Below, piece by piece: positions 1-64,000 of a stretch of DNA of 64,000 nucleotides. The notes beneath the pieces are model-generated. The model searched no databases and was not told where the DNA came from. It worked only from the letters and a program-made list of their open reading frames with translations. A program made the position numbers and the translations under genes. Origin of the DNA: Desulfovibrio aminophilus (GTDB lineage: Bacteria; Desulfobacterota; Desulfovibrionia; Desulfovibrionales; Desulfovibrionaceae); assembly GCF_023660105.1 (NCBI RefSeq), contig NZ_JAMHGA010000044.1, positions 124,001 through 188,000 of the forward strand, in the 5' to 3' direction. The number at the start of each line of letters is the position of its first letter. The first letter of the stretch is position 1.

Positions 1-1
1 C

Positions 2-103
2 GACCTGAAGTCCATCGCGGCCGACTTCTACGTGGTCAAGTCCGTGGACCTCACCGAGCTGAAGAACAAGGTCAAGCTGGCCCTGGCCAAGGCCGGGGCC
101 TGA
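2..103 (+). CDS. Response-regulator receiver domain, C-terminal end only (partial)
   Basis: Only the last 33 codons are inside the window, ending at a TGA at 101-103. The peptide contains a VVKS segment followed by an amphipathic helix (LTELKNKVKLALAK), which matches the end of a CheY-like receiver: the conserved lysine at the end of beta-5, then alpha-5. There is no output domain after it, so the protein probably ends as a stand-alone receiver or as a C-terminal receiver of a larger protein. The family call rests on this short tail alone. Confidence 0.55.
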   Translation, partial: DLKSIAADFYVVKSVDLTELKNKVKLALAKAGA

Positions 104-183
104 CCGGGGCGGGCCGGGGGAGCCGCCTGGGGCGGACTCTTTCCCCTTGCCCAGCCCGGCGCTTCGTGCTAGCCGCTTTGCCC

Positions 184-855
184 ATGCCTGAGTTCCTCGC
201 CGACAAGATCGTCACCGTCAGCATCCTCGCCGTCCCCCTGCTCCTGGCCCTGGTCTGCCACGAACTGGCCCACGGACTGGCGGCCTACGCCCTGGGCGAT
301 CCCACGGCCCGGCGGGCCGGACGCCTGACGCTCAACCCCCTGCGCCACCTGGACCCCCTGGGCACGGTGGTCTTCTTCATCGCCAACATCGGCTGGGCCA
401 AGCCCGTGCCCGTGGACCCGCGCTTCTTCAAGAACCCGCTCAAGGGCATGCTCCTGGTGGCCCTTGCCGGACCCGGGGCCAACTTCCTCCTGGCCGTGCT
501 CTTCGCCATGCTCTACCACGGGCTGCTGCCCCTGGCCGTGGCCCACCAGGCCGACCTGCTGGGCAAGCTCCTGGTCCCGCTGACGCTCATCTCCCAGGCC
601 GGGGTCTTCGTGAACCTCGTGCTCGGGGCCTTCAACCTGCTGCCCGTGCCGCCCCTGGACGGCAGCAACATCCTGGCCGGAGTCCTGCCCCGCCGCGCGG
701 CCTACCGCTACCTCTCCTTCGGCCGCTACGGGGTCTTCGTCATCCTGGCCGCGATCCTGCTGGGCGACCTCCTGGACATCAACCTGCTGGGCCGGTTCCT
801 TCTGCCCGTGGTGGAGACCGGGGCCGGCCTCCTGCGGGTGCCCATGACCTTCTAA
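184..855 (+). CDS. Site-2-protease-family (M50) membrane metalloprotease
   Basis: A compact polytopic membrane protein of about 223 residues. HELAH near residue 26 is the zinc-binding HExxH motif in the first membrane segment. FNLLPVPPLDG near residue 155 is the second conserved M50 motif, with the aspartate that completes the zinc site. It has no PDZ or CBS domain, so it belongs to the short S2P group common in anaerobes. It probably cleaves substrates within the membrane; the substrate is unknown. I chose the ATG at 184 rather than the in-frame GTG at 166 because it begins directly at the first hydrophobic segment. Neither has a strong ribosome-binding site. It lies 12 bp before trpS, so they are probably cotranscribed. 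Confidence 0.85.
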   Translation: MPEFLADKIVTVSILAVPLLLALVCHELAHGLAAYALGDPTARRAGRLTLNPLRHLDPLGTVVFFIANIGWAKPVPVDPRFFKNPLKGMLLVALAGPGANFLLAVLFAMLYHGLLPLAVAHQADLLGKLLVPLTLISQAGVFVNLVLGAFNLLPVPPLDGSNILAGVLPRRAAYRYLSFGRYGVFVILAAILLGDLLDINLLGRFLLPVVETGAGLLRVPMTF

Positions 856-867
856 CCCCACACCCCC

Positions 868-1869
868 ATGACCACACCCAACAAGCGCATCGTCTCGGGC
901 ATGCGGCCCACCGGACCGCTCCATCTCGGCCACTACTTCGGCGTGCTCGTGAACTGGCTCAAGCTCCAGGAAGAGTACGACTGCTATTTCTTCGTGGCCG
1001 ACTGGCACGCCATGACCAGCGAGTACGCCGATCCCCGACGCATCAAGGGCTTCGTGCCCGGCCTCGTGCTGGACTGGGTCGCCGCCGGACTGGACCCGGA
1101 GAAGTGCGTCATCTTCCAGCAGTCGCGGATCAAGGAGCACGCCGAGCTGCACCTCCTGCTGTCCATGATCACCCCCCTGTCCTGGCTGGAGCGCAACCCC
1201 ACCTACAAGGAGGTGGCCCAGGAGCTGTCCGGCCAGAAGGACCTGGCCACCTACGGCTTCCTCGGCTACCCCGTGCTCATGGCCTCGGACATCCTCATGT
1301 ACCGGCCCTTCGCCGTGCCCGTGGGCCAGGACCAGCTGCCGCACCTGGAGCTGACCCGGGAGATCGCCCGCCGCTTCAACCACCTCAACGGCGAGTTCTT
1401 CCCCGAGCCCAAGGACCTGCTCACCCCGGACGCCAAGCTCCCGGGCCTGGACGGCCGCAAGATGAGCAAGAGCTACGGCAACGGCATCTCCCTGGGCGAG
1501 CCCATGAGCGAGATCGCGCCCAAGGTGAAGACCATGTTCACGGACAAGAACCGGCTGCGCAAGAGCGATCCCGGCGATCCCGAGGTCTGCAACCTCTTCC
1601 CCTATCACAAGCTCATGACCGGGGCGGAGAAGTGCGCCGAGATCCGCGAGGGCTGCACGAAGGCGGCCTTCGGCTGCGTGGACTGCAAGAAGGTCCTGCT
1701 GGAGTCCATGGAGCGCTTCCTGGCCCCGATCCACGAGCGCCGCGCGGCCCTGGAAAAGGACCCCGAGCGGCTGCGCGCCATCCTCGACGACGGCAACGCC
1801 CGGGCCCGCGAGAGGGCCGTCGAGTCCATGCGCGAAATCCGCAACCTGCTCAATTTCCAGTTCGACTGA
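868..1869 (+). CDS. trpS: Tryptophanyl-tRNA synthetase with Fe-S-type cysteine motif
   Basis: Class I aminoacyl-tRNA synthetase that charges tRNA-Trp in the cytoplasm. The 333-residue length is normal. The HIGH signature appears as HLGH at residues 19-22 and KMSKS lies at 198-202. An unusual cysteine set occurs in the C-terminal half: Cys241, Cys263, Cys270 and Cys273 (spacing C-x21-C-x6-C-x2-C), plus Cys256. This closely resembles the motif that holds a [4Fe-4S] cluster near the anticodon site in the Thermotoga enzyme. The cluster is an inference from spacing. The gene follows the M50 protease by 12 bp and precedes the SlyD-type gene, all on one strand. Confidence 0.95.
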
Positions 1870-1894
1870 CACCCATGGGACGAAGGAGCGACAC

Positions 1895-2323
1895 ATGACC
1901 CAGGCGAAGAAAGGCGACACCGTTCAGGTCCACTACACCGGGCGGCTGTCCGACGGCACCGTGTTCGACTCCTCCCTGGAGCGCGAGCCCCTGGAGTTCG
2001 AGGTGGGCGCGGGCATGGTCATCGAGGGCTTCGACACGGCCGTCGGCGGCATGGCCGTGGGCGAGACCAAGACCGTGGTCATCCCGCCGGAACAGGCCTA
2101 CGGCGACTACCACAAGGAGCTGACCTTCGAGGTCCGCCGCGACCAGATTCCGCCGAGCATCACCCCCGAGCTCGGAATGATGCTCTCCATCCGCATGGAG
2201 GACGGCAGCGCGCCCCACGTACACATCGCGGCCCTGGACGAGGAGACCGTGACCCTGGACGGCAACCACCCCCTGGCCGGCAAGGAGCTGACCTTCGAGC
2301 TGGCCCTGGTGAAGATCGCCTGA
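1895..2323 (+). CDS. FKBP-type peptidyl-prolyl isomerase, SlyD-like
   Basis: A 142-residue protein with the FKBP start ([18 protein letters not shown]), then the [15 protein letters not shown] segment, the aromatic AYGDY, and an inserted 'flap' region of about 50 residues before a final FKBP strand ([11 protein letters not shown]). This order (FKBP, insert-in-flap chaperone domain, FKBP) is that of SlyD. The C-terminal histidine-rich metal tail of E. coli SlyD is absent, so a nickel-delivery role is less likely and a general folding chaperone role more likely. The ATG at 1895 is preceded by aaggag at a 6-nt spacing. It is 25 bp downstream of trpS. Confidence 0.88.
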
Positions 2324-2332
2324 CTCCCGATC

Positions 2333-2359
2333 CGGCCCGGGGGCGCGGCTCCCGGGCCG
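2333..2359 (+). other. GC-rich hairpin between the SlyD-like and aminotransferase genes
   Basis: Perfect 9-bp inverted repeat (CGGCCCGGG / CCCGGGCCG, arms 2333-2341 and 2351-2359) with a 9-nt loop. No T-run follows, so it is not a convincing intrinsic terminator. It could stabilise the 3' end of the upstream mRNA. Confidence 0.4.
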
Positions 2360-2373
2360 GGCCGAGGCGCGCC

Positions 2374-3537
2374 ATGATCCCCCGACGCACCGACTGCATC
2401 GCCCCCTTCCTGGTCATGGACATCCTGGAGGCCGCGCAACGCCTGGAGCGTTGCGGCCAAAGGGTGGTCCACCTGGAGATCGGCGAGCCCGACTTCGACA
2501 CCCCGGAGTGCGTCAAGGAGGCGGCCGCCAAGGCCGCCCGCGACGGCCGAACCCACTACACCCACAGCCTGGGGCTCCTGGAGCTGCGCGAGGCGGTCTG
2601 CGCCCACTACGCCGGGCGCTACGGCGCGACTGTCCACCCCGACCGGGTGATCGTGACCCAGGGCACCTCCCCGGCCATGCTCCTGACCTTCGCCGCGCTC
2701 CTGGAGCACGACGACGAGGTCGTGGTCTCGGACCCCTGCTACGCCTGCTACCCGAACTTCATCCGCTTCGTGGAGGCCGAGACCGTGCGCGTGCCGGTCT
2801 TCGAGGACGACGCCTTCCAGTACCGACCGGAGAAGGTCCGCGAGGCGCTCACCGACCGCACGCGGGCCATCCTGGTGAACTCCCCGGCCAACCCCACGGG
2901 CACCCTGCTCTCGGCCGAGCGCATGCGGGCCGTGGCGGACATGGCCCGGGAGGCCGGGGCCGTGGTCGTCTCGGACGAGATATACCACGGGCTGGTCTAC
3001 GAGGGCCGCGAACAGAGCATCCTGGAGTTCACGGACGAGGCCGTGGTGCTCAACGGATTTTCCAAGCTCTTCGCCATGACCGGCTGGCGGCTGGGCTACC
3101 TCATCGCCCCGGAGCGCTACGTGCGCCCCATCCAGCGCCTGTGCCAGAACTTCTTCATCTCGGCCTCCTCGGTGTCCCAGTGGGCGGGCGTGGCCGCGCT
3201 GCGCGACGCCTGGCCGGACGTGGAGCGGATGAAACGAATCTACGACGAGCGGCGTCGTCATATGGTGAAACGGCTGCGGGAGCTGGGCTTCGGCCTCGGC
3301 GCCGAGCCCACGGGCGCGTTCTACGTCCTGGCCAACGCCCAGCACCTGGCCGCCCGGTTCGGCGGCAGCTCGCTCAAGCTGGCCTTCGACATCCTGGAGC
3401 AGGCCCACGTGGGCGTGGCTCCGGGCATCGACTTCGGCCAGGGAGCCGAGGGCTACCTGCGCTTCTCCTATGCCAACTCCTTGGAAAACATTGAGGAAGG
3501 CATGGCCCGTATCGAGAAATATCTAGAGCGATTCTAG
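2374..3537 (+). CDS. Class I/II pyridoxal-phosphate aminotransferase (AspC/ArAT-like)
   Basis: A 387-residue fold-type I PLP enzyme. Visible landmarks are the substrate-binding EIGEPDFDTP near residue 30, NSPANPTGTLLS near 170 (Asn that contacts PLP), SDEIYHGLVYEG near 200, the Schiff-base lysine in NGFSKLFAMTGWRLGYL near 232, and the C-terminal arginine in RFSYANS that binds the substrate carboxylate. The amino donor and acceptor cannot be deduced; aspartate, aromatic or alanine substrates are all possible in this subgroup. The ATG at 2374 has gagg six bases upstream. Confidence 0.88.
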   Translation: MIPRRTDCIAPFLVMDILEAAQRLERCGQRVVHLEIGEPDFDTPECVKEAAAKAARDGRTHYTHSLGLLELREAVCAHYAGRYGATVHPDRVIVTQGTSPAMLLTFAALLEHDDEVVVSDPCYACYPNFIRFVEAETVRVPVFEDDAFQYRPEKVREALTDRTRAILVNSPANPTGTLLSAERMRAVADMAREAGAVVVSDEIYHGLVYEGREQSILEFTDEAVVLNGFSKLFAMTGWRLGYLIAPERYVRPIQRLCQNFFISASSVSQWAGVAALRDAWPDVERMKRIYDERRRHMVKRLRELGFGLGAEPTGAFYVLANAQHLAARFGGSSLKLAFDILEQAHVGVAPGIDFGQGAEGYLRFSYANSLENIEEGMARIEKYLERF

Positions 3538-3640
3538 ATCGTTACCAAGAAGAAATCTTGCCAGGGGCCGATTTCCGTTTTAAATGATTGTTTCACGGAC
3601 GTGACGCTTCGGAAACGACGGCGTTGACCGGGATGGAATC

Positions 3641-4018
3641 ATGAAACGAATCGCCTTGTTCCTCGGACTGATCCTGGCCGCGGCCTGGACCGCGACGGCC
3701 GCCGGGGCCGGAAACGAGATCGTGCGCGAGCTGACCAGCAACGGCACCCTGGGGCCGGACTACATTCCGAAAAAACAGGAATACCGCCTGGACCCCTTGA
3801 GCGACTTCCACTACTCCAGCGACCCGTTCCTGCGCGAAAAGAAGGACGTGAAGAAGAAGGATGAGAAGGACTCCCCGGTCCACTTCTCCTTCGGCACGGA
3901 CGAACGCACCAACCCGGTCACCGGCGACCGGGTGGAGCGCGACAGGAGCGGCGACGGCAACCCTCTTGACGCCCTCGGCGGCAAGGTCCGCATGGACGTC
4001 AACGTGCTGGAGTTCTAG
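3641..4018 (+). CDS. Small exported protein of unknown function
   Basis: A 125-residue protein. It begins with a clear Sec signal peptide (MKRIALFLGLILAAAWTATAAGA) without a lipobox cysteine, so the mature part of about 100 residues should be periplasmic. The mature chain is hydrophilic with a lysine/aspartate-rich stretch (KKDVKKKDEKD) near residues 67-77, and it ends in a beta-strand-like VRMDVNVLEF. No known domain was recognised. Its TAG stop at 4016-4018 overlaps the stop codon of the convergent marR gene: the palindrome CTAG serves both genes. Confidence 0.7.
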   Translation: MKRIALFLGLILAAAWTATAAGAGNEIVRELTSNGTLGPDYIPKKQEYRLDPLSDFHYSSDPFLREKKDVKKKDEKDSPVHFSFGTDERTNPVTGDRVERDRSGDGNPLDALGGKVRMDVNVLEF

Positions 4019-4479
4019 CCTTCCGGCTCCCCCTCCCGTGGGGCCAGATTGCGCGCCACGAGGCGCAACGCCTCCCGGCAGGCCTCCATCTGCTCCTCCG
4101 AAAGCCCGGCCGCGGCCCTCTCCAGGGTCTCCAGCGCCGCGGCCATGCAGCCGCGCCGGAGCTTCTTGCCCTCGATGGTCAGGTAGACCCGGCGCTTGCG
4201 GCGATCGCGCCCGTCCTGGGAGCGGACCACCAGGCTGCGGGCCTCCAGCCCGTCCACCAGACGGCTGATGCCGGTCTTCTCCTGCAGGAGTCCGTCGGAA
4301 ATCTCCTGCTGGGTCAGGCCATCACGGCCCCAGAGCAGGGTCATGACCCGCCACTGCTCCACCGTCAGGCCCAGGCCGGCCTGCTCGAAGCGTCGGCCGA
4401 GGTCGTTGGCCAGGGCCCGCGAGGCGCGGTGCGCCAAGTAGCCCAGGGACTCCTCCAGGCGGAATGATTTCGCGTCCAT
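4015..4479 (-). CDS. MarR-family transcriptional regulator
   Basis: A 154-residue winged-helix regulator. The recognition-helix region reads LTQQEISDGLLQEKTGISRLVDGLEARSLV, followed by the wing with the MarR signature QDGRDRRKRRVYLT (the DxRxxxxxLT motif) at about residues 88-102. N- and C-terminal helices form the dimer interface. The ATG at 4479 was chosen because an 18-bp near-palindrome lies immediately upstream, suggesting negative autoregulation. The gene lies divergent from the PHP-UvrD gene and convergent with the exported protein gene. The ligand is unknown. Confidence 0.9.
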   Translation of the reverse strand: MDAKSFRLEESLGYLAHRASRALANDLGRRFEQAGLGLTVEQWRVMTLLWGRDGLTQQEISDGLLQEKTGISRLVDGLEARSLVVRSQDGRDRRKRRVYLTIEGKKLRRGCMAAALETLERAAAGLSEEQMEACREALRLVARNLAPREGEPEG

Positions 4480-4483
4480 GATT

Positions 4484-4501
4484 CCGTTGTATATGCAACG
4501 G
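4484..4501. promoter_or_regulatory. Near-palindromic operator, probably for the adjacent MarR protein
   Basis: CCGTTGTATATGCAACGG is an 18-bp palindrome with a single mismatched pair, built on TTG-N6-CAA half sites typical of MarR-family operators. It begins 5 bp upstream of the marR start codon and covers where its ribosome-binding site would be. It is also in the region divergent to the PHP-UvrD gene at 4625, so both could be controlled. Confidence 0.6.
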
Positions 4502-4624
4502 TAAAGCCCGTCAAGCGCTCCGACGCCGACCCGGCCGCGCCGTGCCGATGCCTTGCCAACACGGCCTCGAGAGTCTAGAACTCGAAGCACAGCCCAAAGA
4601 CGCGATCCGCCCGGGGAGGCCCTC

Positions 4625-7600
4625 ATGGAACGATTCGCCGCCGACCTCCACATCCACTCCCGCTTCTCGCGGGCCACCAGCAAAGAGCTCACCATCCGCT
4701 CCCTGGCGGCCTGGGCGCGGGTCAAGGGACTCACCGTGCTGGGCACCGGCGACTTCACCCATCCCGGCTGGCTGGAGGAGATCGAGGAGACCCTCAAGGA
4801 GGACGGCAGCGGCCTCCTGGTCCTCAAGGATCCCGCCGGGGTGGACGCCCTGATCCCCGGCCTGAACGCCATGCCCCCGGGCCAGACCCGCTTCATGCTC
4901 CAGGCCGAGATCAGCTCCATCTACAAGAAGGCCGGAAAGGTCCGCAAAGTCCACAACCTCGTCTTCCTGCCCAGCCTCGACGCGGTGCGGGCCTTCAACG
5001 AGAAGCTCGGCCAGGTGGGCAACCTGAAGAGCGACGGCCGCCCCATCCTGGGCCTGGACAGCCGCAATCTCCTGGAAATGGTCCTCGCCACCAACCCGCT
5101 GGGCTTCGTGGTCCCCGCGCACATCTGGACCCCCTGGTTCGCGCTCTTCGGCTCCAAGTCCGGCTTCAACTCCATCGAGGCCTGCTTCGAGGACCTCTCG
5201 GGTGAAATCTTCGCCATGGAGACCGGACTCTCCTCGGACCCGGAGATGAACTGGCTCTGGAGCGCCCTGGACCGCATCCGGCTCATCTCCAACTCCGACG
5301 CCCACTCCGGCGAGAAGCTCGGCCGGGAGTGCAACCTCTTCCGGGGCGAGATTTCCTACGAGGGCATCTACCGGGCCCTGCGCGGCGAGGGCCTGGGCCA
5401 GAAGTTCCTGGGCACGGTGGAGTTCTTCCCCGAGGAGGGCAAGTACCACCTGGACGGCCACCGCGCCTGCAAGGTGGTCATGGAGCCCGAGGAGACGCGC
5501 TCGCGCAACGGCATCTGCCCGGTCTGCGGCAAGCCCGTGACCCTCGGCGTGCTCTCCCGGGTGCGCGAGCTGGCCGACCGCGAGGCCCCGCGCCAGCCCC
5601 AGAACGCCCCGGGCTTCACCTCGCTCATCCCGCTCAAGGAGTTGGTCGGGGAAATCCTGGACGCCGGTCCGGCCACCAAGAAGGTCAACGAATTCTATCT
5701 CCGGCTCATCCGCGACTTCGGCTCGGAGCTGAACGTGCTCATCAAGGCCGACGTGGAGGACCTCAAGGTCCACTCCCCGACCCTGGCCGAGGGTGTGGCC
5801 CGCATGCGCGAGGGCAAGGTCCTGCGCACCCCGGGCTATGACGGCGAGTACGGGGTCATCCGCGTGTTCACCGATGTCGAGCGCCGGGAGTTCCGCCACG
5901 GCGGCCGCCTGGTGAAGACCGCGCCGCGCAAGGCCAAGGCCCGCGACCTGCCCGAGGCCGCGCCCGTGCCCAAGGCCTCGGAAGAGCCCCGGGAGACGAG
6001 TTTCAACGAGGCCCAGAAACAGGCCATCGCCGCCGGTCCCGGGCCGGTGCTCGTGCTGGCCGGACCGGGCACGGGCAAGACCCAGACCCTCATGGGCCGG
6101 GTGGAGCGGCTCCTGGACGAGGGCGAAAACCCCCGCCGCATCCTGGCCCTGACCTTCACCCGCCGGGCGGCCCGCGAACTCAAGGAGCGCCTGCTGCGGC
6201 TCCTGGGCCTGGAAAACGAGGAGGGCGCGCCCCTGCCCCAGGCCGGGACCCTGCACGCCCACGGCTACGAATACTGGAAGCACGTCCACGGCGAGGCCCC
6301 GGTGGTCCTGGACGACGCCTCGGCCCGGCGCGTCTTCCTGGAGGTCAACCCGGAGCTGGCCGAGGGCCGGGGGGGGCAGGCCTTCGACCGCTGCTGCCTA
6401 GCCCGCGAAAGCCTCAAGCCCCTGCCCGACGACCTGGCCGAGGCCGGGGCCCGCTACGCCCGGCGCAAGGACTCCTGGAACCAGGCCGACTACGCCGACC
6501 TCCTGGAATTCCAGCTTCAGCAGTTCCAGTCCGAGGGCTTCGTCTCGCCATACTCCCACGTGCTCGTGGACGAGATCCAGGACCTCACGCCCCTGCAGCT
6601 GGCCGTGGTCACGGCCCTGGCCGGGGCCGAGGGCAAGGGCTTCTTCGCCATCGGCGACCCGAACCAGTCGATCTACGGCTTCCGGGGCGCGGCGGGCGAC
6701 GTGCGGGGCGAACTGGCCGCGCTCTGGCCCGGGCTCGCGGAAATCACGCTCACCGACAACTACCGCTCGGGCCAGAGCGTGCTGGACTGCGCCCGGGCCC
6801 TGTTTCCGGACACGCCCCGGCTGCTGGCCCGGCGCGACGCGGACTGCCGCGTCCACCTCTTCCAGGCCCCGGACGCCCCGCGCGAGGCGGCCTGGTTGGC
6901 CGAGCGCATCAAGGGCCTGCTCGGTCCCACCAGCCACAGCCTGGCCGACGCCGGCGCGGGCGGCCTGGCCCCGGGCGACATCGCCGTGCTCGTGCGCTTC
7001 CGGGGGCTCATCCCGGCCCTGGAAAACGCCCTGAACCGCTTCGGCGTGCCCTGCTCCGCGCCCGAGGCCGAGGCCTTCTGGAACGAGCCGCGCGTGGCCG
7101 CCATCCTCGGCGCCGTGGGCCGGGCCCTGGGCATGGCCTGCGGTTTCGAGGGCGACTGCCCGGACCTGCCGGAGCGCATCCTGACCCTGGGCCCGGACGG
7201 GCTGGCCTCCTTCCTCCAGGAGGCCCCGCCCTTCGACCAGTTCTTCTGGCAGTCGCGGCCCTTCCGCGAACTGCGCAAGGAATTCTCCCTGCGCGGCGGC
7301 TGGGGCGGGCTCATCAACTGGGTGCACCTCCAGAGCGAGCTGGAAAACGTCCGGCGCTCGGCCGAAAAGGTCCAAATCATGAGCATCCACGCGGCCAAGG
7401 GCCTGGAGTTCGAGGCCGTGTTCCTGCCCGCCCTGGAGGACGGCATCCTGCCCTTCGCCGGGACGGACATGCTCACCGGCAAAATCACCGCGCCCGAGGC
7501 CATGCCCGACGCCGCCGAGGAGCGCCGCCTGCTCTACGTAGGCCTGACCCGCGCCCGCCGCGAGCTGTACCTGAGCCACGCGGCCCAGCGCACGCTCTAC

Positions 7601-7723
7601 GGCCGGACCCTGCGGCTGCCGCCCTCGCGTTTCCTGCGGGAGCTGCCCGCCGAGGGCATGACCCGCTCCCAAATGGCGGCCCACACCGTGAAGAAGGAAA
7701 AACAGATGACCCTGTTCGACTAA
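4625..7723 (+). CDS. PHP-domain / UvrD-family helicase fusion protein
   Basis: A 1032-residue two-part protein. Residues 1 to about 430 form a PHP-type metallo-phosphoesterase module: ADLHIHSRFSRATSKEL at the N terminus is the HxH metal motif, ISNSDAHSG near residue 225 adds further ligands, and CPVCGKPV near residue 298 is a CxxC pair. From about residue 455 the protein is a superfamily 1A helicase: Walker A GPGTGKT near 480, DEIQDLTPLQ (Walker B), GDPNQSIYGFRGA, SIHAAKGLEFEAVFLP and LLYVGLTRARRELYL. The pairing suggests a nuclease or phosphatase coupled to DNA unwinding in repair. ATG 4625 has ggagg five bases upstream; in-frame codons before it have no ribosome-binding site. Confidence 0.88.
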   Translation: MERFAADLHIHSRFSRATSKELTIRSLAAWARVKGLTVLGTGDFTHPGWLEEIEETLKEDGSGLLVLKDPAGVDALIPGLNAMPPGQTRFMLQAEISSIYKKAGKVRKVHNLVFLPSLDAVRAFNEKLGQVGNLKSDGRPILGLDSRNLLEMVLATNPLGFVVPAHIWTPWFALFGSKSGFNSIEACFEDLSGEIFAMETGLSSDPEMNWLWSALDRIRLISNSDAHSGEKLGRECNLFRGEISYEGIYRALRGEGLGQKFLGTVEFFPEEGKYHLDGHRACKVVMEPEETRSRNGICPVCGKPVTLGVLSRVRELADREAPRQPQNAPGFTSLIPLKELVGEILDAGPATKKVNEFYLRLIRDFGSELNVLIKADVEDLKVHSPTLAEGVARMREGKVLRTPGYDGEYGVIRVFTDVERREFRHGGRLVKTAPRKAKARDLPEAAPVPKASEEPRETSFNEAQKQAIAAGPGPVLVLAGPGTGKTQTLMGRVERLLDEGENPRRILALTFTRRAARELKERLLRLLGLENEEGAPLPQAGTLHAHGYEYWKHVHGEAPVVLDDASARRVFLEVNPELAEGRGGQAFDRCCLARESLKPLPDDLAEAGARYARRKDSWNQADYADLLEFQLQQFQSEGFVSPYSHVLVDEIQDLTPLQLAVVTALAGAEGKGFFAIGDPNQSIYGFRGAAGDVRGELAALWPGLAEITLTDNYRSGQSVLDCARALFPDTPRLLARRDADCRVHLFQAPDAPREAAWLAERIKGLLGPTSHSLADAGAGGLAPGDIAVLVRFRGLIPALENALNRFGVPCSAPEAEAFWNEPRVAAILGAVGRALGMACGFEGDCPDLPERILTLGPDGLASFLQEAPPFDQFFWQSRPFRELRKEFSLRGGWGGLINWVHLQSELENVRRSAEKVQIMSIHAAKGLEFEAVFLPALEDGILPFAGTDMLTGKITAPEAMPDAAEERRLLYVGLTRARRELYLSHAAQRTLYGRTLRLPPSRFLRELPAEGMTRSQMAAHTVKKEKQMTLFD

Positions 7724-7750
7724 CCAACGGACCTTACCACTGAGGCAGTA

Positions 7751-8110
7751 ATGAATATTGAAGAATTCGTTTCCTCCGCGTTAACCCAGATTATCTCAGG
7801 CATAAAAACCGCGCAGCAGGCAACCAAAGAAACAGGTGCCATCATAAACCCCAACGTAATTCTCGGGGACCGCACGCCAAAAGATTCACTCACAGTAACA
7901 ACCATGAGGCATGGGCCACAACTTGCTCAAATTATTTCTTTTAATCTAGCTGTTAGCGTTCAAGAATCCACCCAAACAGGAGGCGGGGGGAAAATAAAAG
8001 TGCTAGGTTTGAGTGCAGGAGGAGGTATGGGAATAGAAGCATCCTCGGCATCGCAATCCAAGGTAACCTTCAGCATCCCAATAGTATGGCCAATTGTTGG
8101 CGACCAATAG
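7751..8110 (+). CDS. AT-rich orphan protein, possibly of the trypco2 type
   Basis: A 119-residue protein in DNA far more AT-rich than all its neighbours, with codons such as AAT, ATT, AAA and ATA that surrounding genes avoid. The N-terminal half is an amphipathic helix (residues 1-30). The C-terminal half is beta-rich: FNLAVSVQES, a glycine-rich GGGGKIKVLGLSAGGGMG, then SQSKVTFSIPIVWP. That layout recalls the trypsin-co-occurring domain 2 family found in bacterial conflict loci, but I hold this loosely. The ATG is preceded by tgagg at a 7-nt spacing. No signal peptide. The composition indicates recent acquisition. Confidence 0.6.
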   Translation: MNIEEFVSSALTQIISGIKTAQQATKETGAIINPNVILGDRTPKDSLTVTTMRHGPQLAQIISFNLAVSVQESTQTGGGGKIKVLGLSAGGGMGIEASSASQSKVTFSIPIVWPIVGDQ

Positions 8111-8150
8111 ACACAACGCTTACTCTTTTTTTGAAAAAGCTGTCCATCTT

Positions 8151-8297
8151 CTAGCCCAAAAAGACCTTGTACAGGCCGATCTCGTAGACCCGGCAGAGAC
8201 GCAGGGCCAGGGCTCCGGAAACCCCGGCCTGACGCAGGCGGCAGAAGAGATGCAGGGGGTTGAGCAGGTGTTGCAGATGTCGTTTGATGGCGTCCAT
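8151..8297 (-). CDS. 48-residue basic small protein
   Basis: A short gene encoding 48 residues, with an excellent ribosome-binding site (aaggag, 6 nt before ATG 8297). The peptide is helical and basic: MDAIKRHLQHLLNPLHLFCR then a second amphipathic helix with LALRLCRVYEIGLYKVFLG. Two cysteines and several histidines are present but no CxxC motif. Its GC content matches the host genome, unlike the AT-rich gene facing it, with which it is convergent. It could be a membrane-associated or protein-binding miniprotein; function unknown. Confidence 0.6.
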   Translation of the reverse strand: MDAIKRHLQHLLNPLHLFCRLRQAGVSGALALRLCRVYEIGLYKVFLG

Positions 8298-8347
8298 GAC
8301 GCGCTCCTTGCCGGGGCGGCCCCGGCGCGTGAAACATTGCAACCCTC

Positions 8348-9202
8348 ATGCCTGAACTGAAAACGGGAACCGGCTCCGGCCGTTCCGGGGACGTCCCGGG
8401 GCAGCCGGAAAACCCTGCCGCCTTCGGCGTCGCTTGTTCGACGGCCGAGGCCTTCGCCCGCCACGGCCTGCCCGCCCCGCCCTGGACCGTGGCCGCGCCC
8501 TCCTTCGTGACCCCCGGCACGGCGCGCGAGAATTGCGCATGGCTGCGCAAGTTTTTCCCCGAGGTGGCCCTGCTCCTCTTCGAGACCCGGGCCTGCCTGG
8601 ACTACGGCCCCGGCGACCTGCCCCGGCCCGGGGAGTTCCCGGAGCTCTCCTACCACGTGCACCTGCCCCTGGACCTGGCCTGGGAACGCGGCTTCGAGGC
8701 CGTCTGGGCCGATCTCGCCGGGCTGCTGGAGAAGGTCGCCGGGCTGTCCCCCTGGGCCTACGTCCTGCATCCGCCCCCGCCGGGCGTCTCCCTGGAGCGG
8801 CTGGCCCGGGCCTTCGCGGGCGCCGGGGTTCCGCCCGGGGACGTGCTCCTGGAGAACACCCGTGAGCGCTGCCTCTCCGAGGTCTGGGAAGAGGCGGCCG
8901 GGGCCGGTTTCTCGGCCTGCCTGGACCTCGGGCACCTCCTGGCGTATGGTCAGGACGCCATCCCGGACCTGCCGGGATTCTGGAACCGGGCGCGGCTCCT
9001 GCATCTCTGCGCGCCCGGCCCGGGCGGACGCCACGAGAGCCTGGCCCGCCTGGACGCGCCGGGGCGGGAGACGCTCCGGCTTCTGCTGGCCCGTTTCGCT
9101 CCCGGAGGCACGCTGCTCCTGGAGCTGTTCCATGCACAAAAACTCCAGGAATCCCTGGATTTCCTGGCGCGCTGCGCCGGGCGCTGGTCGCGCACGAAAT
9201 GA
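8348..9202 (+). CDS. cbiR: Cobamide-remodelling phosphodiesterase, CbiR-type
   Basis: A 284-residue TIM-barrel protein of the AP-endonuclease-2/xylose-isomerase-like superfamily. Barrel strands carry probable metal ligands: ELSYHVHLPLDL near residue 100, YVLHPPPPG near 140, VLLENT near 170 and CLDLGHLLAYG near 195, then LLELFHAQKL near the end. CbiR cleaves the nucleotide loop of imported cobamides so a new lower ligand can be attached. Its stop codon overlaps the start of a cobU-like gene (ATGA), which acts at the next salvage step, and this supports the assignment. The first 25 residues are low-complexity and the start may be further in. Confidence 0.8.
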   Translation: MPELKTGTGSGRSGDVPGQPENPAAFGVACSTAEAFARHGLPAPPWTVAAPSFVTPGTARENCAWLRKFFPEVALLLFETRACLDYGPGDLPRPGEFPELSYHVHLPLDLAWERGFEAVWADLAGLLEKVAGLSPWAYVLHPPPPGVSLERLARAFAGAGVPPGDVLLENTRERCLSEVWEEAAGAGFSACLDLGHLLAYGQDAIPDLPGFWNRARLLHLCAPGPGGRHESLARLDAPGRETLRLLLARFAPGGTLLLELFHAQKLQESLDFLARCAGRWSRTK

Positions 9203-9729
9203 TCACCCTGATTCTCGGCGGCAACAAATCGGGCAAATCCGCCTATGCCCTGGACCTGATGAAGAACATGGACGGCTCCGGCCTGCTCCTGGCCACGGGC
9301 CGCGCCCGCGACCTGAGCTTCCGGCGGCAGATCCTGGCCCACCGGGAATCCCGCGACCCGGACATCCCGGTGACCGAGGTGGGGACGGACTTGCCAGAGC
9401 GTATGATCCGGGCTAAAAGCGAACATCCGTCCGTGTTGGTGGACAGCCTGGACTTCTGGCTGTTCGCCTGCCGCGAGGAGGGTCTGGATCGGGTTCCGGC
9501 CCTGCTCGATGTCCTGGACGGATGGCACGGGGGGAATCTCATCCTGGTCTCCTGCGAGATCGGTCTCGGTCCCTTGCCCGCCGGCGCGGAGGCGCGGACC
9601 TTCGTGCGCGAGCTGGGCGGCCTGAACCAGAAGGTGGCGGCCCTGGCCGACGCGGTGATCGTTACCGTGGCCGGGCTGCCCCTGACTTTGAAAAAGGCGG
9701 AAAATGGCCCTCTTCCGACAGCTCGATGA
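9199..9729 (+). CDS. cobU: Adenosylcobinamide kinase / cobinamide-phosphate guanylyltransferase (CobU-like)
   Basis: A 176-residue protein beginning MITLILGGNKSGKSAYA, which carries the CobU P-loop (GGxxSGKS). AHRESRD near residue 50 holds the histidine that becomes guanylylated in CobU. VDSLDFWLF is the Walker B region and ILVSCEIGLGPLP the conserved CobU E-x-G loop. It phosphorylates cobinamide and adds GMP, feeding nucleotide-loop reassembly. It overlaps cbiR by 4 bp and the DHH gene by 26 bp, so translation is probably coupled. Confidence 0.87.
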   Translation: MITLILGGNKSGKSAYALDLMKNMDGSGLLLATGRARDLSFRRQILAHRESRDPDIPVTEVGTDLPERMIRAKSEHPSVLVDSLDFWLFACREEGLDRVPALLDVLDGWHGGNLILVSCEIGLGPLPAGAEARTFVRELGGLNQKVAALADAVIVTVAGLPLTLKKAENGPLPTAR

Positions 9730-10699
9730 ACAGATCAGCCAGATGCTCGCCCTGCTCAACAAGGACGACCGCTGGCTCATCGTCATCAACGCCGACCCGG
9801 ACGCCCTGGGCGCGGCCCTGGCCCTGCGGCACATCTTCAAACGCCGCGTCCTGGACGTGGGCATCGGCCACATCAACGAGATCAAGCGGCCGGACAACCT
9901 CTCCATGATCCGCTTCCTGCGCATCCCCACGCGCAAGATCATTCCCAACCTAGCGGCGCAATACGATAAATTCGCCATGGTGGACTCCCAGCCCCACCAC
10001 AACCCGGCCTTCGACCAGTTCCAGTTCTCCATCGTCATCGACCACCACCCGATCCTCCCGGACAAGCCCGTGAACGCCCCCTTCGTGGACATCCGCCCGA
10101 AGTACGGCGCCACGGCCACCATGCTCACGGAATATCTCTACAACCTGCACATCCGGCCGCCCAAGCTCCTGGCCACGGCCCTGCTCTACGCCATCAAGGC
10201 CGACTCGGCGGGCTTCGAACGCTCGTTCATCGACGCCGACGTCACGGCCTTCAAGTACCTGACCAAGCACGCCGACCCGGCCATCCTGAACCGCATCGCC
10301 CGCAGCGACTTCCTCCTGGACTGGATGCGCTACTTCTCCCGGGCCTTCTACAACCTCCGGCGCATCGGCCAGGGCCTCTACGCCCACATGGGCAAGGTGG
10401 AGAACCCGGACATCCTGGTCATCGTGGCCGACTTCTTCACCCGGGTCTACGGCGTGTCCTGGAACGTGGTCTCGGGCGAATACAACGACAAGATCGTGGC
10501 CATCTTCCGGGGCGACGGCGTGCGCCGCGACGTGGGCAAGACGGCCGCCTCCCTCTTCGGCGAGATCGGCTCGGCCGGAGGCCACAAGGGCGCGGCCCGG
10601 GCCGAGTTCGACCTGGCCGCCCTGGACGGCAAGGACCCCGAGAGCTTCATCGTCAAGAAGCTCAGCCGGGGCAAAACCCAGAACGTGCAGCGCATCTAG
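9704..10699 (+). CDS. DHH-family phosphoesterase (NrnA/bifunctional oligoribonuclease-like)
   Basis: A 331-residue DHH-superfamily hydrolase. Metal motifs are NADPDALGAA near residue 30, VDSQPHH near 90 and the family signature VIDHHPIL near 113, followed by KYGATATMLTEYL. The C-terminal DHHA1 part contains RRDVGKTAASLFGEIGSAGGHKGAARAEF (GGHxxAA motif). Relatives degrade nanoRNAs or pAp; which of these applies here cannot be told. The usual HxDxDxxG first motif has Asn in place of the first His. It starts within the end of the cobU-like gene and is followed 3 bp later by polA. Confidence 0.85.
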   Translation: MALFRQLDEQISQMLALLNKDDRWLIVINADPDALGAALALRHIFKRRVLDVGIGHINEIKRPDNLSMIRFLRIPTRKIIPNLAAQYDKFAMVDSQPHHNPAFDQFQFSIVIDHHPILPDKPVNAPFVDIRPKYGATATMLTEYLYNLHIRPPKLLATALLYAIKADSAGFERSFIDADVTAFKYLTKHADPAILNRIARSDFLLDWMRYFSRAFYNLRRIGQGLYAHMGKVENPDILVIVADFFTRVYGVSWNVVSGEYNDKIVAIFRGDGVRRDVGKTAASLFGEIGSAGGHKGAARAEFDLAALDGKDPESFIVKKLSRGKTQNVQRI

Positions 10700-10702
10700 G
10701 CC

Positions 10703-13333
10703 ATGCCCCTCAAGGAACGCCTGCGCCTGGACACGGACCCCGTCTTCCTCATCGACGGCTCGTCCTTCCTGCACCGCAGCTATCACGCCAACCCGGACCT
10801 CAAGCGTTCCGACGGGTTCCCCACCAACGCCCTCTACGGCGTGCTGCGCGTGCTCCTGCGCCTGCTGCGCGAGGAGAAGCCGAAATACGTCGGCTTCTTC
10901 CTGGACGGCCCCAAGCCCACCTTCCGCCACGAGCTGTTCCCGGCCTACAAGGCCAACCGGCCCAAGATGCCCGAGCCCCTGGCGAAGCAGATTCCGCCCC
11001 TGCTCAAGGCCCTGGAGCTCATGGGCCTGGCCCCGGCCGTTTCCGACGGCGTGGAGGCCGACGACTGCATCGCCAGTCTGGCCGCCGCCTTCAAAAGCCG
11101 ACGGCCGGTGGTCATCGTGGCCTCGGACAAGGACCTCAAGCAGTGCCTGGACGAAAACGTGGTCCTCTGGGACCCGGCCTCCAAGCAGGACAAGGTCACG
11201 ACCCGGGCCGACCTGCTGGCCGAAACCGGCCTGGTCCCGGACCAGTGGCCCGACTTCCAGGCCCTCACCGGCGACAGCACGGACAACATCCCCGGCCTGC
11301 CCGGCGTGGGGCCCAAGACGGCCCTCAAGCTCCTGGCCGACTTCCCCACCCTGGAGGCCCTGCGCGACCATGTGGCGGAACTGCCGGAAAAGCTGCGGGC
11401 CAAGGTGGACGGCCGCCTGGACGACCTCTTCCTCTACCGCGAACTGACCCGCATGAAGACCGACGTCCTGCCCGGGGCGCGGCTGGAGGACCTGGCCCCG
11501 AAACCGGCCGACCTGAACGCCTTCGCCGGATTCCTGCGGGAATACGAGTTCCGCAGCATGCTCCGCGAGCTGCCCCGCGACGACGGCATCCCACCCGCCG
11601 CCGTGCCCCTGCCGGAGGACCAGCCCAAGCCCGGCAAGCCCCGCCAGCAGCAACTCTCGCTCTTCGACGCGCCCGCGCCCAAGCCCGCCGGGCCGCCCCT
11701 GGAGGCGCCCGAGCGCGCGCCCAAGGCCCTGCCGTCCTGCACCGGCAAGCACCTGGGCCTCGTGCCCGTGGAGGGCGGCTTCCGCCTGGGCCTGGACGGC
11801 CACGAATACTTCTGCCCCGGCCCGGCCTCCGAGCTGGCCCCGATCCTGTCCCGGGCCCGGAGCCTGGCGGTTCCCGGACTCCAGGACCTGCTGCGGGCCG
11901 ACGACGCCTGGCGCGCCGTGCCCCCGGCGGCCTGGTTCGACTGCTCCCTGGCGGCCTACCTGCTCAATCCCGAGGACCGCAACTACTCCTGGGAGCGCCT
12001 GCGCCAGTCCCTGAACCAGGACGTGCAGGCCGAGGAGATCCACCCTGAGTCCCAGGGGCTGGCGGCCCTGGCCTTCCGGCGCAACACGGCTCCGCGCCTG
12101 GAGTCCGCCGGTCTGGACCGGCTCATGCGGACCCTGGAACTGCCCCTGGTGCCCGTGCTCGTGGACATGGAACGCGCGGGCATCGCCATCGACCGCGAGG
12201 CCTTCGCCCGCTTCCTGGACGAGGTGGGCGGCCAGATCGAGGCCCTCACCGCCCGCATCGTGGAACTGGCCGGGGAGTCCTTCAACCTGCGCTCCTCCCC
12301 GCAGACGGCGGTGATCCTCTTCCAGAAGCTCGGGCTCAAGCCCGCGGGCAAGACCCCGGGCGGGGCCCTGTCCACTTCCAACGACGTGCTGGAACGCCTC
12401 GCCGGACAGCATCCCATCGTGGACGCCATCCTAGAGTTCCGCATGCTGGAGAAGCTGCGCTCCACCTACCTGGAGCCCCTGCCGAAGCTGGCCGGGGAGG
12501 ACGGGCGCATCCACACCCATTTCAACCAATTGACCACGGCCACCGGACGGCTCTCCAGCTCCGGGCCGAACCTCCAGAACATCCCCGTGCGCGGCCCCCA
12601 GGGCCAGCGCATGCGCGCCTGCTTCACCGCCGGGCCGGACCGGCTCCTGGCCTCGGCCGACTATTCCCAGGTGGAGTTGCGCGTGCTGGCGCACTTCTCC
12701 AGGGACCGCAACCTGATCGAGGCCTTCGCCCGCGACGAGGACATCCACGCCCGCACGGCGGCCATCCTCTTCGACAAGGAGCCCGCCCAGGTGAGCCCGG
12801 ACGAGCGCCGCAACGCCAAGACCATCAACTTCGGCCTGATCTACGGCATGGGCCCCCAGAAGCTGGCCCGCGAACTGTCCATCTCCATGAACCAGGCCAA
12901 GGAGTTCATCGAGCGCTATTTCGCCCGCCTGACCACCCTGCGCGACTTCTACGAGAGCCTGGTGGAGGAGGCCGGGCGCAGCGGCTTCGTGACCACCCTG
13001 GCGGGCCGCCGCCGGCTCCTGCCCGAGCTCTCCTCGCGCAACCAGCAGCTGGCCTCCCAGGCCCGCCGCCAGGCCATCAACACCGTGATCCAGGGCAGCG
13101 CGGCGGACATCATCAAGATGGCCATGCTGGCCGTGGCCGCCGACCAGGAACTGCGCGCCCTGGACGCCCGCCTCATCCTCCAGATCCACGACGAGCTCGT
13201 GCTCGAGACCCCGGCCGCGAACGTCGAGGCCGCCGGTTCCCGCTTGCGCCGAATCATGCAGAACGTGGCCCGGCTGGACGTGCCGCTCAAGGTGGACCTG
13301 GGCACGGGCCGCACCTGGGCCGACGCCCACTGA
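10703..13333 (+). CDS. polA: DNA polymerase I
   Basis: An 876-residue family A polymerase for Okazaki-fragment maturation and repair. The 5'-3' exonuclease domain spans residues 1-290 (FLIDGSSFLHRSYHA; ASDKDLKQCLD; TGDSTDNIPGLPGVGPKTA). The polymerase domain begins near 480 and has motif A (DYSQVELRVLAHFSRD), motif B (RRNAKTINFGLIYGMG) and motif C (QIHDELVLE). The middle segment (about 330-470) aligns with the 3'-5' exonuclease fold but has no DxE at the expected place (GLVPVEGGFRLGLDG), so proofreading is probably lost. The start lacks an obvious Shine-Dalgarno and lies 3 bp after the DHH gene. Confidence 0.96.
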   Translation: MPLKERLRLDTDPVFLIDGSSFLHRSYHANPDLKRSDGFPTNALYGVLRVLLRLLREEKPKYVGFFLDGPKPTFRHELFPAYKANRPKMPEPLAKQIPPLLKALELMGLAPAVSDGVEADDCIASLAAAFKSRRPVVIVASDKDLKQCLDENVVLWDPASKQDKVTTRADLLAETGLVPDQWPDFQALTGDSTDNIPGLPGVGPKTALKLLADFPTLEALRDHVAELPEKLRAKVDGRLDDLFLYRELTRMKTDVLPGARLEDLAPKPADLNAFAGFLREYEFRSMLRELPRDDGIPPAAVPLPEDQPKPGKPRQQQLSLFDAPAPKPAGPPLEAPERAPKALPSCTGKHLGLVPVEGGFRLGLDGHEYFCPGPASELAPILSRARSLAVPGLQDLLRADDAWRAVPPAAWFDCSLAAYLLNPEDRNYSWERLRQSLNQDVQAEEIHPESQGLAALAFRRNTAPRLESAGLDRLMRTLELPLVPVLVDMERAGIAIDREAFARFLDEVGGQIEALTARIVELAGESFNLRSSPQTAVILFQKLGLKPAGKTPGGALSTSNDVLERLAGQHPIVDAILEFRMLEKLRSTYLEPLPKLAGEDGRIHTHFNQLTTATGRLSSSGPNLQNIPVRGPQGQRMRACFTAGPDRLLASADYSQVELRVLAHFSRDRNLIEAFARDEDIHARTAAILFDKEPAQVSPDERRNAKTINFGLIYGMGPQKLARELSISMNQAKEFIERYFARLTTLRDFYESLVEEAGRSGFVTTLAGRRRLLPELSSRNQQLASQARRQAINTVIQGSAADIIKMAMLAVAADQELRALDARLILQIHDELVLETPAANVEAAGSRLRRIMQNVARLDVPLKVDLGTGRTWADAH

Positions 13334-13366
13334 TCCCGGACCGTCCGCCCCCCTCTCCCGCGCCGC

Positions 13367-13387
13367 TGGGGGTTTCACCCAATTTTT
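13367..13387 (+). terminator. Weak terminator-like hairpin after polA
   Basis: A short stem GGGT-TTC-ACCC (13370-13380) is followed by AATTTTT. The stem has only four pairs, so it is at best a weak intrinsic terminator. The rest of the 288-bp gap before the next gene shows no clear feature apart from a GGGG/CCCC dyad near 13388-13400. Confidence 0.3.
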
Positions 13388-13621
13388 GGGGAATCCCCCC
13401 ATCCGCCGCCTGGTTTCGCCCCAGAAAAACAGGCCGGGCACCTATCGACAGGAATGACGTCCCGGAATAGGGCAATGTGGTCGTCGTCCCTTCGCCGGTC
13501 GGGAGCCCGGTCCGGGACGCGCGCATCACCCGAGTACATCCGCGACGAACCCGACGCCGTCCGGCCGGGCCGCCCTTCGGCCCCGGGCGGGGGAGTTCGC
13601 GCAAAAAACAAGGGGGACCGA

Positions 13622-13807
13622 ATGCCTGCCGACGCCGAATACGCCCAACGGACGTTCCTGGAGGAGAAGAAGGCCAGGTGGCGCGACGAGTCCGTGCACA
13701 CGGAACTGCGTCTGCTCCGCGAGTCGGTGAGTTCGCTGGAATCCCTGGTGCGGGCCCTGCGCCAAGACCTGAAGACGCTCAAGGACAAGATGGCCGTGGA
13801 CGCTTGA
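13622..13807 (+). CDS. 61-residue coiled-coil miniprotein
   Basis: A 61-residue hydrophilic protein predicted to be nearly all helical. Residues 26-56 (ELRLLRESVSSLESLVRALRQDLKTLKDKM) show a leucine heptad pattern of a short coiled coil, so it probably dimerises or binds a helical partner. The ATG at 13622 is preceded by agggggacc, a good ribosome-binding site. No enzyme or DNA-binding motif is visible. It ends 70 bp before the glutamate-synthase-like gene. Confidence 0.6.
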   Translation: MPADAEYAQRTFLEEKKARWRDESVHTELRLLRESVSSLESLVRALRQDLKTLKDKMAVDA

Positions 13808-13877
13808 GTCCGCGGCCTTTTTTTGGGGTTTTCCCGATCACGGGACACTTTCAGCCAGCGAGGGAGTTGGAAAGAAC

Positions 13878-15515
13878 ATGCAATGGAACAAAAGCAATGA
13901 TGTCCTGGGCACCACGAACCGCGGCAACGCCGCCGAATCCGGGCTGTGCACCCTCTGCCGCGCCGACTGCGCGGGCCGGTGCGAGACCTGGGCCTCCTGC
14001 CTGCGGGGCCGCCAGATGCTCTACCCCCGCGACTTCGGCCTGGTCACGGCCGGCAGCGCCAACACCACCCACCTGGGCGTGAACTACAACGCCCTGCGCA
14101 TCCAGGGGTACAACTACGGCGCGCGCGGCATGACCAACGGCCACACCAACAGCCCGGACCACTGCCTGTTCACCAACGTGAATCTGGAGAGCTCCTTCGG
14201 CAACGCGACCAAGACCAAGGTCCGCCTGCCGCTCATGACCGGCGCGCTGGGCTCCACCTTCGTGGCCGCCAAGTACTGGGACTCCTTCGCCGTGGGCTGC
14301 GCCCTGGTGGGCATCCCGATCGTGGTCGGCGAGAACGTGGCCGGCATCGACCGTGCATCCAAGATGACCAAGGGCAAGATCAAGGAGTCGCCGGAGCTGG
14401 ACCGCCGCATCGAGACCTACATGCGCTACCACGACGGCTACGGCGCGATCATCGTCCAGCTCAACGTGGAGGACGCCCGCAACGGCGTGGCCGAGTACGT
14501 GGTGGACAAGTTCGGCGACAAGGTGGTCATCGAGCTGAAGTGGGGCCAGGGGGCCAAGAACATCGGCGGCGAGATCGAGGTGAACAACCTGGACTACGCC
14601 CTGTTCCTCAAGAAGCGCGGCTACCTCGTGGACCCCGACCCCGAGCTGCCCGAAGTGCGCGCCGCCTTCGCCGCCGGAGGCATCAAGGGCTTCGCCCGCC
14701 ACAGCCGCCTGGGCTACACCGACCTCGGCTCGGTCGACGCGGTGCGCGAGAACTTCATGTCCACCGTGGACTACTTGCGCAAGCTCGGCTTCGGCCGCAT
14801 CTCGCTCAAGACCGGCTCCTACGGCATGGAGGCCCTGGCCATGGCCATCCGCTACGCCTCCGACGCCGGGCTCGACCTGCTGACCATCGACGGCTCCGGC
14901 GGCGGCACCGGCATGAGCCCCTGGAACATGATGGAGACCTGGGGCGTGCCGTCCATCCTGCTGCACTCCAAGGCCTACGAATACGCCACCATTCTCGCCT
15001 CCAGGGGCAAGAAGGTCGTGGACCTCTCCTTCGCCGGGAGTCTGGCCCGCGAGGACCACATCTTCAAGGCCCTGGCCCTGGGCGCGCCCTTCGTCAAGCT
15101 CGTGTGCATGGGCCGGGCCCTGATGATCCCGGGCTTCCTCGGCTCGAACATCGAGGGCGCGCTGCACCCCGAGCGCCGGGAGAAGGTGCACGGCAACTGG
15201 GAGACCCTGCCCAAGCACATCAAGGACCTGGGCGAAAACCCGGAGCAGATCTTCGCCGGTTACTCCAGCCTGAAGAAGAAGATCGGCGCCAAGGAGATCA
15301 AGAAGGTGCCCTACGGCGCCATCGCCGCCTGGACCCTGGCCGACAAGCTCGGCGCGGGCCTCCAGCAGCTCCTGGCCGGAGTGCGCAAGTTCTCCGTCGC
15401 CGACATCCGCCGCGAGGACATCGCCTCGGCCAACCGCGAGACCGCGCGGGAGACGGGCGTGCCCTTCATCACCGAGGTCCAGGACGAGATCGCCCGCAAG
15501 ATCCTCTCCTGCTGA
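13878..15515 (+). CDS. FMN-binding glutamate-synthase-family protein with N-terminal cysteine cluster
   Basis: A 545-residue protein made of the GltB central/FMN domain only. SLKTGSYGMEALAMAIRYASDAGLD, the glycine-rich LTIDGSGGGTGMSPWNMME and KLVCMGRALMIPGFLGSNIEG are the conserved barrel elements. There is no glutamine amidotransferase domain and no C-terminal beta-helix. Residues 22-43 carry six cysteines (CTLCRADCAGRCETWASC), suggesting an Fe-S or zinc site. Its donor of ammonia or electrons is not obvious here. The ATG at 13878 has ggag at a suitable distance, and a strong terminator follows. Its real reaction is uncertain: it may not be glutamate synthase. Confidence 0.82.
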   Translation: MQWNKSNDVLGTTNRGNAAESGLCTLCRADCAGRCETWASCLRGRQMLYPRDFGLVTAGSANTTHLGVNYNALRIQGYNYGARGMTNGHTNSPDHCLFTNVNLESSFGNATKTKVRLPLMTGALGSTFVAAKYWDSFAVGCALVGIPIVVGENVAGIDRASKMTKGKIKESPELDRRIETYMRYHDGYGAIIVQLNVEDARNGVAEYVVDKFGDKVVIELKWGQGAKNIGGEIEVNNLDYALFLKKRGYLVDPDPELPEVRAAFAAGGIKGFARHSRLGYTDLGSVDAVRENFMSTVDYLRKLGFGRISLKTGSYGMEALAMAIRYASDAGLDLLTIDGSGGGTGMSPWNMMETWGVPSILLHSKAYEYATILASRGKKVVDLSFAGSLAREDHIFKALALGAPFVKLVCMGRALMIPGFLGSNIEGALHPERREKVHGNWETLPKHIKDLGENPEQIFAGYSSLKKKIGAKEIKKVPYGAIAAWTLADKLGAGLQQLLAGVRKFSVADIRREDIASANRETARETGVPFITEVQDEIARKILSC

Positions 15516-15533
15516 CCTGATCACGACGAAAAA

Positions 15534-15563
15534 GGCCCCGCCCCGCCAGGCGGGGCCTTTTTT
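15534..15563 (+). terminator. Intrinsic terminator after the glutamate-synthase-like gene
   Basis: Perfect 9-bp stem GGCCCCGCC / GGCGGGGCC (arms 15534-15542 and 15549-15557), 6-nt loop, followed by six T. An A-run precedes it, so it may work in both directions. Confidence 0.88.
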
Positions 15564-15650
15564 CACGCCCCCGTCCGCCCTGGCGGGCGGGGGCGACCTG
15601 TGCTAGACGGAACGGGGCTCCGTCCCGGAGTCCAGCCGAGGTACCTGCCC

Positions 15651-16811
15651 ATGAGCGACACGCCAGACCGCCGCGACGACCTGCCGCCCAAGACCGCCGA
15701 CGCCGCCCGGACCGGCGACCGGGAGGTCATCGAGCGCGCCCTGCTCGAACGCGTCAAGGAGCTGGACTGCCTCTACGGCATCACCCGGCTGGCCCAGCAG
15801 GGCAACCTGCCCCAGGACGACCTGCTGCGCGAGACCGCCGAGCTCGTGCGCGTCTCCTGGCAGTACCCGGAGATCGCCTGCGCGGCCGTGACCCTCGACG
15901 GGCAGCGCTACGCGACCTCGGGCTACCGCCGGGCCGGAGCGCGCCAGTCGAGTCCCATCCGCATCCAGGGCGAGACGGCCGGAGAGGTGGAGGTCCGCTA
16001 CCTGGAGCCCCGGCCGGAGTGCGGCGAGGGCCCGTTCCTCCAGGAGGAACGCCGCCTCATCGACGCCGTGGCCGACCTCATCGGCCGGATCGTCGAGCGC
16101 CGCCGGGTGGAGGAGCAGATGCGCGCCCTCTCCCGCGAGCTCATCAAGGCCCAGGAGAACGAGCGCCAGCGCATCGCCCGCGAACTGCACGACCACCTGG
16201 CCCAGGATCTCTCGCTGGTGAAGACCGGCCTGGAGCGCATCTGGACCGCCCAGCCCCCGGCCGAGAACCACTCGGCCCAGGCCGCCGAGATCACCGAGCG
16301 CCTGGGCGCGGCCATCGCGGCCATCCGCGACCTGGCCTACGGCCTGCTGCCCCCCGGGCTCACGGAGCTGGGCCTGGTGGACACGGTGCTGCGCCACTGC
16401 GAGGAATTTTCCCAGCGCCACGGCATCGCCGTGGACGTCTTCGCCGACGGCCTGGAAGGCGTGGGCATGGACTTCGACACCCAGATCAACGTCTACCGGC
16501 TCATCCAGGAGGCCCTGTCCAACACGCGCAAGCACGCCGCGGCCAGCGCGGTGCGCATCCGCCTCCTGGCCTCCTACCCGAACCTCATCCTGCGCATCGA
16601 GGACGACGGGCGCGGCGCGGACCTGGAGAAGTGCCTGGCCAAGGCGGGCCGGGAGAAACGCATGGGACTCTGGAGCATGCGCGAGCGCGCGCGACTGCTG
16701 GGCGGAAAGATCAACTTCCGCACCAAGCCCGGCGCGGGCATGCGCATCCTGGTGGAGGTGCCCGGCCTGAGGAGGACGCGTGGCGGCCAAAAAACGCATT
16801 CTGATCGTTGA
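15651..16811 (+). CDS. Cytoplasmic sensor histidine kinase, NarL/DegS class (HisKA_3)
   Basis: A 386-residue kinase with no membrane segment. Residues 30-140 form a GAF-like or unclassified sensory region (ELDCLYGITRLAQQ start). A coiled helix leads into the HisKA_3 phosphoacceptor ELHDHLAQDLSLVKTGLERI near residue 185. The ATPase part has QEALSNTRKHAAAS (N box), IEDDGRG (G1) and GLWSMRERARLLGG (G2). Soluble kinases of this type sense a cytoplasmic signal or partner. The ATG at 15651 was preferred to an in-frame GTG at 15600. It overlaps the response-regulator gene by 32 bp and they form a pair. Confidence 0.9.
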   Translation: MSDTPDRRDDLPPKTADAARTGDREVIERALLERVKELDCLYGITRLAQQGNLPQDDLLRETAELVRVSWQYPEIACAAVTLDGQRYATSGYRRAGARQSSPIRIQGETAGEVEVRYLEPRPECGEGPFLQEERRLIDAVADLIGRIVERRRVEEQMRALSRELIKAQENERQRIARELHDHLAQDLSLVKTGLERIWTAQPPAENHSAQAAEITERLGAAIAAIRDLAYGLLPPGLTELGLVDTVLRHCEEFSQRHGIAVDVFADGLEGVGMDFDTQINVYRLIQEALSNTRKHAAASAVRIRLLASYPNLILRIEDDGRGADLEKCLAKAGREKRMGLWSMRERARLLGGKINFRTKPGAGMRILVEVPGLRRTRGGQKTHSDR

Positions 16812-17457
16812 CGACCACCCGCTCTACCGCGACGGCCTGAAGGCCCTCCTGGCCCGGCACGCGGGCTTCGAGACCGTGGGCGAGGCCGGGACCTTCCTGG
16901 AAGGCCTGCGCCTGGCCAAGAAGCTCAAGCCGGACCTGGCCCTGTTGGACATCTCCCTGCCCGACGGCAGCGGCATCGAACTGGCCCGCGAACTGCGCCG
17001 CCTCCTGCCGGACATCGGCATGGTCATCGTCAGCATGCACTCCAAGATCGATTTCATCGCGGCGGCCTTCCAGGCCGGGGCCGACGGCTACGTGGCCAAG
17101 GAGTCCGGCGCGGACCGCATCCTCCAGGCCATCGAGGGCGTGGCCGCCGGGGGCCAATACCTGGACAGCACCCTCTCGCCCAAGGTCGTGCGCAAGCTCA
17201 ACGACCTCTCCACCCGCAAGGCCCGCAGCGTGGACGCCTCCTACGGCAGCCTCTCCTTCCGCGAGCAGCAGGTCATGCGCCTCCTGGCCGAGGGCCTGGA
17301 GCCCCAGGAGATCGCGGCCAAGCTCTTCATCACCCGCAAGACCGTGGAGAACCACCGCTACTCCATCATGAGCAAGCTCGGCATCAAGAGCCCGCTGGCC
17401 TTCGTGCGCCACGCCGCGCGCCTGGGGCTCATCGAGCTGGACGAGGACGCGGACTGA
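16780..17457 (+). CDS. NarL/FixJ-family response regulator
   Basis: A 225-residue regulator. The receiver (residues 1-120) has the acidic pair VDDHP, the phosphoacceptor aspartate in LALLDISLPDGSG near residue 56, and VAKESG with the conserved lysine near 106. A LuxR-type DNA-binding domain follows: LSFREQQVMRLLAEGLEPQEIAAKLFITRKTVENHRYSIMSKLGI (about residues 158-203). It starts at GTG with aggagg 4 nt upstream, inside the 3' end of the kinase gene. Its targets are unknown; the nearest downstream gene is the Tat-exported HD protein. Confidence 0.93.
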   Translation: MAAKKRILIVDDHPLYRDGLKALLARHAGFETVGEAGTFLEGLRLAKKLKPDLALLDISLPDGSGIELARELRRLLPDIGMVIVSMHSKIDFIAAAFQAGADGYVAKESGADRILQAIEGVAAGGQYLDSTLSPKVVRKLNDLSTRKARSVDASYGSLSFREQQVMRLLAEGLEPQEIAAKLFITRKTVENHRYSIMSKLGIKSPLAFVRHAARLGLIELDEDAD

Positions 17458-17463
17458 TCCCCG

Positions 17464-17481
17464 CCGTCACCCGTCCGTCAC
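17464..17481 (+). promoter_or_regulatory. Pho-box-like direct repeat upstream of the exported HD protein
   Basis: CCGTCAC-CCGT-CCGTCAC: two identical 7-bp repeats with a 4-bp spacer, giving the 11-bp period of a PhoB box. The same heptamer in 11-bp register occurs before the alkaline phosphatase gene at 22772-22800. It lies about 75 bp upstream of the HD-protein start codon. PhoB binding is an inference from layout. Confidence 0.45.
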
Positions 17482-17555
17482 CTCTCCGCCGCCGTCCCTT
17501 CACGGACGCCTGCTAGGACAAGGGGCAATCATCCCCCAAGCAGGAGGTCCGAATC

Positions 17556-18692
17556 ATGGAGTTTTCCGCCGACCGCAGACGCGTTCTCGGCCTGATGGCC
17601 ACAGCCGGAGCGGTGGCCGCCGCATCCGCGGTCCTGCCCGGCCCGGCCTGGGCCAAGGCCCGGCCCGTGGGTCTGGAAGAGTGCCTGGCCCTCGCCCCAC
17701 GGGACATGGCCGAGCGCTCCGCGCCGGTGGCCCGCGCCTGGAAGCACCTGCGCGCCACCGCCGCCACCATCAAGAATCCCGGCCTGCGGGCCAGGGTCAT
17801 GGCCGTCCTGGACGACCCCGCGCCCACGCTCCTGGCCCGGCTGGATTCCCAGGCCCGCTCGGAGGTCTTCCAGGAACTCACGGCCAAGGGCTGGCTCAAG
17901 GACCGCGAGGACGGCCCGGACACCTTCCTGCCCCCGGCCCGGGACGCCCGCCGCGCGCCCCAGCCCTTCCTCTCGGCCCCGGGCAGCGGCTACCAGAGCC
18001 ACCACTCCTACCCCGGCGGACTCGTCACCCACACCGCCGCCAACGTGCGCATCTCCCTGTCCATCCTGGAGGCCTACGCCGAGGTCTCCGGCTTCGCGCC
18101 GGACCGCGACACCGTGCTCGCGGCCCAGCTCCTGCACGACCTGCACAAGCCCTGGGTCTTCCAGTGGGACGCGTCCGGCGAGAGCCGCGCGGAGAAGACG
18201 CTGGCCGGAACGGGCGAGCACCACGTGCTCGGCGTGGCCGAAAGCATCGCGCGCGGCCTGCCCGCCGAGGTGGTCGTGGCCCAGGCCTGCGCCCACACCC
18301 ACCCGGGCGCGGAAAAGGACGAGGCCCAGGTGGTCGGCTGGCTCTCGGCCGCGGCGATCCTCGCCGGGACGGACCCGGCGCGGGCCGGGCTCCTGGCCCC
18401 GGACGGCAAGACCCTGCCCCTGCCCCGGCGCGTGGAGGGTTTCGTCGTGCATCTGGGCGACCACGACTTCGTCTTCAGCGTGCCCGCCGCCAAGTGGACC
18501 ATCGCGGCCCTGCGCGGGGTGGCCGAAAAACAGTACGGGTTGGGCGGCGCGGACCTCGCGGGCGCGAAGTTCAATGCCCTGCGCAACTACGCCTTCTCCC
18601 AGCTCACGGCCGAGGCCCTCTATCGGGAATATTCGCTCGCTGGGGCCGAGGGTCTGGCGCGGGCCGTGGCCCGGGTCGTGCGCCCGGCCTGA
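17556..18692 (+). CDS. Tat-exported HD-domain metal-dependent phosphohydrolase
   Basis: A 378-residue protein. The N terminus is a twin-arginine signal (SADRRRVLGLMATAGAVAAASAVLPGPAWA) so a folded, cofactor-bearing enzyme is exported to the periplasm. The HD-like centre has HHSYPGGLVTHTAANVRIS near residue 148, LLHDLHKPWVFQW near 190 (the HD pair), GEHHVLGVAES near 218 and QACAHTHPG near 245, giving the expected histidine/aspartate metal ligands. The substrate is unknown; the upstream Pho-box-like repeat suggests a phosphate-related role. The ATG at 17556 is preceded by caggagg. A shared terminator separates it from convergent icd. Confidence 0.82.
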   Translation: MEFSADRRRVLGLMATAGAVAAASAVLPGPAWAKARPVGLEECLALAPRDMAERSAPVARAWKHLRATAATIKNPGLRARVMAVLDDPAPTLLARLDSQARSEVFQELTAKGWLKDREDGPDTFLPPARDARRAPQPFLSAPGSGYQSHHSYPGGLVTHTAANVRISLSILEAYAEVSGFAPDRDTVLAAQLLHDLHKPWVFQWDASGESRAEKTLAGTGEHHVLGVAESIARGLPAEVVVAQACAHTHPGAEKDEAQVVGWLSAAAILAGTDPARAGLLAPDGKTLPLPRRVEGFVVHLGDHDFVFSVPAAKWTIAALRGVAEKQYGLGGADLAGAKFNALRNYAFSQLTAEALYREYSLAGAEGLARAVARVVRPA

Positions 18693-18694
18693 CG

Positions 18695-18736
18695 AAAAAA
18701 AAGACGGCCGGGGAGCCTCGCGGTTCCCCGGCCGTC
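18695..18736 (-). terminator. Intrinsic terminator for icd (minus strand)
   Basis: A 12-bp perfect stem GACGGCCGGGGA / TCCCCGGCCGTC (arms 18703-18714 and 18725-18736). On the minus strand it is followed by eight T (the A-run at 18695-18702), so it terminates icd. On the plus strand there is no T-run, and termination of the HD gene there would be weaker. Confidence 0.85.
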
Positions 18737-18753
18737 GGTCTCGTCGCGCCGGA

Positions 18754-19905
<1,152 letters not shown>

Positions 19906-19986
19906 GCTCAGCCCTCCTCGGAGAAAATTTCCCGAATCGATAGCCGGTCACGGGAGCGAAGGCAAGAGCCCGGAGTGGGTCCCCGC

Positions 19987-20015
19987 TTGACGGAAGCCCT
20001 TCGCCGCGCTATGGG
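19987..20015 (+). promoter_or_regulatory. Candidate sigma-70 promoter of trpB2
   Basis: TTGACG (19987-19992), 17-bp spacer, TATGGG (20010-20015). The predicted start near 20022 is almost at the leader-peptide ATG at 20024, so either the leader is leaderless, translation uses the second ATG at 20039, or another upstream promoter is used. Confidence 0.45.
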
Positions 20016-20023
20016 GGTTGGTC

Positions 20024-20083
20024 ATGAAGACGCAAGTCATGCACACGATCGGGTATTGGTGGCGCTGGCGGCAGAGGGACTGA
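20024..20083 (+). CDS. Trp leader peptide (attenuation), 19 residues
   Basis: A 19-codon reading frame ATG 20024 to TGA 20081, encoding MKTQVMHTIGYWWRWRQRD. Three Trp codons (20057, 20060, 20066) sit next to each other (WWRW), far above chance, just before a set of alternative hairpins and the tryptophan synthase gene. This is the classic layout of a ribosome-mediated trp attenuator: ribosomes stall at the Trp codons when charged tRNA-Trp is scarce. A second in-frame ATG at 20039 would give a 14-residue version. The ribosome-binding site is weak (gggg about 10 nt upstream). Confidence 0.75.
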   Translation: MKTQVMHTIGYWWRWRQRD

Positions 20084-20141
20084 AGCCGCAAGCGCTGACT
20101 TGAACGATTCAAGGGCCGCGGGCTTCCAGACCGCGGCCCTT
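20062..20141 (+). promoter_or_regulatory. Trp attenuator: alternative hairpins before trpB2
   Basis: Three pairings are visible. Pause hairpin 1:2 joins 20062-20072 with 20085-20095 (10 of 11 pairs), overlapping the Trp codons. Antiterminator 2:3 joins GAAGCCGC (20082-20089) with 20118-20126 (8 pairs, one bulge). Terminator 3:4 joins AAGGGCCGCGG (20111-20121) with CCGCGGCCCTT (20131-20141), 11 perfect pairs, but with only a short T-run. A small extra dyad CTTGAA-cga-TTCAAG lies at 20099-20113. A ribosome stalled at 20057-20068 would free segment 2 and block the terminator. Confidence 0.7.
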
Positions 20142-20205
20142 TCGCATCCAGAAGGAGAAAAGGGCGGTCCGGGAGGCGGCGGCGAAAAACGAGGAGGAAT
20201 ACGCC

Positions 20206-21549
20206 GTGACCGAAGACCGCATCATCCTGCCCATAAGCGAGATGCCCCGGCAGTGGTACAACGCCCTGCCCGACCTGCCCACGCCCCTGGCCCCGCCGCT
20301 GGACCCGCAGACCAAGCAGCCCGTCACCCCGGAGCAGCTCTCGGTCATCTTCCCCAACGCGCTCATCGAGCAGGAGATGAGCCCCAAGCGGCTCATCGAG
20401 ATTCCCGAGCCGGTGCTGGACATCTACCGCCTCTTCCGGCCCACGCCGCTCAAGCGCGCCCGTCGCCTGGAACAGGCCATCGGCACCAAGTGCCGCATCT
20501 ACTACAAGGACGAGTCGGTCTCCCCGGCGGGCTCGCACAAGACGAACACCTCCGTGCCCCAGGTCTACTTCAACAAGATCGAGGGCGTGAAGCGGCTCTC
20601 CACCGAGACCGGCGCGGGCCAGTGGGGCACGGCCCTGTCCTTCGCCTGCAAGATGTTCGGCATGACCTGCACCGTGTACATGGTCAAGGTCAGCTACGAG
20701 ATGAAGCCCTACCGCCAGATCCTCATGCGCATGTATGGCGGCGAGGTCTTCCCCTCGCCCTCGGACCGGACCAACTCGGGCCGGGCCATGCTGGCCAAGG
20801 ACCCGGGCTGCAAGGGCAGCCTCGGCCTGGCCATCTCCGAGGCCGTGGAGGACGCGGCCACCCACGAGGACACAAAGTACACCCTGGGCAGCGTGCTGAA
20901 CCACGTGCTCCTGCACCAGTCCGTGGTCGGCCAGGAGACCCAGAAGCAGTTGGAGATGGCCGGCGAGAAGCCGGACTATCTGGTGGGCTGCGTGGGCGGC
21001 GGCAGCAACTTCGGCGGCTTCGTCCTGCCCTTCCTGCCGCGCAAGCTCCAGGGCGAGAAGATCACCTTCGTGGCCGCCGAGCCCAAGGCCTGCCCCACGC
21101 TCACCCGCGGCGACTACCGCTACGACTACGGCGACGTGGCCCGGCTCACCCCGCTGATGAAGATGCACACCCTGGGCCACGCCTTCATGCCCGCGCCGAT
21201 CCACGCGGGCGGTCTGCGCTACCACGGCGACGCGCCCATCGTCTGCAACCTGCACGCCGACGGACTGGTGGACGCCCGGGCATACTACCAGAACGAGTGC
21301 TTCGAGGCGGCCAAGCTCTTCCTGGCCACCGAGGGCTACCTGCCCGCGCCGGAGACCTCCCACGCCATCAAGGCGGCCATCGACCTGGCCAAGACCGCCG
21401 CGCCCGGCTCGGTCATCGCCTTCCTCTACTCCGGCCACGGCCTGCTGGACCTGGCCTCCTACGAGGCCTACCTCAAGGGCGAGCTGACCAACTTCGAACT
21501 GCCCCAGGCGGACATCGACAGCGCGCTCAAGGACTGCCCCACGATCTGA
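20206..21549 (+). CDS. trpB2: Tryptophan synthase beta chain, TrpB2 type
   Basis: A 447-residue PLP enzyme of the longer TrpB2 class, which joins indole and serine to make tryptophan, often as an indole-scavenging enzyme without TrpA. The PLP lysine is in [12 protein letters not shown] near residue 110; GGGSNFGGF near 265 is the phosphate-binding loop; [12 protein letters not shown] near 140 is the TrpB2 catalytic glutamate region. Length and the N-terminal extension ([14 protein letters not shown]) fit TrpB2 rather than TrpB1. The GTG start at 20206 has aggagg at a good distance. No trpA is adjacent. An attenuator lies upstream and a terminator downstream. Confidence 0.93.
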
Positions 21550-21555
21550 ACGGCG

Positions 21556-21590
21556 AAAAGGCCGGACGGAATTCCGTCCGGCCTTTTTTT
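21556..21590 (+). terminator. Intrinsic terminator after trpB2
   Basis: Perfect 10-bp stem GGCCGGACGG / CCGTCCGGCC (21560-21569 and 21574-21583) with loop AATT, followed by seven T. It is preceded by AAAA so may also serve the convergent glycosidase gene. Confidence 0.93.
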
Positions 21591-21594
21591 GCGC

Positions 21595-22731
21595 CTATTG
21601 TTGCTGATGCAACTTGCTCTTCAAGGCCATGATCCGCTCGTAGGATTCGCGCACCCGGCTCTCGGGGACCACTCCGTCGCGGACCAGCGTGACGATGGCC
21701 GCCTGGGCCCTGGCCGGAAGCTCCGGGTCGTAGGCCAGGTTGTTGCCGAAGAGCAGGATGTCGGCCCCGGCCTCCAAGGCCAGCCGCACCGTGGCCTCCA
21801 GGTCGTACTTCTCCGTCACCGCCCTCATCTGGAGGTCGTCGGTGACGATCACCCCGGTGAAGCCCAGGCCCCCGCGCAGCAAGCCGGTGGTGATCCGGCG
21901 CGAGAGGCTGGCCGGGAAATCCGGGTCCAGGCGGGAATTGAAGACGTGGGCGGTCATGACCATGTCCACCCGGTCGCGGGCCAGCAGGAGGCGGTAGGGC
22001 GTGAGTTCGGCCTCGCGCCAGGTGACGCTTACGTCCGTGAAGCCCAGGTGACTGTCCGCCGCCGCGCTGCCGTGGCCCGGGAAGTGCTTCAGGCAGGCGA
22101 GCACCCCGGCGTCGGCCAGGCCCCGGAGAAAGGCCTCGGCGTTGAGCGCCACCCGCTCGGGGTCGCTGGAGAAGCTCCGGCCCAGCGCGCCGATGGCCGG
22201 GCTCTTGGGGTTCACGTTCACGTCCACGCAGGGCGCGAAGTCCAGGTTCACCCCCAGGTCCCGGAGCATGTCCCCCATCGCCTCGGCCGAGGTCCGCACC
22301 CGGCCCGGGTTGTTCCAGGAGCCCATCTCGGTCGCCGAGGGCGTGTCCGCGAAACCGTCACGGGCCTTGAAACGCTGCACCCGGCCGCCCTCCTGGTCCA
22401 CGGCCACGAACAGCGGCAGCGGGGCCAGGGCCCGCAGCGCGGCCGTGAGACGCCGCACCTGCCCGGAATTCTTGATGTTGCGCCCCGGCTGCTTGAGCAG
22501 TACATCGTAGTCGAAAAGCACGACGCCGCCCACGCGGCCCTCGGCCACGTCCCGGGCGATGGGCTCCGACCCGGTCAGTTCCAGGCCGCGAAAGCCCACC
22601 AGGAGCATCTGCCCGGCCATCTGCTCCAGGCTGGGCCGGGAATCGGCCCAGCCTGGAACCGCCGAAAACGGCAACAGACACGACAGGACCATCGTCACAA
22701 TCAGACAGCGCAATGAACTCGAAAACCGCAT
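21595..22731 (-). CDS. Exported family 3 glycoside hydrolase, NagZ-like beta-N-acetylhexosaminidase
   Basis: A 378-residue GH3 enzyme. The start at 22731 gives a Sec signal peptide (MRFSSSLRCLIVTMVLSCLLPFSAVPGWA), so unlike E. coli NagZ it should act in the periplasm. GH3 landmarks: FVAVDQEGGRVQRF near residue 120, CLKHFPGHGSAAADSHLGFTDVS near 210 (the NagZ KHFPGHG with His of the catalytic dyad), and the nucleophile aspartate in VIVTDDLQM near 295. It probably trims N-acetylglucosamine from muropeptides or other amino-sugar polymers. A good Shine-Dalgarno (tggagg) sits 7 nt before the ATG. It is divergent from the alkaline phosphatase gene. Confidence 0.88.
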   Translation of the reverse strand: MRFSSSLRCLIVTMVLSCLLPFSAVPGWADSRPSLEQMAGQMLLVGFRGLELTGSEPIARDVAEGRVGGVVLFDYDVLLKQPGRNIKNSGQVRRLTAALRALAPLPLFVAVDQEGGRVQRFKARDGFADTPSATEMGSWNNPGRVRTSAEAMGDMLRDLGVNLDFAPCVDVNVNPKSPAIGALGRSFSSDPERVALNAEAFLRGLADAGVLACLKHFPGHGSAAADSHLGFTDVSVTWREAELTPYRLLLARDRVDMVMTAHVFNSRLDPDFPASLSRRITTGLLRGGLGFTGVIVTDDLQMRAVTEKYDLEATVRLALEAGADILLFGNNLAYDPELPARAQAAIVTLVRDGVVPESRVRESYERIMALKSKLHQQQ

Positions 22732-22771
22732 GATCCGCCTCCATTTTTCAAGGCCTCGGTTCGACACGCAA

Positions 22772-22813
22772 CCGTCACGGGACCGGCAAACGTCCGTCAC
22801 CGAGTTTCATAAT
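22772..22813 (+). promoter_or_regulatory. Pho-box-like array and -10 element upstream of alkaline phosphatase
   Basis: CCGTCAC (22772-22778), CCGGCAA (22783-22789) and CCGTCAC (22794-22800) repeat with exactly 11-bp period, and GTTTCAT follows one base out of phase. A near-consensus -10, CATAAT, lies at 22808-22813, with no recognisable -35, as is usual for activator-dependent Pho promoters. The repeats resemble the PhoB heptamer CTGTCAT and match those upstream of the HD-protein gene. Confidence 0.55.
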
Positions 22814-22863
22814 ACTCTGCGGGGTTTGACCGAACTTCAACACTTTTCTGGAGGTCATCGGCA

Positions 22864-24369
22864 ATGAAGCCTTCCTTGTCACGCGCGGCGGTCGTCCTGT
22901 TGACCGTCCTGGCCCTGTGCACCGTCCTGGCCGGTCCCGCCTCGGCCGGTGACGCCCCCGAACGCAAGCCCAAGTATGTCTTCCTCTTCATCGGCGACGG
23001 CATGGGCCTGCCGCAGATCAGCGCGGCCCAGTACTACTACGCCGCCAAGGAGGGCAAGGCGGGCGAAAGCAAACTGCTCATGACCGGCATGCCCTACCAG
23101 GGCATCACCACCACCTATTCCTCCGAATCGCCGATCACCGACTCGGCGGCCGCGGGCACGGCCATGGCCTGCGGGGTCAAGACCTACAACGCGGGCCTGG
23201 GCCTGGACGCCCAGAAGAAGCCCTACCGGAGCATCGCCGAGCTGGCCAAGGCCAAGGGCATGAAGGTCGGCATCGTGACCAGCGTGTCCCTGGACCACGC
23301 CACCCCGGCCGCCTTCTACGCCCACCAGGAGTCGCGCCGCTCCTACCACGAGATCGGCCACGAGCTGGCCAAGAGCGGCTTCGACTATTTCGCGGGCGGC
23401 GGCTTCCTGGACCCCGAGGGCAAGAAGTCCAAGGCCCCCCAAGGCAATGTCGTCGAGGCCGTGAAGAAGGCGGGCTACACCGTGGTCGATGACCGCGCGG
23501 GCTTCGAGGCCCTGGGGCCCAAGTCCGGCAAGGTCGTGGCCATGAACAAGCGCCTGCCCGACGAGGAGGCCATGCCCTACGCCATCGACACGAAGAACCC
23601 GGACGTGACCCTGGCCGAGTTCACGGCCAAGGGCATCCGGCTCCTGGACAACTCCAAGGGCTTCTTCATGATGGTCGAGGGCGGCAAGATCGACTGGTCC
23701 TGCCACGCCAACGACGCCGCCACCACCCTGGCCGACATGATGGCCTTCAACGCGGCCATCGCCGAGGCCCGGACATTCGCCGAGGCCCACCCCAAGGACA
23801 CGCTCATCGTGGTCACCGGCGACCATGAAACCGGCGGCCTGACCGTGGGCTTCGCGGGCACCAAGTACGCCAACTACTTCACCGTGCTCGACGGCCAGAA
23901 GACCTCCTTCCAGGCCTTCAGGGACGAGGTGCTCGCCCCGCTCACGGCCTCCTGCGGGTCCAAGTGCCGCTTCGAGGACGTGCAGCCGCTCATCACCCAG
24001 CACTTCGGGCTCAAGTTCGCGGGCGATCCCAAGACCGACCGCCTCGTGCTCAAGGACTACGAGGTCGCCCAGCTGCGCGAGGCCTTCCAGCGCACCCTGG
24101 CGGGCGAGAAGGAGGCCTCCAAGGACGAGCAGGGCTACCTGCTCTACGGCGGCTACGACCCGCTCACCGTGACCGTGACCCACCTCCTGAACCAGAAGGC
24201 GGGCCTGGGCTGGACCACCTACTCCCACACCGGCGTGCCCGTGGCCACGGCGGCCCAGGGCCCCGGCGGCAAGCTCTTCGCCGGATACTACGACAACACC
24301 GACATCTTCAAGAAACTGGCCGCCGCCATGGGCCTCGACGCCAAGCCCACGCTCCTGGCCAAGAACTAG
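22864..24369 (+). CDS. phoA: Alkaline phosphatase (PhoA family), exported
   Basis: A 501-residue exported phosphomonoesterase with a Sec signal peptide (residues 1-28, cut near PASA). Metal motif VFLFIGDGMGLPQ is near residue 40, the nucleophile serine in ITDSAAAGTAMACGVK near 95, VEGGKIDWSCHAND near 270 and VVTGDHETGGLTVGF near 320. It releases phosphate from organic monoesters in the periplasm. A Pho-box-like array precedes it, consistent with induction by phosphate limitation. The ATG has ctggagg at an 8-nt spacing. Cys352 and Cys356 of the loop ASCGSKC could form a disulfide (numbers approximate). Confidence 0.92.
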   Translation: MKPSLSRAAVVLLTVLALCTVLAGPASAGDAPERKPKYVFLFIGDGMGLPQISAAQYYYAAKEGKAGESKLLMTGMPYQGITTTYSSESPITDSAAAGTAMACGVKTYNAGLGLDAQKKPYRSIAELAKAKGMKVGIVTSVSLDHATPAAFYAHQESRRSYHEIGHELAKSGFDYFAGGGFLDPEGKKSKAPQGNVVEAVKKAGYTVVDDRAGFEALGPKSGKVVAMNKRLPDEEAMPYAIDTKNPDVTLAEFTAKGIRLLDNSKGFFMMVEGGKIDWSCHANDAATTLADMMAFNAAIAEARTFAEAHPKDTLIVVTGDHETGGLTVGFAGTKYANYFTVLDGQKTSFQAFRDEVLAPLTASCGSKCRFEDVQPLITQHFGLKFAGDPKTDRLVLKDYEVAQLREAFQRTLAGEKEASKDEQGYLLYGGYDPLTVTVTHLLNQKAGLGWTTYSHTGVPVATAAQGPGGKLFAGYYDNTDIFKKLAAAMGLDAKPTLLAKN

Positions 24370-24381
24370 CCCACCGCGAAC

Positions 24382-24407
24382 CCGGGGCGGCGGAAACGCC
24401 GCCCCGG
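24382..24407 (+). other. Strong intercistronic hairpin without a T-run
   Basis: Perfect 11-bp stem CCGGGGCGGCG / CGCCGCCCCGG closed by a GAAA tetraloop, between phoA and the YibE/F gene. Without a following T-run it is more likely an mRNA-stabilising element or a Rho-region structure than an intrinsic terminator. Confidence 0.6.
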
Positions 24408-24425
24408 TCCTCCCACGGAATCCCC

Positions 24426-25571
24426 ATGCCCGACCGCTCCCGCCTGCGCCGCGACATCTGGCTCTCCATCGTGTTCCTCGCGCTCACCGCGGCGCTCTGG
24501 TTCCTGCCCACGGGCTTCGAGGACCGGGGCGACCCCACCGCCCTGCGGGCCAAGGCCGAGGTCCTGAGCGTGGACGACTCCCGCGTGCTGCGCTTCGGCG
24601 TGCTCAAGACCGGCTGGCAGACCCTGACCATGCGTCTGCTGGAGGGCCCGTTCCAGGGCCAGGTGGTGGAGGGCGACAACCAGCTCCTGGGCAAGCTGGA
24701 GATGGACAAGTATTTCCAGCCCGGGGACACGGCCCTGGCCGTGATCACCACCACGCCGGAAGGCGGGATATCCCGGGTCAATCCCCAGGACCACTACCGC
24801 CTGGGCGTGGAGGCGCTCCTGTTCGCGCTCTTCGCCGGGCTGCTCGTGCTCTTCGCCGGATTCACCGGGGCCCGGGCCCTGCTCTCGTTCCTGTTCACGG
24901 CCCTGGCCATCTGGAAGCTGTTCATCCCGGCCATGCTGCGGGGCCTGGACCCGGTCTGGATCGGGCTGGCCCTGACCACGGCCATCACGGCGGCGGTGAT
25001 CTTCCTGGTGGGCGGGCTCTCGCGCAAGAGTCTGGCGGCCTTCCTGGGCGCCCTGGCGGGCTTCCTGGTCACCGGGGCCACGGCCCTGCTCCTGGCCCCG
25101 TCCTTCCATCTCAACGGCGCGGTGAAGCCCTTCTCCGAGACCCTGCTCTACACCGGCTTCGGCCACCTGGACCTGACCCGCATCTTCCTGGCCAGCATCT
25201 GCCTGGCCGCCACGGGCGCGGTCATGGACCTGGCCATGGACGTGGCCGCCTCGCAGAACGAGGTGCTGCAAAAGAAACCGGATTTGAAATTCGGGGAGGC
25301 GCTGCGCTCGGGCTTCGCCGTGGGCCGGGCCGTGACCGGAACCATGACCACCACGCTCCTGCTGGCCTATTCCGGGGGCTACATGACCCTGCTCATGGTC
25401 TTCATGGCCCAGGGCGTGCCCATGGCCAACCTGTTCAACCTGAACTACGTGGCGGCCGAGGTCTTCAACACCCTGGTGGGATCGTTCGGGCTGGTGGCAA
25501 CCGCGCCCTTCACGGCCCTCATCGGCGCGGCGGTGTTCACGCGCTGGAGGCGGGGCGCTACTCCCCGATGA
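24426..25571 (+). CDS. YibE/F-family integral membrane protein
   Basis: A 381-residue membrane protein. A first membrane segment ([18 protein letters not shown]) is followed by a soluble beta-rich domain of about 110 residues ([27 protein letters not shown]), then seven or so hydrophobic helices containing [20 protein letters not shown] near residue 258, the YibE/F family signature. The transport role of the family is not established. It is just downstream of phoA, so a phosphate-related function is possible. Its 3' end overlaps the convergent yjbQ gene by 14 bp. Confidence 0.83.
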
Positions 25572-25974
25572 TCTTGATGAGCACCCGCTTTCTCCGGCTG
25601 CCGTCGAACTCGCCGTAGAAGATCTGCTCCCAGGGGCCCAGGTCCAGGCGGCCGTCCGTGACCGCCACCACCACCTCGCGGCCCATGATCTGGCGCTTCA
25701 TGTGCGCGTCGGCGTTGTCCTCGCCCACGTTGTGGCGATAGCCGCCCACGGGCTCGTGCGGGGCGAGCTTCTCCAGCCAAACCTCGTAGTCGTGGTGCAG
25801 GCCGGACTCGTCGTCGTTGATGAACACGCTGGCCGTGATGTGCATGGCGTTCACCAGGCAGAGGCCCTCGCGGATGCCGCTCTCGGCCAGGCTGGCCTCC
25901 ACCTCGGGCGTGATGTTCAGGAAGCCGCGCCGGGACGGGACGTTGAACCAGAGTTCCTGGCGGTGGGACTTCAT
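25558..25974 (-). CDS. YjbQ-family secondary thiamine-phosphate synthase-like protein
   Basis: A 138-residue YjbQ/UPF0047 protein. Conserved segments: [43 protein letters not shown] (residues 18-60), [33 protein letters not shown] (the H-N-x-G-E-x-N-x-H signature near 85), and [14 protein letters not shown]. Family members form a trimer with a buried His/Glu metal site and have weak thiamine-phosphate synthase activity; the physiological role is unclear. The ATG overlaps the stop of the upstream membrane protein (ATGA). Confidence 0.9.
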
Positions 25975-26195
25975 GACGGGCCTCCGGTCAGCACCCGGGC
26001 CAGGTGCTGGGCGACCAGCCCGAGCACGAGAAGGAGGACGTAGGCCCCCAGCCGCACCCAGCGGATGGTGGCATGCCGGGCCATGTCGCCCAGGCGGGTG
26101 TCCAGGGTGAAGTGCTTGATCACCAGGATGATGCCCACGGTGATGCCGAAAAAGCCCGCCCACTCCAGGGCGCTCGCGATCCAGGCCTGCTGCAT
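25971..26195 (-). CDS. 74-residue two-helix membrane protein
   Basis: A small integral membrane protein with two hydrophobic helices ([21 protein letters not shown] and [23 protein letters not shown]) joined by a short basic loop ([15 protein letters not shown]). The ATG at 26195 is preceded by agggggaatccc. It ends in the start codon of yjbQ, so the two are probably translationally coupled. No known family recognised. Confidence 0.6.
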
Positions 26196-26390
26196 GGGAT
26201 TCCCCCTGTCTTTTCCGCACGCTAGCAGAGGCCGCCAAGGCTGCCAAGCCCGGCGAGGGCCGATTCCGCTTGCCTTCCCGCCCTCCGGGCGTATGCTCGG
26301 GCCGCTTTCCGCCCCGCCTCGTCCGTTCCGGGGCAACGTCCAGCCGCGAGGAACCGGCGTGCCCCGAATGTCGTCCGCGCTCCCCTTCCC

Positions 26391-26639
26391 ATGAGCCTGC
26401 CCTGCGTGGGCTGCGGCTGGTGCTGTCTGGACACCCAGTGCGGCGTGTCCCACGGCCTGCACGGCTACCTGCCGCGCTGCCCGGAACTCTTCTGGGACGA
26501 GGCCGAGGGCCGCTACGTCTGCCTCCTGATCCGCGATCCCCGGCCCGGGGTGGACCTCACCGAGCTGCGCGAGGGCCGGGGCTGCTGCGCCCCGCTCAAT
26601 CCCTGGCGGGCCTGGGTCGTCAGCCGCGAGAAGGAATAA
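26391..26639 (+). CDS. Small cysteine-cluster protein (YkgJ-like)
   Basis: An 82-residue protein with eight cysteines. It opens with [14 protein letters not shown], resembling the CxxCGxCC start of YkgJ/Fli-type cysteine-cluster proteins, then has [18 protein letters not shown] and [10 protein letters not shown]. These cysteines could bind zinc or an Fe-S cluster. Function unknown. No strong ribosome-binding site precedes the ATG. It is followed 40 bp later by the rhomboid gene. Confidence 0.68.
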
Positions 26640-26679
26640 CGCCTTTCCAGGCCGGGGGCTTTTCCCTTACACTGCCCCC

Positions 26680-27648
26680 ATGCCCCTGCCGCCGCGCCGA
26701 CCGCCCAACCTCCTGCGCCGGGTCTTCCGGCCCTCCTGGGAGAATCTGGCCGCCCTGGTGCGCGGCGCGGACGCGCCGCCCCTTGCGCGGGACGAGGCCC
26801 GGACCTGGTCCCTGGCCCTGGAGTCCCGACGGGTGCCCCACCGGGTGCGCAGCCTGGGCCGGGCCTGGCTGGTGGAGGTCCCCGTCTGGCACGCCGAACG
26901 CGCCGAGCGGGAAATCCGCCAGTACATCAACGAGAACCCGCGCCCGGCGGAGCCGCCCCCGCCGCCTCCGCCCCGGCCGCGCGCCGACGACCTGCCCACC
27001 TGGCTGGCCATGGCGGCCCTGCTGGCCTTTCACGCCCTGGTCACCAGCCGCCTGCCGGAACTCGGGTTCTTCCGCCTGTTCTGCTTCGACATGGGCCCCG
27101 CCCGCGCGGCCCTCATCCTGGGCGGCCAGTGGTGGCGCGCGGCCACGGCCCTGACCCTGCACGCCGACGCGGGCCATGCGTTTTCCAACGCGGTCATCGG
27201 CGGCATCTTCATCGCGCTCGCCTGCCGGGAGCTGGGCAACGGGATCGGCTGGTTCCTCATCCTGGCCGGGGGCGTGCTGGGCAACATCTGCAACGCCCTG
27301 ATCCAGCCCCCGGAGCACGCCTCCATCGGCTTCTCCACGGCCGTGTTCGCGGCCGCCGCGATCCTCTCCGGCCTGCGCGCGGCGCGCGGCGGCCTGGAGT
27401 TCCGGGGCTTCGTGGCGCCCGTGGCCGCCGGGCTCGGCATCCTGGCCATGCTCGGCTCGGCCGGGGAGCACACGGACCTGGGCGCGCACCTCATGGGTTT
27501 CGCCGTTGGACTCGTCCTGGGGCTGGCGGCCGGGGTCCTCGGCCGGGCGGTGGAGCCGCCCGCCTGGCTGCGGCGGACGATGGAGCTGGCGGCCCTGGCG
27601 CTCCTTCCGGCGGCCTGGGCCTGGGCCTGGTTCTGGTTCAACGCCTGA
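26680..27648 (+). CDS. Rhomboid-family intramembrane serine protease
   Basis: A 322-residue protein. Residues 1-100 form a cytoplasmic region with a proline run (PPPPPPPRPRADD near 90). Six or seven membrane helices follow. Rhomboid features: HADAGHAFSNAVIGG (the His/Asn segment of helix 2), the catalytic serine in ASIGFSTAVFAAAAI near residue 218, and the catalytic histidine in GAHLMGFAVGLVLG near 270. It cleaves membrane-spanning substrates; none is known here. Confidence 0.88.
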   Translation: MPLPPRRPPNLLRRVFRPSWENLAALVRGADAPPLARDEARTWSLALESRRVPHRVRSLGRAWLVEVPVWHAERAEREIRQYINENPRPAEPPPPPPPRPRADDLPTWLAMAALLAFHALVTSRLPELGFFRLFCFDMGPARAALILGGQWWRAATALTLHADAGHAFSNAVIGGIFIALACRELGNGIGWFLILAGGVLGNICNALIQPPEHASIGFSTAVFAAAAILSGLRAARGGLEFRGFVAPVAAGLGILAMLGSAGEHTDLGAHLMGFAVGLVLGLAAGVLGRAVEPPAWLRRTMELAALALLPAAWAWAWFWFNA

Positions 27649-27653
27649 ACCGG

Positions 27654-27920
27654 CTACTCGCCCCGGTAGCGGATCTTCATGACGAGGATGGACAGGGCCA
27701 GGACGAAGGTCACGCCGTTGGCCAGGATGATCGAAAGAGAGCCCTTGAGCAGGCCGTAGACCAGCCAGAGGAAGACGCCGGCGGTCAGGGCCAGGTACAT
27801 GCGCAGGGAGAGGTCGCGCACGGCGCGGGTGCGCCAGGTCCTGAGCACCTGGGGCAGAAAGGACAGGGTGGTCAGCGCCCCGGCGGCCAGTCCGACGGCC
27901 TCGATCCATGTCTGGTCCAT
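27654..27920 (-). CDS. SemiSWEET/PQ-loop transporter
   Basis: An 88-residue three-helix membrane protein. The first helix holds the PQ-loop motif (TTLSFLPQVLRTWRTRAVRDLSLRMYL), followed by two more helices (GVFLWLVYGLLKG and GVTFVLALSILVMKI). SemiSWEETs dimerise to move sugars. The ATG at 27920 has ggagg at a 4-nt spacing. Its 3' end faces the rhomboid gene with a 5-bp gap. Confidence 0.9.
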   Translation of the reverse strand: MDQTWIEAVGLAAGALTTLSFLPQVLRTWRTRAVRDLSLRMYLALTAGVFLWLVYGLLKGSLSIILANGVTFVLALSILVMKIRYRGE

Positions 27921-27975
27921 GTCGCCTCCGCTCCCCGCTTTCGGGCGTCGTGCGCCCGATCTATCCCAACGGCCA

Positions 27976-28003
27976 TTGACAGGCAACCATGATGTTGTAC
28001 CAT
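27976..28003 (+). promoter_or_regulatory. Candidate sigma-70 promoter of the metal-type ABC operon
   Basis: Perfect -35 TTGACA (27976-27981), 16-bp spacer, TACCAT as -10 (27998-28003). The in-frame ATG at 27989 lies inside this spacer, which argues that the binding protein starts later, at TTG 28025. Confidence 0.5.
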
Positions 28004-28024
28004 TTCCGAACCCTGGAGGCCCGC

Positions 28025-28873
28025 TTGCCGCTCCGGTTCCCGACAATCCTCGCCCTCCTGCTCGTCCTGCTCCCCGCCGCTGCGGGGGCCGCGCCCCTGC
28101 GCCTCACGGCCGGGGTCGCTCCGCTGGCCTGGCTGGTCCGGGAAGTGGCCGGTGAGCGGTCCGAGGTGCGGAGCCTGTTGCCCGAGCGAGCCTGCGAGAC
28201 GTGGCGGCCCGGGCCCGAGGACATCCGGCGGGCCGCGTCCTCCGATCTGGTCTTTCTCCTCGGAGCGGAGTACGAACGCCCCTGGCGCGAGGCGCTCCTG
28301 CGCGAGAAGCCGGGCCTGCGGCTGGTGGACATGGCCGAGGGCCTGGCCGAGCTCGGCGGTTCCGAGGGGGCGGACATCCGCGCCCGGGGCCTGTTCGGGA
28401 TCTGGCTGGACCCGAAACAGGCCAAGGCGCTGGCGCGCAACGCGGCCAAGGCCTTGCGGACGGCCGACCCGGCCGGAGCCGGGACCTACGACCGCAACCT
28501 GGCGGCCCTGGAGGAACGCCTGGACCGCCTGGACGCCAGGCTCGCGGAGCTGTTCGCTCCGGCGGGAACCAGGCGGCTCTTCATCAGCGGACGGCCGGAC
28601 TGGACCTGGCTGGCGGCGGCATATGGCCTGGAGGAGCTGGCCGTGAGCGGATTCGGCGCAGAGCCGGACGCGGCCCGGAAGCGGGAGGTCTGGCTTGAGG
28701 CCAAGCGGCGCGGGGTGCGGCAGGTGATCGACCGTCCGCGCTGCGGCTCCAAGGCGGCCCGGACCCTGGCCCTGACCCTCAAGACCGAGGTCTTTCCGGC
28801 CGATCCCCTGGACGGGGACTATGAAAACAATCTTCTGCGCGCGGCCCGCCGCATCCGGGCGGCCCTGCGCTGA
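28025..28873 (+). CDS. ZnuA/TroA-family ABC substrate-binding protein lacking the usual histidines
   Basis: About 282 residues, exported (signal LPLRFPTILALLLVLLPAAAGA). The fold is that of cluster A-I metal-binding proteins: GVAPLAWLVREVAGE, WRPGPEDIRRAASSDLVFLLG, LFGIWLDPKQAKALARNAAKAL and WLAAAYGLEELAVSGFG. At positions normally occupied by metal-binding histidines it has Cys-Glu (RACETWRPGP instead of DPHTYEP), Phe-Gly (GLFGIWLDP instead of DPHVWLDP) and GRPDW (instead of HDAF). I chose TTG 28025 because ggagg lies 5 nt before it and the signal peptide begins there; ATG 27989 is the alternative. Confidence 0.75.
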   Translation: MPLRFPTILALLLVLLPAAAGAAPLRLTAGVAPLAWLVREVAGERSEVRSLLPERACETWRPGPEDIRRAASSDLVFLLGAEYERPWREALLREKPGLRLVDMAEGLAELGGSEGADIRARGLFGIWLDPKQAKALARNAAKALRTADPAGAGTYDRNLAALEERLDRLDARLAELFAPAGTRRLFISGRPDWTWLAAAYGLEELAVSGFGAEPDAARKREVWLEAKRRGVRQVIDRPRCGSKAARTLALTLKTEVFPADPLDGDYENNLLRAARRIRAALR

Positions 28874-28886
28874 GGGCGAGGTGGAC

Positions 28887-29681
28887 GTGACCGCCATCGA
28901 ACTGCGCGGCGTCTCTTTTTCCTACGACGGCTCTCCGGTGCTGGAGAACGTCGACCTGAGCGTGCCCGAGGGCGACTTCCTCGTGGTCCTCGGGCCCAAC
29001 GGAGGGGGCAAGTCCACCCTGCTCAAGCTCGTGCTCGGCCTGCTGACGCCCACCTCGGGCTCCATCAGCGTCCTGGGCCTGCCCCCGGGCCAGGCCGGCG
29101 CGCGCATCGGCTACCTGCCGCAGCACACCCAGATTTCCCGCGCCTTCCCGATCACGGTGCTGGACGCCGTGACCCTGGGGCTCGTGCGGCCGGGCCTGAC
29201 CGGCGTGCGCGGCCTGCTGCCGCGCCGCGAGGACCGCGGCCGGGCCCTCCTGGCCCTGGAACGGGTGGGGCTCGCGGACCAGGCCGGTCGGCAGATCTCC
29301 GCGCTCTCCGGCGGGCAAAAGCAGCGGGCGCTCATCGCCCGGGCCCTGGTGGACGAGCCCAGCCTCCTGCTCCTGGACGAGCCCACGGCCAGCGTGGACC
29401 CCCGCGCCCGCGACGACCTGTTCCGCCTTCTGGTCCAGCTGAACCGCGACATGACCATCGCGATGGTCAGCCACGACGTGTCCGTGCTCGCGCGCGGGGT
29501 CAAGTCCGTGGCCTGCGTGAACCGCGCCCTGCACTCGCACGCCGCTCCGGCCCTGACCCCGGAGATGCTCCGCATGACCTACGGCGGCGACGAGGCGGCG
29601 GGCTGCCCCGTGGACCTCGTGACCCACGGCTGCGCCGGCCGCTGCACCCTGGGCGGCATCCCCATCAAGGAGGATTCATGA
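28887..29681 (+). CDS. Metal-type ABC transporter ATP-binding protein (ZnuC-like)
   Basis: A 264-residue ATPase of the zinc/manganese/iron-chelate class. Walker A is GPNGGGKST near residue 37, the Q-loop is in YLPQHTQ, the signature is LSGGQKQRALIARAL near 145, Walker B is LLLLDEPTASVD, and the switch histidine is in MVSHDVS. The last 60 residues carry cysteine and histidine residues (HSH; CPVDLVTHGCAGRC), unusual for an ATPase and possibly metal-binding. It begins 13 bp after the binding-protein gene; GTG 28887 and GTG 28881 are both possible starts. Confidence 0.9.
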   Translation: MTAIELRGVSFSYDGSPVLENVDLSVPEGDFLVVLGPNGGGKSTLLKLVLGLLTPTSGSISVLGLPPGQAGARIGYLPQHTQISRAFPITVLDAVTLGLVRPGLTGVRGLLPRREDRGRALLALERVGLADQAGRQISALSGGQKQRALIARALVDEPSLLLLDEPTASVDPRARDDLFRLLVQLNRDMTIAMVSHDVSVLARGVKSVACVNRALHSHAAPALTPEMLRMTYGGDEAAGCPVDLVTHGCAGRCTLGGIPIKEDS

Positions 29682-30163
29682 GCGTCCGCTACAAGGCCCC
29701 CGCCGTCTTCGTCCCCGACATGGCCGCCGCCCGCGCGTTTTACGAGGGCGTGCTCGGGCAGACCGTGGTCATGGACCTCGGCGTGTACATGGTCTTCGCC
29801 GGAGAGTTCAGCCTCTGGCAGAAGGACGCGGCCCGGGAGATGATCTTCGGCAAGGCCGGCACGGCCTTCTCCTTCGAGCCGGGCGGACTGGAGCTGTACT
29901 TCGAATGCCCGGAGCCGGAGGCCGCGCTGGAGCGCGTGCGCGCCGCCTCCGCGCCCCTGGTCCACGGGATGGTGGAGCAGCCCTGGGGCCAGCGCTGCTT
30001 CCGCGTCCTGGACCCCTGCGGCCATCTCGTGGAGGTGGCCGAGCCCATGTTCGTGGTGGTGCGCCGGGCCCTGGCCGAGGGCAGCGAGCAGGAGGCGTCC
30101 CGAAAGACCATGATGCCCCTGGAATACGTCCAGGCCGTGGCCCGGGGCGAAATCACCGAATGA
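29678..30163 (+). CDS. VOC/glyoxalase-superfamily protein
   Basis: A 161-residue vicinal-oxygen-chelate protein: two beta-alpha-beta-beta-beta units (KAPAVFVPDMAAARAFYEGVLGQTVVMD; LELYFECPEPEAALERVRAA; CFRVLDPCGHLVEVAEP). The final DPxGHLVEV motif supplies a metal-ligand glutamate. The first 30 residues are typical of dioxygenase- or glyoxalase-like members. A C-terminal helical extension (residues 130-161) is extra. It overlaps the ATPase gene by 4 bp (ATGA) and is placed between ATPase and permease of the ABC system. Substrate unknown. Confidence 0.83.
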   Translation: MSVRYKAPAVFVPDMAAARAFYEGVLGQTVVMDLGVYMVFAGEFSLWQKDAAREMIFGKAGTAFSFEPGGLELYFECPEPEAALERVRAASAPLVHGMVEQPWGQRCFRVLDPCGHLVEVAEPMFVVVRRALAEGSEQEASRKTMMPLEYVQAVARGEITE

Positions 30164-30167
30164 CCGG

Positions 30168-30236
30168 TGATCATTGTTGATCAGCACTAATCATTTTATT
30201 TTAACTGATGATTTAATTCGATATTATTGATCAATA
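30168..30236. promoter_or_regulatory. AT-rich operator region with TGATCA dyads before the permease gene
   Basis: The gap between the VOC gene and the permease gene is very AT-rich in a GC-rich genome and carries three dyads: TGATCATTGTTGATCA (30168-30183), AATCAT-N13-ATGATT (30189-30213) and the perfect 12-bp palindrome TATTGATCAATA (30225-30236). TTGATCA-type half sites repeat in all three. This looks like a promoter/operator bound by a dimeric repressor, plausibly a metalloregulator. No exact sigma-70 pair was identified with confidence. Confidence 0.5.
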
Positions 30237-30255
30237 TTTCGCATCGGAGAGGCGG

Positions 30256-31071
30256 ATGGTCGAGGCCCTGCAATTCGAGTTCATGCGCAACGCCCTGCTG
30301 GCCGGGCTGCTGGCCAGCTGCATCTGCGGCGTCATCGGCACCCTCGTGGTGGTCAACCGCATCGTCTTCCTCTCCGGGGGCATCGCCCACGCGGCTTACG
30401 GCGGCGTGGGCCTGGCCCTGTTCCTCGGCCTGCCCGTGCTGCCCCTGACCGCGGCCTTCGCCCTGCTCTGCTCCCTGATCATGGCCGCGGTCACGCTCAA
30501 GGCCAGGGAACGCGCGGACACGGTCATCGGCGTGCTCTGGGCCTCGGGCATGGCCCTGGGCATCATCCTCGTTGACCTGACCCCGGGCTACAAGGCCGAC
30601 CTCATGAGCTACCTCTTCGGCAGCATCCTGGCCGTGCCGCGCCAGGACCTCTGGCTCATGGCCGCCCTGGCCGCCGTGGTCATGGCCACGGTGCTCTCCT
30701 GCTACCGGGGCTTCCTGGCCCTGTCCTTCGACGAGGAATTCGCCCGCGCCCGAGGCCTGCCCGTGGCCGCCCTGCACGTGCTCCTGCTGGCCCTCACGGC
30801 GCTCTGCGTGGTCATGATCATCCGGGTGGTGGGCCTCATCCTGGTCATCGCCCTGCTGACCATCCCGCCGTTCATCGCCGAGCGCCGGGCCCGATCCCTG
30901 GGCGCCATGATGGCCATCTCCGGCCTGTTGAGCGCCGTGTTCTGCGTCACGGGGCTGGCCCTGGCCTACTCCCTGGACATCACCTCCGGCGCGGCGATCA
31001 TCGCCGTGGCGGCCCTGGCCTTCTTCCTCTCCACCCTGCTGCCGTCGGCCCGCTCCGGCGGACGCGCCTGA
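30256..31071 (+). CDS. Metal-type ABC transporter permease (ABC-3 family, ZnuB-like)
   Basis: A 271-residue inner-membrane protein with seven or eight hydrophobic helices. The ABC-3 signature appears as LVVVNRIVFLSGGIAHAAYGGVGLALFLGLP near residues 30-60, and LRVVGLILVIALLTIPPFIAERRARSLG near 195. It forms the channel for the ATPase at 28887. The ATG at 30256 is preceded by ggagaggcgg. The AT-rich operator-like stretch upstream suggests independent control from the binding-protein promoter. Confidence 0.9.
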   Translation: MVEALQFEFMRNALLAGLLASCICGVIGTLVVVNRIVFLSGGIAHAAYGGVGLALFLGLPVLPLTAAFALLCSLIMAAVTLKARERADTVIGVLWASGMALGIILVDLTPGYKADLMSYLFGSILAVPRQDLWLMAALAAVVMATVLSCYRGFLALSFDEEFARARGLPVAALHVLLLALTALCVVMIIRVVGLILVIALLTIPPFIAERRARSLGAMMAISGLLSAVFCVTGLALAYSLDITSGAAIIAVAALAFFLSTLLPSARSGGRA

Positions 31072-31078
31072 AGCCCCC

Positions 31079-31429
31079 GTGAACGAACGCCTGGACATGC
31101 TGGAGCGGACCCTGGCCACGCTCCGCGAGCGGGTGCGCGCCTGGAAGCACGGCGGGGCCCCGGCCCTGCCCCCGGTGTGGTGGGTCCTGGCCTATGGCGA
31201 TTCCTTCGAGGGCCTTTCCTTTGAAGAGCGGGACGAGGCCCGCGCCCGCCTGCGCGAGGCGGTGTCCGCCAGCGGCATCCTCGTGCCGGAGCATGTCTGG
31301 GTCTGGGACGAGACGAACCGGGCGCAGCTCGTGCTGGCCACCCTGCACAGCCGGGAGATGGCCGCGCGCCTGGCCGCGAGGATGGGGAACAAGGGGCTCG
31401 CGGTGCGCATCAAGCGCGCGGACCCCTGA
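31079..31429 (+). CDS. Hypothetical 116-residue protein with N-terminal coiled coil
   Basis: A 116-residue soluble protein. Residues 1-22 (MNERLDMLERTLATLRERVRAW) form a short coiled coil. A compact mixed alpha/beta region follows, with LPPVWWVLAYGDSFEGLSFEERDEARARLREA and VPEHVWVWDETNRAQLVLATLHSREMAARLAARMGN. No family was recognised. It starts with GTG at 31079, 8 bp after the permease gene, so it may be the last gene of that operon. Confidence 0.6.
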   Translation: MNERLDMLERTLATLRERVRAWKHGGAPALPPVWWVLAYGDSFEGLSFEERDEARARLREAVSASGILVPEHVWVWDETNRAQLVLATLHSREMAARLAARMGNKGLAVRIKRADP

Positions 31430-31432
31430 AAT

Positions 31433-31840
31433 TCAATACAGGAAGCCGAAGCCCCGCAGCTCGTTGCGGATCGAGTCCACGGACAGCGGCTTGGTGATGT
31501 AGGACACGGCCCGACCCTGGAAAAAGGCCCGCGCCGCGTGCTGGTCGTCGTCCAGGGCCGTGGCCACGATGACCCGGGCCCCCTCGCCATCGGGAATCCC
31601 GGCGCGCCGCTCCAGTTCGCGGACCCGCTCCAGGGTCTGCAGTCCGTCCATTCCCGGCAGCAGCACGTCCATGAACACGAGGTCGAAGCGCGGCCCGTCC
31701 CGGAGGGCGGCCTGGAACAGATCCAGGGCCTCCTCGCCGGTGATCGCGGCCTCGCAGTCGCCGTGGCGGCCGAGCACGGCCAGGAGGAACTCGCGGTTCA
31801 CCGCGTTGTCCTCCACGATGAGCACGCGCGGGCGGGACAC
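31433..31840 (-). CDS. Stand-alone response-regulator receiver protein
   Basis: A 135-residue CheY-like protein. Acidic pocket VEDN near residue 9, phosphoacceptor aspartate in LVFMDVLLPGMDG near 58, the T/S position in VIVATALDDDQ, and the lysine in YITKPLSVDSI near 120. No output domain. The extended loop ALRDGPRFD and ERRAGIPDGEGAR resembles receivers of hybrid kinases. It starts at GTG, 7 bp after gmhA. Its partner kinase is not in this window. Confidence 0.9.
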   Translation of the reverse strand: MSRPRVLIVEDNAVNREFLLAVLGRHGDCEAAITGEEALDLFQAALRDGPRFDLVFMDVLLPGMDGLQTLERVRELERRAGIPDGEGARVIVATALDDDQHAARAFFQGRAVSYITKPLSVDSIRNELRGFGFLY

Positions 31841-31847
31841 GGCGGGC

Positions 31848-32468
31848 CTACTCGCCCCCGGTGAGGTAGGGGTCCAGTTCGAGCACGGACTCGAACAGGA
31901 AGTGGTCCACGATGTGGCAGAGCATGTGCCCGGCCGCGATGTGCACCTCCTGGACCAGCGCGGTCTCCCGGCCGGGGACCTGGATGAGGTGGTCGCACAG
32001 GGGCTGCATCTCCGCGCCCTGCTGGCCGGTCATGCCCACGGTGACCAGCTCGCGCCGGCGGGCCTCGCGCAGCGCGGCCAGGACGTTGGGGCTGGTGCCC
32101 GAGGTGCTGATGCCCACGAGCACGTCGCCCCGGTTGCCCAGGGCCTGGACCTGCTTCTCGAAGACGCGGTCGAAGCCGTAGTCGTTGCCGATGGCGGTCA
32201 GGATCGAGGTGTCCGTGGTCAGGGCCAGGGCGGGCAGCGGCGGCCGTTCGAGCACGAAGCGGTTCACGAATTCGGCGGCCAAGTGCTGGCTGTCGGCGGC
32301 GCTGCCGCCGTTGCCGCAGAAGAGTATCTTGCCCCCGCGCGCCAGGCACACGGCCATGGCGCGGGCGAGCTCCACCAGCTGCTCGGAACGCTCCTCGAAA
32401 AATTTCTCACGTATTTCAAGCCCCTTGCGGGCGTGTTCACGAACCTTGGCCAAGGCCTTCTCGGACAT
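31848..32468 (-). CDS. gmhA: Phosphoheptose isomerase (GmhA), SIS domain
   Basis: A 206-residue SIS-domain sugar isomerase converting sedoheptulose 7-phosphate into D-glycero-D-manno-heptose 7-phosphate, the first step toward ADP-heptose for the LPS core. Conserved: GGKILFCGNGGSAADSQHLAAEFVNRF near residues 45-72, ALTTDTSILTAIGNDYGFDRVFEKQV, ISTSGTSPNVLAAL near 120, and EVHIAAGHMLCHIVD with Glu/His of the zinc site near 175. A good ribosome-binding site (gaggggga) precedes the ATG. Confidence 0.93.
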   Translation of the reverse strand: MSEKALAKVREHARKGLEIREKFFEERSEQLVELARAMAVCLARGGKILFCGNGGSAADSQHLAAEFVNRFVLERPPLPALALTTDTSILTAIGNDYGFDRVFEKQVQALGNRGDVLVGISTSGTSPNVLAALREARRRELVTVGMTGQQGAEMQPLCDHLIQVPGRETALVQEVHIAAGHMLCHIVDHFLFESVLELDPYLTGGE

Positions 32469-32714
32469 GCTCGATCCCCCTCGGTGTCGTTGCACGGCCC
32501 CCGTGTACTGTACTTCACCATTTCGTGCAATCGGGGAAATCCGGCTCAAATCGGCCAATGCAAAGCCTCGCCGCCACTTCGTATGACAAAAATGCCGATT
32601 ACCGCGTCCATTGCAGAAATTCCTTTTTTTCCGGCCGAAATTGGGCTATGGAACATTCCTGCATTTCCATGGGCCCGATACCCAACATTTTTCCCCATTG
32701 AGAGGAGGTTGACG
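32469..32714. other. Divergent intergenic region, gmhA / livK
   Basis: A 246-bp gap, rather AT-rich in its right half (T-runs at 32622-32630 and 32690). It must hold the promoters of gmhA and livK. No convincing sigma-70 pair or palindromic operator could be fixed. A TGG-N9-GC near 32648 resembles a sigma-54 site but is one base too short. Confidence 0.5.
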
Positions 32715-33896
32715 ATGAAGAAGTTCAGCAGGCTGTCTCTGCTGGCGCTGGCTTGTGCTCTCGGCGCCTTGCTTCTGGTCACCGGATGCAGCAAAGAACC
32801 GGACACCATCAAGATCGGCTTCAACATCCCGCTCACCGGCGACATCCCCAAGGTCGGCGAGGCCTCCAAGTACGCCGCCGAGATGCTCAAGGAGGACATC
32901 AACTCCAAGGGCGGCCTGGAGGTCGGCGGCAAAAAATACAAGCTCCAGTTCATCTACCAGGACAACGAGTCCAAGGCCGACTCGGCCGTGAACGCGGCCC
33001 TCAAGCTCATCGAGCAGGACGGCGTGGTCGCCATCGTCGGCCCGAACTCCTCCAAGCAGGCCGTGCCCGCCGGCGGCATCTGCAACGAGCGCGAGACGCC
33101 CATGATCTCGCCCTGGTCCACCAACCCCGACACCACCAAGGGCCGTCCGTGGATCTTCCGCGCCGCCTTCCTGGATCCCTTCCAGGGCCCCGTGGCCGCC
33201 AACTTCGCGGCCAAGCAGTTCGGCGCCAAGACCGCGGCCGTGATCTTCGACATCGCCAACGACTACTCCAAGGGCCTGGCCGACATCTTCAAGCAGGTCT
33301 GGGAGCAGAAGATGGGCGCCGGCTCGCTGGTGGCCTTCGAGTCCCACGGCACCAAGGACCAGGACTTCTCGGCCCAGCTGACCAAGATCATCGACGCCAA
33401 GCCCGACTTCATCTTCGTGCCCGACAACTACAACCAGGTGGCCCTGATCGTGAAGCAGGCCCATGACCTGGGCTACAAGGGTCCCTTCATGGGCGCCGAC
33501 GCCTGGGGCTCCGCCGAGCTCATGACCCTCTGCGGCAAGGACTGCGTGGGCCAGTTCTTCTCCACCCACTACGCCGCCGCCGGCGCGCAGGGCGACACCA
33601 AGGTCTTCATCGACCGCTACAACCAGAAGTACGGCTACGTGCCGGACGACGTGGCCGCCCTGACCTGGGACGCCACCCGCATCGTGCTCCAGGCCATCCA
33701 GGACGCCGGCAAGCTCAACACCGACGTCAAGGCCGAGCGCAAGGCCATCCGCGACGCCATCGCGAACATCAAGGAGTTCAAGGGGATCACCGGCTCCATG
33801 AAGTTCGACGCCGAGGGCGACCCGATCAAGTGCGCCGTGGTCGTGCGCATCAGCGAGGACGGCCAGTTCACCTTCGCCGAGTCCGTCTGCCCGTAA
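32715..33896 (+). CDS. livK: Branched-chain amino acid ABC transporter binding lipoprotein (LivK)
   Basis: A 393-residue periplasmic-binding-fold type I protein, lipid-anchored: the signal ends in LLLVTGCSKEP, a lipobox with the acylated cysteine near residue 22. Family features: IKIGFNIPLTGDIPKVGEASKYAAEMLKEDIN, IVGPNSSKQAVPAGGICNE near 117 and FIFVPDNYNQVALIVKQA near 240. It captures leucine, isoleucine, valine or related amino acids for LivHMGF. Start ATG 32715 has gaggagg. A terminator-like hairpin follows, so it is probably expressed above the other liv genes. Confidence 0.93.
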   Translation: MKKFSRLSLLALACALGALLLVTGCSKEPDTIKIGFNIPLTGDIPKVGEASKYAAEMLKEDINSKGGLEVGGKKYKLQFIYQDNESKADSAVNAALKLIEQDGVVAIVGPNSSKQAVPAGGICNERETPMISPWSTNPDTTKGRPWIFRAAFLDPFQGPVAANFAAKQFGAKTAAVIFDIANDYSKGLADIFKQVWEQKMGAGSLVAFESHGTKDQDFSAQLTKIIDAKPDFIFVPDNYNQVALIVKQAHDLGYKGPFMGADAWGSAELMTLCGKDCVGQFFSTHYAAAGAQGDTKVFIDRYNQKYGYVPDDVAALTWDATRIVLQAIQDAGKLNTDVKAERKAIRDAIANIKEFKGITGSMKFDAEGDPIKCAVVVRISEDGQFTFAESVCP

Positions 33897-33913
33897 GGGA
33901 GAGCCTTTGATCG

Positions 33914-33944
33914 CGGCGGGGACCTCAGGGTCCCCGCCGTTTTT
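33914..33944 (+). terminator. Partial terminator between livK and livH
   Basis: An 11-bp perfect stem CGGCGGGGACC / GGTCCCCGCCG (33914-33924 and 33929-33939), loop TCAG, then TTTTT. It lies between two genes of one operon, so it probably lowers expression of livHMGF relative to livK. Confidence 0.85.
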
Positions 33945-34044
33945 CAAGGGCTTTGCATTTTTCGCGCAAAAAGGGCATGAAGGCGCGCAAAGGTTTTCCG
34001 CCCCCGCAGCCTGCACCGCCCGGACACCAGAAAGAGGACCCGAC

Positions 34045-34953
34045 GTGGAATTCGTCTTCCAGAACATCCTGAACGCACTGCAGTGGGGCAGTTTCTACGC
34101 CCTCATCGCCCTGGGCTACACCCTGGTCTACGGGGTGCTTCTCCTCATCAACTTCGCCCACGGCGACATCTTCATGGTCGGCGCCTACATCGCCTACTTC
34201 GTGGCCACCCTGCTCCTGGGGACCATGGGCCTCGGCCCCACGGCCACCCTGGTGCTGGCGGTGCCCCTGACCATGATCCTCACCTCCTGCGTGGGCGTGA
34301 CGCTGGAGCGCGTGGCCTACCGGCCCCTGCGGCGCAAGGGCGCGCACCGGCTCTACGTGGTCATCACGGCCCTGATGTGCGGCCTGATGCTGGAGAACGG
34401 CAACCTGGCCCTGCTCGGCGCGAGCCGCAAGTATTTCCCCGAGCTCATGGAGAAGACGGTCTACACCTTCGCCGGGCTCTCCGTGACGAACCTCAAGGTG
34501 GTGGTCATCATCACCGCCTTCGTGGCCTTCGCGGTCCTGCACTTCATCGTCACCAGGACCAAGATCGGCATGGCCATGCGCGGCATCTCCTGGGACAAGT
34601 TCGCCATCCCGCTCATGGGCATCCCGGTGGACAGCATCATCGTCTTCACCTTCGTCCTGGGCTCGGGCATGGCCGGTCTGGCGGGCCTGCTCTTCGCCAT
34701 GGCCTACCCCGTCCTGGAGCCCTACATGGGCGCGCTCATCGGCTGGAAGGCCTTCATCGCCGCCGTCGTGGGCGGCATCGGAGACATCCGCGGGGCCTTC
34801 CTCGGCGGCTTTCTCCTGGCCTTCCTGGAGATCGGCGTGGCCGCCGTGTTCCCCTCGACCCTGCGCGACCTGATCGCCTTCACGGTGCTCCTGCTCATCA
34901 TGTGGCGCAAGCCCACGGGCATCTTCGGCGTGGCCAAGCACCAGAAAATCTAG
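34045..34953 (+). CDS. livH: Branched-chain amino acid ABC transporter permease LivH
   Basis: A 302-residue inner-membrane permease with about eight helices. Hallmarks: GSFYALIALGYTLVYGVLLLINFAHGDIFMVGAYIAY near the N terminus and AAVVGGIGDIRGAFLGGFLLAFLEIG near 245, the LivH EAA-like loop. It pairs with LivM. The GTG at 34045 was chosen because agagga precedes it and the first membrane segment begins soon after; in-frame codons upstream run through the livK terminator. Confidence 0.92.
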   Translation: MEFVFQNILNALQWGSFYALIALGYTLVYGVLLLINFAHGDIFMVGAYIAYFVATLLLGTMGLGPTATLVLAVPLTMILTSCVGVTLERVAYRPLRRKGAHRLYVVITALMCGLMLENGNLALLGASRKYFPELMEKTVYTFAGLSVTNLKVVVIITAFVAFAVLHFIVTRTKIGMAMRGISWDKFAIPLMGIPVDSIIVFTFVLGSGMAGLAGLLFAMAYPVLEPYMGALIGWKAFIAAVVGGIGDIRGAFLGGFLLAFLEIGVAAVFPSTLRDLIAFTVLLLIMWRKPTGIFGVAKHQKI

Positions 34954-34971
34954 GCAAGCGGATAACCGACG

Positions 34972-35985
34972 ATGCAACGATACGCGCTGAACGCCTCACT
35001 CCTCGTCCTGGCCCTGATCATCATCGGCCTGTCCCAGGCCGGGGCCATCGACCTCTACGTGCAGTCCGTGATCATGTTCATGGCCATCAACGTGATCATG
35101 TCCTCCAGCCTGAACCTGGTGAACGGCAACATGGGCGAGTTTTCCTGCGGCCACGGCGGCTTCATGTGCGTCGGGGCCTACGTGGGATCGCTGATCTCCA
35201 TGCTCCTGTTCACCAACAGCAAGCTCTTCGGGGCCGCGCTCCTGCCGCCCGCCACGGCCATCTTCCTCTTCCCCGTGGTCCTGCTGGGCGCGGGCATCGT
35301 GGCGGCCCTGGCCGGAATCATCGTGGCCGTCCCCTCGTTCAAGACCCGGGGCGACTACTTGGCCATCATCACCCTGGCGGTGAACTACATCGTCATCTCG
35401 GCCATCCAGAACCTGGACGTCATCGGCGGGCCCAGGGGGCTCACCGGCATGCGCCCGGCCATCTCGGCCATGGGCGACGTGATCAACCTGCCCTGGATGA
35501 TGATCTGGGTCCTCATCGGCTGCTTCGGCTCGGTCTTCCTCATCCGCCGCTACATCTCCTCGACCTACGGCAAGGGCGTCAACGCCGTGTGCCAGGACGA
35601 GATCGCGGCCGAGATCATGAGCGTGGACACCAACCGCATCAAGCTGGTGACCTTCATGGTCTCCTCCGGGCTGGCGGGCGTCGCCGGAGCCCTCTACGCC
35701 CACGTGGTCGGCTACCTGAACCCCGGCTCCTTCGACATCCTCAAGTCCACCGAGGCCATGGTCATGGTCTACCTGGGCGGCATGGGCTCCCTGTCCGGCT
35801 CGGTGATCTCGGCGGTGGTCTTCACCCTCCTGCTGGAGGCCCTGCGGCCCCTGCAGATATACAAGTGGGTCATCGTGCCCCTGATCCTCATCCTGCTCAT
35901 GCAGTTCCGGCCCGAGGGCATCATGGGCAACAAGGAATTGTCCGACCTGTTCCCCAGGTTGCGCAAGTACTTCACGTTCAAGTAG
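34972..35985 (+). CDS. livM: Branched-chain amino acid ABC transporter permease LivM
   Basis: A 337-residue permease. Typical LivM elements: INVIMSSSLNLVNGNMGEFSCGHGGFMCVGAYVGSL near residue 45, AVPSFKTRGDYLAIITLAVNYIV near 120 and VMVYLGGMGSLSGSVISAVVFTLLLEALR near 265. It forms the membrane channel with LivH. It begins 18 bp after livH. Confidence 0.93.
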   Translation: MQRYALNASLLVLALIIIGLSQAGAIDLYVQSVIMFMAINVIMSSSLNLVNGNMGEFSCGHGGFMCVGAYVGSLISMLLFTNSKLFGAALLPPATAIFLFPVVLLGAGIVAALAGIIVAVPSFKTRGDYLAIITLAVNYIVISAIQNLDVIGGPRGLTGMRPAISAMGDVINLPWMMIWVLIGCFGSVFLIRRYISSTYGKGVNAVCQDEIAAEIMSVDTNRIKLVTFMVSSGLAGVAGALYAHVVGYLNPGSFDILKSTEAMVMVYLGGMGSLSGSVISAVVFTLLLEALRPLQIYKWVIVPLILILLMQFRPEGIMGNKELSDLFPRLRKYFTFK

Positions 35986-36005
35986 CAGGCGGAGACGGAA
36001 ACGAG

Positions 36006-36773
36006 ATGACGCTTCTTTCCATCAACGGACTGACCCAGAAGTTCGGCGGCCTGTTGGCCGTGTCCGACTTCAACATCACCCTCGAGGGCGGCGAGCTGGT
36101 CGGCCTCATCGGCCCCAACGGCGCGGGCAAGACCACGGTCTTCAACCTGGTCTCGGGCTTCTACCAGCCCACGGACGGCGCGATCGTCCTCAACGGGGCC
36201 AAGACCAGGGGGCTGCGGCCCCATCAGGTCACGGCCCTGGGCGTGGCCCGCACCTTCCAGAACATCCGCCTCTGGCACGACATGACCGTGCTGGACAACA
36301 TCCGCGTCTCCCAGCACTACCGCATGGGCTACAGCCTGCTGGACGCCTTCCGGCGCTCCAAGCGGTATCGGGAGAACGAAAAACGCATCGACTCCATCGC
36401 CCTGGACCTGCTGGAGGCCATGGACCTGCGCCAGTACGCGGACGAGTATCCCAAGAACCTGCCCTACGGCCTGCAACGCCGGGTGGAGATCGCCCGGGCC
36501 ATGTCCGTGCAGCCCAAGCTGCTGCTCCTGGACGAGCCCGCGGCGGGCCTGAACTCCGCCGACGTGGACGGGCTCATCAAGCTGGTGCGTTGGATTCACA
36601 AGGAGTTCGGGATCACCATCTGGATGATCGAGCACCAGATGAAGGTGGTCATGAGCCTGTGCTCCTGGATCAAGGTCATCGACTTCGGCTCGACCATCGC
36701 CGAGGGCACGCCCGAGCAGATCCAGAGCAACCCCACCGTGATCAAAGCCTACCTGGGAGACGACACGATTTGA
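36006..36773 (+). CDS. livG: Branched-chain amino acid ABC transporter ATPase LivG
   Basis: A 255-residue ABC ATPase: Walker A GPNGAGKTT near residue 39, ARTFQNIRLWHDMTVLDNIRV (LivG-type Q-loop), NLPYGLQRRVEIARAM as signature (LPYG replacing LSGG, as is usual for LivG), Walker B LLLLDEPAAGLN, and the switch histidine in IEHQMKVVM. ATG 36006 follows livM by 20 bp. Its stop overlaps the livF start codon. Confidence 0.94.
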   Translation: MTLLSINGLTQKFGGLLAVSDFNITLEGGELVGLIGPNGAGKTTVFNLVSGFYQPTDGAIVLNGAKTRGLRPHQVTALGVARTFQNIRLWHDMTVLDNIRVSQHYRMGYSLLDAFRRSKRYRENEKRIDSIALDLLEAMDLRQYADEYPKNLPYGLQRRVEIARAMSVQPKLLLLDEPAAGLNSADVDGLIKLVRWIHKEFGITIWMIEHQMKVVMSLCSWIKVIDFGSTIAEGTPEQIQSNPTVIKAYLGDDTI

Positions 36774-37504
36774 GCACGCTCTTGGAAGTGACGGACCTCA
36801 AGGTCCGCTACGGCAACATCGAGGCCCTGCACGGTCTGACCTTCCACGTGGACGAAGGGGAGATCGTGACCCTCATCGGGGCCAACGGCGCGGGCAAGAC
36901 CACCACCCTGCTCTCCATCAGCCGGGTCTTCCCCCCCGAGGGGCCCAAGGTGGTTTCGGGCGACATCCGCTACAAGGGCCAGAGCATCCTGGGCGTGGCG
37001 CCGGACAAGGTCGTCTCGGAGCTGCACGCCGTGCTCGTGCCCGAGGGGCGGCGCATCTTCGGCAACCTCACCGTGGAGGAGAACCTCAAGCTGGCCACTT
37101 ACGCCCGCAAGGATTCCGACGCGGACATCCAGCACGACTACGAGCGGGTCTACGGACTCTTCCCGCGCCTGGCCGAGCGCCGCAAGCAGCGCAGCGAGTC
37201 CCTCTCCGGCGGCGAGCAGCAGATGCTGGCCGTGGGCCGGGCGCTCATGTCCCGCTGCACCTTCATCATGCTCGACGAGCCGAGCATGGGCCTGGCCCCG
37301 CTGCTCATGTACGACATGTTCCGCACCCTCAAGGAGCTGAACAGCCAGGGCCTGACCATCCTGCTCGTGGAGCAGAACGCCAAGCTGGCGCTCAAGTTCG
37401 CCCACCGGGGCTACGTCATCGACACCGGCGAGATCGTGGCCCAGGGCCCCTGCGACACGCTCATGGACGATCCCGAGGTGAAGAAGGCCTACCTCGGCGG
37501 CTGA
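36770..37504 (+). CDS. livF: Branched-chain amino acid ABC transporter ATPase LivF
   Basis: A 244-residue ABC ATPase: Walker A GANGAGKTTTLLSISRVF near residue 38, LVPEGRRIFGNLTVEENL (LivF Q-loop), signature SLSGGEQQMLAVGRALMS, Walker B FIMLDEPSMGLAP, and EQNAKLALKFAHRGYVIDTGEI. No ATG or GTG is available near the expected start; TTG 36770 overlaps the livG stop by 3 nt (TTGA), implying translational coupling. A terminator follows. Confidence 0.93.
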   Translation: MSTLLEVTDLKVRYGNIEALHGLTFHVDEGEIVTLIGANGAGKTTTLLSISRVFPPEGPKVVSGDIRYKGQSILGVAPDKVVSELHAVLVPEGRRIFGNLTVEENLKLATYARKDSDADIQHDYERVYGLFPRLAERRKQRSESLSGGEQQMLAVGRALMSRCTFIMLDEPSMGLAPLLMYDMFRTLKELNSQGLTILLVEQNAKLALKFAHRGYVIDTGEIVAQGPCDTLMDDPEVKKAYLGG

Positions 37505-37528
37505 AGCACGGCGGCACGAAAAAACTCG

Positions 37529-37570
37529 CGGCCGGAGCGTCTTGGCAAGACGCTCCGGCCGTGTTCTTTT
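37529..37570 (+). terminator. Intrinsic terminator of the liv operon
   Basis: A 15-bp perfect stem (arms 37529-37543 and 37547-37561) with a 3-nt GGC loop, followed by tgttcttttt. This is one of the strongest hairpins in the window. Confidence 0.93.
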
Positions 37571-37626
37571 TCATTCCGCCCGCGTGGTCCCCGGGCGGTC
37601 CGAGGGACAGGGATGCGGCCCCCGCG

Positions 37627-39237
37627 CTAAGCGCCCTGGCCCTCGCCGGAGGGTTCCCCCTCCTCCTTGCGGCCGGGCCGGATGCCGAAGCGGCCGAGAA
37701 TCTCGGCCAGCTTGGCCTTCATGTTCGTGGTCGTGCGCGCGACCATCTCCAGATCCACCAGGACCACGGCCTCGACTTTCACCGAGGCCCCTTCCCAGAG
37801 GGAGAGAATGGCCAGCTTGAGCGGCTCCTCCATCTGGAGCAGCCCCATGGCGGCGGCCAGTTCGCGGCCCGTGCGCTGGCGGAAGAGGAGCATGTCCGGC
37901 CGCCCGCGATCCGGGCCCCAGAGCTTGGCCTTGCGGATCTTGGTCAGGCCCGAGGCGAACAGGGCGTCCACTCCGGCCTGGGGCGTGCGCCGCAGGCGCA
38001 GGGAGCGGATCGAGAGCTTGCCGCCCTCGGGCGCGGCCAAGTCGCGCAGCAGGTGCAGGAACTGGTTCTCCAGCAGGTAGAAGAGCACCCGCTCCAGGGA
38101 GTCGAAGTCGAAGGCGCCCACCAGGGCCTTGATGCTCTCCTGGGCCGCCGGGAAAAAGGCGTTCAAGGCCTGGGCGAAGCTGTCCCGGGTCACGCCCACG
38201 GCGATGACCGCGCCCACGCCCGAGGCCACGGCCTGCTCCACGAGGAACTGCAGCGCCTTGGGGTCGGGCCGCTCCGGGGACTCCCCTTCCGGGGTCCCCT
38301 CGCGCGAGGCCCAAAGATGCTCCAGGTAGCGGTCCCGCAATTCGCGCATGGCCTCGTCGATGCAGGCGATGCGGGCCACGAACTCCACGTCCGCCCGCGA
38401 GAGCACGTTCTCCGGGATGAAGGCCAGCCCCTTGTTCAGGCAGGAAAGGACCACCTTGAAGGTCTTCTGCTCCTCGGGGTCCGTGACCAGGCGCTCGATG
38501 GCGCTCTGGATGCGGGTCTTCTCCACGGCCTGGGCCAGCGGGTTGAGCCGGGCCAACACGTCGTCGAAGGCGTAGCGGATGAAGAGCTGCTGCCCCTCGC
38601 GGGTCAGGGAATAGCGGTCGCCGGAGCGGATGTCCTCGAAGGCGGCCTTGACCTGCTGGGCCACGAAGCGCTCGATGAAGGCCCGCCAGAAATTCTGGTC
38701 CAGCTCCATCTGCTGGATCAGGGCGTTGTAACGGTCCAGGCCTCCGGCCCCGAAGTGCCGGAGCACGATCTCCTCGAAGTTGTCCGTGATGAGGCCCAGG
38801 GCGTAGACCACGCCCTGCAGGCACTTGATGAGCAGGGTCTCGGTGTTCTCCAGCTGGACGCGCAACTCCCCGGCCCGGACCTGGTCCGGGCCGTCCTTGC
38901 TCTTGCCGTAGTGCGTGAGCAGGACGATGAAGTTGCCGGTGAGCTTGCGGACATATTCGTAGGCCGGGTGCTCGCCGCCACGCTGGCAGATGAGATTGAT
39001 GACGCTGTTCTGCTGGGTCTCCAGCAGGGGATACTCGTTGATGTTGGCCCGGTTGGCCCGGATGAACTCCAGGAGGAGCTCCCGCTCCATGACCTCGCGC
39101 AGGGAGCTGCGCTCCTTGAGCTGGTCGAGCTTGTCCACGTAGGCGGCGAGCCGCTGGCTCCGGTCCGGGGCCTGGCCGTCGTCGGGAGCCTGGGGGGCGG
39201 GAGATTGGGTTTCGGGCGCTTCGGTCGGTTCCGGCAT
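37627..39237 (-). CDS. Large soluble helical protein of unknown function
   Basis: A 536-residue protein with no signal peptide or membrane helix. The N-terminal 30 residues are proline/glutamine-rich and probably disordered. The rest is mainly alpha-helical, with segments such as LLLEFIRANRANINEYPLLETQQNSVINLICQ, TLLIKCLQGVVYALGLITDNFEEIVLRHFG and FDFDSLERVLFYLLENQFLHLL. A beta-containing end (SVKVEAVVLVDLEMVARTTTNMKAKLAEILGRFGI) is reminiscent of small GTP-regulator or PilZ-adjacent folds, but no domain could be named. Monocistronic, facing the liv terminator. Probably lineage-specific. Confidence 0.7.
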   Translation of the reverse strand: MPEPTEAPETQSPAPQAPDDGQAPDRSQRLAAYVDKLDQLKERSSLREVMERELLLEFIRANRANINEYPLLETQQNSVINLICQRGGEHPAYEYVRKLTGNFIVLLTHYGKSKDGPDQVRAGELRVQLENTETLLIKCLQGVVYALGLITDNFEEIVLRHFGAGGLDRYNALIQQMELDQNFWRAFIERFVAQQVKAAFEDIRSGDRYSLTREGQQLFIRYAFDDVLARLNPLAQAVEKTRIQSAIERLVTDPEEQKTFKVVLSCLNKGLAFIPENVLSRADVEFVARIACIDEAMRELRDRYLEHLWASREGTPEGESPERPDPKALQFLVEQAVASGVGAVIAVGVTRDSFAQALNAFFPAAQESIKALVGAFDFDSLERVLFYLLENQFLHLLRDLAAPEGGKLSIRSLRLRRTPQAGVDALFASGLTKIRKAKLWGPDRGRPDMLLFRQRTGRELAAAMGLLQMEEPLKLAILSLWEGASVKVEAVVLVDLEMVARTTTNMKAKLAEILGRFGIRPGRKEEGEPSGEGQGA

Positions 39238-39355
39238 GCATCACTCCAGGGACAAGGAAAAGAGCACTCAGTGTCAGGAAAACGAGAAGAAAGTCAAGGG
39301 GTGGGTGAAGCGTAGAACGTCTTGACGCGCTTGTCCCGCTGGGTCAGAAGGGGCC

Positions 39356-39673
39356 ATGATCATCTGCACCCGTTGCGGCGCGGCCAACGAGGACGACGAA
39401 CTCCTCTGCCAGGAATGCGGCCGCAAGCTCCAGTCAGGCCTCCACACCCCCGGCGCCGGGAAAAACGGCGAAAACCGGGGCCCGCTCAGCCCCATGCGCG
39501 TCCAGCCCGTGTCGGCCATGCTCCGGCGCCTGCTGCTCAAGGGGGCGGAGGCATGGGTCTACGCCCTGATCCTGGCCGCCGCGGGCCTCTTCGCCGCGGT
39601 CACCGGGGAATGGCGGGCCCTGGCCCCGGCCGTGGCCCTCATTGGGCTGGTGGCGTGGACCCGGAAGGTGTAG
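39356..39673 (+). CDS. Zinc-ribbon membrane protein
   Basis: A 105-residue protein with an N-terminal zinc ribbon (CTRCGAANEDDELLCQECGRKL, two CxxC pairs at residues 4-21), a flexible linker, and two hydrophobic helices (EAWVYALILAAAGLFAAVTG and LAPAVALIGLVAW). The ribbon should be cytoplasmic. Function unknown. Its last 35 bp overlap the end of the convergent gene. Confidence 0.68.
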   Translation: MIICTRCGAANEDDELLCQECGRKLQSGLHTPGAGKNGENRGPLSPMRVQPVSAMLRRLLLKGAEAWVYALILAAAGLFAAVTGEWRALAPAVALIGLVAWTRKV

Positions 39674-40175
39674 CCGGGGCAGGCTCCGGGCTGGTGGCGT
39701 TGCCGAAAGTGCCCGCGCGCAACTCGTCCTGAAGGATGGTCGGAATCGGCCGGTCCCAGAAGGCGTTCTCCTTCTCGATGGTGAGCTGCTTGGCCGTCTT
39801 CTTGCCCACGCAGCGGGCCTGGCCGCCGATGGCGCAGTCAGGCTCGCTCAGGCGGAAGACCCCGCTCATCTTGGCCGGATCATACACATAGGGGATCGTC
39901 CGCAGGATCGCGGGCGTGGTCTCCCCGCTCACGAGGATGGCGTCGGCGGTCACGCGGCAGGTGAAGCGCGTGTCCCGGGCGCCGTAGTGCACGGTGTAGA
40001 GGTAGACGCCGTCGCCGATCTTGGCCACGAAGGCCAGCTCGTTCTTCTTCTTGCACAGCAGCCGCGACAGGGCCGAGGAGCAGAGGCAGAGGTTCATGTC
40101 GTCGGGGCCGGCCTGCTGGGCCTGGGCTGGAATGGCCAGGCAGAGCGCGAGGATGAGGACGAGGATGGCGCGCAT
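39639..40175 (-). CDS. Exported hypothetical protein
   Basis: A 178-residue protein with a Sec signal peptide (MRAILVLILALCLAIPAQAQQ). The mature chain has several cysteines (DMNLCLCSSALSRLLCKKK; FTCRV; DCAIGGQARCVGKK) that may form disulfides in the periplasm, and a proline-rich tail (SPEPAPATPSGSTPPAQ). No family was recognised. It overlaps the convergent zinc-ribbon gene. The next upstream minus-strand gene ends 3 bp before its start. Confidence 0.62.
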   Translation of the reverse strand: MRAILVLILALCLAIPAQAQQAGPDDMNLCLCSSALSRLLCKKKNELAFVAKIGDGVYLYTVHYGARDTRFTCRVTADAILVSGETTPAILRTIPYVYDPAKMSGVFRLSEPDCAIGGQARCVGKKTAKQLTIEKENAFWDRPIPTILQDELRAGTFGNATSPEPAPATPSGSTPPAQ

Positions 40176-40177
40176 GC

Positions 40178-40384
40178 TCACTCCGGGATCAGAAAGGTCT
40201 GGAACCCCTCGGGGCTGTCGGTTTCGCACTGCTCGCGGCAGCCCGTGCACTGGTAGCTGCCGTCCTTGTAGTACCAGACGGCCTTGGCCGGATCGGGACA
40301 GCTGAAGCCCAGGTACACCGACTGGTCCACGCTGCCGCGGAAGCGCCGGTAGCCCTGGTCCCGGATATACTCGACAAAACGCAT
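40178..40384 (-). CDS. 68-residue hypothetical protein with a CxxCxxxC motif
   Basis: A small soluble protein: MRFVEYIRDQGYRRFRGSVDQSVYLGF start, then CPDPAKAVWYYKDGSYQCTGCREQCETDSPEGFQ. The cysteines (CTGCREQC, plus one upstream) could hold zinc. The ATG at 40384 is preceded by gaggcgg. It sits between cheX and the exported protein gene in the same direction, probably in one transcript. Confidence 0.58.
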   Translation of the reverse strand: MRFVEYIRDQGYRRFRGSVDQSVYLGFSCPDPAKAVWYYKDGSYQCTGCREQCETDSPEGFQTFLIPE

Positions 40385-40395
40385 GGCGCCCCGCC

Positions 40396-40860
40396 TCAGC
40401 TCTCGAAGCTGAACTCCAGGGTGAATCCGCCGTGCTCGGTCTCGAAGGGAATGGCCATGATCGGCCCGGAGGAGATGTGGGAGATCACATGGTTGTCGCC
40501 CATGATCACCGTGGGCGTCCCGGCCTGGAAGACCATGCCCATCTCGGCCAGCCCGCTGCGGGCCTGCCCGGAGACCATATTGGTGATTTCGCCCACCGCG
40601 TCGCGCACGTCGCTGACGATGTCCGTGACCGCGTCCCCGAGCATGTTCTTGACGATGGCCACGGCGCACGACTTCTCAAAGGAAAGGGAAATGGTTCCGT
40701 TCTTGGCCCCGGTGATGCCCACCACGGCGGAGACGTCGCCCTTGGCCAGGGAGTCGCGCTTGACATAGGGCTTGCCCGCCTTGGGCGAGATCATGGCCAT
40801 CATGGAGAGCACGCCCACCGTGGCGGTGACGAAAGGCTTGGCGATATTGACGGTATCCAC
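40396..40860 (-). CDS. cheX: CheX-type chemotaxis phosphatase
   Basis: A 154-residue protein of the CheC/CheX/FliY family, which dephosphorylates CheY-P. The key E-x2-N motif is intact in AVGEITNMVSGQAR near residue 75. Other family features are AKPFVTATVGVLSMMA at the start and ISLSFEKSCAVAIVKNMLG near 50. I preferred GTG 40860 (gaggtagg 9 nt upstream) to TTG 40869, where the Shine-Dalgarno would be too close. A sigma-54 promoter lies about 75 bp upstream. Confidence 0.88.
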   Translation of the reverse strand: MDTVNIAKPFVTATVGVLSMMAMISPKAGKPYVKRDSLAKGDVSAVVGITGAKNGTISLSFEKSCAVAIVKNMLGDAVTDIVSDVRDAVGEITNMVSGQARSGLAEMGMVFQAGTPTVIMGDNHVISHISSGPIMAIPFETEHGGFTLEFSFES

Positions 40861-40943
40861 GTTCGACAACCTACCTCATCGAAAAGAACCGGCGGGGCCG
40901 GAGAACCGATTCACCCATCCGCCTCTTGAAGCCATACAATGAT

Positions 40944-40959
40944 TGCAACACTTTTGCCA
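40944..40959 (-). promoter_or_regulatory. Sigma-54 promoter upstream of cheX
   Basis: On the minus strand TGGCAAAAGTGTTGCA: an exact TGGCA-N6-TTGCA with correct spacing of the GG (-24) and GC (-12) elements. Predicted start near 40933, about 73 nt before the cheX start codon. It fits RpoN control of chemotaxis/flagellar genes and requires an enhancer-binding activator. Confidence 0.75.
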
Positions 40960-41514
40960 AGTATAAAGCTCCCCGCGCACCCGGCGGCGCGGCTCATCGG
41001 CCGCTGGCGGGCGGGCTCCCGGCGCGGCTTCGTGGTCTGCGAAACGGGCTTTTCCCGTGCCGGGTTTACAAAACGGGAGGGCCCGTGTTACGGTTTCTTT
41101 ACACGACAACCTAACCCCCTGTATTGCCGTCCCCTTCACCCCGTCCTTGTCGAAAAATCCTCGTTGCCCCCGAGTCCATATTTTTTTCTAAACTATGTCT
41201 AGAAAAGGCCCAGTATTTCCGGCGAATATCACTTCAAGCATCTGTTGAAAACTTTTCCTGTTTTCCAATAATCGCCGCTCATCGTCCATATAACTCTAAT
41301 TCAGCCAAAGCCTTCCTTTTTTTCGGCTGCTCCCCCTGTACAAAAAATACCTCCGGGCGTATACCGGAGCCCACGTTCGCTGTGCTGTTTCGCTGTCTCG
41401 GCCGTCGGCCGATTTCTCCGCCGGAACGGGACGGAGCTTCGCGGGGTTCCCCGCCGAAAACCGTCATCGCCGCTCCGGCCCCCTCAACCGGCGCGTCTCG
41501 CGCCCCGGCTGGTC
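40960..41514. other. Long intergenic region, cheX / nrdG
   Basis: About 555 bp without a convincing gene. The left third is GC-rich. A markedly AT-rich patch (41155-41350) holds a sigma-70-like pair TTGAAA-N16-AATAAT (41245-41272) pointing toward nrdG, T-runs, and two copies of GTCCATAT (41174 and 41284). A 6-bp hairpin CTCCGG-N7-CCGGAG lies near 41352-41372. No riboswitch or tRNA was recognised. It probably carries promoter and oxygen/redox or NrdR-type control of nrdGD. Confidence 0.5.
41245..41272 (+). promoter_or_regulatory. Candidate promoter of nrdG-nrdD
   Basis: TTGAAA (41245-41250), 16-bp spacer, AATAAT (41267-41272), in an AT-rich patch about 240 bp upstream of the nrdG start. This would leave a long 5' untranslated region. 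Confidence 0.45.
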
Positions 41515-42195
41515 ATGGAAGAACACGCCTCCATATGGAATCATCTGCGCGGTCTGCAGCGCCTTTCCCTCTGCGACTGGCCCGGCCGCTCCTGCTGCGT
41601 GATCTTCCTCGGAGGCTGCAACTTCCGCTGCCCCACCTGCCACAACTTCGAGCTGGCCTGGAACATGGAAAGCCAGCCCCTGTTCGCCCGCTCCAAACTC
41701 CTGCTCTTCCTGGCCGAGCGCAAGCGCTGGCTGGACGGGGTCACGATCACCGGCGGCGAGGCCACCTGCGCCCCGGGCCTGGGCGAACTGCTCCACGCGA
41801 TCCACAAGATCGGCCTGCCCGTGAAGCTGGACAGCAACGGCATGCGCCCCGACGTCCTGGCCGAGGCCCTGGAGGCCGGACTGGCCGCGCACTGCGCCGT
41901 GGACGTGAAGGGCCCCTACGCCAAATATCCCGCCCTGAGCGGGGGCTGCGTCACCGCCGAGGCGGCGCGGACCAACCTGGAGTCCGTCTTCGCCCTGGCC
42001 GAGCGCCGTCCCGGCGCCTTCTCCTTCCGCCTGACCCGCGTGCCCGGGCTGACCGGCGACGACATCGAGACCGCAAGGGGTTACCTCCCCGCTGGACATA
42101 CACTCACGCTGCAAACGTACAGAGCCCCGAGGAGAGCACATGCCCACGCAGATCATGAAGCGCGACGGCCGGTTGGAAACGTGGTCAACGGATAG
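41515..42195 (+). CDS. nrdG: Anaerobic ribonucleotide reductase activating protein (radical SAM, NrdG2 type)
   Basis: A 226-residue radical-SAM activase that generates the glycyl radical of NrdD. The cluster motif is CNFRCPTC (CxxxCxxC) near residue 39, followed by VTITGGEATCAPGLGELL (SAM-binding GGE), VKLDSNGMRPDVL and VDVKGPYAKYPALSG. Length and motif layout fit the TIGR02495-type NrdG2 rather than E. coli NrdG. Its last 56 bp overlap the nrdD start, so they are translated together. Confidence 0.9.
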   Translation: MEEHASIWNHLRGLQRLSLCDWPGRSCCVIFLGGCNFRCPTCHNFELAWNMESQPLFARSKLLLFLAERKRWLDGVTITGGEATCAPGLGELLHAIHKIGLPVKLDSNGMRPDVLAEALEAGLAAHCAVDVKGPYAKYPALSGGCVTAEAARTNLESVFALAERRPGAFSFRLTRVPGLTGDDIETARGYLPAGHTLTLQTYRAPRRAHAHADHEARRPVGNVVNG

Positions 42196-44188
42196 GATCG
42201 CACAGGCCATCTTCAAGGCCCTGCAGGCCAGCGGGATCAAGGATCCCCTTCTCTCCAAACGGCTGGGCAAAAAGGTCGAGGGCAAGCTCGACGGCATCGA
42301 GATCCCGGAGCAGGAGTTCGTCCAGGACATGGTAGAACAGGTGCTCATGGAGTCCCGGCTCTACACCGTGGCCCGCCGCTACGTGCTCTATCGCGAGAAG
42401 CGCCGCCAGCTGCGCAACCAGCGCGAAGCCTACCTGGACATCAAGGAGATCATCGACGACTACCTGGGCAAGGCCGACTGGCGCGTGTCCGAAAACGCCA
42501 ACATGACCCACTCCTTCCAGGGCCTCATGCTCCACCTCTCGGGCACGGTGCAGGCCCGCTACGCCCTGGAGAAGTATCCCGAGGAAGTGCGCCTGGCCCA
42601 CGAGCACGGCTACTTCCACATCCACGATCTTTCCTTCGGCCTGGCGGGCTACTGCGCGGGCTGGAGCCTGCGCGACCTGCTCCTGGAGGGCTTCAACCTG
42701 GAGGGCCGCTCCTCGGCCGGTCCCGCGCGGCACTTCGACTCCGTCCTGGGCCAGATGGTCAACTTCCTCGGCACGCTCCAGAACGAGTGGGCCGGAGCCC
42801 AGGCCTTCAACAACGTGGACACCTATCTGGCCCCCTTCGTGCGCCACGACCAGCTCTCCTACGACGAAGTGCGCCAGGCCATGCAGAAGTTCGTCTTCAA
42901 CCTGAACACCACCTCGCGCTGGGGCGGCCAGAGCCCGTTCACCAACCTCTCCTTCGACCTCGTGCCGCCCTCGCACATCGCCAAGGAGGCCGTGATCATC
43001 GGCGGCAAGCTCCAGGACTCCACCTACGGCGAGTACGCCGAGGAAATGGAGATGATCAACCGCGCCTTCCTGGAGGTCATGTTCGAGGGCGACTACAACA
43101 GCCGCATCTTCTCCTTCCCCATCCCGACCTACAACGTGACCAAGGACTTCCCCTGGGATTCGGAGATCGGCGAGCTGCTGCTCAAGCTCACGGCCAAGTA
43201 CGGCGTCCCCTACTTCCAGAACTTCATCAACTCCGATCTCTCGCCCGAGGACGTGCGCTCCATGTGCTGCCGCCTCCAGATGGATCTGCGCGAGCTGCGC
43301 AAGAAGACCGGCGGCCTGTTCGGCGCGGGCGACCTCACCGGCTCCATCGGCGTGGTGACCCTGAACCTGCCCAAGCTGGCCTACCTGTCCCAGAGCGAGG
43401 AGGACTTCCTGGACCTGCTCACGGAGTACGCCGAGTTGGCCCGCAATTCCCTGGAGTACAAGCGCAAGCTCATCACGAACAACCTGGAGAACGGCATGTT
43501 CCCCTGGTCCCGGCGCTACCTCAAGAACGGGTACAAGGGACACTTCTCCACCATCGGCATCCTGGGCGGCCACGAGGCCTGCCTGAACCTCCTGGGCAAG
43601 GGCATCGAAACCGAGACGGGCATCCGGTTCATGCGCCGCACCCTGAACCACCTGCGCGACCTCACCTCGCGCTTCCAGGAGGAGACCGGCAACCTCTACA
43701 ACCTGGAGGCCACGCCCGCCGAGGGAACGAGCTACCGCCTGGCCAAGATCGACAAGAGCCTCTATTCCGAGATCCAGGCCGAGGGCAACGGCACGCCCTA
43801 CTACACGAACTCCACGGCCCTGCCCGTGCACCTCTGCGACGACGTGATCATGGCCCTGGAGCACCAGAACCAGCTCCAGCCCCTGTACACCGGCGGCACG
43901 GTCTTCCACACCTTCCTGGGCGAGTCCGCCACGGACCTGGAGTCCCTCAAGCAGTTCATCATCAAGGCCTTCAGCATGACCAAGATTCCCTACCTGTCCA
44001 TCACGCCGACCTTCTCCATCTGCAAGGAGCACGGGTATCTGCGCGGCGAACAGGAGGCCTGCCCGGAGTGCGGCGCGGAGACCGAGATCTACACCCGCAT
44101 CGTGGGCTACTACCGCCCCGTGTCCCGCTGGAACAAGGGCAAGCAGGCCGAGTACCAGGACCGAGTGACCTTCCACGGGGTCTGCTAG
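42140..44188 (+). CDS. nrdD: Anaerobic (class III) ribonucleoside-triphosphate reductase
   Basis: A 682-residue glycyl-radical enzyme that makes deoxyribonucleotides without oxygen. An N-terminal ATP-cone (IMKRDGRLETWSTDRIAQAIFKAL) gives allosteric control. The active-site cysteine lies in SMCCRLQMDLRELRKKTGGLFG near residue 375. C-terminally, CKEHGYLRGEQEACPECG forms the zinc site and RIVGYYRPVSRWNKGKQAEY near 655 contains the radical-carrying glycine. The ATG at 42140 has aggag upstream, inside nrdG. Confidence 0.95.
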   Translation: MPTQIMKRDGRLETWSTDRIAQAIFKALQASGIKDPLLSKRLGKKVEGKLDGIEIPEQEFVQDMVEQVLMESRLYTVARRYVLYREKRRQLRNQREAYLDIKEIIDDYLGKADWRVSENANMTHSFQGLMLHLSGTVQARYALEKYPEEVRLAHEHGYFHIHDLSFGLAGYCAGWSLRDLLLEGFNLEGRSSAGPARHFDSVLGQMVNFLGTLQNEWAGAQAFNNVDTYLAPFVRHDQLSYDEVRQAMQKFVFNLNTTSRWGGQSPFTNLSFDLVPPSHIAKEAVIIGGKLQDSTYGEYAEEMEMINRAFLEVMFEGDYNSRIFSFPIPTYNVTKDFPWDSEIGELLLKLTAKYGVPYFQNFINSDLSPEDVRSMCCRLQMDLRELRKKTGGLFGAGDLTGSIGVVTLNLPKLAYLSQSEEDFLDLLTEYAELARNSLEYKRKLITNNLENGMFPWSRRYLKNGYKGHFSTIGILGGHEACLNLLGKGIETETGIRFMRRTLNHLRDLTSRFQEETGNLYNLEATPAEGTSYRLAKIDKSLYSEIQAEGNGTPYYTNSTALPVHLCDDVIMALEHQNQLQPLYTGGTVFHTFLGESATDLESLKQFIIKAFSMTKIPYLSITPTFSICKEHGYLRGEQEACPECGAETEIYTRIVGYYRPVSRWNKGKQAEYQDRVTFHGVC

Positions 44189-44215
44189 GCTCGGAACGCC
44201 CTTCCCCGCCATGCG

Positions 44216-44245
44216 AAAGGCCGGCTGAAAAGCCAGCCTTTTTTT
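44216..44245 (+). terminator. Intrinsic terminator after nrdD
   Basis: Stem AAAGGCCGGCT / AGCCAGCCTTT with one mismatch, GAAA loop, followed by a run of seven T including the stem end. Confidence 0.8.
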
Positions 44246-44282
44246 CAACCGATCGTTCCGCGAGAAAAATGGGGGGAGGATT

Positions 44283-45158
44283 CTAGGAGCCGGAAAGATT
44301 CACGGAGCGGCAAAAATCGCCGATGGCCCGGGTGAGCTCGTCTGGGCGCTCGAACATGAGAAAGTGCCCCACCCCGTCCCACTGAACGTACGTAAGCCCG
44401 GAACAGAAGCGGCGCAGATAGGCCTCGTTGTCCGGGGTGACCACGGACATGGCCGCATAGACCGCCAGGGACGGCACGGCCAGGGGCTTGGTGAACTCGC
44501 CCTCCAGCAGGAAGTGCCGCAAAGCGCTTTCCGAAACCTGGGGGCTGGTGCCCCAGACCGTCCAGAGAACCCACCGCTTGAGCGTCTCGGGCGTGCCCGG
44601 CGCGTACATGTCCTTCAGGAAGCCCGCGCCGAAGGCCCGCCAGTCGCGGGTCACGGCCGGATCGTCCAGCATCTTGAGAAACCCGGCCACGGGCTCGCGG
44701 TCCTCGGGCATGCGGACGAAGGCCCCGTCCACGTTGACCAGCCCGGCCACGGCTTCTGGATGGGCCAGGGCATAGCGATAGGCCACCATGAGCCCCATGC
44801 TGTGGCCCGCCAGAACCACACGCCGGACCCCGCTGTCCCGCACCACCGCGTCCACGGCCCGGGCCAGGGTTTCCAGGTCGTACCCGCGTTCGATGGCGCT
44901 GCTGCGGCCATGCCCCGGCAGGTCCAGGGCCAGGGTCCGCCACGTCCGAGCCAGACCCGGGATCTGCATGGCCCATACGCCGTGCTCGCAGGACCAGCCG
45001 TGGATCAGGACGATGGCGTTTTGGCCCGCGCCGCGATCCTCGTAGAACACCGGCTGCCCGTCGGAGCGGCAGAACCGGCCCCGGGCCTCGGCCGAGGCGG
45101 TCAGGCAGAGAACCCCGGCCAGGACCAGAAGCGCGGCGAAGCAGGCCTTCCGGCTCAC
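44283..45158 (-). CDS. Exported alpha/beta-hydrolase
   Basis: A 291-residue alpha/beta hydrolase with a Sec signal peptide (MSRKACFAALLVLAGVLCLTASAEA), so it acts outside the cytoplasm. The oxyanion motif is LIHGWSCEHGVWAMQ near residue 52, the nucleophile serine in VLAGHSMGLMVAYRYAL near 118, and the likely catalytic histidine in VQWDGVGHFLMFERPDE near 265. The substrate is unknown (esterase, lipase or haloalkane-type). The GTG start overlaps the argC stop by 4 bp. Confidence 0.85.
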   Translation of the reverse strand: MSRKACFAALLVLAGVLCLTASAEARGRFCRSDGQPVFYEDRGAGQNAIVLIHGWSCEHGVWAMQIPGLARTWRTLALDLPGHGRSSAIERGYDLETLARAVDAVVRDSGVRRVVLAGHSMGLMVAYRYALAHPEAVAGLVNVDGAFVRMPEDREPVAGFLKMLDDPAVTRDWRAFGAGFLKDMYAPGTPETLKRWVLWTVWGTSPQVSESALRHFLLEGEFTKPLAVPSLAVYAAMSVVTPDNEAYLRRFCSGLTYVQWDGVGHFLMFERPDELTRAIGDFCRSVNLSGS

Positions 45159-46210
45159 GGCATCATGGGCGCCAGGTCCAGGCCCGTGTTCACGGGCAGG
45201 CCGAGCATGAGGTTGGCGTTGGCCACGGCCTGTCCCGAAGCGCCCCGGCAGAGGTTGTCGATGGCCGAGATGATGATCAGCCGCCCGGTGCGCGGGTCCA
45301 CCACCAGGCCCAGGTCGCAGTACATGGTGCCGCGCACCCAGCGCGTCTCCGGCAGGGTGCCCGCCGGGAAGAGCCGGACCCAGGGCTTGTCGCCGCAGAA
45401 GTCCTCATAGGCCGCGCGCACCGTGTCCGCGTCCGCGCCGGGCTTGAGCCGGGTATAGATGGTGGCCAGGATGCCCCGGTCGATGGGCAGGATATGCGTG
45501 TTGAAGGACACGGTGATGTCCGAACCGGCGAGCCGGGAGACTTCCTGCTCGATCTCCGGGGTGTGCCGGTGCGTGGGCAGGCCGTAGGCCCGGAAGCTGT
45601 CGTGGGTCTCGCAGAAGAGCGTGGCCACCGCGGCCTTGCGGCCCGCGCCCGAGGCCCCGGACTTGGCGTCGATGACGATGTCGCCCGTCTCCACCAGCCC
45701 GGCGGAGAGCGCCGGGGCCAGGCCCAGGATGGAGGCCGTGGGATAGCAGCCCGGGTTGGCCACCAAGCGGGCGCGGCGCACCTCCTCGGCGTACAGCTCC
45801 ACCAGCCCGTAGACCGCTTCGGACAAAAGCGCCTCGCGGGTGTGGCCGGTCTTGTACCAGGCCTCGTACACGGCCTTGTCGCGCAGCCGGAAGTCGGCCG
45901 AAAGGTCCACCACCTTGAGACCGGCGCGGATCAGGGCGTCGGCCGTCTCCATGGCCGCCTTGTGCGGCACGGCCAGAAAGCAGAGTTCGCAGGCCTTGGC
46001 CAGGTCCGCCGGGTCCGGCTCGCTGACGATCAGACCGCCCAGGCCCGTGCCGCGCAGGAAGGGATACAGGGCCTCCAGGGGCTGCCCGGCCTCGGAGCGC
46101 GAGGTGGCCCGGACCAGCTCCATCGAGGGATGGGAGGCCAGGATGCGCGCCAGTTCCATGCCCGTGTAGCCGGTGACGCCCACCAGACCAACGCGGATTT
46201 TCGCGGCCAT
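45155..46210 (-). CDS. argC: N-acetyl-gamma-glutamyl-phosphate reductase
   Basis: A 351-residue arginine-biosynthesis enzyme reducing N-acetylglutamyl phosphate to the semialdehyde. The NADP-binding start is VGLVGVTGYTGMELARILASHP; the catalytic cysteine lies in LVANPGCYPTASILGLAP near residue 148; THRHTPEIEQE near 215 is the substrate region. Other arg genes are not in the window. Its start lies 1 bp after the DUF1844 gene. Confidence 0.95.
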   Translation of the reverse strand: MAAKIRVGLVGVTGYTGMELARILASHPSMELVRATSRSEAGQPLEALYPFLRGTGLGGLIVSEPDPADLAKACELCFLAVPHKAAMETADALIRAGLKVVDLSADFRLRDKAVYEAWYKTGHTREALLSEAVYGLVELYAEEVRRARLVANPGCYPTASILGLAPALSAGLVETGDIVIDAKSGASGAGRKAAVATLFCETHDSFRAYGLPTHRHTPEIEQEVSRLAGSDITVSFNTHILPIDRGILATIYTRLKPGADADTVRAAYEDFCGDKPWVRLFPAGTLPETRWVRGTMYCDLGLVVDPRTGRLIIISAIDNLCRGASGQAVANANLMLGLPVNTGLDLAPMMP

Positions 46211-46211
46211 G

Positions 46212-46511
46212 CTACTTCACCTTGTTCACGTACTGCATGCGCAGGTTGTAGAGCAGCCCGCAGAGAAGCTTCTTCTCGTCGGGGTCCAGGCCCTTCTCGG
46301 TCTTGGCCTGGAGCATGGCCAGGATGTCGATGGTCTGCTTGGCCAGATGGGGCCGGAACTGGGTCTCGCCCGAGTCCGGGTCGGGCTCCTCGCCCAGGTG
46401 CATGAGGGCCTGGGAGCTCAAGGAGAGCACAAAGGTGGAGAACGTGATGTCCGGCAGCGGCATGCCCTCCATGTAGGACTCGCCGCATCCGCAGGTCTTG
46501 TCGTCGGCCAT
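46212..46511 (-). CDS. DUF1844 family protein
   Basis: A 99-residue protein: PLPDITFSTFVLSLSSQALMHLGE followed by HLAKQTIDILAMLQAKTEKGLDPDEKKLLCGLLYNLRMQYV, which is the DUF1844 pattern. N-terminal CGCGESYMEG is a lineage feature and might bind metal. Function of the family is unknown. A strong ribosome-binding site (gaggagg) precedes the ATG. Confidence 0.88.
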   Translation of the reverse strand: MADDKTCGCGESYMEGMPLPDITFSTFVLSLSSQALMHLGEEPDPDSGETQFRPHLAKQTIDILAMLQAKTEKGLDPDEKKLLCGLLYNLRMQYVNKVK

Positions 46512-46622
46512 GGGAAACCTCCTCTCTCGTGGCCGGAATCCTATCCCAGCCGGGGAAGAGGCACAAGGCCCGGAAGCCGCGCTCGGCGCGGAAGGCGGGG
46601 GAGCCGGGGCCGGACGCCCCGG

Positions 46623-46880
46623 CTAGAGCACGTCCTGCTCGACGCCCGCCTCCTTGGCGGCCTGGATCACGTCGCGCAGGAGCTTGAGGTTCTCCCGGGC
46701 CTCCTGGGGATCCAGGACGCGCAGGGCGAATCCGGCGTGGATGATGAGGTAGTCGCCGAGACTGGGCTCGGACTCCAGAAGCATGAGCGAGGCCTGGACC
46801 GTGGTCTGGCCCTCGCCCACGCGGCAGGTGGCGACGCCGTCGTTGATCTCCATGATTTCAGCGGGAACAGCCAGACACAT
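46623..46880 (-). CDS. hypC: Hydrogenase assembly chaperone HypC/HupF
   Basis: An 85-residue OB-fold protein starting MCLAVPAEIMEIND, whose second residue cysteine is the essential HypC ligand that carries the Fe(CN)2CO unit to the large subunit. GDYLIIHAGFALRVLDPQEA is the conserved C-terminal segment. It lies directly downstream of the hydrogenase protease and structural genes, which it should serve. A GC-rich dyad (46603-46623) covers its stop codon. Confidence 0.93.
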   Translation of the reverse strand: MCLAVPAEIMEINDGVATCRVGEGQTTVQASLMLLESEPSLGDYLIIHAGFALRVLDPQEARENLKLLRDVIQAAKEAGVEQDVL

Positions 46881-46888
46881 GGGCCCTC

Positions 46889-47386
46889 CTAGGCGGCCGA
46901 AGGGGTGTGGGAGCCCCCGGCCTGTTCGATCTCCCGGAGCACTACCTGTGCCATGTCCTCGACGCGTTTGGCAAGGGTGGGCGAGAGCTCCACGGCCATG
47001 GACTGGTAGTCCTCGGGCTCAATGCCGACCACCACGGCGTCCGGGCGGTTGCCCACCAGTCCGCAGTAGATGAGCGTGTCCACGAGGTCGGTCTGGTGCA
47101 TGGAATCCTTGAAGGCCAGGGACTTGCGCAGATCCTCGCCGGTGAGGCGGTAGATCGCGCCCGGTGGATCGCCGCCGAGCACCGCGTCCACGACGATGAG
47201 GAAGTCGGACTCCAGGATGGGGCCCATGAGCCGGGTGCCCAAGGTGCCGCCGTCCATGAGGGTGACGTTTTCTGAAAAGGAGTAGCGCTCCTGGAGGTGC
47301 TCCACGACGCGCACGCCCACGCCTTCGTCGGTGTAGAGGATGTTGCCCACGCCGAGCACGAGGATGCGTTTGGGGGAATCGGACAT
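46889..47386 (-). CDS. hynC: Hydrogenase maturation protease (HynC/HyaD type)
   Basis: A 165-residue endopeptidase. It starts ILVLGVGNILYTDEGVGVRVVE (nickel-binding glutamate near residue 22), then LMDGGTLG, LIVVDAVLGGDPPGAIYRL (aspartate near 67) and DSMHQTDLVDTL (His near 97), the three metal-contacting residues of the family. It removes the C-terminal tail of the large subunit after nickel insertion. It follows hynA with an intervening terminator. Confidence 0.92.
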   Translation of the reverse strand: MSDSPKRILVLGVGNILYTDEGVGVRVVEHLQERYSFSENVTLMDGGTLGTRLMGPILESDFLIVVDAVLGGDPPGAIYRLTGEDLRKSLAFKDSMHQTDLVDTLIYCGLVGNRPDAVVVGIEPEDYQSMAVELSPTLAKRVEDMAQVVLREIEQAGGSHTPSAA

Positions 47387-47397
47387 CGCGACCTTCT

Positions 47398-47435
47398 GAA
47401 AAAGGGCGGGAACCCGGAGAATCCGGGTTCCCGCC
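47398..47435 (-). terminator. Terminator between hynA and hynC
   Basis: A 14-bp perfect stem GGCGGGAACCCGGA / TCCGGGTTCCCGCC (47405-47418 and 47422-47435) with a GAA loop. On the minus strand it is followed by ccctttttc. It should reduce read-through from structural to maturation genes. Confidence 0.85.
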
Positions 47436-47458
47436 GTTGTTGCGTCAATCCGCCCTGA

Positions 47459-49159
47459 TTACAGGACGCGGAACTTGCTCACTTCGCCGGTCTTGGCGTC
47501 GATCACGTGCACGCCGCAGGCGATGCAGGGGTCGAAGGCGTGCACCGTGCGGATGATCTCCACGGGGCGCTTGGGATCGGCCACGGGCGTGTTCATGAGC
47601 GCCTGCTCGACCGGGCCCATGACGTCCTTGTCGTCGCGGGGACCGAGGTTCCAGGTGGAGGGCACGACGAGCTGGAAGTTCTCGATCTTGCCCTTCTTGA
47701 TCTTGATCCAGTGGGACAGGTGGCCGCGGGGGGCGGCGACGAAGCCGACGCCCTCGGCCTCCTTGGGCATCTTCCACTCGGTGTAGAGCTTGGTGTCGCC
47801 CTTCTTCACGTTGGCCATGAGCTGATCCAGGATGCCCTGGGTCTTCTGGGCGATGGCGAAGCACTCAACGCCGCGGGCGGCGGTGCGGCCCAGGGTCGAG
47901 AAGAGCGCCGAGGCGGGCACGCCGAGCTTGGAGAGCACCAGGTCCACGCCGGCCTTGAACTCGGGCACGCCCTTGGCGTAGGCCACCAGGACCTGGGCCA
48001 GCGGGCCCACTTCCATGGGCTTGCCGTCGTAGCGGGGCGCCTTCATCCAGGAGTAGCGCTCCTTGTCGTTCAGGCTGGTGTACTGGGGATCGGTGACGCC
48101 CTTGGAGGGATGCAGGACCGAATTGCCCTTGTACCAGCTGTGCTTGATGGCCTCGGTGATCTTCGTGCCGTCCATCTTGTCGATCTTGGTCAGGTCGGCG
48201 TTGTGGATCACGCCCGGGGGCATCCAGTTGCTGTCGAGGTTGCCCTCGACATCCGCGAAGTCACCGCAAGACAGGTAGTTCTTGCAGCCGGCGCCGATGC
48301 CCGCCCAGTCCTTGTAGAAGCCGGCCACGGCGATCAGGTCGGGGATGTAGACCTGCTCGATGAAGGCCTTCACTTCCTTGTACAGGGCCGCGAACTCGGC
48401 GAAGCGCTCGGGCTTGAGGCCTTCGTAGTTCGTGACGCCGCCCACCACGGTGAACTGGGTGTGGGGGTTCTTGGCGCCGTAGACGGCCATGGCGCGGGCG
48501 GCCTTGACCTGGAGGTGCAGGGCCTCGAGGTAGTGGGCCGTGGCGATGAGGTCGACCTCGGCGGGCAGGTAGTAAGCCGGATGTCCGCCCAGGAAGTAGG
48601 CGTTGGTGAAGATGCCGAGCTGGCCGCTCTTGACCAGGGCGGCGACCTTGTCCTGGACCGCCTTCAGGCCCTCGGCCGTGGTCGGACGGGGCGAGATGCT
48701 GTTGGCGATCTTGGCGGCCTTGACCGGATCGGCCTTCAGGGCGTTGGCCACGTTGACCCAGTCCAGGGCGTGCAGATGATAGAAGTGGACGATGTGGTCA
48801 TGCATGTACTGGGCGGCGAGCACAAGGTTGCGCATGAGCCGGGCGTTGTCCGGGATCTTCACCTTCACGGCGTTGTCCACGCAGCGGGTGGAGGCCAGGG
48901 CGTGGACGTACGTGCACACGCCGCAGGAGCGCTGGGTGAAGTGCTGGGCGTCGCGGGGGTCGCGGCCCTTGAGGATGATCTCCAGACCGCGGAACAGCTG
49001 GGAGCTGCTGCGCACGTCCTTGACCACGCCGTTCTCCACCTGCACCTCGATGCGCAGGTGACCTTCAATACGAGTTACCGGGTCGACCACGACGGGCCCG
49101 GTGTAATTGCTCTTGGGCGTCGCCATGACCGGGGCGGTTTTGGCTTTGCAACCGGACAT
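47459..49159 (-). CDS. hynA: Periplasmic [NiFe] hydrogenase large subunit
   Basis: A 566-residue catalytic subunit of the uptake hydrogenase. The nickel ligands are RSCGVC (Cys79, Cys82) and DPCIACGVH (Cys545, Cys548). Both C-terminal positions are cysteine, so this is a standard [NiFe], not a [NiFeSe] enzyme. Processing after His551 would remove the 15-residue tail VIDAKTGEVSKFRVL. It has no signal peptide and should be carried across the membrane with the Tat-bearing small subunit. The ribosome-binding site is very strong (aaggagg). Length matches Desulfovibrio HynA. Confidence 0.97.
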   Translation of the reverse strand: MSGCKAKTAPVMATPKSNYTGPVVVDPVTRIEGHLRIEVQVENGVVKDVRSSSQLFRGLEIILKGRDPRDAQHFTQRSCGVCTYVHALASTRCVDNAVKVKIPDNARLMRNLVLAAQYMHDHIVHFYHLHALDWVNVANALKADPVKAAKIANSISPRPTTAEGLKAVQDKVAALVKSGQLGIFTNAYFLGGHPAYYLPAEVDLIATAHYLEALHLQVKAARAMAVYGAKNPHTQFTVVGGVTNYEGLKPERFAEFAALYKEVKAFIEQVYIPDLIAVAGFYKDWAGIGAGCKNYLSCGDFADVEGNLDSNWMPPGVIHNADLTKIDKMDGTKITEAIKHSWYKGNSVLHPSKGVTDPQYTSLNDKERYSWMKAPRYDGKPMEVGPLAQVLVAYAKGVPEFKAGVDLVLSKLGVPASALFSTLGRTAARGVECFAIAQKTQGILDQLMANVKKGDTKLYTEWKMPKEAEGVGFVAAPRGHLSHWIKIKKGKIENFQLVVPSTWNLGPRDDKDVMGPVEQALMNTPVADPKRPVEIIRTVHAFDPCIACGVHVIDAKTGEVSKFRVL

Positions 49160-49221
49160 ATTGTCTCCTCCTTAAAGAGTCTGTGCGTCTGCTCTGTTGA
49201 ATGCCGTTGACAAATGCCCGC

Positions 49222-50175
49222 TTACTTCTCGACGTAGAAGGGGCTCATCTCGTCCCAGAAGTTCGGCTCGGAGCAGCCGATGCAGGGGTGGCCGGCTTCC
49301 ACGGGCCAGTTCGTCTGGTTGAACTTCACCGTGGGGCAGTTGTTGTAGGTGTAGGGGCCCTTGCAGCCGACCTTATACAGGCAGTAGCCCTTCTTGGCTC
49401 CTTCGTCGCCGAAGGACTTCGCGAACTGGTCGTTCTCGAAGTACTTGAGGCGGGGACACTTGTCGTGAATGGAGTCGCCGAAGAACATGAGCGGACGGTT
49501 GTAGTCGTCGAGCTCGATCTTCTTGCCCTGGAGGTAGGCCACGATGGTGCCGACCAGGTTGTAGGGGTTCGGCGGGCAGCCGGCGATGTTGATGGCGTTC
49601 ACGCCCTGGGCCTTGAGCGCGTCGTTCACGCCCTTGGCGTCGGTCGGGTTCGGAGCCGCGGCCTGGACGCCGCCGAAGGTGGCGCAGGTGCCGTAGGCGA
49701 TGACGGCCTTGGCCTTGGCGGCCACTTCGCGGTTGATCTCCAGCATGGTGCGGCCCGCGACCTTGCCGGCCTCGCCGCCGTTCTTCGTGGGCAGCGCGCC
49801 CTCGATCACGCAGACAAAGCCCTCGGGGGCGGAAATGGCCTGGTGCAGGGCCTCCTCGGCCTTCTCACCGGCGGCGGCCATGATGGTCTCCTGGTAGTCC
49901 AGGGAGATCACGTCCAGGATCAGCTCGTCGATGTAAGGCTGGACGGTGCGCAGGATGGACTCGGAGCAGCCCGTGCACTCGGCGTTGTGCAGCCAGACCA
50001 CGGACGGACGGCGTTTGGCCGTCAGGGCCTCGGCGACCTTCGGAGCGAAAGCCGGGCCCATGCCCATGACAGCGGCCACGGTGCCGCAGAATTTCATGAA
50101 CTCACGGCGCGAGACGCCGCGATTCTGCAGCCGTTCCTCGGCCCCGTCCCTGCCATGACCTACGTAAAATTTCAT
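49222..50175 (-). CDS. hynB: Periplasmic [NiFe] hydrogenase small subunit, Tat-exported
   Basis: A 317-residue electron-transfer subunit. The N terminus has a Tat signal ([23 protein letters not shown]). Proximal cluster ligands: [21 protein letters not shown] and AGCPPNP. Distal cluster: [10 protein letters not shown] and [12 protein letters not shown]. Medial [3Fe-4S]: [31 protein letters not shown]. With HynA it oxidises H2 in the periplasm and passes electrons to tetraheme cytochrome c3. ATG 50175 has aggaggtg upstream; the earlier in-frame extension lacks any ribosome-binding site. Confidence 0.97.
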
Positions 50176-50291
50176 AGAACACCTCCGTAAAAGAATGAAA
50201 GAAGATTGAAGACGCTGGAAACGTCGATACTCCTCAAGGGGCGCACCGGGCCGTGAGAGCGCCCTCACGCACCCCCTTGCAGGCAGCGTAA

Positions 50292-50310
50292 CACGAATTT
50301 TGGTTTCGTG
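50292..50310. promoter_or_regulatory. Inverted repeat in the hynBA leader
   Basis: CACGAA-N7-TTCGTG (50292-50297 and 50305-50310), a 6-bp perfect dyad. A second dyad CGTGAG-N6-CTCACG lies at 50252-50269. Either could be a protein-binding site or an RNA hairpin in the long 5' untranslated region of hynBA. Confidence 0.4.
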
Positions 50311-50369
50311 CTATTTCTGTCATATTTTCAGATACTTATGAAAGAGAACAGATGGATGCAGAAAGCACC

Positions 50370-50401
50370 GTGAACATACCTGACATTTCACATAAAATCA
50401 A
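50370..50401 (-). promoter_or_regulatory. Candidate hynBA promoter with GTGAA dyad
   Basis: Minus-strand TTGATT (50396-50401), 17-bp spacer, TATGTT (50373-50378). Overlapping it is GTGAA-N12-TTCAC (50370-50391), which resembles a CRP/FNR-type symmetrical site but with a longer spacer. Start predicted near 50366, about 190 nt before hynB. Confidence 0.42.
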
Positions 50402-50410
50402 CCGGGGAAA

Positions 50411-50467
50411 ATAAAAAAAAGCCAAGAAGCGGGTGCTCCACCCTGAATACGGTTCGGAACCCTTGGC
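50411..50467 (-). terminator. Three-way-junction terminator-like element upstream of hynBA
   Basis: Outer stem GCCAAG / CTTGGC (50421-50426 and 50462-50467) encloses two more perfect stems, GGGTG-ctc-CACCC (50431-50443) and GGTT-cgg-AACC (50451-50461). On the minus strand it is followed by eight T, then ATTTT. This is a branched intrinsic-terminator-like structure, yet no minus-strand gene lies upstream of it; it may end a small RNA or be a leader switch. Confidence 0.5.
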
Positions 50468-50526
50468 CGGCAGTCATCGGATCGTCACAAAAGATGCCCA
50501 ACACCTTTCCTGACGGGCGATTATCT

Positions 50527-50532
50527 TATAAT
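50527..50532 (+). promoter_or_regulatory. Consensus -10 box upstream of the YkgJ gene
   Basis: Perfect TATAAT, 21 bp before the start codon at 50554. No good -35 lies at 17 bp; CCTTTC/TTTCCT near 50504-50511 is the best available. A short leader would place the start near 50539. Confidence 0.45.
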
Positions 50533-50553
50533 AATGAGACCCGGAGGATGGCC

Positions 50554-51336
50554 ATGACCGATCCGAGCGACCCGCGCCGCGCCACCCGGCAGACATACCT
50601 GCTCGACTTCGCCGAGGGCGGCCCCCTGCGCCTGGACCTGCCCGTTCCCGAGGGGCCGGTGGACCTGCTGGACATGCTGCCGCCCATCCGGCTCATGGCG
50701 GACGCGGTCTTCGCCCGGGGGACCGAGACCGCGACCCGCGACGGCCGGACCATCTCCTGCGGACCCGGCTGCGAAGCCTGCTGCAACCAGCTCGTACCCG
50801 TGAGCCGGGAGGAGGGGCTGGCCCTGGCCCGGTCGGTGCGCGCCCTGCCCGGACCGCGTCGCCGCGAGGTCACGGACCGCTTCCGACGCACCGTGGCCGC
50901 GCTGGAGGAGGCCGGGCTGCTCGACCGCCTCGCGCGGGACTTCACCGAACGCATCCACGAGCACGGCGTCCTGTCCCGCCTGCAGCGGGACTACTGGGCC
51001 CTGGCCCTGCCCTGCCCCTTCCTGGAAAACGGCTCCTGCTCGATCCACCCCGCGCGGCCGGTCATCTGCCGCCAGTATTCCGTGACCTCGGCCCCGGCGC
51101 TCTGCGCCCGGCCCTTCGAGCCGGGCGTGCGCCTGGAGGAGGTGCGCCAGCCCATGGACCTGGCCGGAGCCCTGGCGGCCTTCGACGGGGCCCGCGCCCG
51201 GCCCACCCGCGCCCTGCCCCTGTCCCTCTGCCTGCTCCTGGAAAAAACGAACGAGGCCGGGCCCCTTCCACAGGTGCCCGGCCCCGAGATGCTCTCCAGG
51301 TTCCTGGAGCTGGCCTCGCGCTTCACCGACCGCTGA
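50554..51336 (+). CDS. YkgJ-family cysteine-cluster protein
   Basis: A 260-residue protein with the YkgJ/CxxCxxCC pattern: ISCGPGCEACCNQLVPVSREEGLALA near residue 67 and CPFLENGSCSIHPARPVICRQYSVTSAPALCARPFEPG near 150, which together give about eight conserved cysteines for zinc or Fe-S binding. YkgJ members are often found beside radical-SAM or methyltransferase genes; a radical-SAM gene lies convergent, 2 bp away. ATG 50554 was chosen over 50548 because ggagg is then at a 6-nt spacing. Confidence 0.85.
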   Translation: MTDPSDPRRATRQTYLLDFAEGGPLRLDLPVPEGPVDLLDMLPPIRLMADAVFARGTETATRDGRTISCGPGCEACCNQLVPVSREEGLALARSVRALPGPRRREVTDRFRRTVAALEEAGLLDRLARDFTERIHEHGVLSRLQRDYWALALPCPFLENGSCSIHPARPVICRQYSVTSAPALCARPFEPGVRLEEVRQPMDLAGALAAFDGARARPTRALPLSLCLLLEKTNEAGPLPQVPGPEMLSRFLELASRFTDR

Positions 51337-51337
51337 A

Positions 51338-52261
51338 TCAGGTCACGGTGCAGGAGGCGCAGATCTTCAGGTTGCGGAAGTTCCCGGCCTGATACTGGCG
51401 GATGAGCTCCAAGAAGCGCGGCGAGTTCCAGATTTCATAAAGGGACTGCTCACCCACGTTGCCGAGGACCACGGTGCGCTCCCAGTCGTGGCAGCAGATG
51501 ATCACGTCGCCGTTGTAGAGCACATAGGCCTGCTTGAGGAACAGGTCGCAGTTGCGGCGCAGCTTCGGCGCGACGGTGCCCAGGTGCGAGATGTCCTGGC
51601 CCGAACGGTTGTCCACCTGATGGATCTTGAAGCGCACGTTCCGATCGGCCCAATACTTCTTGGCGTACTCCAGCTCGTTTTCCACGATGGTGGTCTTGAG
51701 CGTGGTGATGGTCAGCTTGGGCAGGTCCTTCTTCTTGCGCGACCTGATCTCCAGGAACTTGTCGATGTTCCCGAGAACCTTGGAGAGGGACAGCCCCATG
51801 CTCTGTTTGTAGGTTTCCTCGGAATAGCCCTGCACGCTGATCCACAGGTGCCGCAGGCCCGCGTCGACGAGCCCCTCGCTCATGCCCTCGCTGAGCAGCG
51901 CGCCGTTGCTGTTGATCTTCGTCTTGGTGACGAACTTCCGGCGCTTGTTGATGTAGGCGATCTTGTCGGGCATATTCGGGTCCAGCAGCGGCTCGTTCAT
52001 GAGGTACGGGCTGATGCGGCCGATCCAGTGGCCGCCGCACTCGTCCACGAGCTTGCGGAACAGGGCCTCGTCCATGCGGCCTTGGGGCTGGCTGCCCTTG
52101 GTGTGATGCCAGCCGCAGAACACGCAGTCCGCGTTGCAGCGGCTGTCGGTCTGAATCTGGATGGCCCGGGGGAAGCGCGGCCTGGGAAGCTGCCGGTGCT
52201 TGCGCCAGCGCACGAACTTGCGCCAGAGCGTGTCCTCGGGGCCGGGCATGTAGTATTCCAT
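51338..52261 (-). CDS. Radical SAM / SPASM-domain protein
   Basis: A 307-residue radical-SAM enzyme. The cluster motif is CNADCVFC near residue 38. After the barrel comes a SPASM-like end: CDLFLKQAYVLYNGDVIICCHDWERTVVLGNVGEQSLYEIWNSPRF then CASC, with at least five cysteines for one or two auxiliary [4Fe-4S] clusters. Such enzymes modify peptides, sugars or proteins. No precursor peptide gene was seen beside it. The substrate is unknown. It ends 2 bp from the convergent YkgJ gene. Confidence 0.88.
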   Translation of the reverse strand: MEYYMPGPEDTLWRKFVRWRKHRQLPRPRFPRAIQIQTDSRCNADCVFCGWHHTKGSQPQGRMDEALFRKLVDECGGHWIGRISPYLMNEPLLDPNMPDKIAYINKRRKFVTKTKINSNGALLSEGMSEGLVDAGLRHLWISVQGYSEETYKQSMGLSLSKVLGNIDKFLEIRSRKKKDLPKLTITTLKTTIVENELEYAKKYWADRNVRFKIHQVDNRSGQDISHLGTVAPKLRRNCDLFLKQAYVLYNGDVIICCHDWERTVVLGNVGEQSLYEIWNSPRFLELIRQYQAGNFRNLKICASCTVT

Positions 52262-52358
52262 GTGTCCTCCGCGACCCGCCGAAACGGGCCGCGCACGTTG
52301 TAAAACCCGCCCCCGGGCGTGTCAACCGGCGGAAAAATCCCGCCCTGCGAGGTCGGAC

Positions 52359-52667
52359 ATGAGCGCCATCGTGGAACTCTCCATCTTTCCCATGGACAAG
52401 ACCGGCGGCAGCCTGTCGCCCTATGTGGCCCGCATCCTTTCCGTCATCGAGGCCTCCGGCCTGCCCCATCGGCTCAACCCCATGGGCACCTGCGTGGAGG
52501 GCGACTGGGACCAGGTCATGGCCGTGGTCTCGGCCTGCATGAAGGAACTCCAGAAGGACTCGGAGCGAGTCTACCTGACCTTCAAGGCCGACTGGAAGCG
52601 CGGCGACACCCCGCGCATGGAGGCCAAGGTCGCCTCGGTGGAGGAGAAGCTCGGAGGCGGACAATGA
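52359..52667 (+). CDS. MTH1187/YkoF-type thiamine-binding family protein
   Basis: A 102-residue protein: MSAIVELSIFPMDKTGGSLSPYVARILSVIEASGLPHRLNPMGTCVEGDWDQVMAVV matches the MTH1187 family, a ferredoxin-like fold that assembles into tetramers and is thought to bind thiamine pyrimidine (HMP)-related ligands. It overlaps the FMN-reductase gene by 4 bp (ATGA), so the two are cotranslated. Confidence 0.85.
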   Translation: MSAIVELSIFPMDKTGGSLSPYVARILSVIEASGLPHRLNPMGTCVEGDWDQVMAVVSACMKELQKDSERVYLTFKADWKRGDTPRMEAKVASVEEKLGGGQ

Positions 52668-53248
52668 AGAAGGTCCTCTGCCTGCTGGGCAGCCCCCGCA
52701 AGAAGGGCAACAGCGCGGACATGGCCCGGGTCTTTTGCGACGCCGCGCGCCAGGCCGGAGCCGAGGTGGAGAGCGTGCATCTCAACGGCCTGGAGGCCCG
52801 GGGCTGCCAGGCCTGCTATGGCTGCAAACGCAATTCCGAGACCTGCGTGCTGGAGGACGGGCTGACCCCGGTGCTGGAATCGGTCCGGGCCTGCGACGTG
52901 CTCGTCCTGGCCACGCCGGTCTATTTCGGCGAGGTCTCGGCCCAGCTCAAGACCTTCATCGACCGGACCTTCTCCTTCCTCACCCCGGAGTACGCCCGCG
53001 ACAAGACGAAGCGCTCCCGCCTGGCCCCGGGCAAGACCCTGGTCTTCCTCATCGCCCAGGGGCATCCCAGGGAAGACCTCTTCGCGGACATCTACCCCCG
53101 CTATCAATACTTCTTCACCTGGTTCGGCTTCGCCGCCACCCACCTCGTGCGGGCCTGCGGCGTCTACGATCCCGGCGACGCCCTGGCGAAGCCGGGCCTG
53201 GCGGAGGAAATCGCCGCCCTGGGCCGCCGGGTCGCCGCCGGGGCCTGA
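52664..53248 (+). CDS. NADPH-dependent FMN reductase / flavodoxin-fold protein
   Basis: A 194-residue flavodoxin-like oxidoreductase: LCLLGSPRKKGNSADMARVFCDAARQAGAEVE (FMN phosphate loop) at the start, CQACYGCKRNSETCVLEDGL near residue 48 (a cysteine-rich loop common in iron-sulfur flavoproteins), and LVLATPVYFGEVSAQLKTFIDRTF near 80. The cysteines CxxCxxC suggest an iron-sulfur flavoprotein variant. The physiological partner is unknown. Confidence 0.87.
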   Translation: MKKVLCLLGSPRKKGNSADMARVFCDAARQAGAEVESVHLNGLEARGCQACYGCKRNSETCVLEDGLTPVLESVRACDVLVLATPVYFGEVSAQLKTFIDRTFSFLTPEYARDKTKRSRLAPGKTLVFLIAQGHPREDLFADIYPRYQYFFTWFGFAATHLVRACGVYDPGDALAKPGLAEEIAALGRRVAAGA

Positions 53249-53350
53249 CCCCTCCCCGGCACCACATTTGCATCGTGCCCCGGCGATCCCGCCGCCGGAC
53301 GTTTTTTCCGTGTCCAAAGCCACGCGGCGGCGAGCCATGGGGGGCTCAAC

Positions 53351-54508
53351 ATGTCCGACAAATCATGCAACAGATCGAACGCGCTGGAAAAAAGCATGGC
53401 CCTGCGGCGGCTCAACCAGCAGGTCAACGCCATCGAGTGCGCCAATAATCTGCCGATCTGCCTCTCGCGCCCCCTCAATCTCGGACTGGACATCTCCAGC
53501 GCCTGCAACATCAAGTGCATCTTCTGCCTGGCCGAGAGCGGGCGCAAGCTCAGCTCCGACGCGGACGCCTTCCGCGCCCCGGAATGGCTGGACCACTTCG
53601 ACGAGCTGCTGCCCTACATCAACATGGGCATCTTCTCCTCCTTCGAGGCCTTGCTCAATCCCGGCATCGAGCAGTTCGTGCGCAAGATGCGCGCCCACTG
53701 CACGCCGTTCCAGGTCTTCACCAACGGCAACGCCCTGACCCCGGAGATGTCGGAATTCCTCCTGGCCAACGGCCTGCAATCGGTCTGGTGCTCCTTTCAC
53801 GGGGCCGAACGCGCGACCTACGAGGGCATCATGCGCGGCTCGGACTACGAGCGGGTGCTGAGCAACCTCATGCACCTCAAGCTCCTGGCCCGGCGCATCA
53901 ACCCCGGCTTCCGGCTCACCCTGGTCTTCTGCGCCATGGGCCGAACCATCCAGGAGCTGCCGCGCTACGTGGACCTGGCCCACCGAGTGGGGGCCAAGGA
54001 AATCCAGGTGAACTACCTGCTCGTGACCACGGCCGCCCACCAGCTGGACGACGAGGCCGTGATCTTCCACCGCGACCGCTACGACCACTTCGTGCTGCAC
54101 GCCAAGCTCAAGGCCGCCAAGCTGGGCATCCTGCTCAACCACCAGCCCACCTTCTTCGACTGGCGGCCGACCGACTCCGACGGGCCGTGCGCGCGGCCGT
54201 GGCAGCACATGAACGTGTCCAAGGACGGGGTGGTCACGGTCTGTTGCGGCGGGGCCTCGGGCATCGGCAACCTCTTCACCGACGGCTTCCACAAAGTCTG
54301 GAACGGCAAGGCCATGCAGGCCTTCCGCCGCCGCGTGAACTCCGGCAACCCTCCGGCCGCCTGCCGGACCTGCACCCGGGGCCGGGAAAACCCCCTCGAC
54401 GTACGCAGCCACCTGACCTACCTGCGCGGCCTGAACGACGAGCAGGTCCAGGCCCGGCTCGAAGAGCTCGGCCTGGGCGCGGCCTCGGCCCTGGCCGCCG
54501 CCGGGTGA
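53351..54508 (+). CDS. Radical SAM / SPASM-domain protein (second copy)
   Basis: A 385-residue radical-SAM enzyme. Cluster motif CNIKCIFC near residue 52; SPASM-like end CARPWQHMNVSKDGVVTVCCGGASGIGNLFTDGFHKVWNGKAMQAFRRRV then CRTCTRG. A helical C-terminal tail follows (LNDEQVQARLEELGLGAASALAAAG). It is related in layout to the enzyme at 51338 but diverged and on the other strand. Substrate unknown; a role in modifying a cell-envelope or tRNA target is possible but not shown. The ATG follows gggggctcaac. Confidence 0.88.
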   Translation: MSDKSCNRSNALEKSMALRRLNQQVNAIECANNLPICLSRPLNLGLDISSACNIKCIFCLAESGRKLSSDADAFRAPEWLDHFDELLPYINMGIFSSFEALLNPGIEQFVRKMRAHCTPFQVFTNGNALTPEMSEFLLANGLQSVWCSFHGAERATYEGIMRGSDYERVLSNLMHLKLLARRINPGFRLTLVFCAMGRTIQELPRYVDLAHRVGAKEIQVNYLLVTTAAHQLDDEAVIFHRDRYDHFVLHAKLKAAKLGILLNHQPTFFDWRPTDSDGPCARPWQHMNVSKDGVVTVCCGGASGIGNLFTDGFHKVWNGKAMQAFRRRVNSGNPPAACRTCTRGRENPLDVRSHLTYLRGLNDEQVQARLEELGLGAASALAAAG

Positions 54509-54763
54509 TCCGGGGCTCCGGCCTCCACGGCGGGGAGTCCTCTCCCCGAGGCGTTGGAACTGCATGAAGGGGTACGGGCCTGAAGCCGCCCCCCAGCTCA
54601 CCGCGAACGGAAACCGGCGCGCATGCGGCCAAGAAACGGCAATATTTCATCGAATCACTCCCCCGCCCTCTTTTGGCGGCCCGGCACCTCACGGCGATGC
54701 GCTCACTCTTTGCATCATGAAAATCTTATGCTAATCGATGGGTAACGGATGGTTCCACCGCCC

Positions 54764-55258
54764 ATGAAAAGAATCGGTTTCCTCCCGTTGCTCCTTCTGC
54801 TCACGCTCGCCGCGCTCACGGCCTGCGCCCATCGCAGCGTGGTCCATCTCGACCGCCAGCCCTGGCGCATGGACTCCCCGCAGACCATCAAGATGGCCTT
54901 CCTGCGCTTCGACTACCAAACCGTGGAGATCGACGGGAAATACGGCGTCAAGGGCAAGGCGGCCCCGGTCATGGACCGGGTGCCCGAGTGGGCCCGCTGG
55001 ATCGACGAGATGCGGCTCACGGCCTATCTCTCCGACGAATACGGCGAGGTGCTCATGGAGAGCGAGCAGCCGTTCCTGCCCGGCCCCTTCCAGCCCAACG
55101 CCGTGTTCCATTTCGACTTCCTGATGGACGAGGCGGCGGTGAAGAAGGGCCCGGTCTTCGTCTCCTTCGGCTACCGCATGCTCCTCTCCGAATCCCGCGA
55201 CAAGCCCAAGAACGCCAAACATCCGTTCTTCGCCAGCGAAGGCGCGGTGACGAGGTAG
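54764..55258 (+). CDS. Lipoprotein of unknown function
   Basis: A 164-residue exported protein with a lipobox: MKRIGFLPLLLLLTLAALTACAHRS, cysteine near residue 21. The mature part is beta-rich (TIKMAFLRFDYQTVEIDGKYGVKGKAAPVMDRVPEWARWIDEMRLTAYLSDEYGEVL). I chose ATG 54764 rather than 54749 to give a compact signal peptide. It lies 3 bp before the cyclic-nucleotide-binding gene, so both probably share a promoter in the 255-bp gap upstream; TTGCAT-N16-TAATCG near 54711 is a weak candidate. Confidence 0.68.
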   Translation: MKRIGFLPLLLLLTLAALTACAHRSVVHLDRQPWRMDSPQTIKMAFLRFDYQTVEIDGKYGVKGKAAPVMDRVPEWARWIDEMRLTAYLSDEYGEVLMESEQPFLPGPFQPNAVFHFDFLMDEAAVKKGPVFVSFGYRMLLSESRDKPKNAKHPFFASEGAVTR

Positions 55259-55261
55259 GCC

Positions 55262-55906
55262 ATGTCCAGCCTCCCGCTCATGCGACGGGTTTCCAAGGGC
55301 TTTCTGGTCAAGACCTTCCTCAAGCACAACATCGTCTTCGTCGAGGGCAGCCGGGGCGACCAAGCCTACATCCTCATGGAGGGCGAGGTGGAGATCTCGG
55401 GCTCGGTGGACGGCCGCAAGAAGGTCTTCGCCGTGCTCAAGCCGCCGTCGATCTTCGGCGAGATGGCGCTCTTCCTGGACGACCAGACCCGCACCGCCAC
55501 GGCCATGACCCTGGAGGACACCAAGCTCGTCATCATCACCCGCGACGACCTGGACGAGTATTTCTCCAAGGCCCCGCAGGTCATCTCCTCCATCCTCCAA
55601 GTGCTCGTCAGCCGCCTCAAGGCCACCACGAAAAAGGCCCTCAAGGTGCCCAACGTGCCGCTGGGCATCTGCCGGGTGCTGAACCTCTTCGTGCTCAACG
55701 GCCAGGCCGAGATCGGCTACGACGCGGCCGTGCGCACCCTGGCCGACACCTTCGTGACCTCTCCGGCGGCCGTGGAGGGCTACCTGGGCCACCTGGCCGA
55801 GCAGGGCCACCTGAGCATCGGCGCGCCGGACCACGACGTGGCCAAGCGCGTCATCCGCATCCTGGACCCGGATTTCCTCGAAAAGGTCATGACCAAGAAG
55901 GACTGA
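55262..55906 (+). CDS. Cyclic-nucleotide-binding (Crp-fold) protein
   Basis: A 214-residue protein. Residues 15-125 form a cNMP-binding beta barrel with IFGEMALFLDDQTRTATAMT as phosphate-binding cassette (arginine present). The C-terminal 75 residues (LNLFVLNGQAEIGYDAAVRTLADTFVTSPAAVEGYLGHLAEQGHLSI) look like a degenerate winged-helix, with low similarity to Crp recognition helices. It may bind a nucleotide and partner protein rather than DNA. Targets unknown. Confidence 0.85.
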   Translation: MSSLPLMRRVSKGFLVKTFLKHNIVFVEGSRGDQAYILMEGEVEISGSVDGRKKVFAVLKPPSIFGEMALFLDDQTRTATAMTLEDTKLVIITRDDLDEYFSKAPQVISSILQVLVSRLKATTKKALKVPNVPLGICRVLNLFVLNGQAEIGYDAAVRTLADTFVTSPAAVEGYLGHLAEQGHLSIGAPDHDVAKRVIRILDPDFLEKVMTKKD

Positions 55907-55910
55907 GGGT

Positions 55911-56651
55911 CTACAGGGCCACCAGCTCCACCCGGCCCCAGGCCGCCACCTGCCCCCCCATCTGGGCGAAGACCCCGAGCACCCCGGCCGGAGCCAGTTC
56001 CCGCGCGCCCGCCAGCACGGCCTCCAGGTCCCGGGCCGTCTTGAGCCGGTTGCAGAGCGCCGTGGCCGCGGCGTCGGCCAGGGCCCCGGAGTCGGCCCGC
56101 ACCGTGACGAGGTCGCCGCGGCCCAGACTCAGGGAATGGCCGATGCGGCCCGAGGAGGAGCACAGGCTGGTGGGAAATTCCCCGGCCGGGATGCGCAGCC
56201 CGAGCCGCGTCCCGGACTCGGGCTCGGCCAGCAGGCCCACCACCCGCTCCCGCGTGGAGCAGAGAAAGATGTCTCCGCCGTTTTCCACGATGATGTCCGG
56301 GCTCTCGGACACGAAGCGCTCGCAGACCATCTGGGCCACAGTCCCGGCCACGGCGGCCATGGGCCCCACGTCGCAGGCCCGGGCCGCCTCGTACATGCGC
56401 CGGGCGATCTCCGGGGCTCCGGCCGGAGCCGGCAGGGGCGTCAGGCTCGGCAGGAAGTCCCGCCGCAGGAGGATGTGGCTCTTCAGTTCCCCGCGCAGGC
56501 CGCGTAGGAAGTCGGCGATCCCGGCCGAGAGGTCGCGTCGGGCCACCACGAAGAGGTCGGACTCCTCGATGACCACCTGGAAGGCCCGCTCTCCCGCGTC
56601 CGGGGCCACGGACTCGCGGTAGTCCCGGCCGACCCGCGTGTAGTCCTTCAC
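55911..56651 (-). CDS. UPF0280 family protein
   Basis: A 246-residue ApbE-like-fold protein of the UPF0280 family: ACDVGPMAAVAGTVAQMVCERFV near residue 95 and DIIVENGGDIFLCS near 120 are the family signatures; GEFPTSLCSSSGRIGHSLSLGRGDLVTVRADSGALADAAATALCN follows. Function unknown; a flavin-related ligand is possible from the fold. It starts at GTG, 1 bp after the LUD gene stop. Confidence 0.9.
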   Translation of the reverse strand: MKDYTRVGRDYRESVAPDAGERAFQVVIEESDLFVVARRDLSAGIADFLRGLRGELKSHILLRRDFLPSLTPLPAPAGAPEIARRMYEAARACDVGPMAAVAGTVAQMVCERFVSESPDIIVENGGDIFLCSTRERVVGLLAEPESGTRLGLRIPAGEFPTSLCSSSGRIGHSLSLGRGDLVTVRADSGALADAAATALCNRLKTARDLEAVLAGARELAPAGVLGVFAQMGGQVAAWGRVELVAL

Positions 56652-56652
56652 C

Positions 56653-57306
56653 CTAGAATCCCAGGTCCTGGTTCACCAGGATGACCTTGATCCGGCCCTT
56701 GGGGAAGGACTTTTCGGTGATCGTCCAGACGTTGCAGATCCGGTCCGGGCTGTTGCAGTCCATGCAGCGGGAGGTCTTCACGCAGGGCGTCTTCTTGGCC
56801 AGCCGGGAGGCGTTCACCGGCGCGGCGTAGTCCTTGATCCGGCGCATGGCCGCCGGGAGGTCCGCCGCGAGCTTGTTGCGCCCCAAGACCACGAGCACGT
56901 TGCGGGGGCCGAAGGCCAGGGCCGCCACCCGGTTGCCGATCATGTCCAGGTTCACCAGCTGCCCGGCCTCGGTGAGGGCGTTCGTGCCGGTGACGAAGAG
57001 GTCGCAGGTCAGGGCCCGGCGGCGCAGCTCCAGCTTGTCCGGCTCGGAGAGGGTCTTGTCGAAGACGTCCAGCACGTCGCAGCCGGGCACGTCCTTGAGG
57101 GCCTGATAGAGGCCGCTGGACACCACGCTGGTGGAGCCGCCGAAGCTGACGGTCCGGGGCGAGAGCGCGGGCAGGATCTCGGACAGGGCGATGCGCCGCA
57201 CGTCCTCCTCGCCCTCCGCGCGGAAAACGTCGAAACCGTTGTCCTCCAAGGCTTCGCTCACGTCGTCCAGACGCCGGGACCAGTATTTGTCGATGGGTTC
57301 GCGCAT
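56653..57306 (-). CDS. LUD-domain protein (LutC/YkgG-like)
   Basis: A 217-residue LUD-domain protein: VSFGGSTSVVSSGLYQALKD near residue 50, CDLFVTGTNALTEAGQLVNLDMIGNRVAALAFGPRNVLVVLGRNKL near 100, and CVKTSRCMDCNSPDRICNVWTITEKSFPKGRIKVILVNQDLGF at the end, with four cysteines that may bind metal. Such proteins work with lactate/L-lactate oxidation complexes but stand-alone forms are of unknown role. A good ribosome-binding site (aaggaga) precedes the ATG at 57306. Confidence 0.88.
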   Translation of the reverse strand: MREPIDKYWSRRLDDVSEALEDNGFDVFRAEGEEDVRRIALSEILPALSPRTVSFGGSTSVVSSGLYQALKDVPGCDVLDVFDKTLSEPDKLELRRRALTCDLFVTGTNALTEAGQLVNLDMIGNRVAALAFGPRNVLVVLGRNKLAADLPAAMRRIKDYAAPVNASRLAKKTPCVKTSRCMDCNSPDRICNVWTITEKSFPKGRIKVILVNQDLGF

Positions 57307-57317
57307 GTCCGTCTCCT

Positions 57318-58520
57318 TCAGATGCGTTCCAGGCGGGACAGCCATTCTCCGTCCAGGAGCCCTTCCCGTTCCAGGCTCCAGCGCAGGAAGGCCAGCACGT
57401 TCGCGGCCGCCGCGTCCCGGCCCCGGGCCGCCTCAACCCGGGCCAGCTCGAGGTAGGCCTCGGGCGTGGCGCCCAGGGCCAGGGCCTTGCGCACGCAGGC
57501 CAGGGCCTCCTCCGGCCGTCCCTGGCCGCGCAGGGCCGCGGCCAGGGCCAAGCGCAGGGCCGTGTTTTCAGGATGATGGAAAAGTGAAATCCGCAGGGTT
57601 TCCTCGGCCGCGTCCGCATCGCCCCGGGAAGCCTGGGTCCGGGCCAGCTCCAGGGCCTCGTGGGCCGGGAGCTGGGCCCAGCGGTCGGCCAGGTCCGCCG
57701 CCGCCCGGGCGTCGTCCTGACGCCCGAGAAAACGCAGGCGCGGCAGGAAGCGCAGGGCCGAATCGTCCTCCTCGCAGACCCAGGCGGCCTGCCGGTCGAA
57801 CTCCTCGAAGACGTAACCGTCCCTGCCCCGGATGGGATGGGCCATGCCGCGCGCGATCTTGGCCTCGAAATCCTCGCGGGACCGGAAATAATAGTGGTTC
57901 ACGCGCACCCGCTCGATGCTGTGCGGGGCGTAGGGCCCGAACGTCGGCAGCAGGCGCTCGGTGACGCAGTGCCGCCCGTCGCGGAAGGCGAAATGGTGCA
58001 CCGAGAGCGGCCCGGCCGCGCACTCCGGCCGCACGAGGCTCTTCACGTGCCGGTTCACCGACGCGGCCAGCGGAGGGCGCAGGCGGTAGTTCTCGATCTG
58101 GAAGCCCGGGGGCCGGGACTCGTGGCCGCCGGAGCCGTAGAGCACCCAGTTCACGGCCAGGCCGCCGACGTCCTCGAAATCCAGGAGCAGGGAGCGCAGG
58201 TCGCGGTCCACGGCGAAAAGGAACTCGTCGGCGTCCAGAAAGGCCAGCCAGCGGAACGCGTCCCCGAACTCGGCCAGACAGTGGCGGTAGGCGTCCATCT
58301 GGCGGAAGGCCCCGGGCCAGTCGAGCACCCGGATCAGCCCGGCCTGGACGTAGGGGGCCAAGGTTTCGGCCACGGGCTCGGCGGAACCGTTGTCATAGAG
58401 AACGAAGCGTTCGATCCCCGCCAGGAGATGGAAATCCACCCATTCCCGGAGGTGGGGCGTCTCGTCCTTGAGGATGGCCGCAAGACCCAGGTGCTTGACG
58501 CGAGGCCCGCTCATGGGCAT
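57318..58520 (-). CDS. Family 92-type glycosyltransferase with C-terminal TPR repeats
   Basis: A 400-residue protein. Residues 1-235 form a GT-A transferase: [53 protein letters not shown] (DxD metal motif near residue 97), and [19 protein letters not shown]. Residues 260-400 hold helical repeat units rich in alanine/leucine ([23 protein letters not shown]...), typical TPRs for protein interaction. The acceptor is unknown, probably a surface glycan. The start codon at 58520 has no clear ribosome-binding site; 58514 is an alternative. Confidence 0.85.
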
Positions 58521-58589
58521 GGAAGGTAGCAGAGAACACGGGCGGCGGGAAGCATCGGGCGGGATGCGCCCCGGGCGGGCCGACGGTCC

Positions 58590-58618
58590 TTGACGGCGAC
58601 GCGATCAAGGGCTATATG
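58590..58618 (+). promoter_or_regulatory. Sigma-70 promoter of the rpmH-rnpA cluster
   Basis: TTGACG (58590-58595), 17-bp spacer, TATATG (58613-58618): near-consensus spacing and sequence, with the rpmH start about 48 nt downstream of the predicted start site. Confidence 0.7.
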
Positions 58619-58672
58619 GCTTTGTTCAGCCTTGTTCACTATAACAAAATTCATCTCACGAGGAGCACCCAT

Positions 58673-58810
58673 ATGTCCAAGAGAACCTACCAGCCGAGCA
58701 AGACCAGAAGGAAGCGGACCCACGGCTTCCTCGTCCGGTCCCGCACCAAGAACGGCCGCGCCATCCTGCGCCGCCGCCGCCAGAAGGGGCGCCAGAGATT
58801 AGCCGCCTGA
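58673..58810 (+). CDS. rpmH: Ribosomal protein L34
   Basis: A 45-residue basic protein with the L34 start [39 protein letters not shown]. It begins the conserved rpmH-rnpA-yidD-yidC order. aggag lies 7 nt upstream of ATG 58673. Its TGA overlaps the presumed rnpA start codon. Confidence 0.97.
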
Positions 58811-59199
58811 CCTGGCCGAGGGAACGCCGCCTCCGCAAGAGTCCCGAATTTTCCCGCTGTTTCGGACAGGGACGGAAATTCTCCTCCAAGAGTTTTCTTC
58901 TGTTCGTCTCCGCGCGGCCCGACGGGCCCGGGCAGTTCCGCCTGGGCATGGCCGTGAGCCGGAAGGTGGGACGCGCGGTGGTCCGCAACCGCATCAAGAG
59001 GGTGGTGCGAGAGTTTTTCCGGCTCCATCAGGATCGAATCTCCGGGCCAGTGGACATCGTCCTCGTGCCCAAGAGATCGCTTGACCCGGATCGGCTGACA
59101 CTTGCCGTCGCCACCCTGGAACTGGCCCCGCTTCTGACCCGCCTGGCGGGAAACGGCGGACGCGGGCCGGACCGGGAGAACAAGGCATGCGCTCCATAG
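58807..59199 (+). CDS. rnpA: Ribonuclease P protein component, unusual start codon
   Basis: About 130 residues: the protein subunit of RNase P for tRNA 5' maturation. The RNR motif [13 protein letters not shown] is near residue 60, and [20 protein letters not shown] is the N-terminal RNA-binding region. No ATG, GTG or TTG precedes this conserved N terminus. CTG 58807 (overlapping the rpmH stop) or ATT 58798 (aagggg upstream) must be the start; ATG 58948 would delete the essential first third. Coordinates use CTG 58807. Confidence 0.85.
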
Positions 59200-59435
59200 T
59201 CCTGGGGCTCATCTGGATCTATCAGAAGTTCCTTTCTCCGCTCCTGCCTCCCGCATGCAGGTTCATTCCGTCGTGTTCGGAATACGCCCGACAGGCCGTC
59301 CAGGTCCACGGCGCATTCAAGGGCTCCATCCTGGCCGTCTGGCGCGTTCTTCGCTGCCAGCCCTGGTGCGCCGGGGGCTTCGACCCCGTCCCTCCGCGCT
59401 TCATTCAAGCATTCCGCAACAGTAAAGCGAGCTGA
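59187..59435 (+). CDS. yidD: Membrane protein insertion factor YidD
   Basis: An 82-residue YidD protein: IWIYQKFLSPLLPPACRFIPSCSEYARQAVQVHGAFKGSILAVWRVLRCQPWCAGGFDPVP, matching the family signature with its cysteines. It is a small membrane-associated helper of YidC. It overlaps the end of rnpA by 13 bp. Confidence 0.95.
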   Translation: MRSIVLGLIWIYQKFLSPLLPPACRFIPSCSEYARQAVQVHGAFKGSILAVWRVLRCQPWCAGGFDPVPPRFIQAFRNSKAS

Positions 59436-59438
59436 CCC

Positions 59439-61034
59439 ATGGACAACAAACGCGTCATCATCGCCCTGGTCCTCTCCTTCGCCGTGCTCTTCGGCTGGCA
59501 GTACATGTTCCCGCCGCCGAAGACGGCCCCGGCCCCGGCGGCCGAGCAGCAGGCCCCCGCCCCGGCCCCGGCTCCGGCCCCCCTGGCCCCGGCCGCACCG
59601 GTGGCCGACTACGCCCCGGTCCCGGGCCACTCCGTGACCGTGAAGACCCCGCTCTACACCGCCGTGCTGAACTCCGCCGGCGGCGTGCTCGAACGCTTCT
59701 CCCTGGAGCGCTTCAAGGAGACCATCCAGCGCGATTCCCGCACAGTGGACATGATCGGCGACGCCCGCGTGAAGGCCCCCCTGGGCCTCATCCTGGGCGG
59801 CGTGCCCACCTGGCACATGGGCCAGTGGGGTGCTCCGGCCGGAGACCTGGCCCTGGCCGACGGCGAGACCAAAACCTTGACCTTCGTGGGCGACTCCGCC
59901 GGATTCCGCATCGAGCGCAAGCTGACCTTCCAGGCCGGCAGCTATCTCGTGCGCGAGGAGCTGACCCTGACCAACCTCGGCTCGGCCCAGGCCCAGACGA
60001 GGCTGAGCTTCACCGCGGCCAGCAACACCCTTTCCGGCGCGAGCGACAGCTACAACCCCACGCGGATCGAGTATCTCTTCAATAAAAAAAGCATGACCGA
60101 GAAGGAGAAGGGCGACCTGGAGAAGGGCGTGTCCGACTCCGGTCCGCTTGACTGGGCCTCCATCAACAGCAACTATTTCATCTTCGCCCTTCTGCCCCAG
60201 GCCGAGCAGGCCACGCTCAAGGCCGCGCTCCAGGACGGCGTGTACCGCCTGGCCGTGGACCAGGACCTCCAGGTGGACGCCGGCGCGGCCAAGACGCTGC
60301 ACTGCTCCTACTACCTGGGCCCCATGGATCGGGGCATCCTTTCGGCCATGCCCGCGGGCCTGGGCTCGGCCGTGAACTTCGGCTGGTTCCATCTGCTGGC
60401 CGTGCCCCTGCTCTGGATTCTCGACTGGTTCTATCAGTTCGTTCACAACTACGGTCTGGCGATCATCCTCCTGACCGTGCTCATCAAGATCATCTTCTGG
60501 CCCCTGTCCCAGAAGAGTTACAAGTCCATGGAGCAGATGAAGAAGCTCCAGCCCATGATCCAGAAGCTCCGGGAGAAGTACGGGGACGACAAGCAGCGCC
60601 TGAACCAGGAGATCATGCACCTGCACAAGACCTACAAGGTCAGCCCCCTGGGCGGGTGTCTCCCGATGGTCGTCCAGATCCCCGTGTTCTTCGGCCTGTA
60701 CAAGGCCCTGCTCGGAGCCGTGGAGCTGCGGCACGCCTCCTTCATCGCCCATGTGCCGTTCACGGACCTGATCTGGCTGGCCGACCTCTCGGCCAAGGAC
60801 CCCTACTACGTCACTCCGCTGATCATGGGCGCCACCATGTTCATCCAGCAGAGGATGACCCCCTCCACCGGAGACCCCACCCAGGCCAAGATCATGCTGT
60901 TCATGCCCGTGGTGTTCACGTTCCTGTTCCTGAACTTCCCCTCGGGCTTGGTGGTGTACTGGCTGGTCAACAACGTCCTGTCCATCGCGCAGCAGTGGTG
61001 GATGATCCGCGCCCCGAAGGGCCAGAACAAATAG
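59439..61034 (+). CDS. yidC: Membrane protein insertase YidC
   Basis: A 531-residue insertase. The first helix (VIIALVLSFAVLFGWQYMF) is followed by an alanine/proline-rich linker (residues 25-55), a periplasmic beta-sandwich of about 230 residues, and five C-terminal helices: GWFHLLAVPLLWILDWFYQFVHNYGLAIILLTVLIKIIFWPLSQKSYKSM, GGCLPMVVQIPVFFGLYKAL and FPSGLVVYWLVNNVLSIAQQWW. It begins 4 bp after yidD. Confidence 0.97.
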   Translation: MDNKRVIIALVLSFAVLFGWQYMFPPPKTAPAPAAEQQAPAPAPAPAPLAPAAPVADYAPVPGHSVTVKTPLYTAVLNSAGGVLERFSLERFKETIQRDSRTVDMIGDARVKAPLGLILGGVPTWHMGQWGAPAGDLALADGETKTLTFVGDSAGFRIERKLTFQAGSYLVREELTLTNLGSAQAQTRLSFTAASNTLSGASDSYNPTRIEYLFNKKSMTEKEKGDLEKGVSDSGPLDWASINSNYFIFALLPQAEQATLKAALQDGVYRLAVDQDLQVDAGAAKTLHCSYYLGPMDRGILSAMPAGLGSAVNFGWFHLLAVPLLWILDWFYQFVHNYGLAIILLTVLIKIIFWPLSQKSYKSMEQMKKLQPMIQKLREKYGDDKQRLNQEIMHLHKTYKVSPLGGCLPMVVQIPVFFGLYKALLGAVELRHASFIAHVPFTDLIWLADLSAKDPYYVTPLIMGATMFIQQRMTPSTGDPTQAKIMLFMPVVFTFLFLNFPSGLVVYWLVNNVLSIAQQWWMIRAPKGQNK

Positions 61035-61086
61035 GCGGACGGACGCACGGGTGGATCGCGGAACGCTGACGGAAGCGAGGAACCAC

Positions 61087-62226
61087 ATGAACGAGTTCAA
61101 GGAGTTCCAGGGCAAGAACCTGGACGAGGCCATCGAGGCCGCATGCAGACACTATGACCTGAACCGCGACAAACTGGAGATCGAGATCATCGGCGGCGGC
61201 TCCACCGGCATCTTCGGACTGGTGGGAGTGAAGAAGGCGGCCGTCAAGGCCCGCCCCCGCAAGGCCATCAACCTGCAGGAAATGGCTCCCGAGCGCCAGG
61301 AGCCCAAGACGGAGACCCCCAAGGCCGAGGCCCAGCGCCCGAGCGAGACGCCCCGCGCGGAGCCCCCGCTGCCGGAACCGGCGGCGGTGCCCCTGCGGCC
61401 GGAGACCCCCCGCCAGCCCCCCTACCGGCCCGCCTTCGCCCCGCGCGAGGACGTCCGGCCCGCGCCCGCGCCCATGGACGAGGCGCATCTCGAGGAAGAG
61501 CCCGGGGACGCCCAGCCCGACATGCTGCCCCCGGCCGACGCGCAGCCCCAGGCCGCCGAGCCCCGCCAGGACAAGCCCCGCCAGGAGCGGGAGCGCGGCC
61601 GTCGTGACCGCCGCCGCGGCGGCGGCGACCGTGAGCGCCGTCCCGAGCGCCAGCGCCAGCCCCGGTCCGAAAAGCCCCGCCCCGCCCCGCAGGACAACGG
61701 CGAGGCCGAGGACGTCGAGGAAGGGCTGCCCAAGGTGGACATGACCACCCTGGACCCCCAGGCCCTGGAGCTGGCCGTGCGCGAAACGCTGGTCAAGCTC
61801 CTGACCCCCATGATCCCCGAGCCCAAGCTCAACCTGGAGATCGTGCCCGACCGGGTGAACGTCTTCATCGAGGACGAGGAGAACTCCGGCCTGATCATCG
61901 GCCGCGAGGGCCAGACCCTGGCCTCCCTGCAGTACCTGCTCAACCGCATCGTGGCCCGGCGCATGCAGTGCTCGGTGCGCGTGCAGATCGACACCGGCGA
62001 GTACCGCGAGCGCCAAGACGAGAAGCTGCGGCAGATGGCCCTGCACCTGGCCGAGAAGGCCGACACCACGGGCCGCACGCAGAGCACCAAGCCGCTCAGC
62101 TCCTATCACCGCCGGGTGGTCCACGTGACCCTGCAGGACAACGAGACCGTGTTCACCCGCAGCAAGGGCGAGGGCCCCATGAAGCGCGTCCTCATCGTGC
62201 CCAAGCGGCGCGGCAACGGGAAATAG
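61087..62226 (+). CDS. jag: KH/R3H RNA-binding protein Jag (KhpB), with long charged linker
   Basis: A 379-residue RNA-binding protein. A Jag-N domain (residues 1-55: EFKEFQGKNLDEAIEAACRHYDLNRDKLEIEIIGGGSTGIFGLVGVKKAAV) is joined by a linker of about 150 residues rich in Pro, Glu, Arg and Gln. Then a KH domain (GLIIGREGQTLASLQYLLNRIVARRM near 280) and an R3H-like end (STKPLSSYHRRVVHVTLQDNETVFTRSKGEGPMKRVLIVP). The linker is much longer than in many homologues. ATG 61087 has gaggaa upstream. Confidence 0.93.
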   Translation: MNEFKEFQGKNLDEAIEAACRHYDLNRDKLEIEIIGGGSTGIFGLVGVKKAAVKARPRKAINLQEMAPERQEPKTETPKAEAQRPSETPRAEPPLPEPAAVPLRPETPRQPPYRPAFAPREDVRPAPAPMDEAHLEEEPGDAQPDMLPPADAQPQAAEPRQDKPRQERERGRRDRRRGGGDRERRPERQRQPRSEKPRPAPQDNGEAEDVEEGLPKVDMTTLDPQALELAVRETLVKLLTPMIPEPKLNLEIVPDRVNVFIEDEENSGLIIGREGQTLASLQYLLNRIVARRMQCSVRVQIDTGEYRERQDEKLRQMALHLAEKADTTGRTQSTKPLSSYHRRVVHVTLQDNETVFTRSKGEGPMKRVLIVPKRRGNGK

Positions 62227-62247
62227 CCTTTCCGCGCCGCCTTTTTT
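62205..62247 (+). terminator. Intrinsic terminator overlapping the end of jag
   Basis: A 9-bp stem GCGGCGCGG / CCGCGCCGC (62205-62213 and 62232-62240), whose loop contains the jag stop codon, followed by CTTTTTT. Confidence 0.72.
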
Positions 62248-62312
62248 CCCGCCCCCTTCTCCCCTGCCCGGCCGTTGCCTTGGCGGCGCGCCCGGCTTAT
62301 GACTCCGGCTGT

Positions 62313-63698
62313 ATGACGTTCACCGGCTCCACCGACACCATCGCCGCCGTGGCCACCCCGCCCGGACAGGGAGGCGTGGCCATCGTCCGGCTCTCCGGGC
62401 CGGAGAGCCGCGCCGTGCTGGAACGCCTGTTCCGGCCCACGCGGCCCGGCTTTCAGGGCTTCCGCCCCTCCACCCTGCATCACGGGCACGTCCTGGACGC
62501 CTCCGGGCTCGTCCTGGACGAGGTCCTGGCCGTGTTCATGCCCGGCCCGGGCTCGTTCACCGGCGAGGACACGGCCGAGATCCACTGCCACGGCGGCCTA
62601 GCCCTGCCCGGCGCGGTGCTGGCCGAGTGCTGCCGCCTGGGCGCGCGCCCGGCGCGGCGCGGGGAGTTCAGCTATCGGGCCTGGCGCAACGGCCGCCTCG
62701 ACCTGATCCAGGCCGAGGCCGTGGCCGAGGCCATCGCCGCGCCCACGCGGGCCGCCGCGCAGTTGGCCCAGGTCAAGCTCTCGGGCGTGCTGGGCCGCCG
62801 GGTGGCCGCCCTGCGCGCGGAGTTGGAGGAGCTTAAGGCCCAGTTCTGCCTGGCCGTGGATTTTCCCGAGGAGGACGTGGACTGCCTGCCGCCGGACCAA
62901 CTGGCCGGGGTCGTGGAGCGCGGGATGGCCGCCCTGGACGCGCTGCTGGCCGGGGTCGAGCGGGCCCGGGCCTGGCGCGAGGGCGCGCTGGTGGTCCTGC
63001 GCGGCCGGGTCAACGCGGGAAAGTCCAGCCTGCTGAACGCCCTGGCGGGCCGGGAACGGGCCATCGTCACGGACATCCCGGGCACCACCCGCGACTGGCT
63101 GGAGGAACTGCTCGACCTGGACGGCCTGCCCGTGCGCCTGGTGGACACCGCCGGGCTGCGCCGGGCCGAGAGCCCGGTGGAGCGGGCCGGACTGGAACGG
63201 GCCGGGGAACTGGCCCGGGAGGCGGACCTCGTGCTCTTCGTGGTCGGCGGCGATGTTCCCCTCGGCGGCGAGGAACGCGCGGCCGCGAACGAACTTTCAG
63301 TGGAACGGACCCTGGCGGTGGTGAACAAGGACGACCTGCCCCGGGCCGAGCCCTGGGCAGGGGCGGAACTGGCCGGGCGCTTCGAGGTCGCGGCCGTGTC
63401 GGCCAAGACCGGCGCGGGCCTGGAGGCCCTGGCCGCCCGGCTGCGGGAGCGCCTCGTGACTGCCGCGCCCGAGCCCGAACCCGACGCCGTGGCCCCGAAC
63501 CTGCGCCAGGCCGAGGCCTTGCGCCGGGCCCGCGCGGAACTGGCGGAATTGGCGGCCGAGGCCGCCGGGGGCCTGCCTTACGATCTGCTCGGCGTGCGCC
63601 TGGACGCGGCCTGCGCGATCCTCTCCGAAATCACCGGGGAGATCGCGGCCCAGGACGTGCTGGAGGCCATCTTCAACCGCTTCTGCATCGGAAAGTGA
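62313..63698 (+). CDS. mnmE: tRNA modification GTPase MnmE
   Basis: A 461-residue GTPase that works with MnmG to modify U34 of tRNAs. The N-terminal formyl-THF-binding domain (DTIAAVATPPGQGGVAIVRLSGP; PGSFTGEDTAEIHCHGG) is followed by the helical domain and an inserted G domain: G1 GRVNAGKSSLLNAL near residue 230, G2/G3 DIPGTTRDWLEE and LVDTAGLR, and G4 VNKDD (in place of the usual NKxD). The C-terminal FCIGK cysteine motif is intact. ATG 62313 was chosen because the domain starts there. Confidence 0.95.
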   Translation: MTFTGSTDTIAAVATPPGQGGVAIVRLSGPESRAVLERLFRPTRPGFQGFRPSTLHHGHVLDASGLVLDEVLAVFMPGPGSFTGEDTAEIHCHGGLALPGAVLAECCRLGARPARRGEFSYRAWRNGRLDLIQAEAVAEAIAAPTRAAAQLAQVKLSGVLGRRVAALRAELEELKAQFCLAVDFPEEDVDCLPPDQLAGVVERGMAALDALLAGVERARAWREGALVVLRGRVNAGKSSLLNALAGRERAIVTDIPGTTRDWLEELLDLDGLPVRLVDTAGLRRAESPVERAGLERAGELAREADLVLFVVGGDVPLGGEERAAANELSVERTLAVVNKDDLPRAEPWAGAELAGRFEVAAVSAKTGAGLEALAARLRERLVTAAPEPEPDAVAPNLRQAEALRRARAELAELAAEAAGGLPYDLLGVRLDAACAILSEITGEIAAQDVLEAIFNRFCIGK

Positions 63699-63704
63699 GG
63701 CCCC

Positions 63705-63959
63705 ATGTCCCGTGAAATCGATCTGTCCCACGTCTCCTGCGGCCTGGTTCCGGCCATGGTGGCCCAGCTGGCCGAAACCAAGGAGGACGAGCTGGTCTTC
63801 CGCATCCGCGCGGGCATCAAGGCCGAAATCATCAGCGGCTTCGGCTCCGGCGGCGTCTGGGACTTCTCCTTCCGCCACGGCGTGGGCCACGACGAGGTGC
63901 GCTTCCGCCGCAAGCACCCGGCGGGAACCGACCCGCGCCTGTCCCTCCTGGACTACTGA
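63705..63959 (+). CDS. Small TusA-like protein
   Basis: An 84-residue protein whose layout (IDLSHVSCGLVPAMVAQLAETKEDELVFRIRAGIKAEIISGFGSGG then GHDEVRFRRK) recalls the beta-alpha-beta fold of TusA sulfur carriers, with the cysteine in VSCGLVP near the usual catalytic position, though the CPxP proline is displaced. It lies 6 bp after mnmE, whose modification pathway partners with tRNA thiolation. Assignment is tentative. Confidence 0.55.
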   Translation: MSREIDLSHVSCGLVPAMVAQLAETKEDELVFRIRAGIKAEIISGFGSGGVWDFSFRHGVGHDEVRFRRKHPAGTDPRLSLLDY

Positions 63960-64000
63960 GCGGCCAGCCGCCGGAACAGCGCCAGGGTCCGGGAGCGGGC
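63953..64000 (-). CDS. C-terminal end of a minus-strand gene (partial)
   Basis: Fifteen codons ending in TAG at 63953-63955 (reverse strand), reading ARSRTLALFRRLAAQ. The codon pattern fits the genome, and the stop overlaps the end of the TusA-like gene. Too short to identify. Confidence 0.35.
   Translation of the reverse strand, partial: ARSRTLALFRRLAAQ

Follow-up and report, generated by a model that had tools for sequence, protein, structure and literature searches.

A probable ribosome-mediated tryptophan attenuator upstream of a stand-alone trpB2 gene in Desulfovibrio aminophilus and related bacteria

In the E. coli trp leader the first Trp codon lies about 60 nt from the terminator. 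The D. aminophilus leader described here resembles trpL of E. coli and other Proteobacteria in its tandem Trp codons, its four alternating strands, a stop codon by strand 2 and the Trp-to-terminator spacing; it differs from the E. coli leader in preceding a lone trpB2 instead of trpEDCBA, in having practically no predicted 5' UTR and in its short U-run. A parallel for the transcript start is the rnTrpL/peTrpL leader of Sinorhizobium meliloti, which precedes trpE(G) and whose transcript is reported to start with the trpL ATG and hence is possibly leaderless (PMC7298713, in excerpt), as is predicted for the D. aminophilus leader. For the regulated gene, the nearest precedent is Corynebacterium diphtheriae, in which an attenuator has been predicted before trpB2A (PMC1262725, in excerpt). 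As in the present locus, the unit behind the predicted Trp attenuator opens with a second copy of trpB; unlike the present locus, trpA lies alongside in a biosynthetic operon. TrpR is conserved in gammaproteobacteria and absent from the other classes of Proteobacteria studied (PMC5343134, in excerpt), which leaves room for RNA control. TrpB2 itself has been called indole-scavenging, and is encoded apart from the trp operon outside the Geobacteraceae (PMC2700814, in excerpt).

The window, the whole 64,000-nucleotide stretch analyzed, contains the following features in and around trpB2:

19987..20015, + strand: sigma70-like promoter read in the sequence, TTGACG (19987-19992), 17 nt, TATGGG (20010-20015), then 8 nt and ATG
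20024..20083, + strand: trpL-like leader ORF MKTQVMHTIGYWWRWRQRD, 19 codons and a stop (ATG 20024, TGA 20081-20083)
20062..20072, + strand: strand 1, pairing with 20085-20095 (1:2, 10 pairs and one G/A mismatch; sequence and masked folds)
20082..20095, + strand: strand 2, overlapping the stop codon, pairing with strand 1 via 20085-20095 or with strand 3 via 20082-20089 (sequence and folds)
20111..20126, + strand: strand 3, pairing with strand 2 via 20118-20126 (antiterminator) or with strand 4 via 20111-20121 (terminator) (sequence and folds)
20131..20142, + strand: strand 4 (20131-20141) with a short U-run, 20140-20142 (sequence and covariation in 14 relatives)
20192..20198, + strand: Shine-Dalgarno-like AGGAGGA in front of trpB2, left unpaired when 20024-20260 is folded
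20206..21549, + strand: trpB2, TrpB-like PLP enzyme, GTG start (TIGR01415, PRK12391)
21560..21590, strand not given: hairpin with T-run after trpB2, read in the sequence

The regulated gene had been named trpB2 in a sequence-only reading of this DNA, and its product indeed matches TIGR01415 at 638 bits (cut-off 518.85) and PRK12391 at 692.8 (cut-off 366), placing the Trp-rich leader before a gene of the cognate pathway. Its nearest named relative among the matches listed is from a Desulfovibrio sp. MAG (L006, 89% identity). Given the hairpin and T-run 3' of the gene and an isocitrate dehydrogenase gene upstream on the opposite strand (PRK07006 above cut-off, TIGR00183 slightly below), trpB2 seems to be a single-gene unit. 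The genome, with a completeness rating of 99.99%, carries some 17 kb outside the window one run of genes with the Pfam domains of trpE, trpG, trpD, trpC, trpF, trpB and trpA; with this full set elsewhere, trpB2 is an additional enzyme. No known Rfam element (T-box, leader or riboswitch) matched anywhere in the window at gathering score, nor was there such a match in five comparison loci (L091, L222, L148, L022, L287); a permissive Rfam search of 19950-20260 returned eight matches with E from 0.48 to 9, all far below gathering. A generic automatic scan of 19850-20300 reported neither promoter nor terminator.

Read base by base, the leader has Trp at codons 12, 13 and 15 (20057, 20060 and 20066), so the 19-codon peptide with three Trp within four codons of the sequence-only reading is exact. 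That reading had also been puzzled by a predicted transcription start only 2 nt before the ATG. The TTGACG-17-TATGGG-8-ATG arrangement fits such a start, which would lie 0-2 nt ahead of the leader ATG, and the virtual absence of a predicted 5' UTR is conserved: all 14 attenuator loci of the family (below) have TTGAC, 17 nt, a hexamer starting TA, 5-9 nt and the leader ATG. A promoter-like site this close to the ATG in 14/14 loci points to leaderless translation of the leader, whose mRNA is probably leaderless throughout these loci, and the conserved geometry explains the puzzle. By eye, the leaders of genus g37 show similar promoter-to-leader spacing (L136 has TTGAT).

The three mutually exclusive pairings proposed earlier were found, with 10, 8 and 11 pairs for 1:2, 2:3 and 3:4. 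The antiterminator (20082-20089 with 20118-20126) has 8 pairs and one bulged G, and the terminator (20111-20121 with 20131-20141) has 11 unbroken pairs. Doubt about the T-run was well founded, as the U-run is only UUU, followed by CGC, and two U of the run pair with strand 3. Compared with shuffled sequences, the fold of 20060-20145 has a z score of -3.79 (0/200 shuffles as good), and the terminator region 20108-20145, with a stem of -24 kcal/mol, scores -3.80 (1/200). The antiterminator stretch 20075-20128 is no better than shuffles (z -0.14; 81/200 as good), nor is the 2:3 duplex of the window on its own (p=0.36; 0.485 in an earlier version of the test).

Folding under alternative constraints, which the sequence-only reading had suggested as a check, was performed by masking. 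In free RNA up to strand 3, 1:2 is preferred (-27.5 vs -18.9 with 2:3 forced). Masking strand 1, as by a ribosome at the Trp codons, gives a best fold with 6/8 of the 2:3 pairs (-16.4; -16.3 with all eight forced), and masking strands 1 and 2, as by a ribosome at the stop codon, leaves 3:4 as the sole remaining pairing (-25.6). With strand 1 masked, the antiterminator is thus the best fold until strand 4 appears; with strand 4 present and strand 1 still masked, 3:4 is more stable than 2:3 (-29.1 vs -22.2), so the switch must be kinetic, the antiterminator acting before strand 4 is made. The masked folds agree with the earlier suggestion that the spacing lets a stalled ribosome expose strand 2; the first Trp codon lies 54 nt from the terminator, a distance scored at 48-62 nt across the 14 family loci. 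Both the masked folds and these 14 relatives show three mutually exclusive pairings placed to match the position of the ribosome, though for the window by itself the 2:3 duplex has the p=0.36 given above.

In the mechanism proposed, RNA polymerase would start at the leader ATG or no more than about 2 nt from it, and ribosomes would translate the leader, probably as a leaderless message. With charged tRNA-Trp plentiful, the ribosome would reach the stop codon and cover strand 2, and the 3:4 terminator would form. With charged tRNA-Trp scarce, it would stall at the Trp codons and cover strand 1, leaving 2:3 to pair and RNA polymerase to continue into trpB2, whose product would make Trp, presumably from indole and serine. 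The element is very probably a ribosome-mediated Trp attenuator setting read-through into the stand-alone trpB2, and as such it would respond to Trp supply and may tune what the sequence-only reading called indole scavenging.

Conservation was examined across Desulfovibrionaceae. A protein search of 288 family genomes gave 278 with some TrpB-like match, of which strong, unbroken trpB2-type matches were taken on; the upstream regions of 77 trpB2 loci from 76 genomes were read (one genome has two copies, L115 and L162), and G267, with trpB2 in fragments, was left out. A mechanical rule asked for a small ORF, 8-50 codons long, upstream of trpB2 in which some stretch of five codons includes three or more Trp. 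It selected 14/77 loci, whereas 20 rounds of dinucleotide shuffling gave 0.25 on average and never more than 1. Two of these 14 were later rejected: L089 has lost its start codon and contains masked letters, and the best hairpin of L094 reaches just -5.0 kcal/mol. Adding by inspection L088 and L128, with two Trp in 5 codons, to the remaining 12 gives 14/77 loci with a Trp-cluster leader and a terminator: three in the genus of the window, seven in g24, three in g36 and one in g27. All three genomes examined of the window's genus have the attenuator, two congener leaders ending WWRWRQRN and WWRRQQHS. For 38/77 loci neither this type of leader nor the g37 leader (below) was found.

Trp codons, strand 2 and terminator are in register in an alignment of the 14 loci. 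The 3:4 pairing has 90.8% of cells paired vs at most 59.9% when slid, and shows compensatory changes at three pairs, with five cells changed on both sides vs 1.3 in shuffles; 0/500 shuffles reach this, the shuffles ignoring relatedness. For 2:3, 81.7% of cells are paired vs at most 51.4% slid, a percentage reached by 3/500 shuffles, and there is one compensatory cell, which 90/500 shuffles reach. For 1:2, with 8 of its 10 pairs counted, 92.9% of cells are paired vs at most 62.4% slid; there is no compensatory cell, and 344/500 shuffles reach its percentage. The Trp codons and stems that the sequence-only reading expected upstream of related trpB2 genes are therefore present in 3/3 genomes of the genus and in three further genera, without being universal, and its proposal of a trp attenuator before trpB2 is borne out by them. 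It is this comparative evidence, taken from sequence, that is decisive for the attenuator.

By eye, the attenuator has been lost in 6/13 trpB2 loci of g24: L089 is a relic, and L090, L092, L093, L094 and L098 keep a TTGACA promoter-like site and have ATC in place of the leader ATG.

Comparable attenuators, as judged from upstream sequences, also precede trpB2 in some relatives and certain less closely related bacteria. In a set of named genomes, the best 80 of at least 519 candidate trpB2 loci were taken and 79 tested; 14/79 have the Trp cluster defined above, vs a shuffle mean of 0.15 (maximum 1), a count that includes L076, later rejected (hairpin -8.1, 2:3 p=0.965). WW or WWW leaders thus occur before trpB2 in other Desulfobacterota, including Desulfatibacillum alkenivorans DSM 16219 (L078) and Desulfacinum and Desulfosoma MAGs, and in two Spirochaetes MAGs (L018, L022). 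A Bacteroidales MAG (L074) has two Trp and a terminator. The label of any of these MAGs may be wrong. Within a phylum sample of 395 genomes, 280 have trpB2-type matches, and 16 of 103 upstream regions, drawn from the top of the 280 genomes among the matches listed and scored without a shuffle control, have the cluster. L247 was rejected (hairpin -3.0), and no terminator was found in L262, which has the Trp cluster. The named and phylum sets overlap, at least L243 and L258 being, judged by length and leader, the same contigs as L029 and L051.

In one alignment group of 14 rows with WWWQ or WWWR leaders (A3), double changes occur in 5/25 predicted pairs, four of them in the terminator. Read by eye, the antiterminator is GTGTGAAACCG:CGGTTTCACAC in L224 and L249, and GTGCGAGACCG:CGGTCTTGCAC in L252, amounting to two compensatory changes. 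The 2:3 duplex was compared with shuffles at 40 leader loci, of which 39 could be scored, and was on average the better: mean z was -1.35, with p<=0.05 in 14/39, p<=0.10 in 19 and a median p of 0.10. This test is rough, having taken a wrong or merged hairpin at several loci (e.g. L029, L045, L095, L224, L228, L249, L253, L255). A first version scored 41 of 43 loci tried, with 13 at p<=0.05 and a mean z of -1.31; where two terminators were present it frequently settled on the second, and for L128 it relied on the wrong leader. L048, almost identical to L043, was omitted from both tests and from A3.

The alternative that survives best, though we consider it unlikely, is that the leader was functional in an ancestor and that termination in the window's genus is now too weak, leaving trpB2 nearly constitutive with little Trp control. 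The T-run is just TTT in the window and in L087 (TTTCGTTTTT in L088), whereas runs of five or more T occur in the 11 loci of the other genera, and the g24 losses show that such leaders do disappear. Set against this are the 11 unbroken pairs of the terminator stem and the retention of the Trp codons in all three congeners. The weak U-run could also be read as a sign of translational attenuation, variants of which exist among leader-peptide systems, the leader ribosome freeing or hiding the trpB2 ribosome-binding site. That is very improbable, as folding of 20024-20260 leaves 20186-20200 unpaired (0.77-1.0), these positions are some 50 nt past the terminator, and T-runs are longer in relatives of other genera; the open ribosome site argues for transcriptional control. 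Just as improbable is that the main product is a terminated small RNA or a leader peptide acting in trans, in the manner of rnTrpL/peTrpL, although such an activity and cis attenuation need not exclude each other. In its favour, the transcript probably opens directly with the leader, as in S. meliloti (PMC7298713, in excerpt); against it, the leader peptides, compared by eye, differ from one genus to the next outside the Trp codons and the paired segments. Chance occurrence of a Trp-rich ORF and of GC-rich hairpins within intergenic DNA that is itself GC-rich, to which the unremarkable 2:3 duplex of the window would be congenial, is made extremely improbable by the shuffle controls for Trp-cluster ORFs, by conservation over four genera with a covarying terminator and by the same design in other families.

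The preferred mechanism, attenuation of transcription by the leader ribosome, is itself textbook. In the literature searched, no description turned up of a lone trpB2 of Desulfobacterota preceded by an attenuator; Vitreschak 2004, Merino 2008 and Lopatovskaya 2010, the last reportedly a survey that compares attenuation systems, may include one, and for that reason we do not claim to describe it first. As far as the searches show, its recurrent use before lone trpB2 genes and the conserved, probably leaderless geometry are new. Trp attenuation by the ribosome would thereby be extended from trp operons to a stand-alone, presumably indole-using TrpB2, in Desulfobacterota and beyond. The attenuator predicts that trpB2 is a Trp-starvation gene, and it lets one ask whether attenuation can work from leaderless leaders in groups other than the Rhizobiales.

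A different leader precedes trpB2 in genus g37. All 25 trpB2 loci read there (L131-L155) encode, about 155-265 bases upstream of the gene, a peptide of consensus M.TPIS..YFCGRGW(R/L)NVKRP.S with one Trp. The pattern occurs once each in 25/288 family genomes, namely in exactly those 25 of the 36 g37 genomes that have trpB2, and always beside trpB2. Mean pairwise dN is 0.12 and dS 0.61, indicating selection on the peptide, though some codons also pair in the RNA, which has a covarying stem-loop and terminator with double changes in 14/36 predicted pairs. Conservation of the peptide sets it apart from plain attenuators and recalls arrest peptides, and by this analogy the g37 leader may be an arrest-type regulatory peptide; a single-Trp attenuator with helpful codon context is the plainer reading.

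A third arrangement lies in the same genome, outside the window, where a prephenate-dehydrogenase-like gene (PF02153) before trpE ends ...GWWWRGTMEAGRK* and is followed by a terminator before trpE:

L164:15460-15640 (C44, about 211.5 kb), minus strand: prephenate dehydrogenase tail/trpE junction

Among the best 30 junction loci (L283-L312) of the 99 family genomes searched, 87 of them with a match, WWW near the enzyme C-terminus is kept in 27/30. A terminator within 160 nt was scored in 21/30. It follows WWW by 49-69 nt in 19 of them, and the hairpins taken in the remaining two, L291 and L296, are probably the wrong ones. The junction antiterminator has p<=0.05 against shuffles in 9/21 (mean z -1.84; p=0.11 in the window's own genome). 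The WWW C-terminus may thus double as the leader peptide of a trpE attenuator. WWW is kept without a terminator in six loci (L299, L300, L303, L304, L307, L312), however, and so may serve the protein. In D. vulgaris a putative attenuator has been placed ahead of the whole aro-trp supraoperon, not at the prephenate dehydrogenase/trpE junction (PMC1173090, in excerpt).

It is tempting, but doubtful, to combine these observations into three leader designs by which Desulfovibrionaceae might control Trp supply: probably leaderless Trp-codon leaders before lone trpB2; the single-Trp g37 peptide, under purifying selection, its nascent chain perhaps responding to Trp or indole as arrest peptides do; and an enzyme WWW C-terminus before the trp operon. 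Both side findings, a possible arrest-type leader peptide and a structural enzyme that may double as a leader peptide, can be tested in cultivable Desulfovibrionaceae.

Two successive terminators precede trpB2 in L222, L025, L043, L210, L228, L250, L253 and L255, as seen by eye in alignment A3. Pairing is possible between the 3' arm of the upstream terminator and the 5' arm of the downstream one, e.g. CCCCATGGC with GCCATGGGG, so that an antiterminator at the first could relieve the second as well. This cross-pairing is partly a consequence of the similar, near-palindromic arms, and it contains mismatches in L015, L029 and L041.
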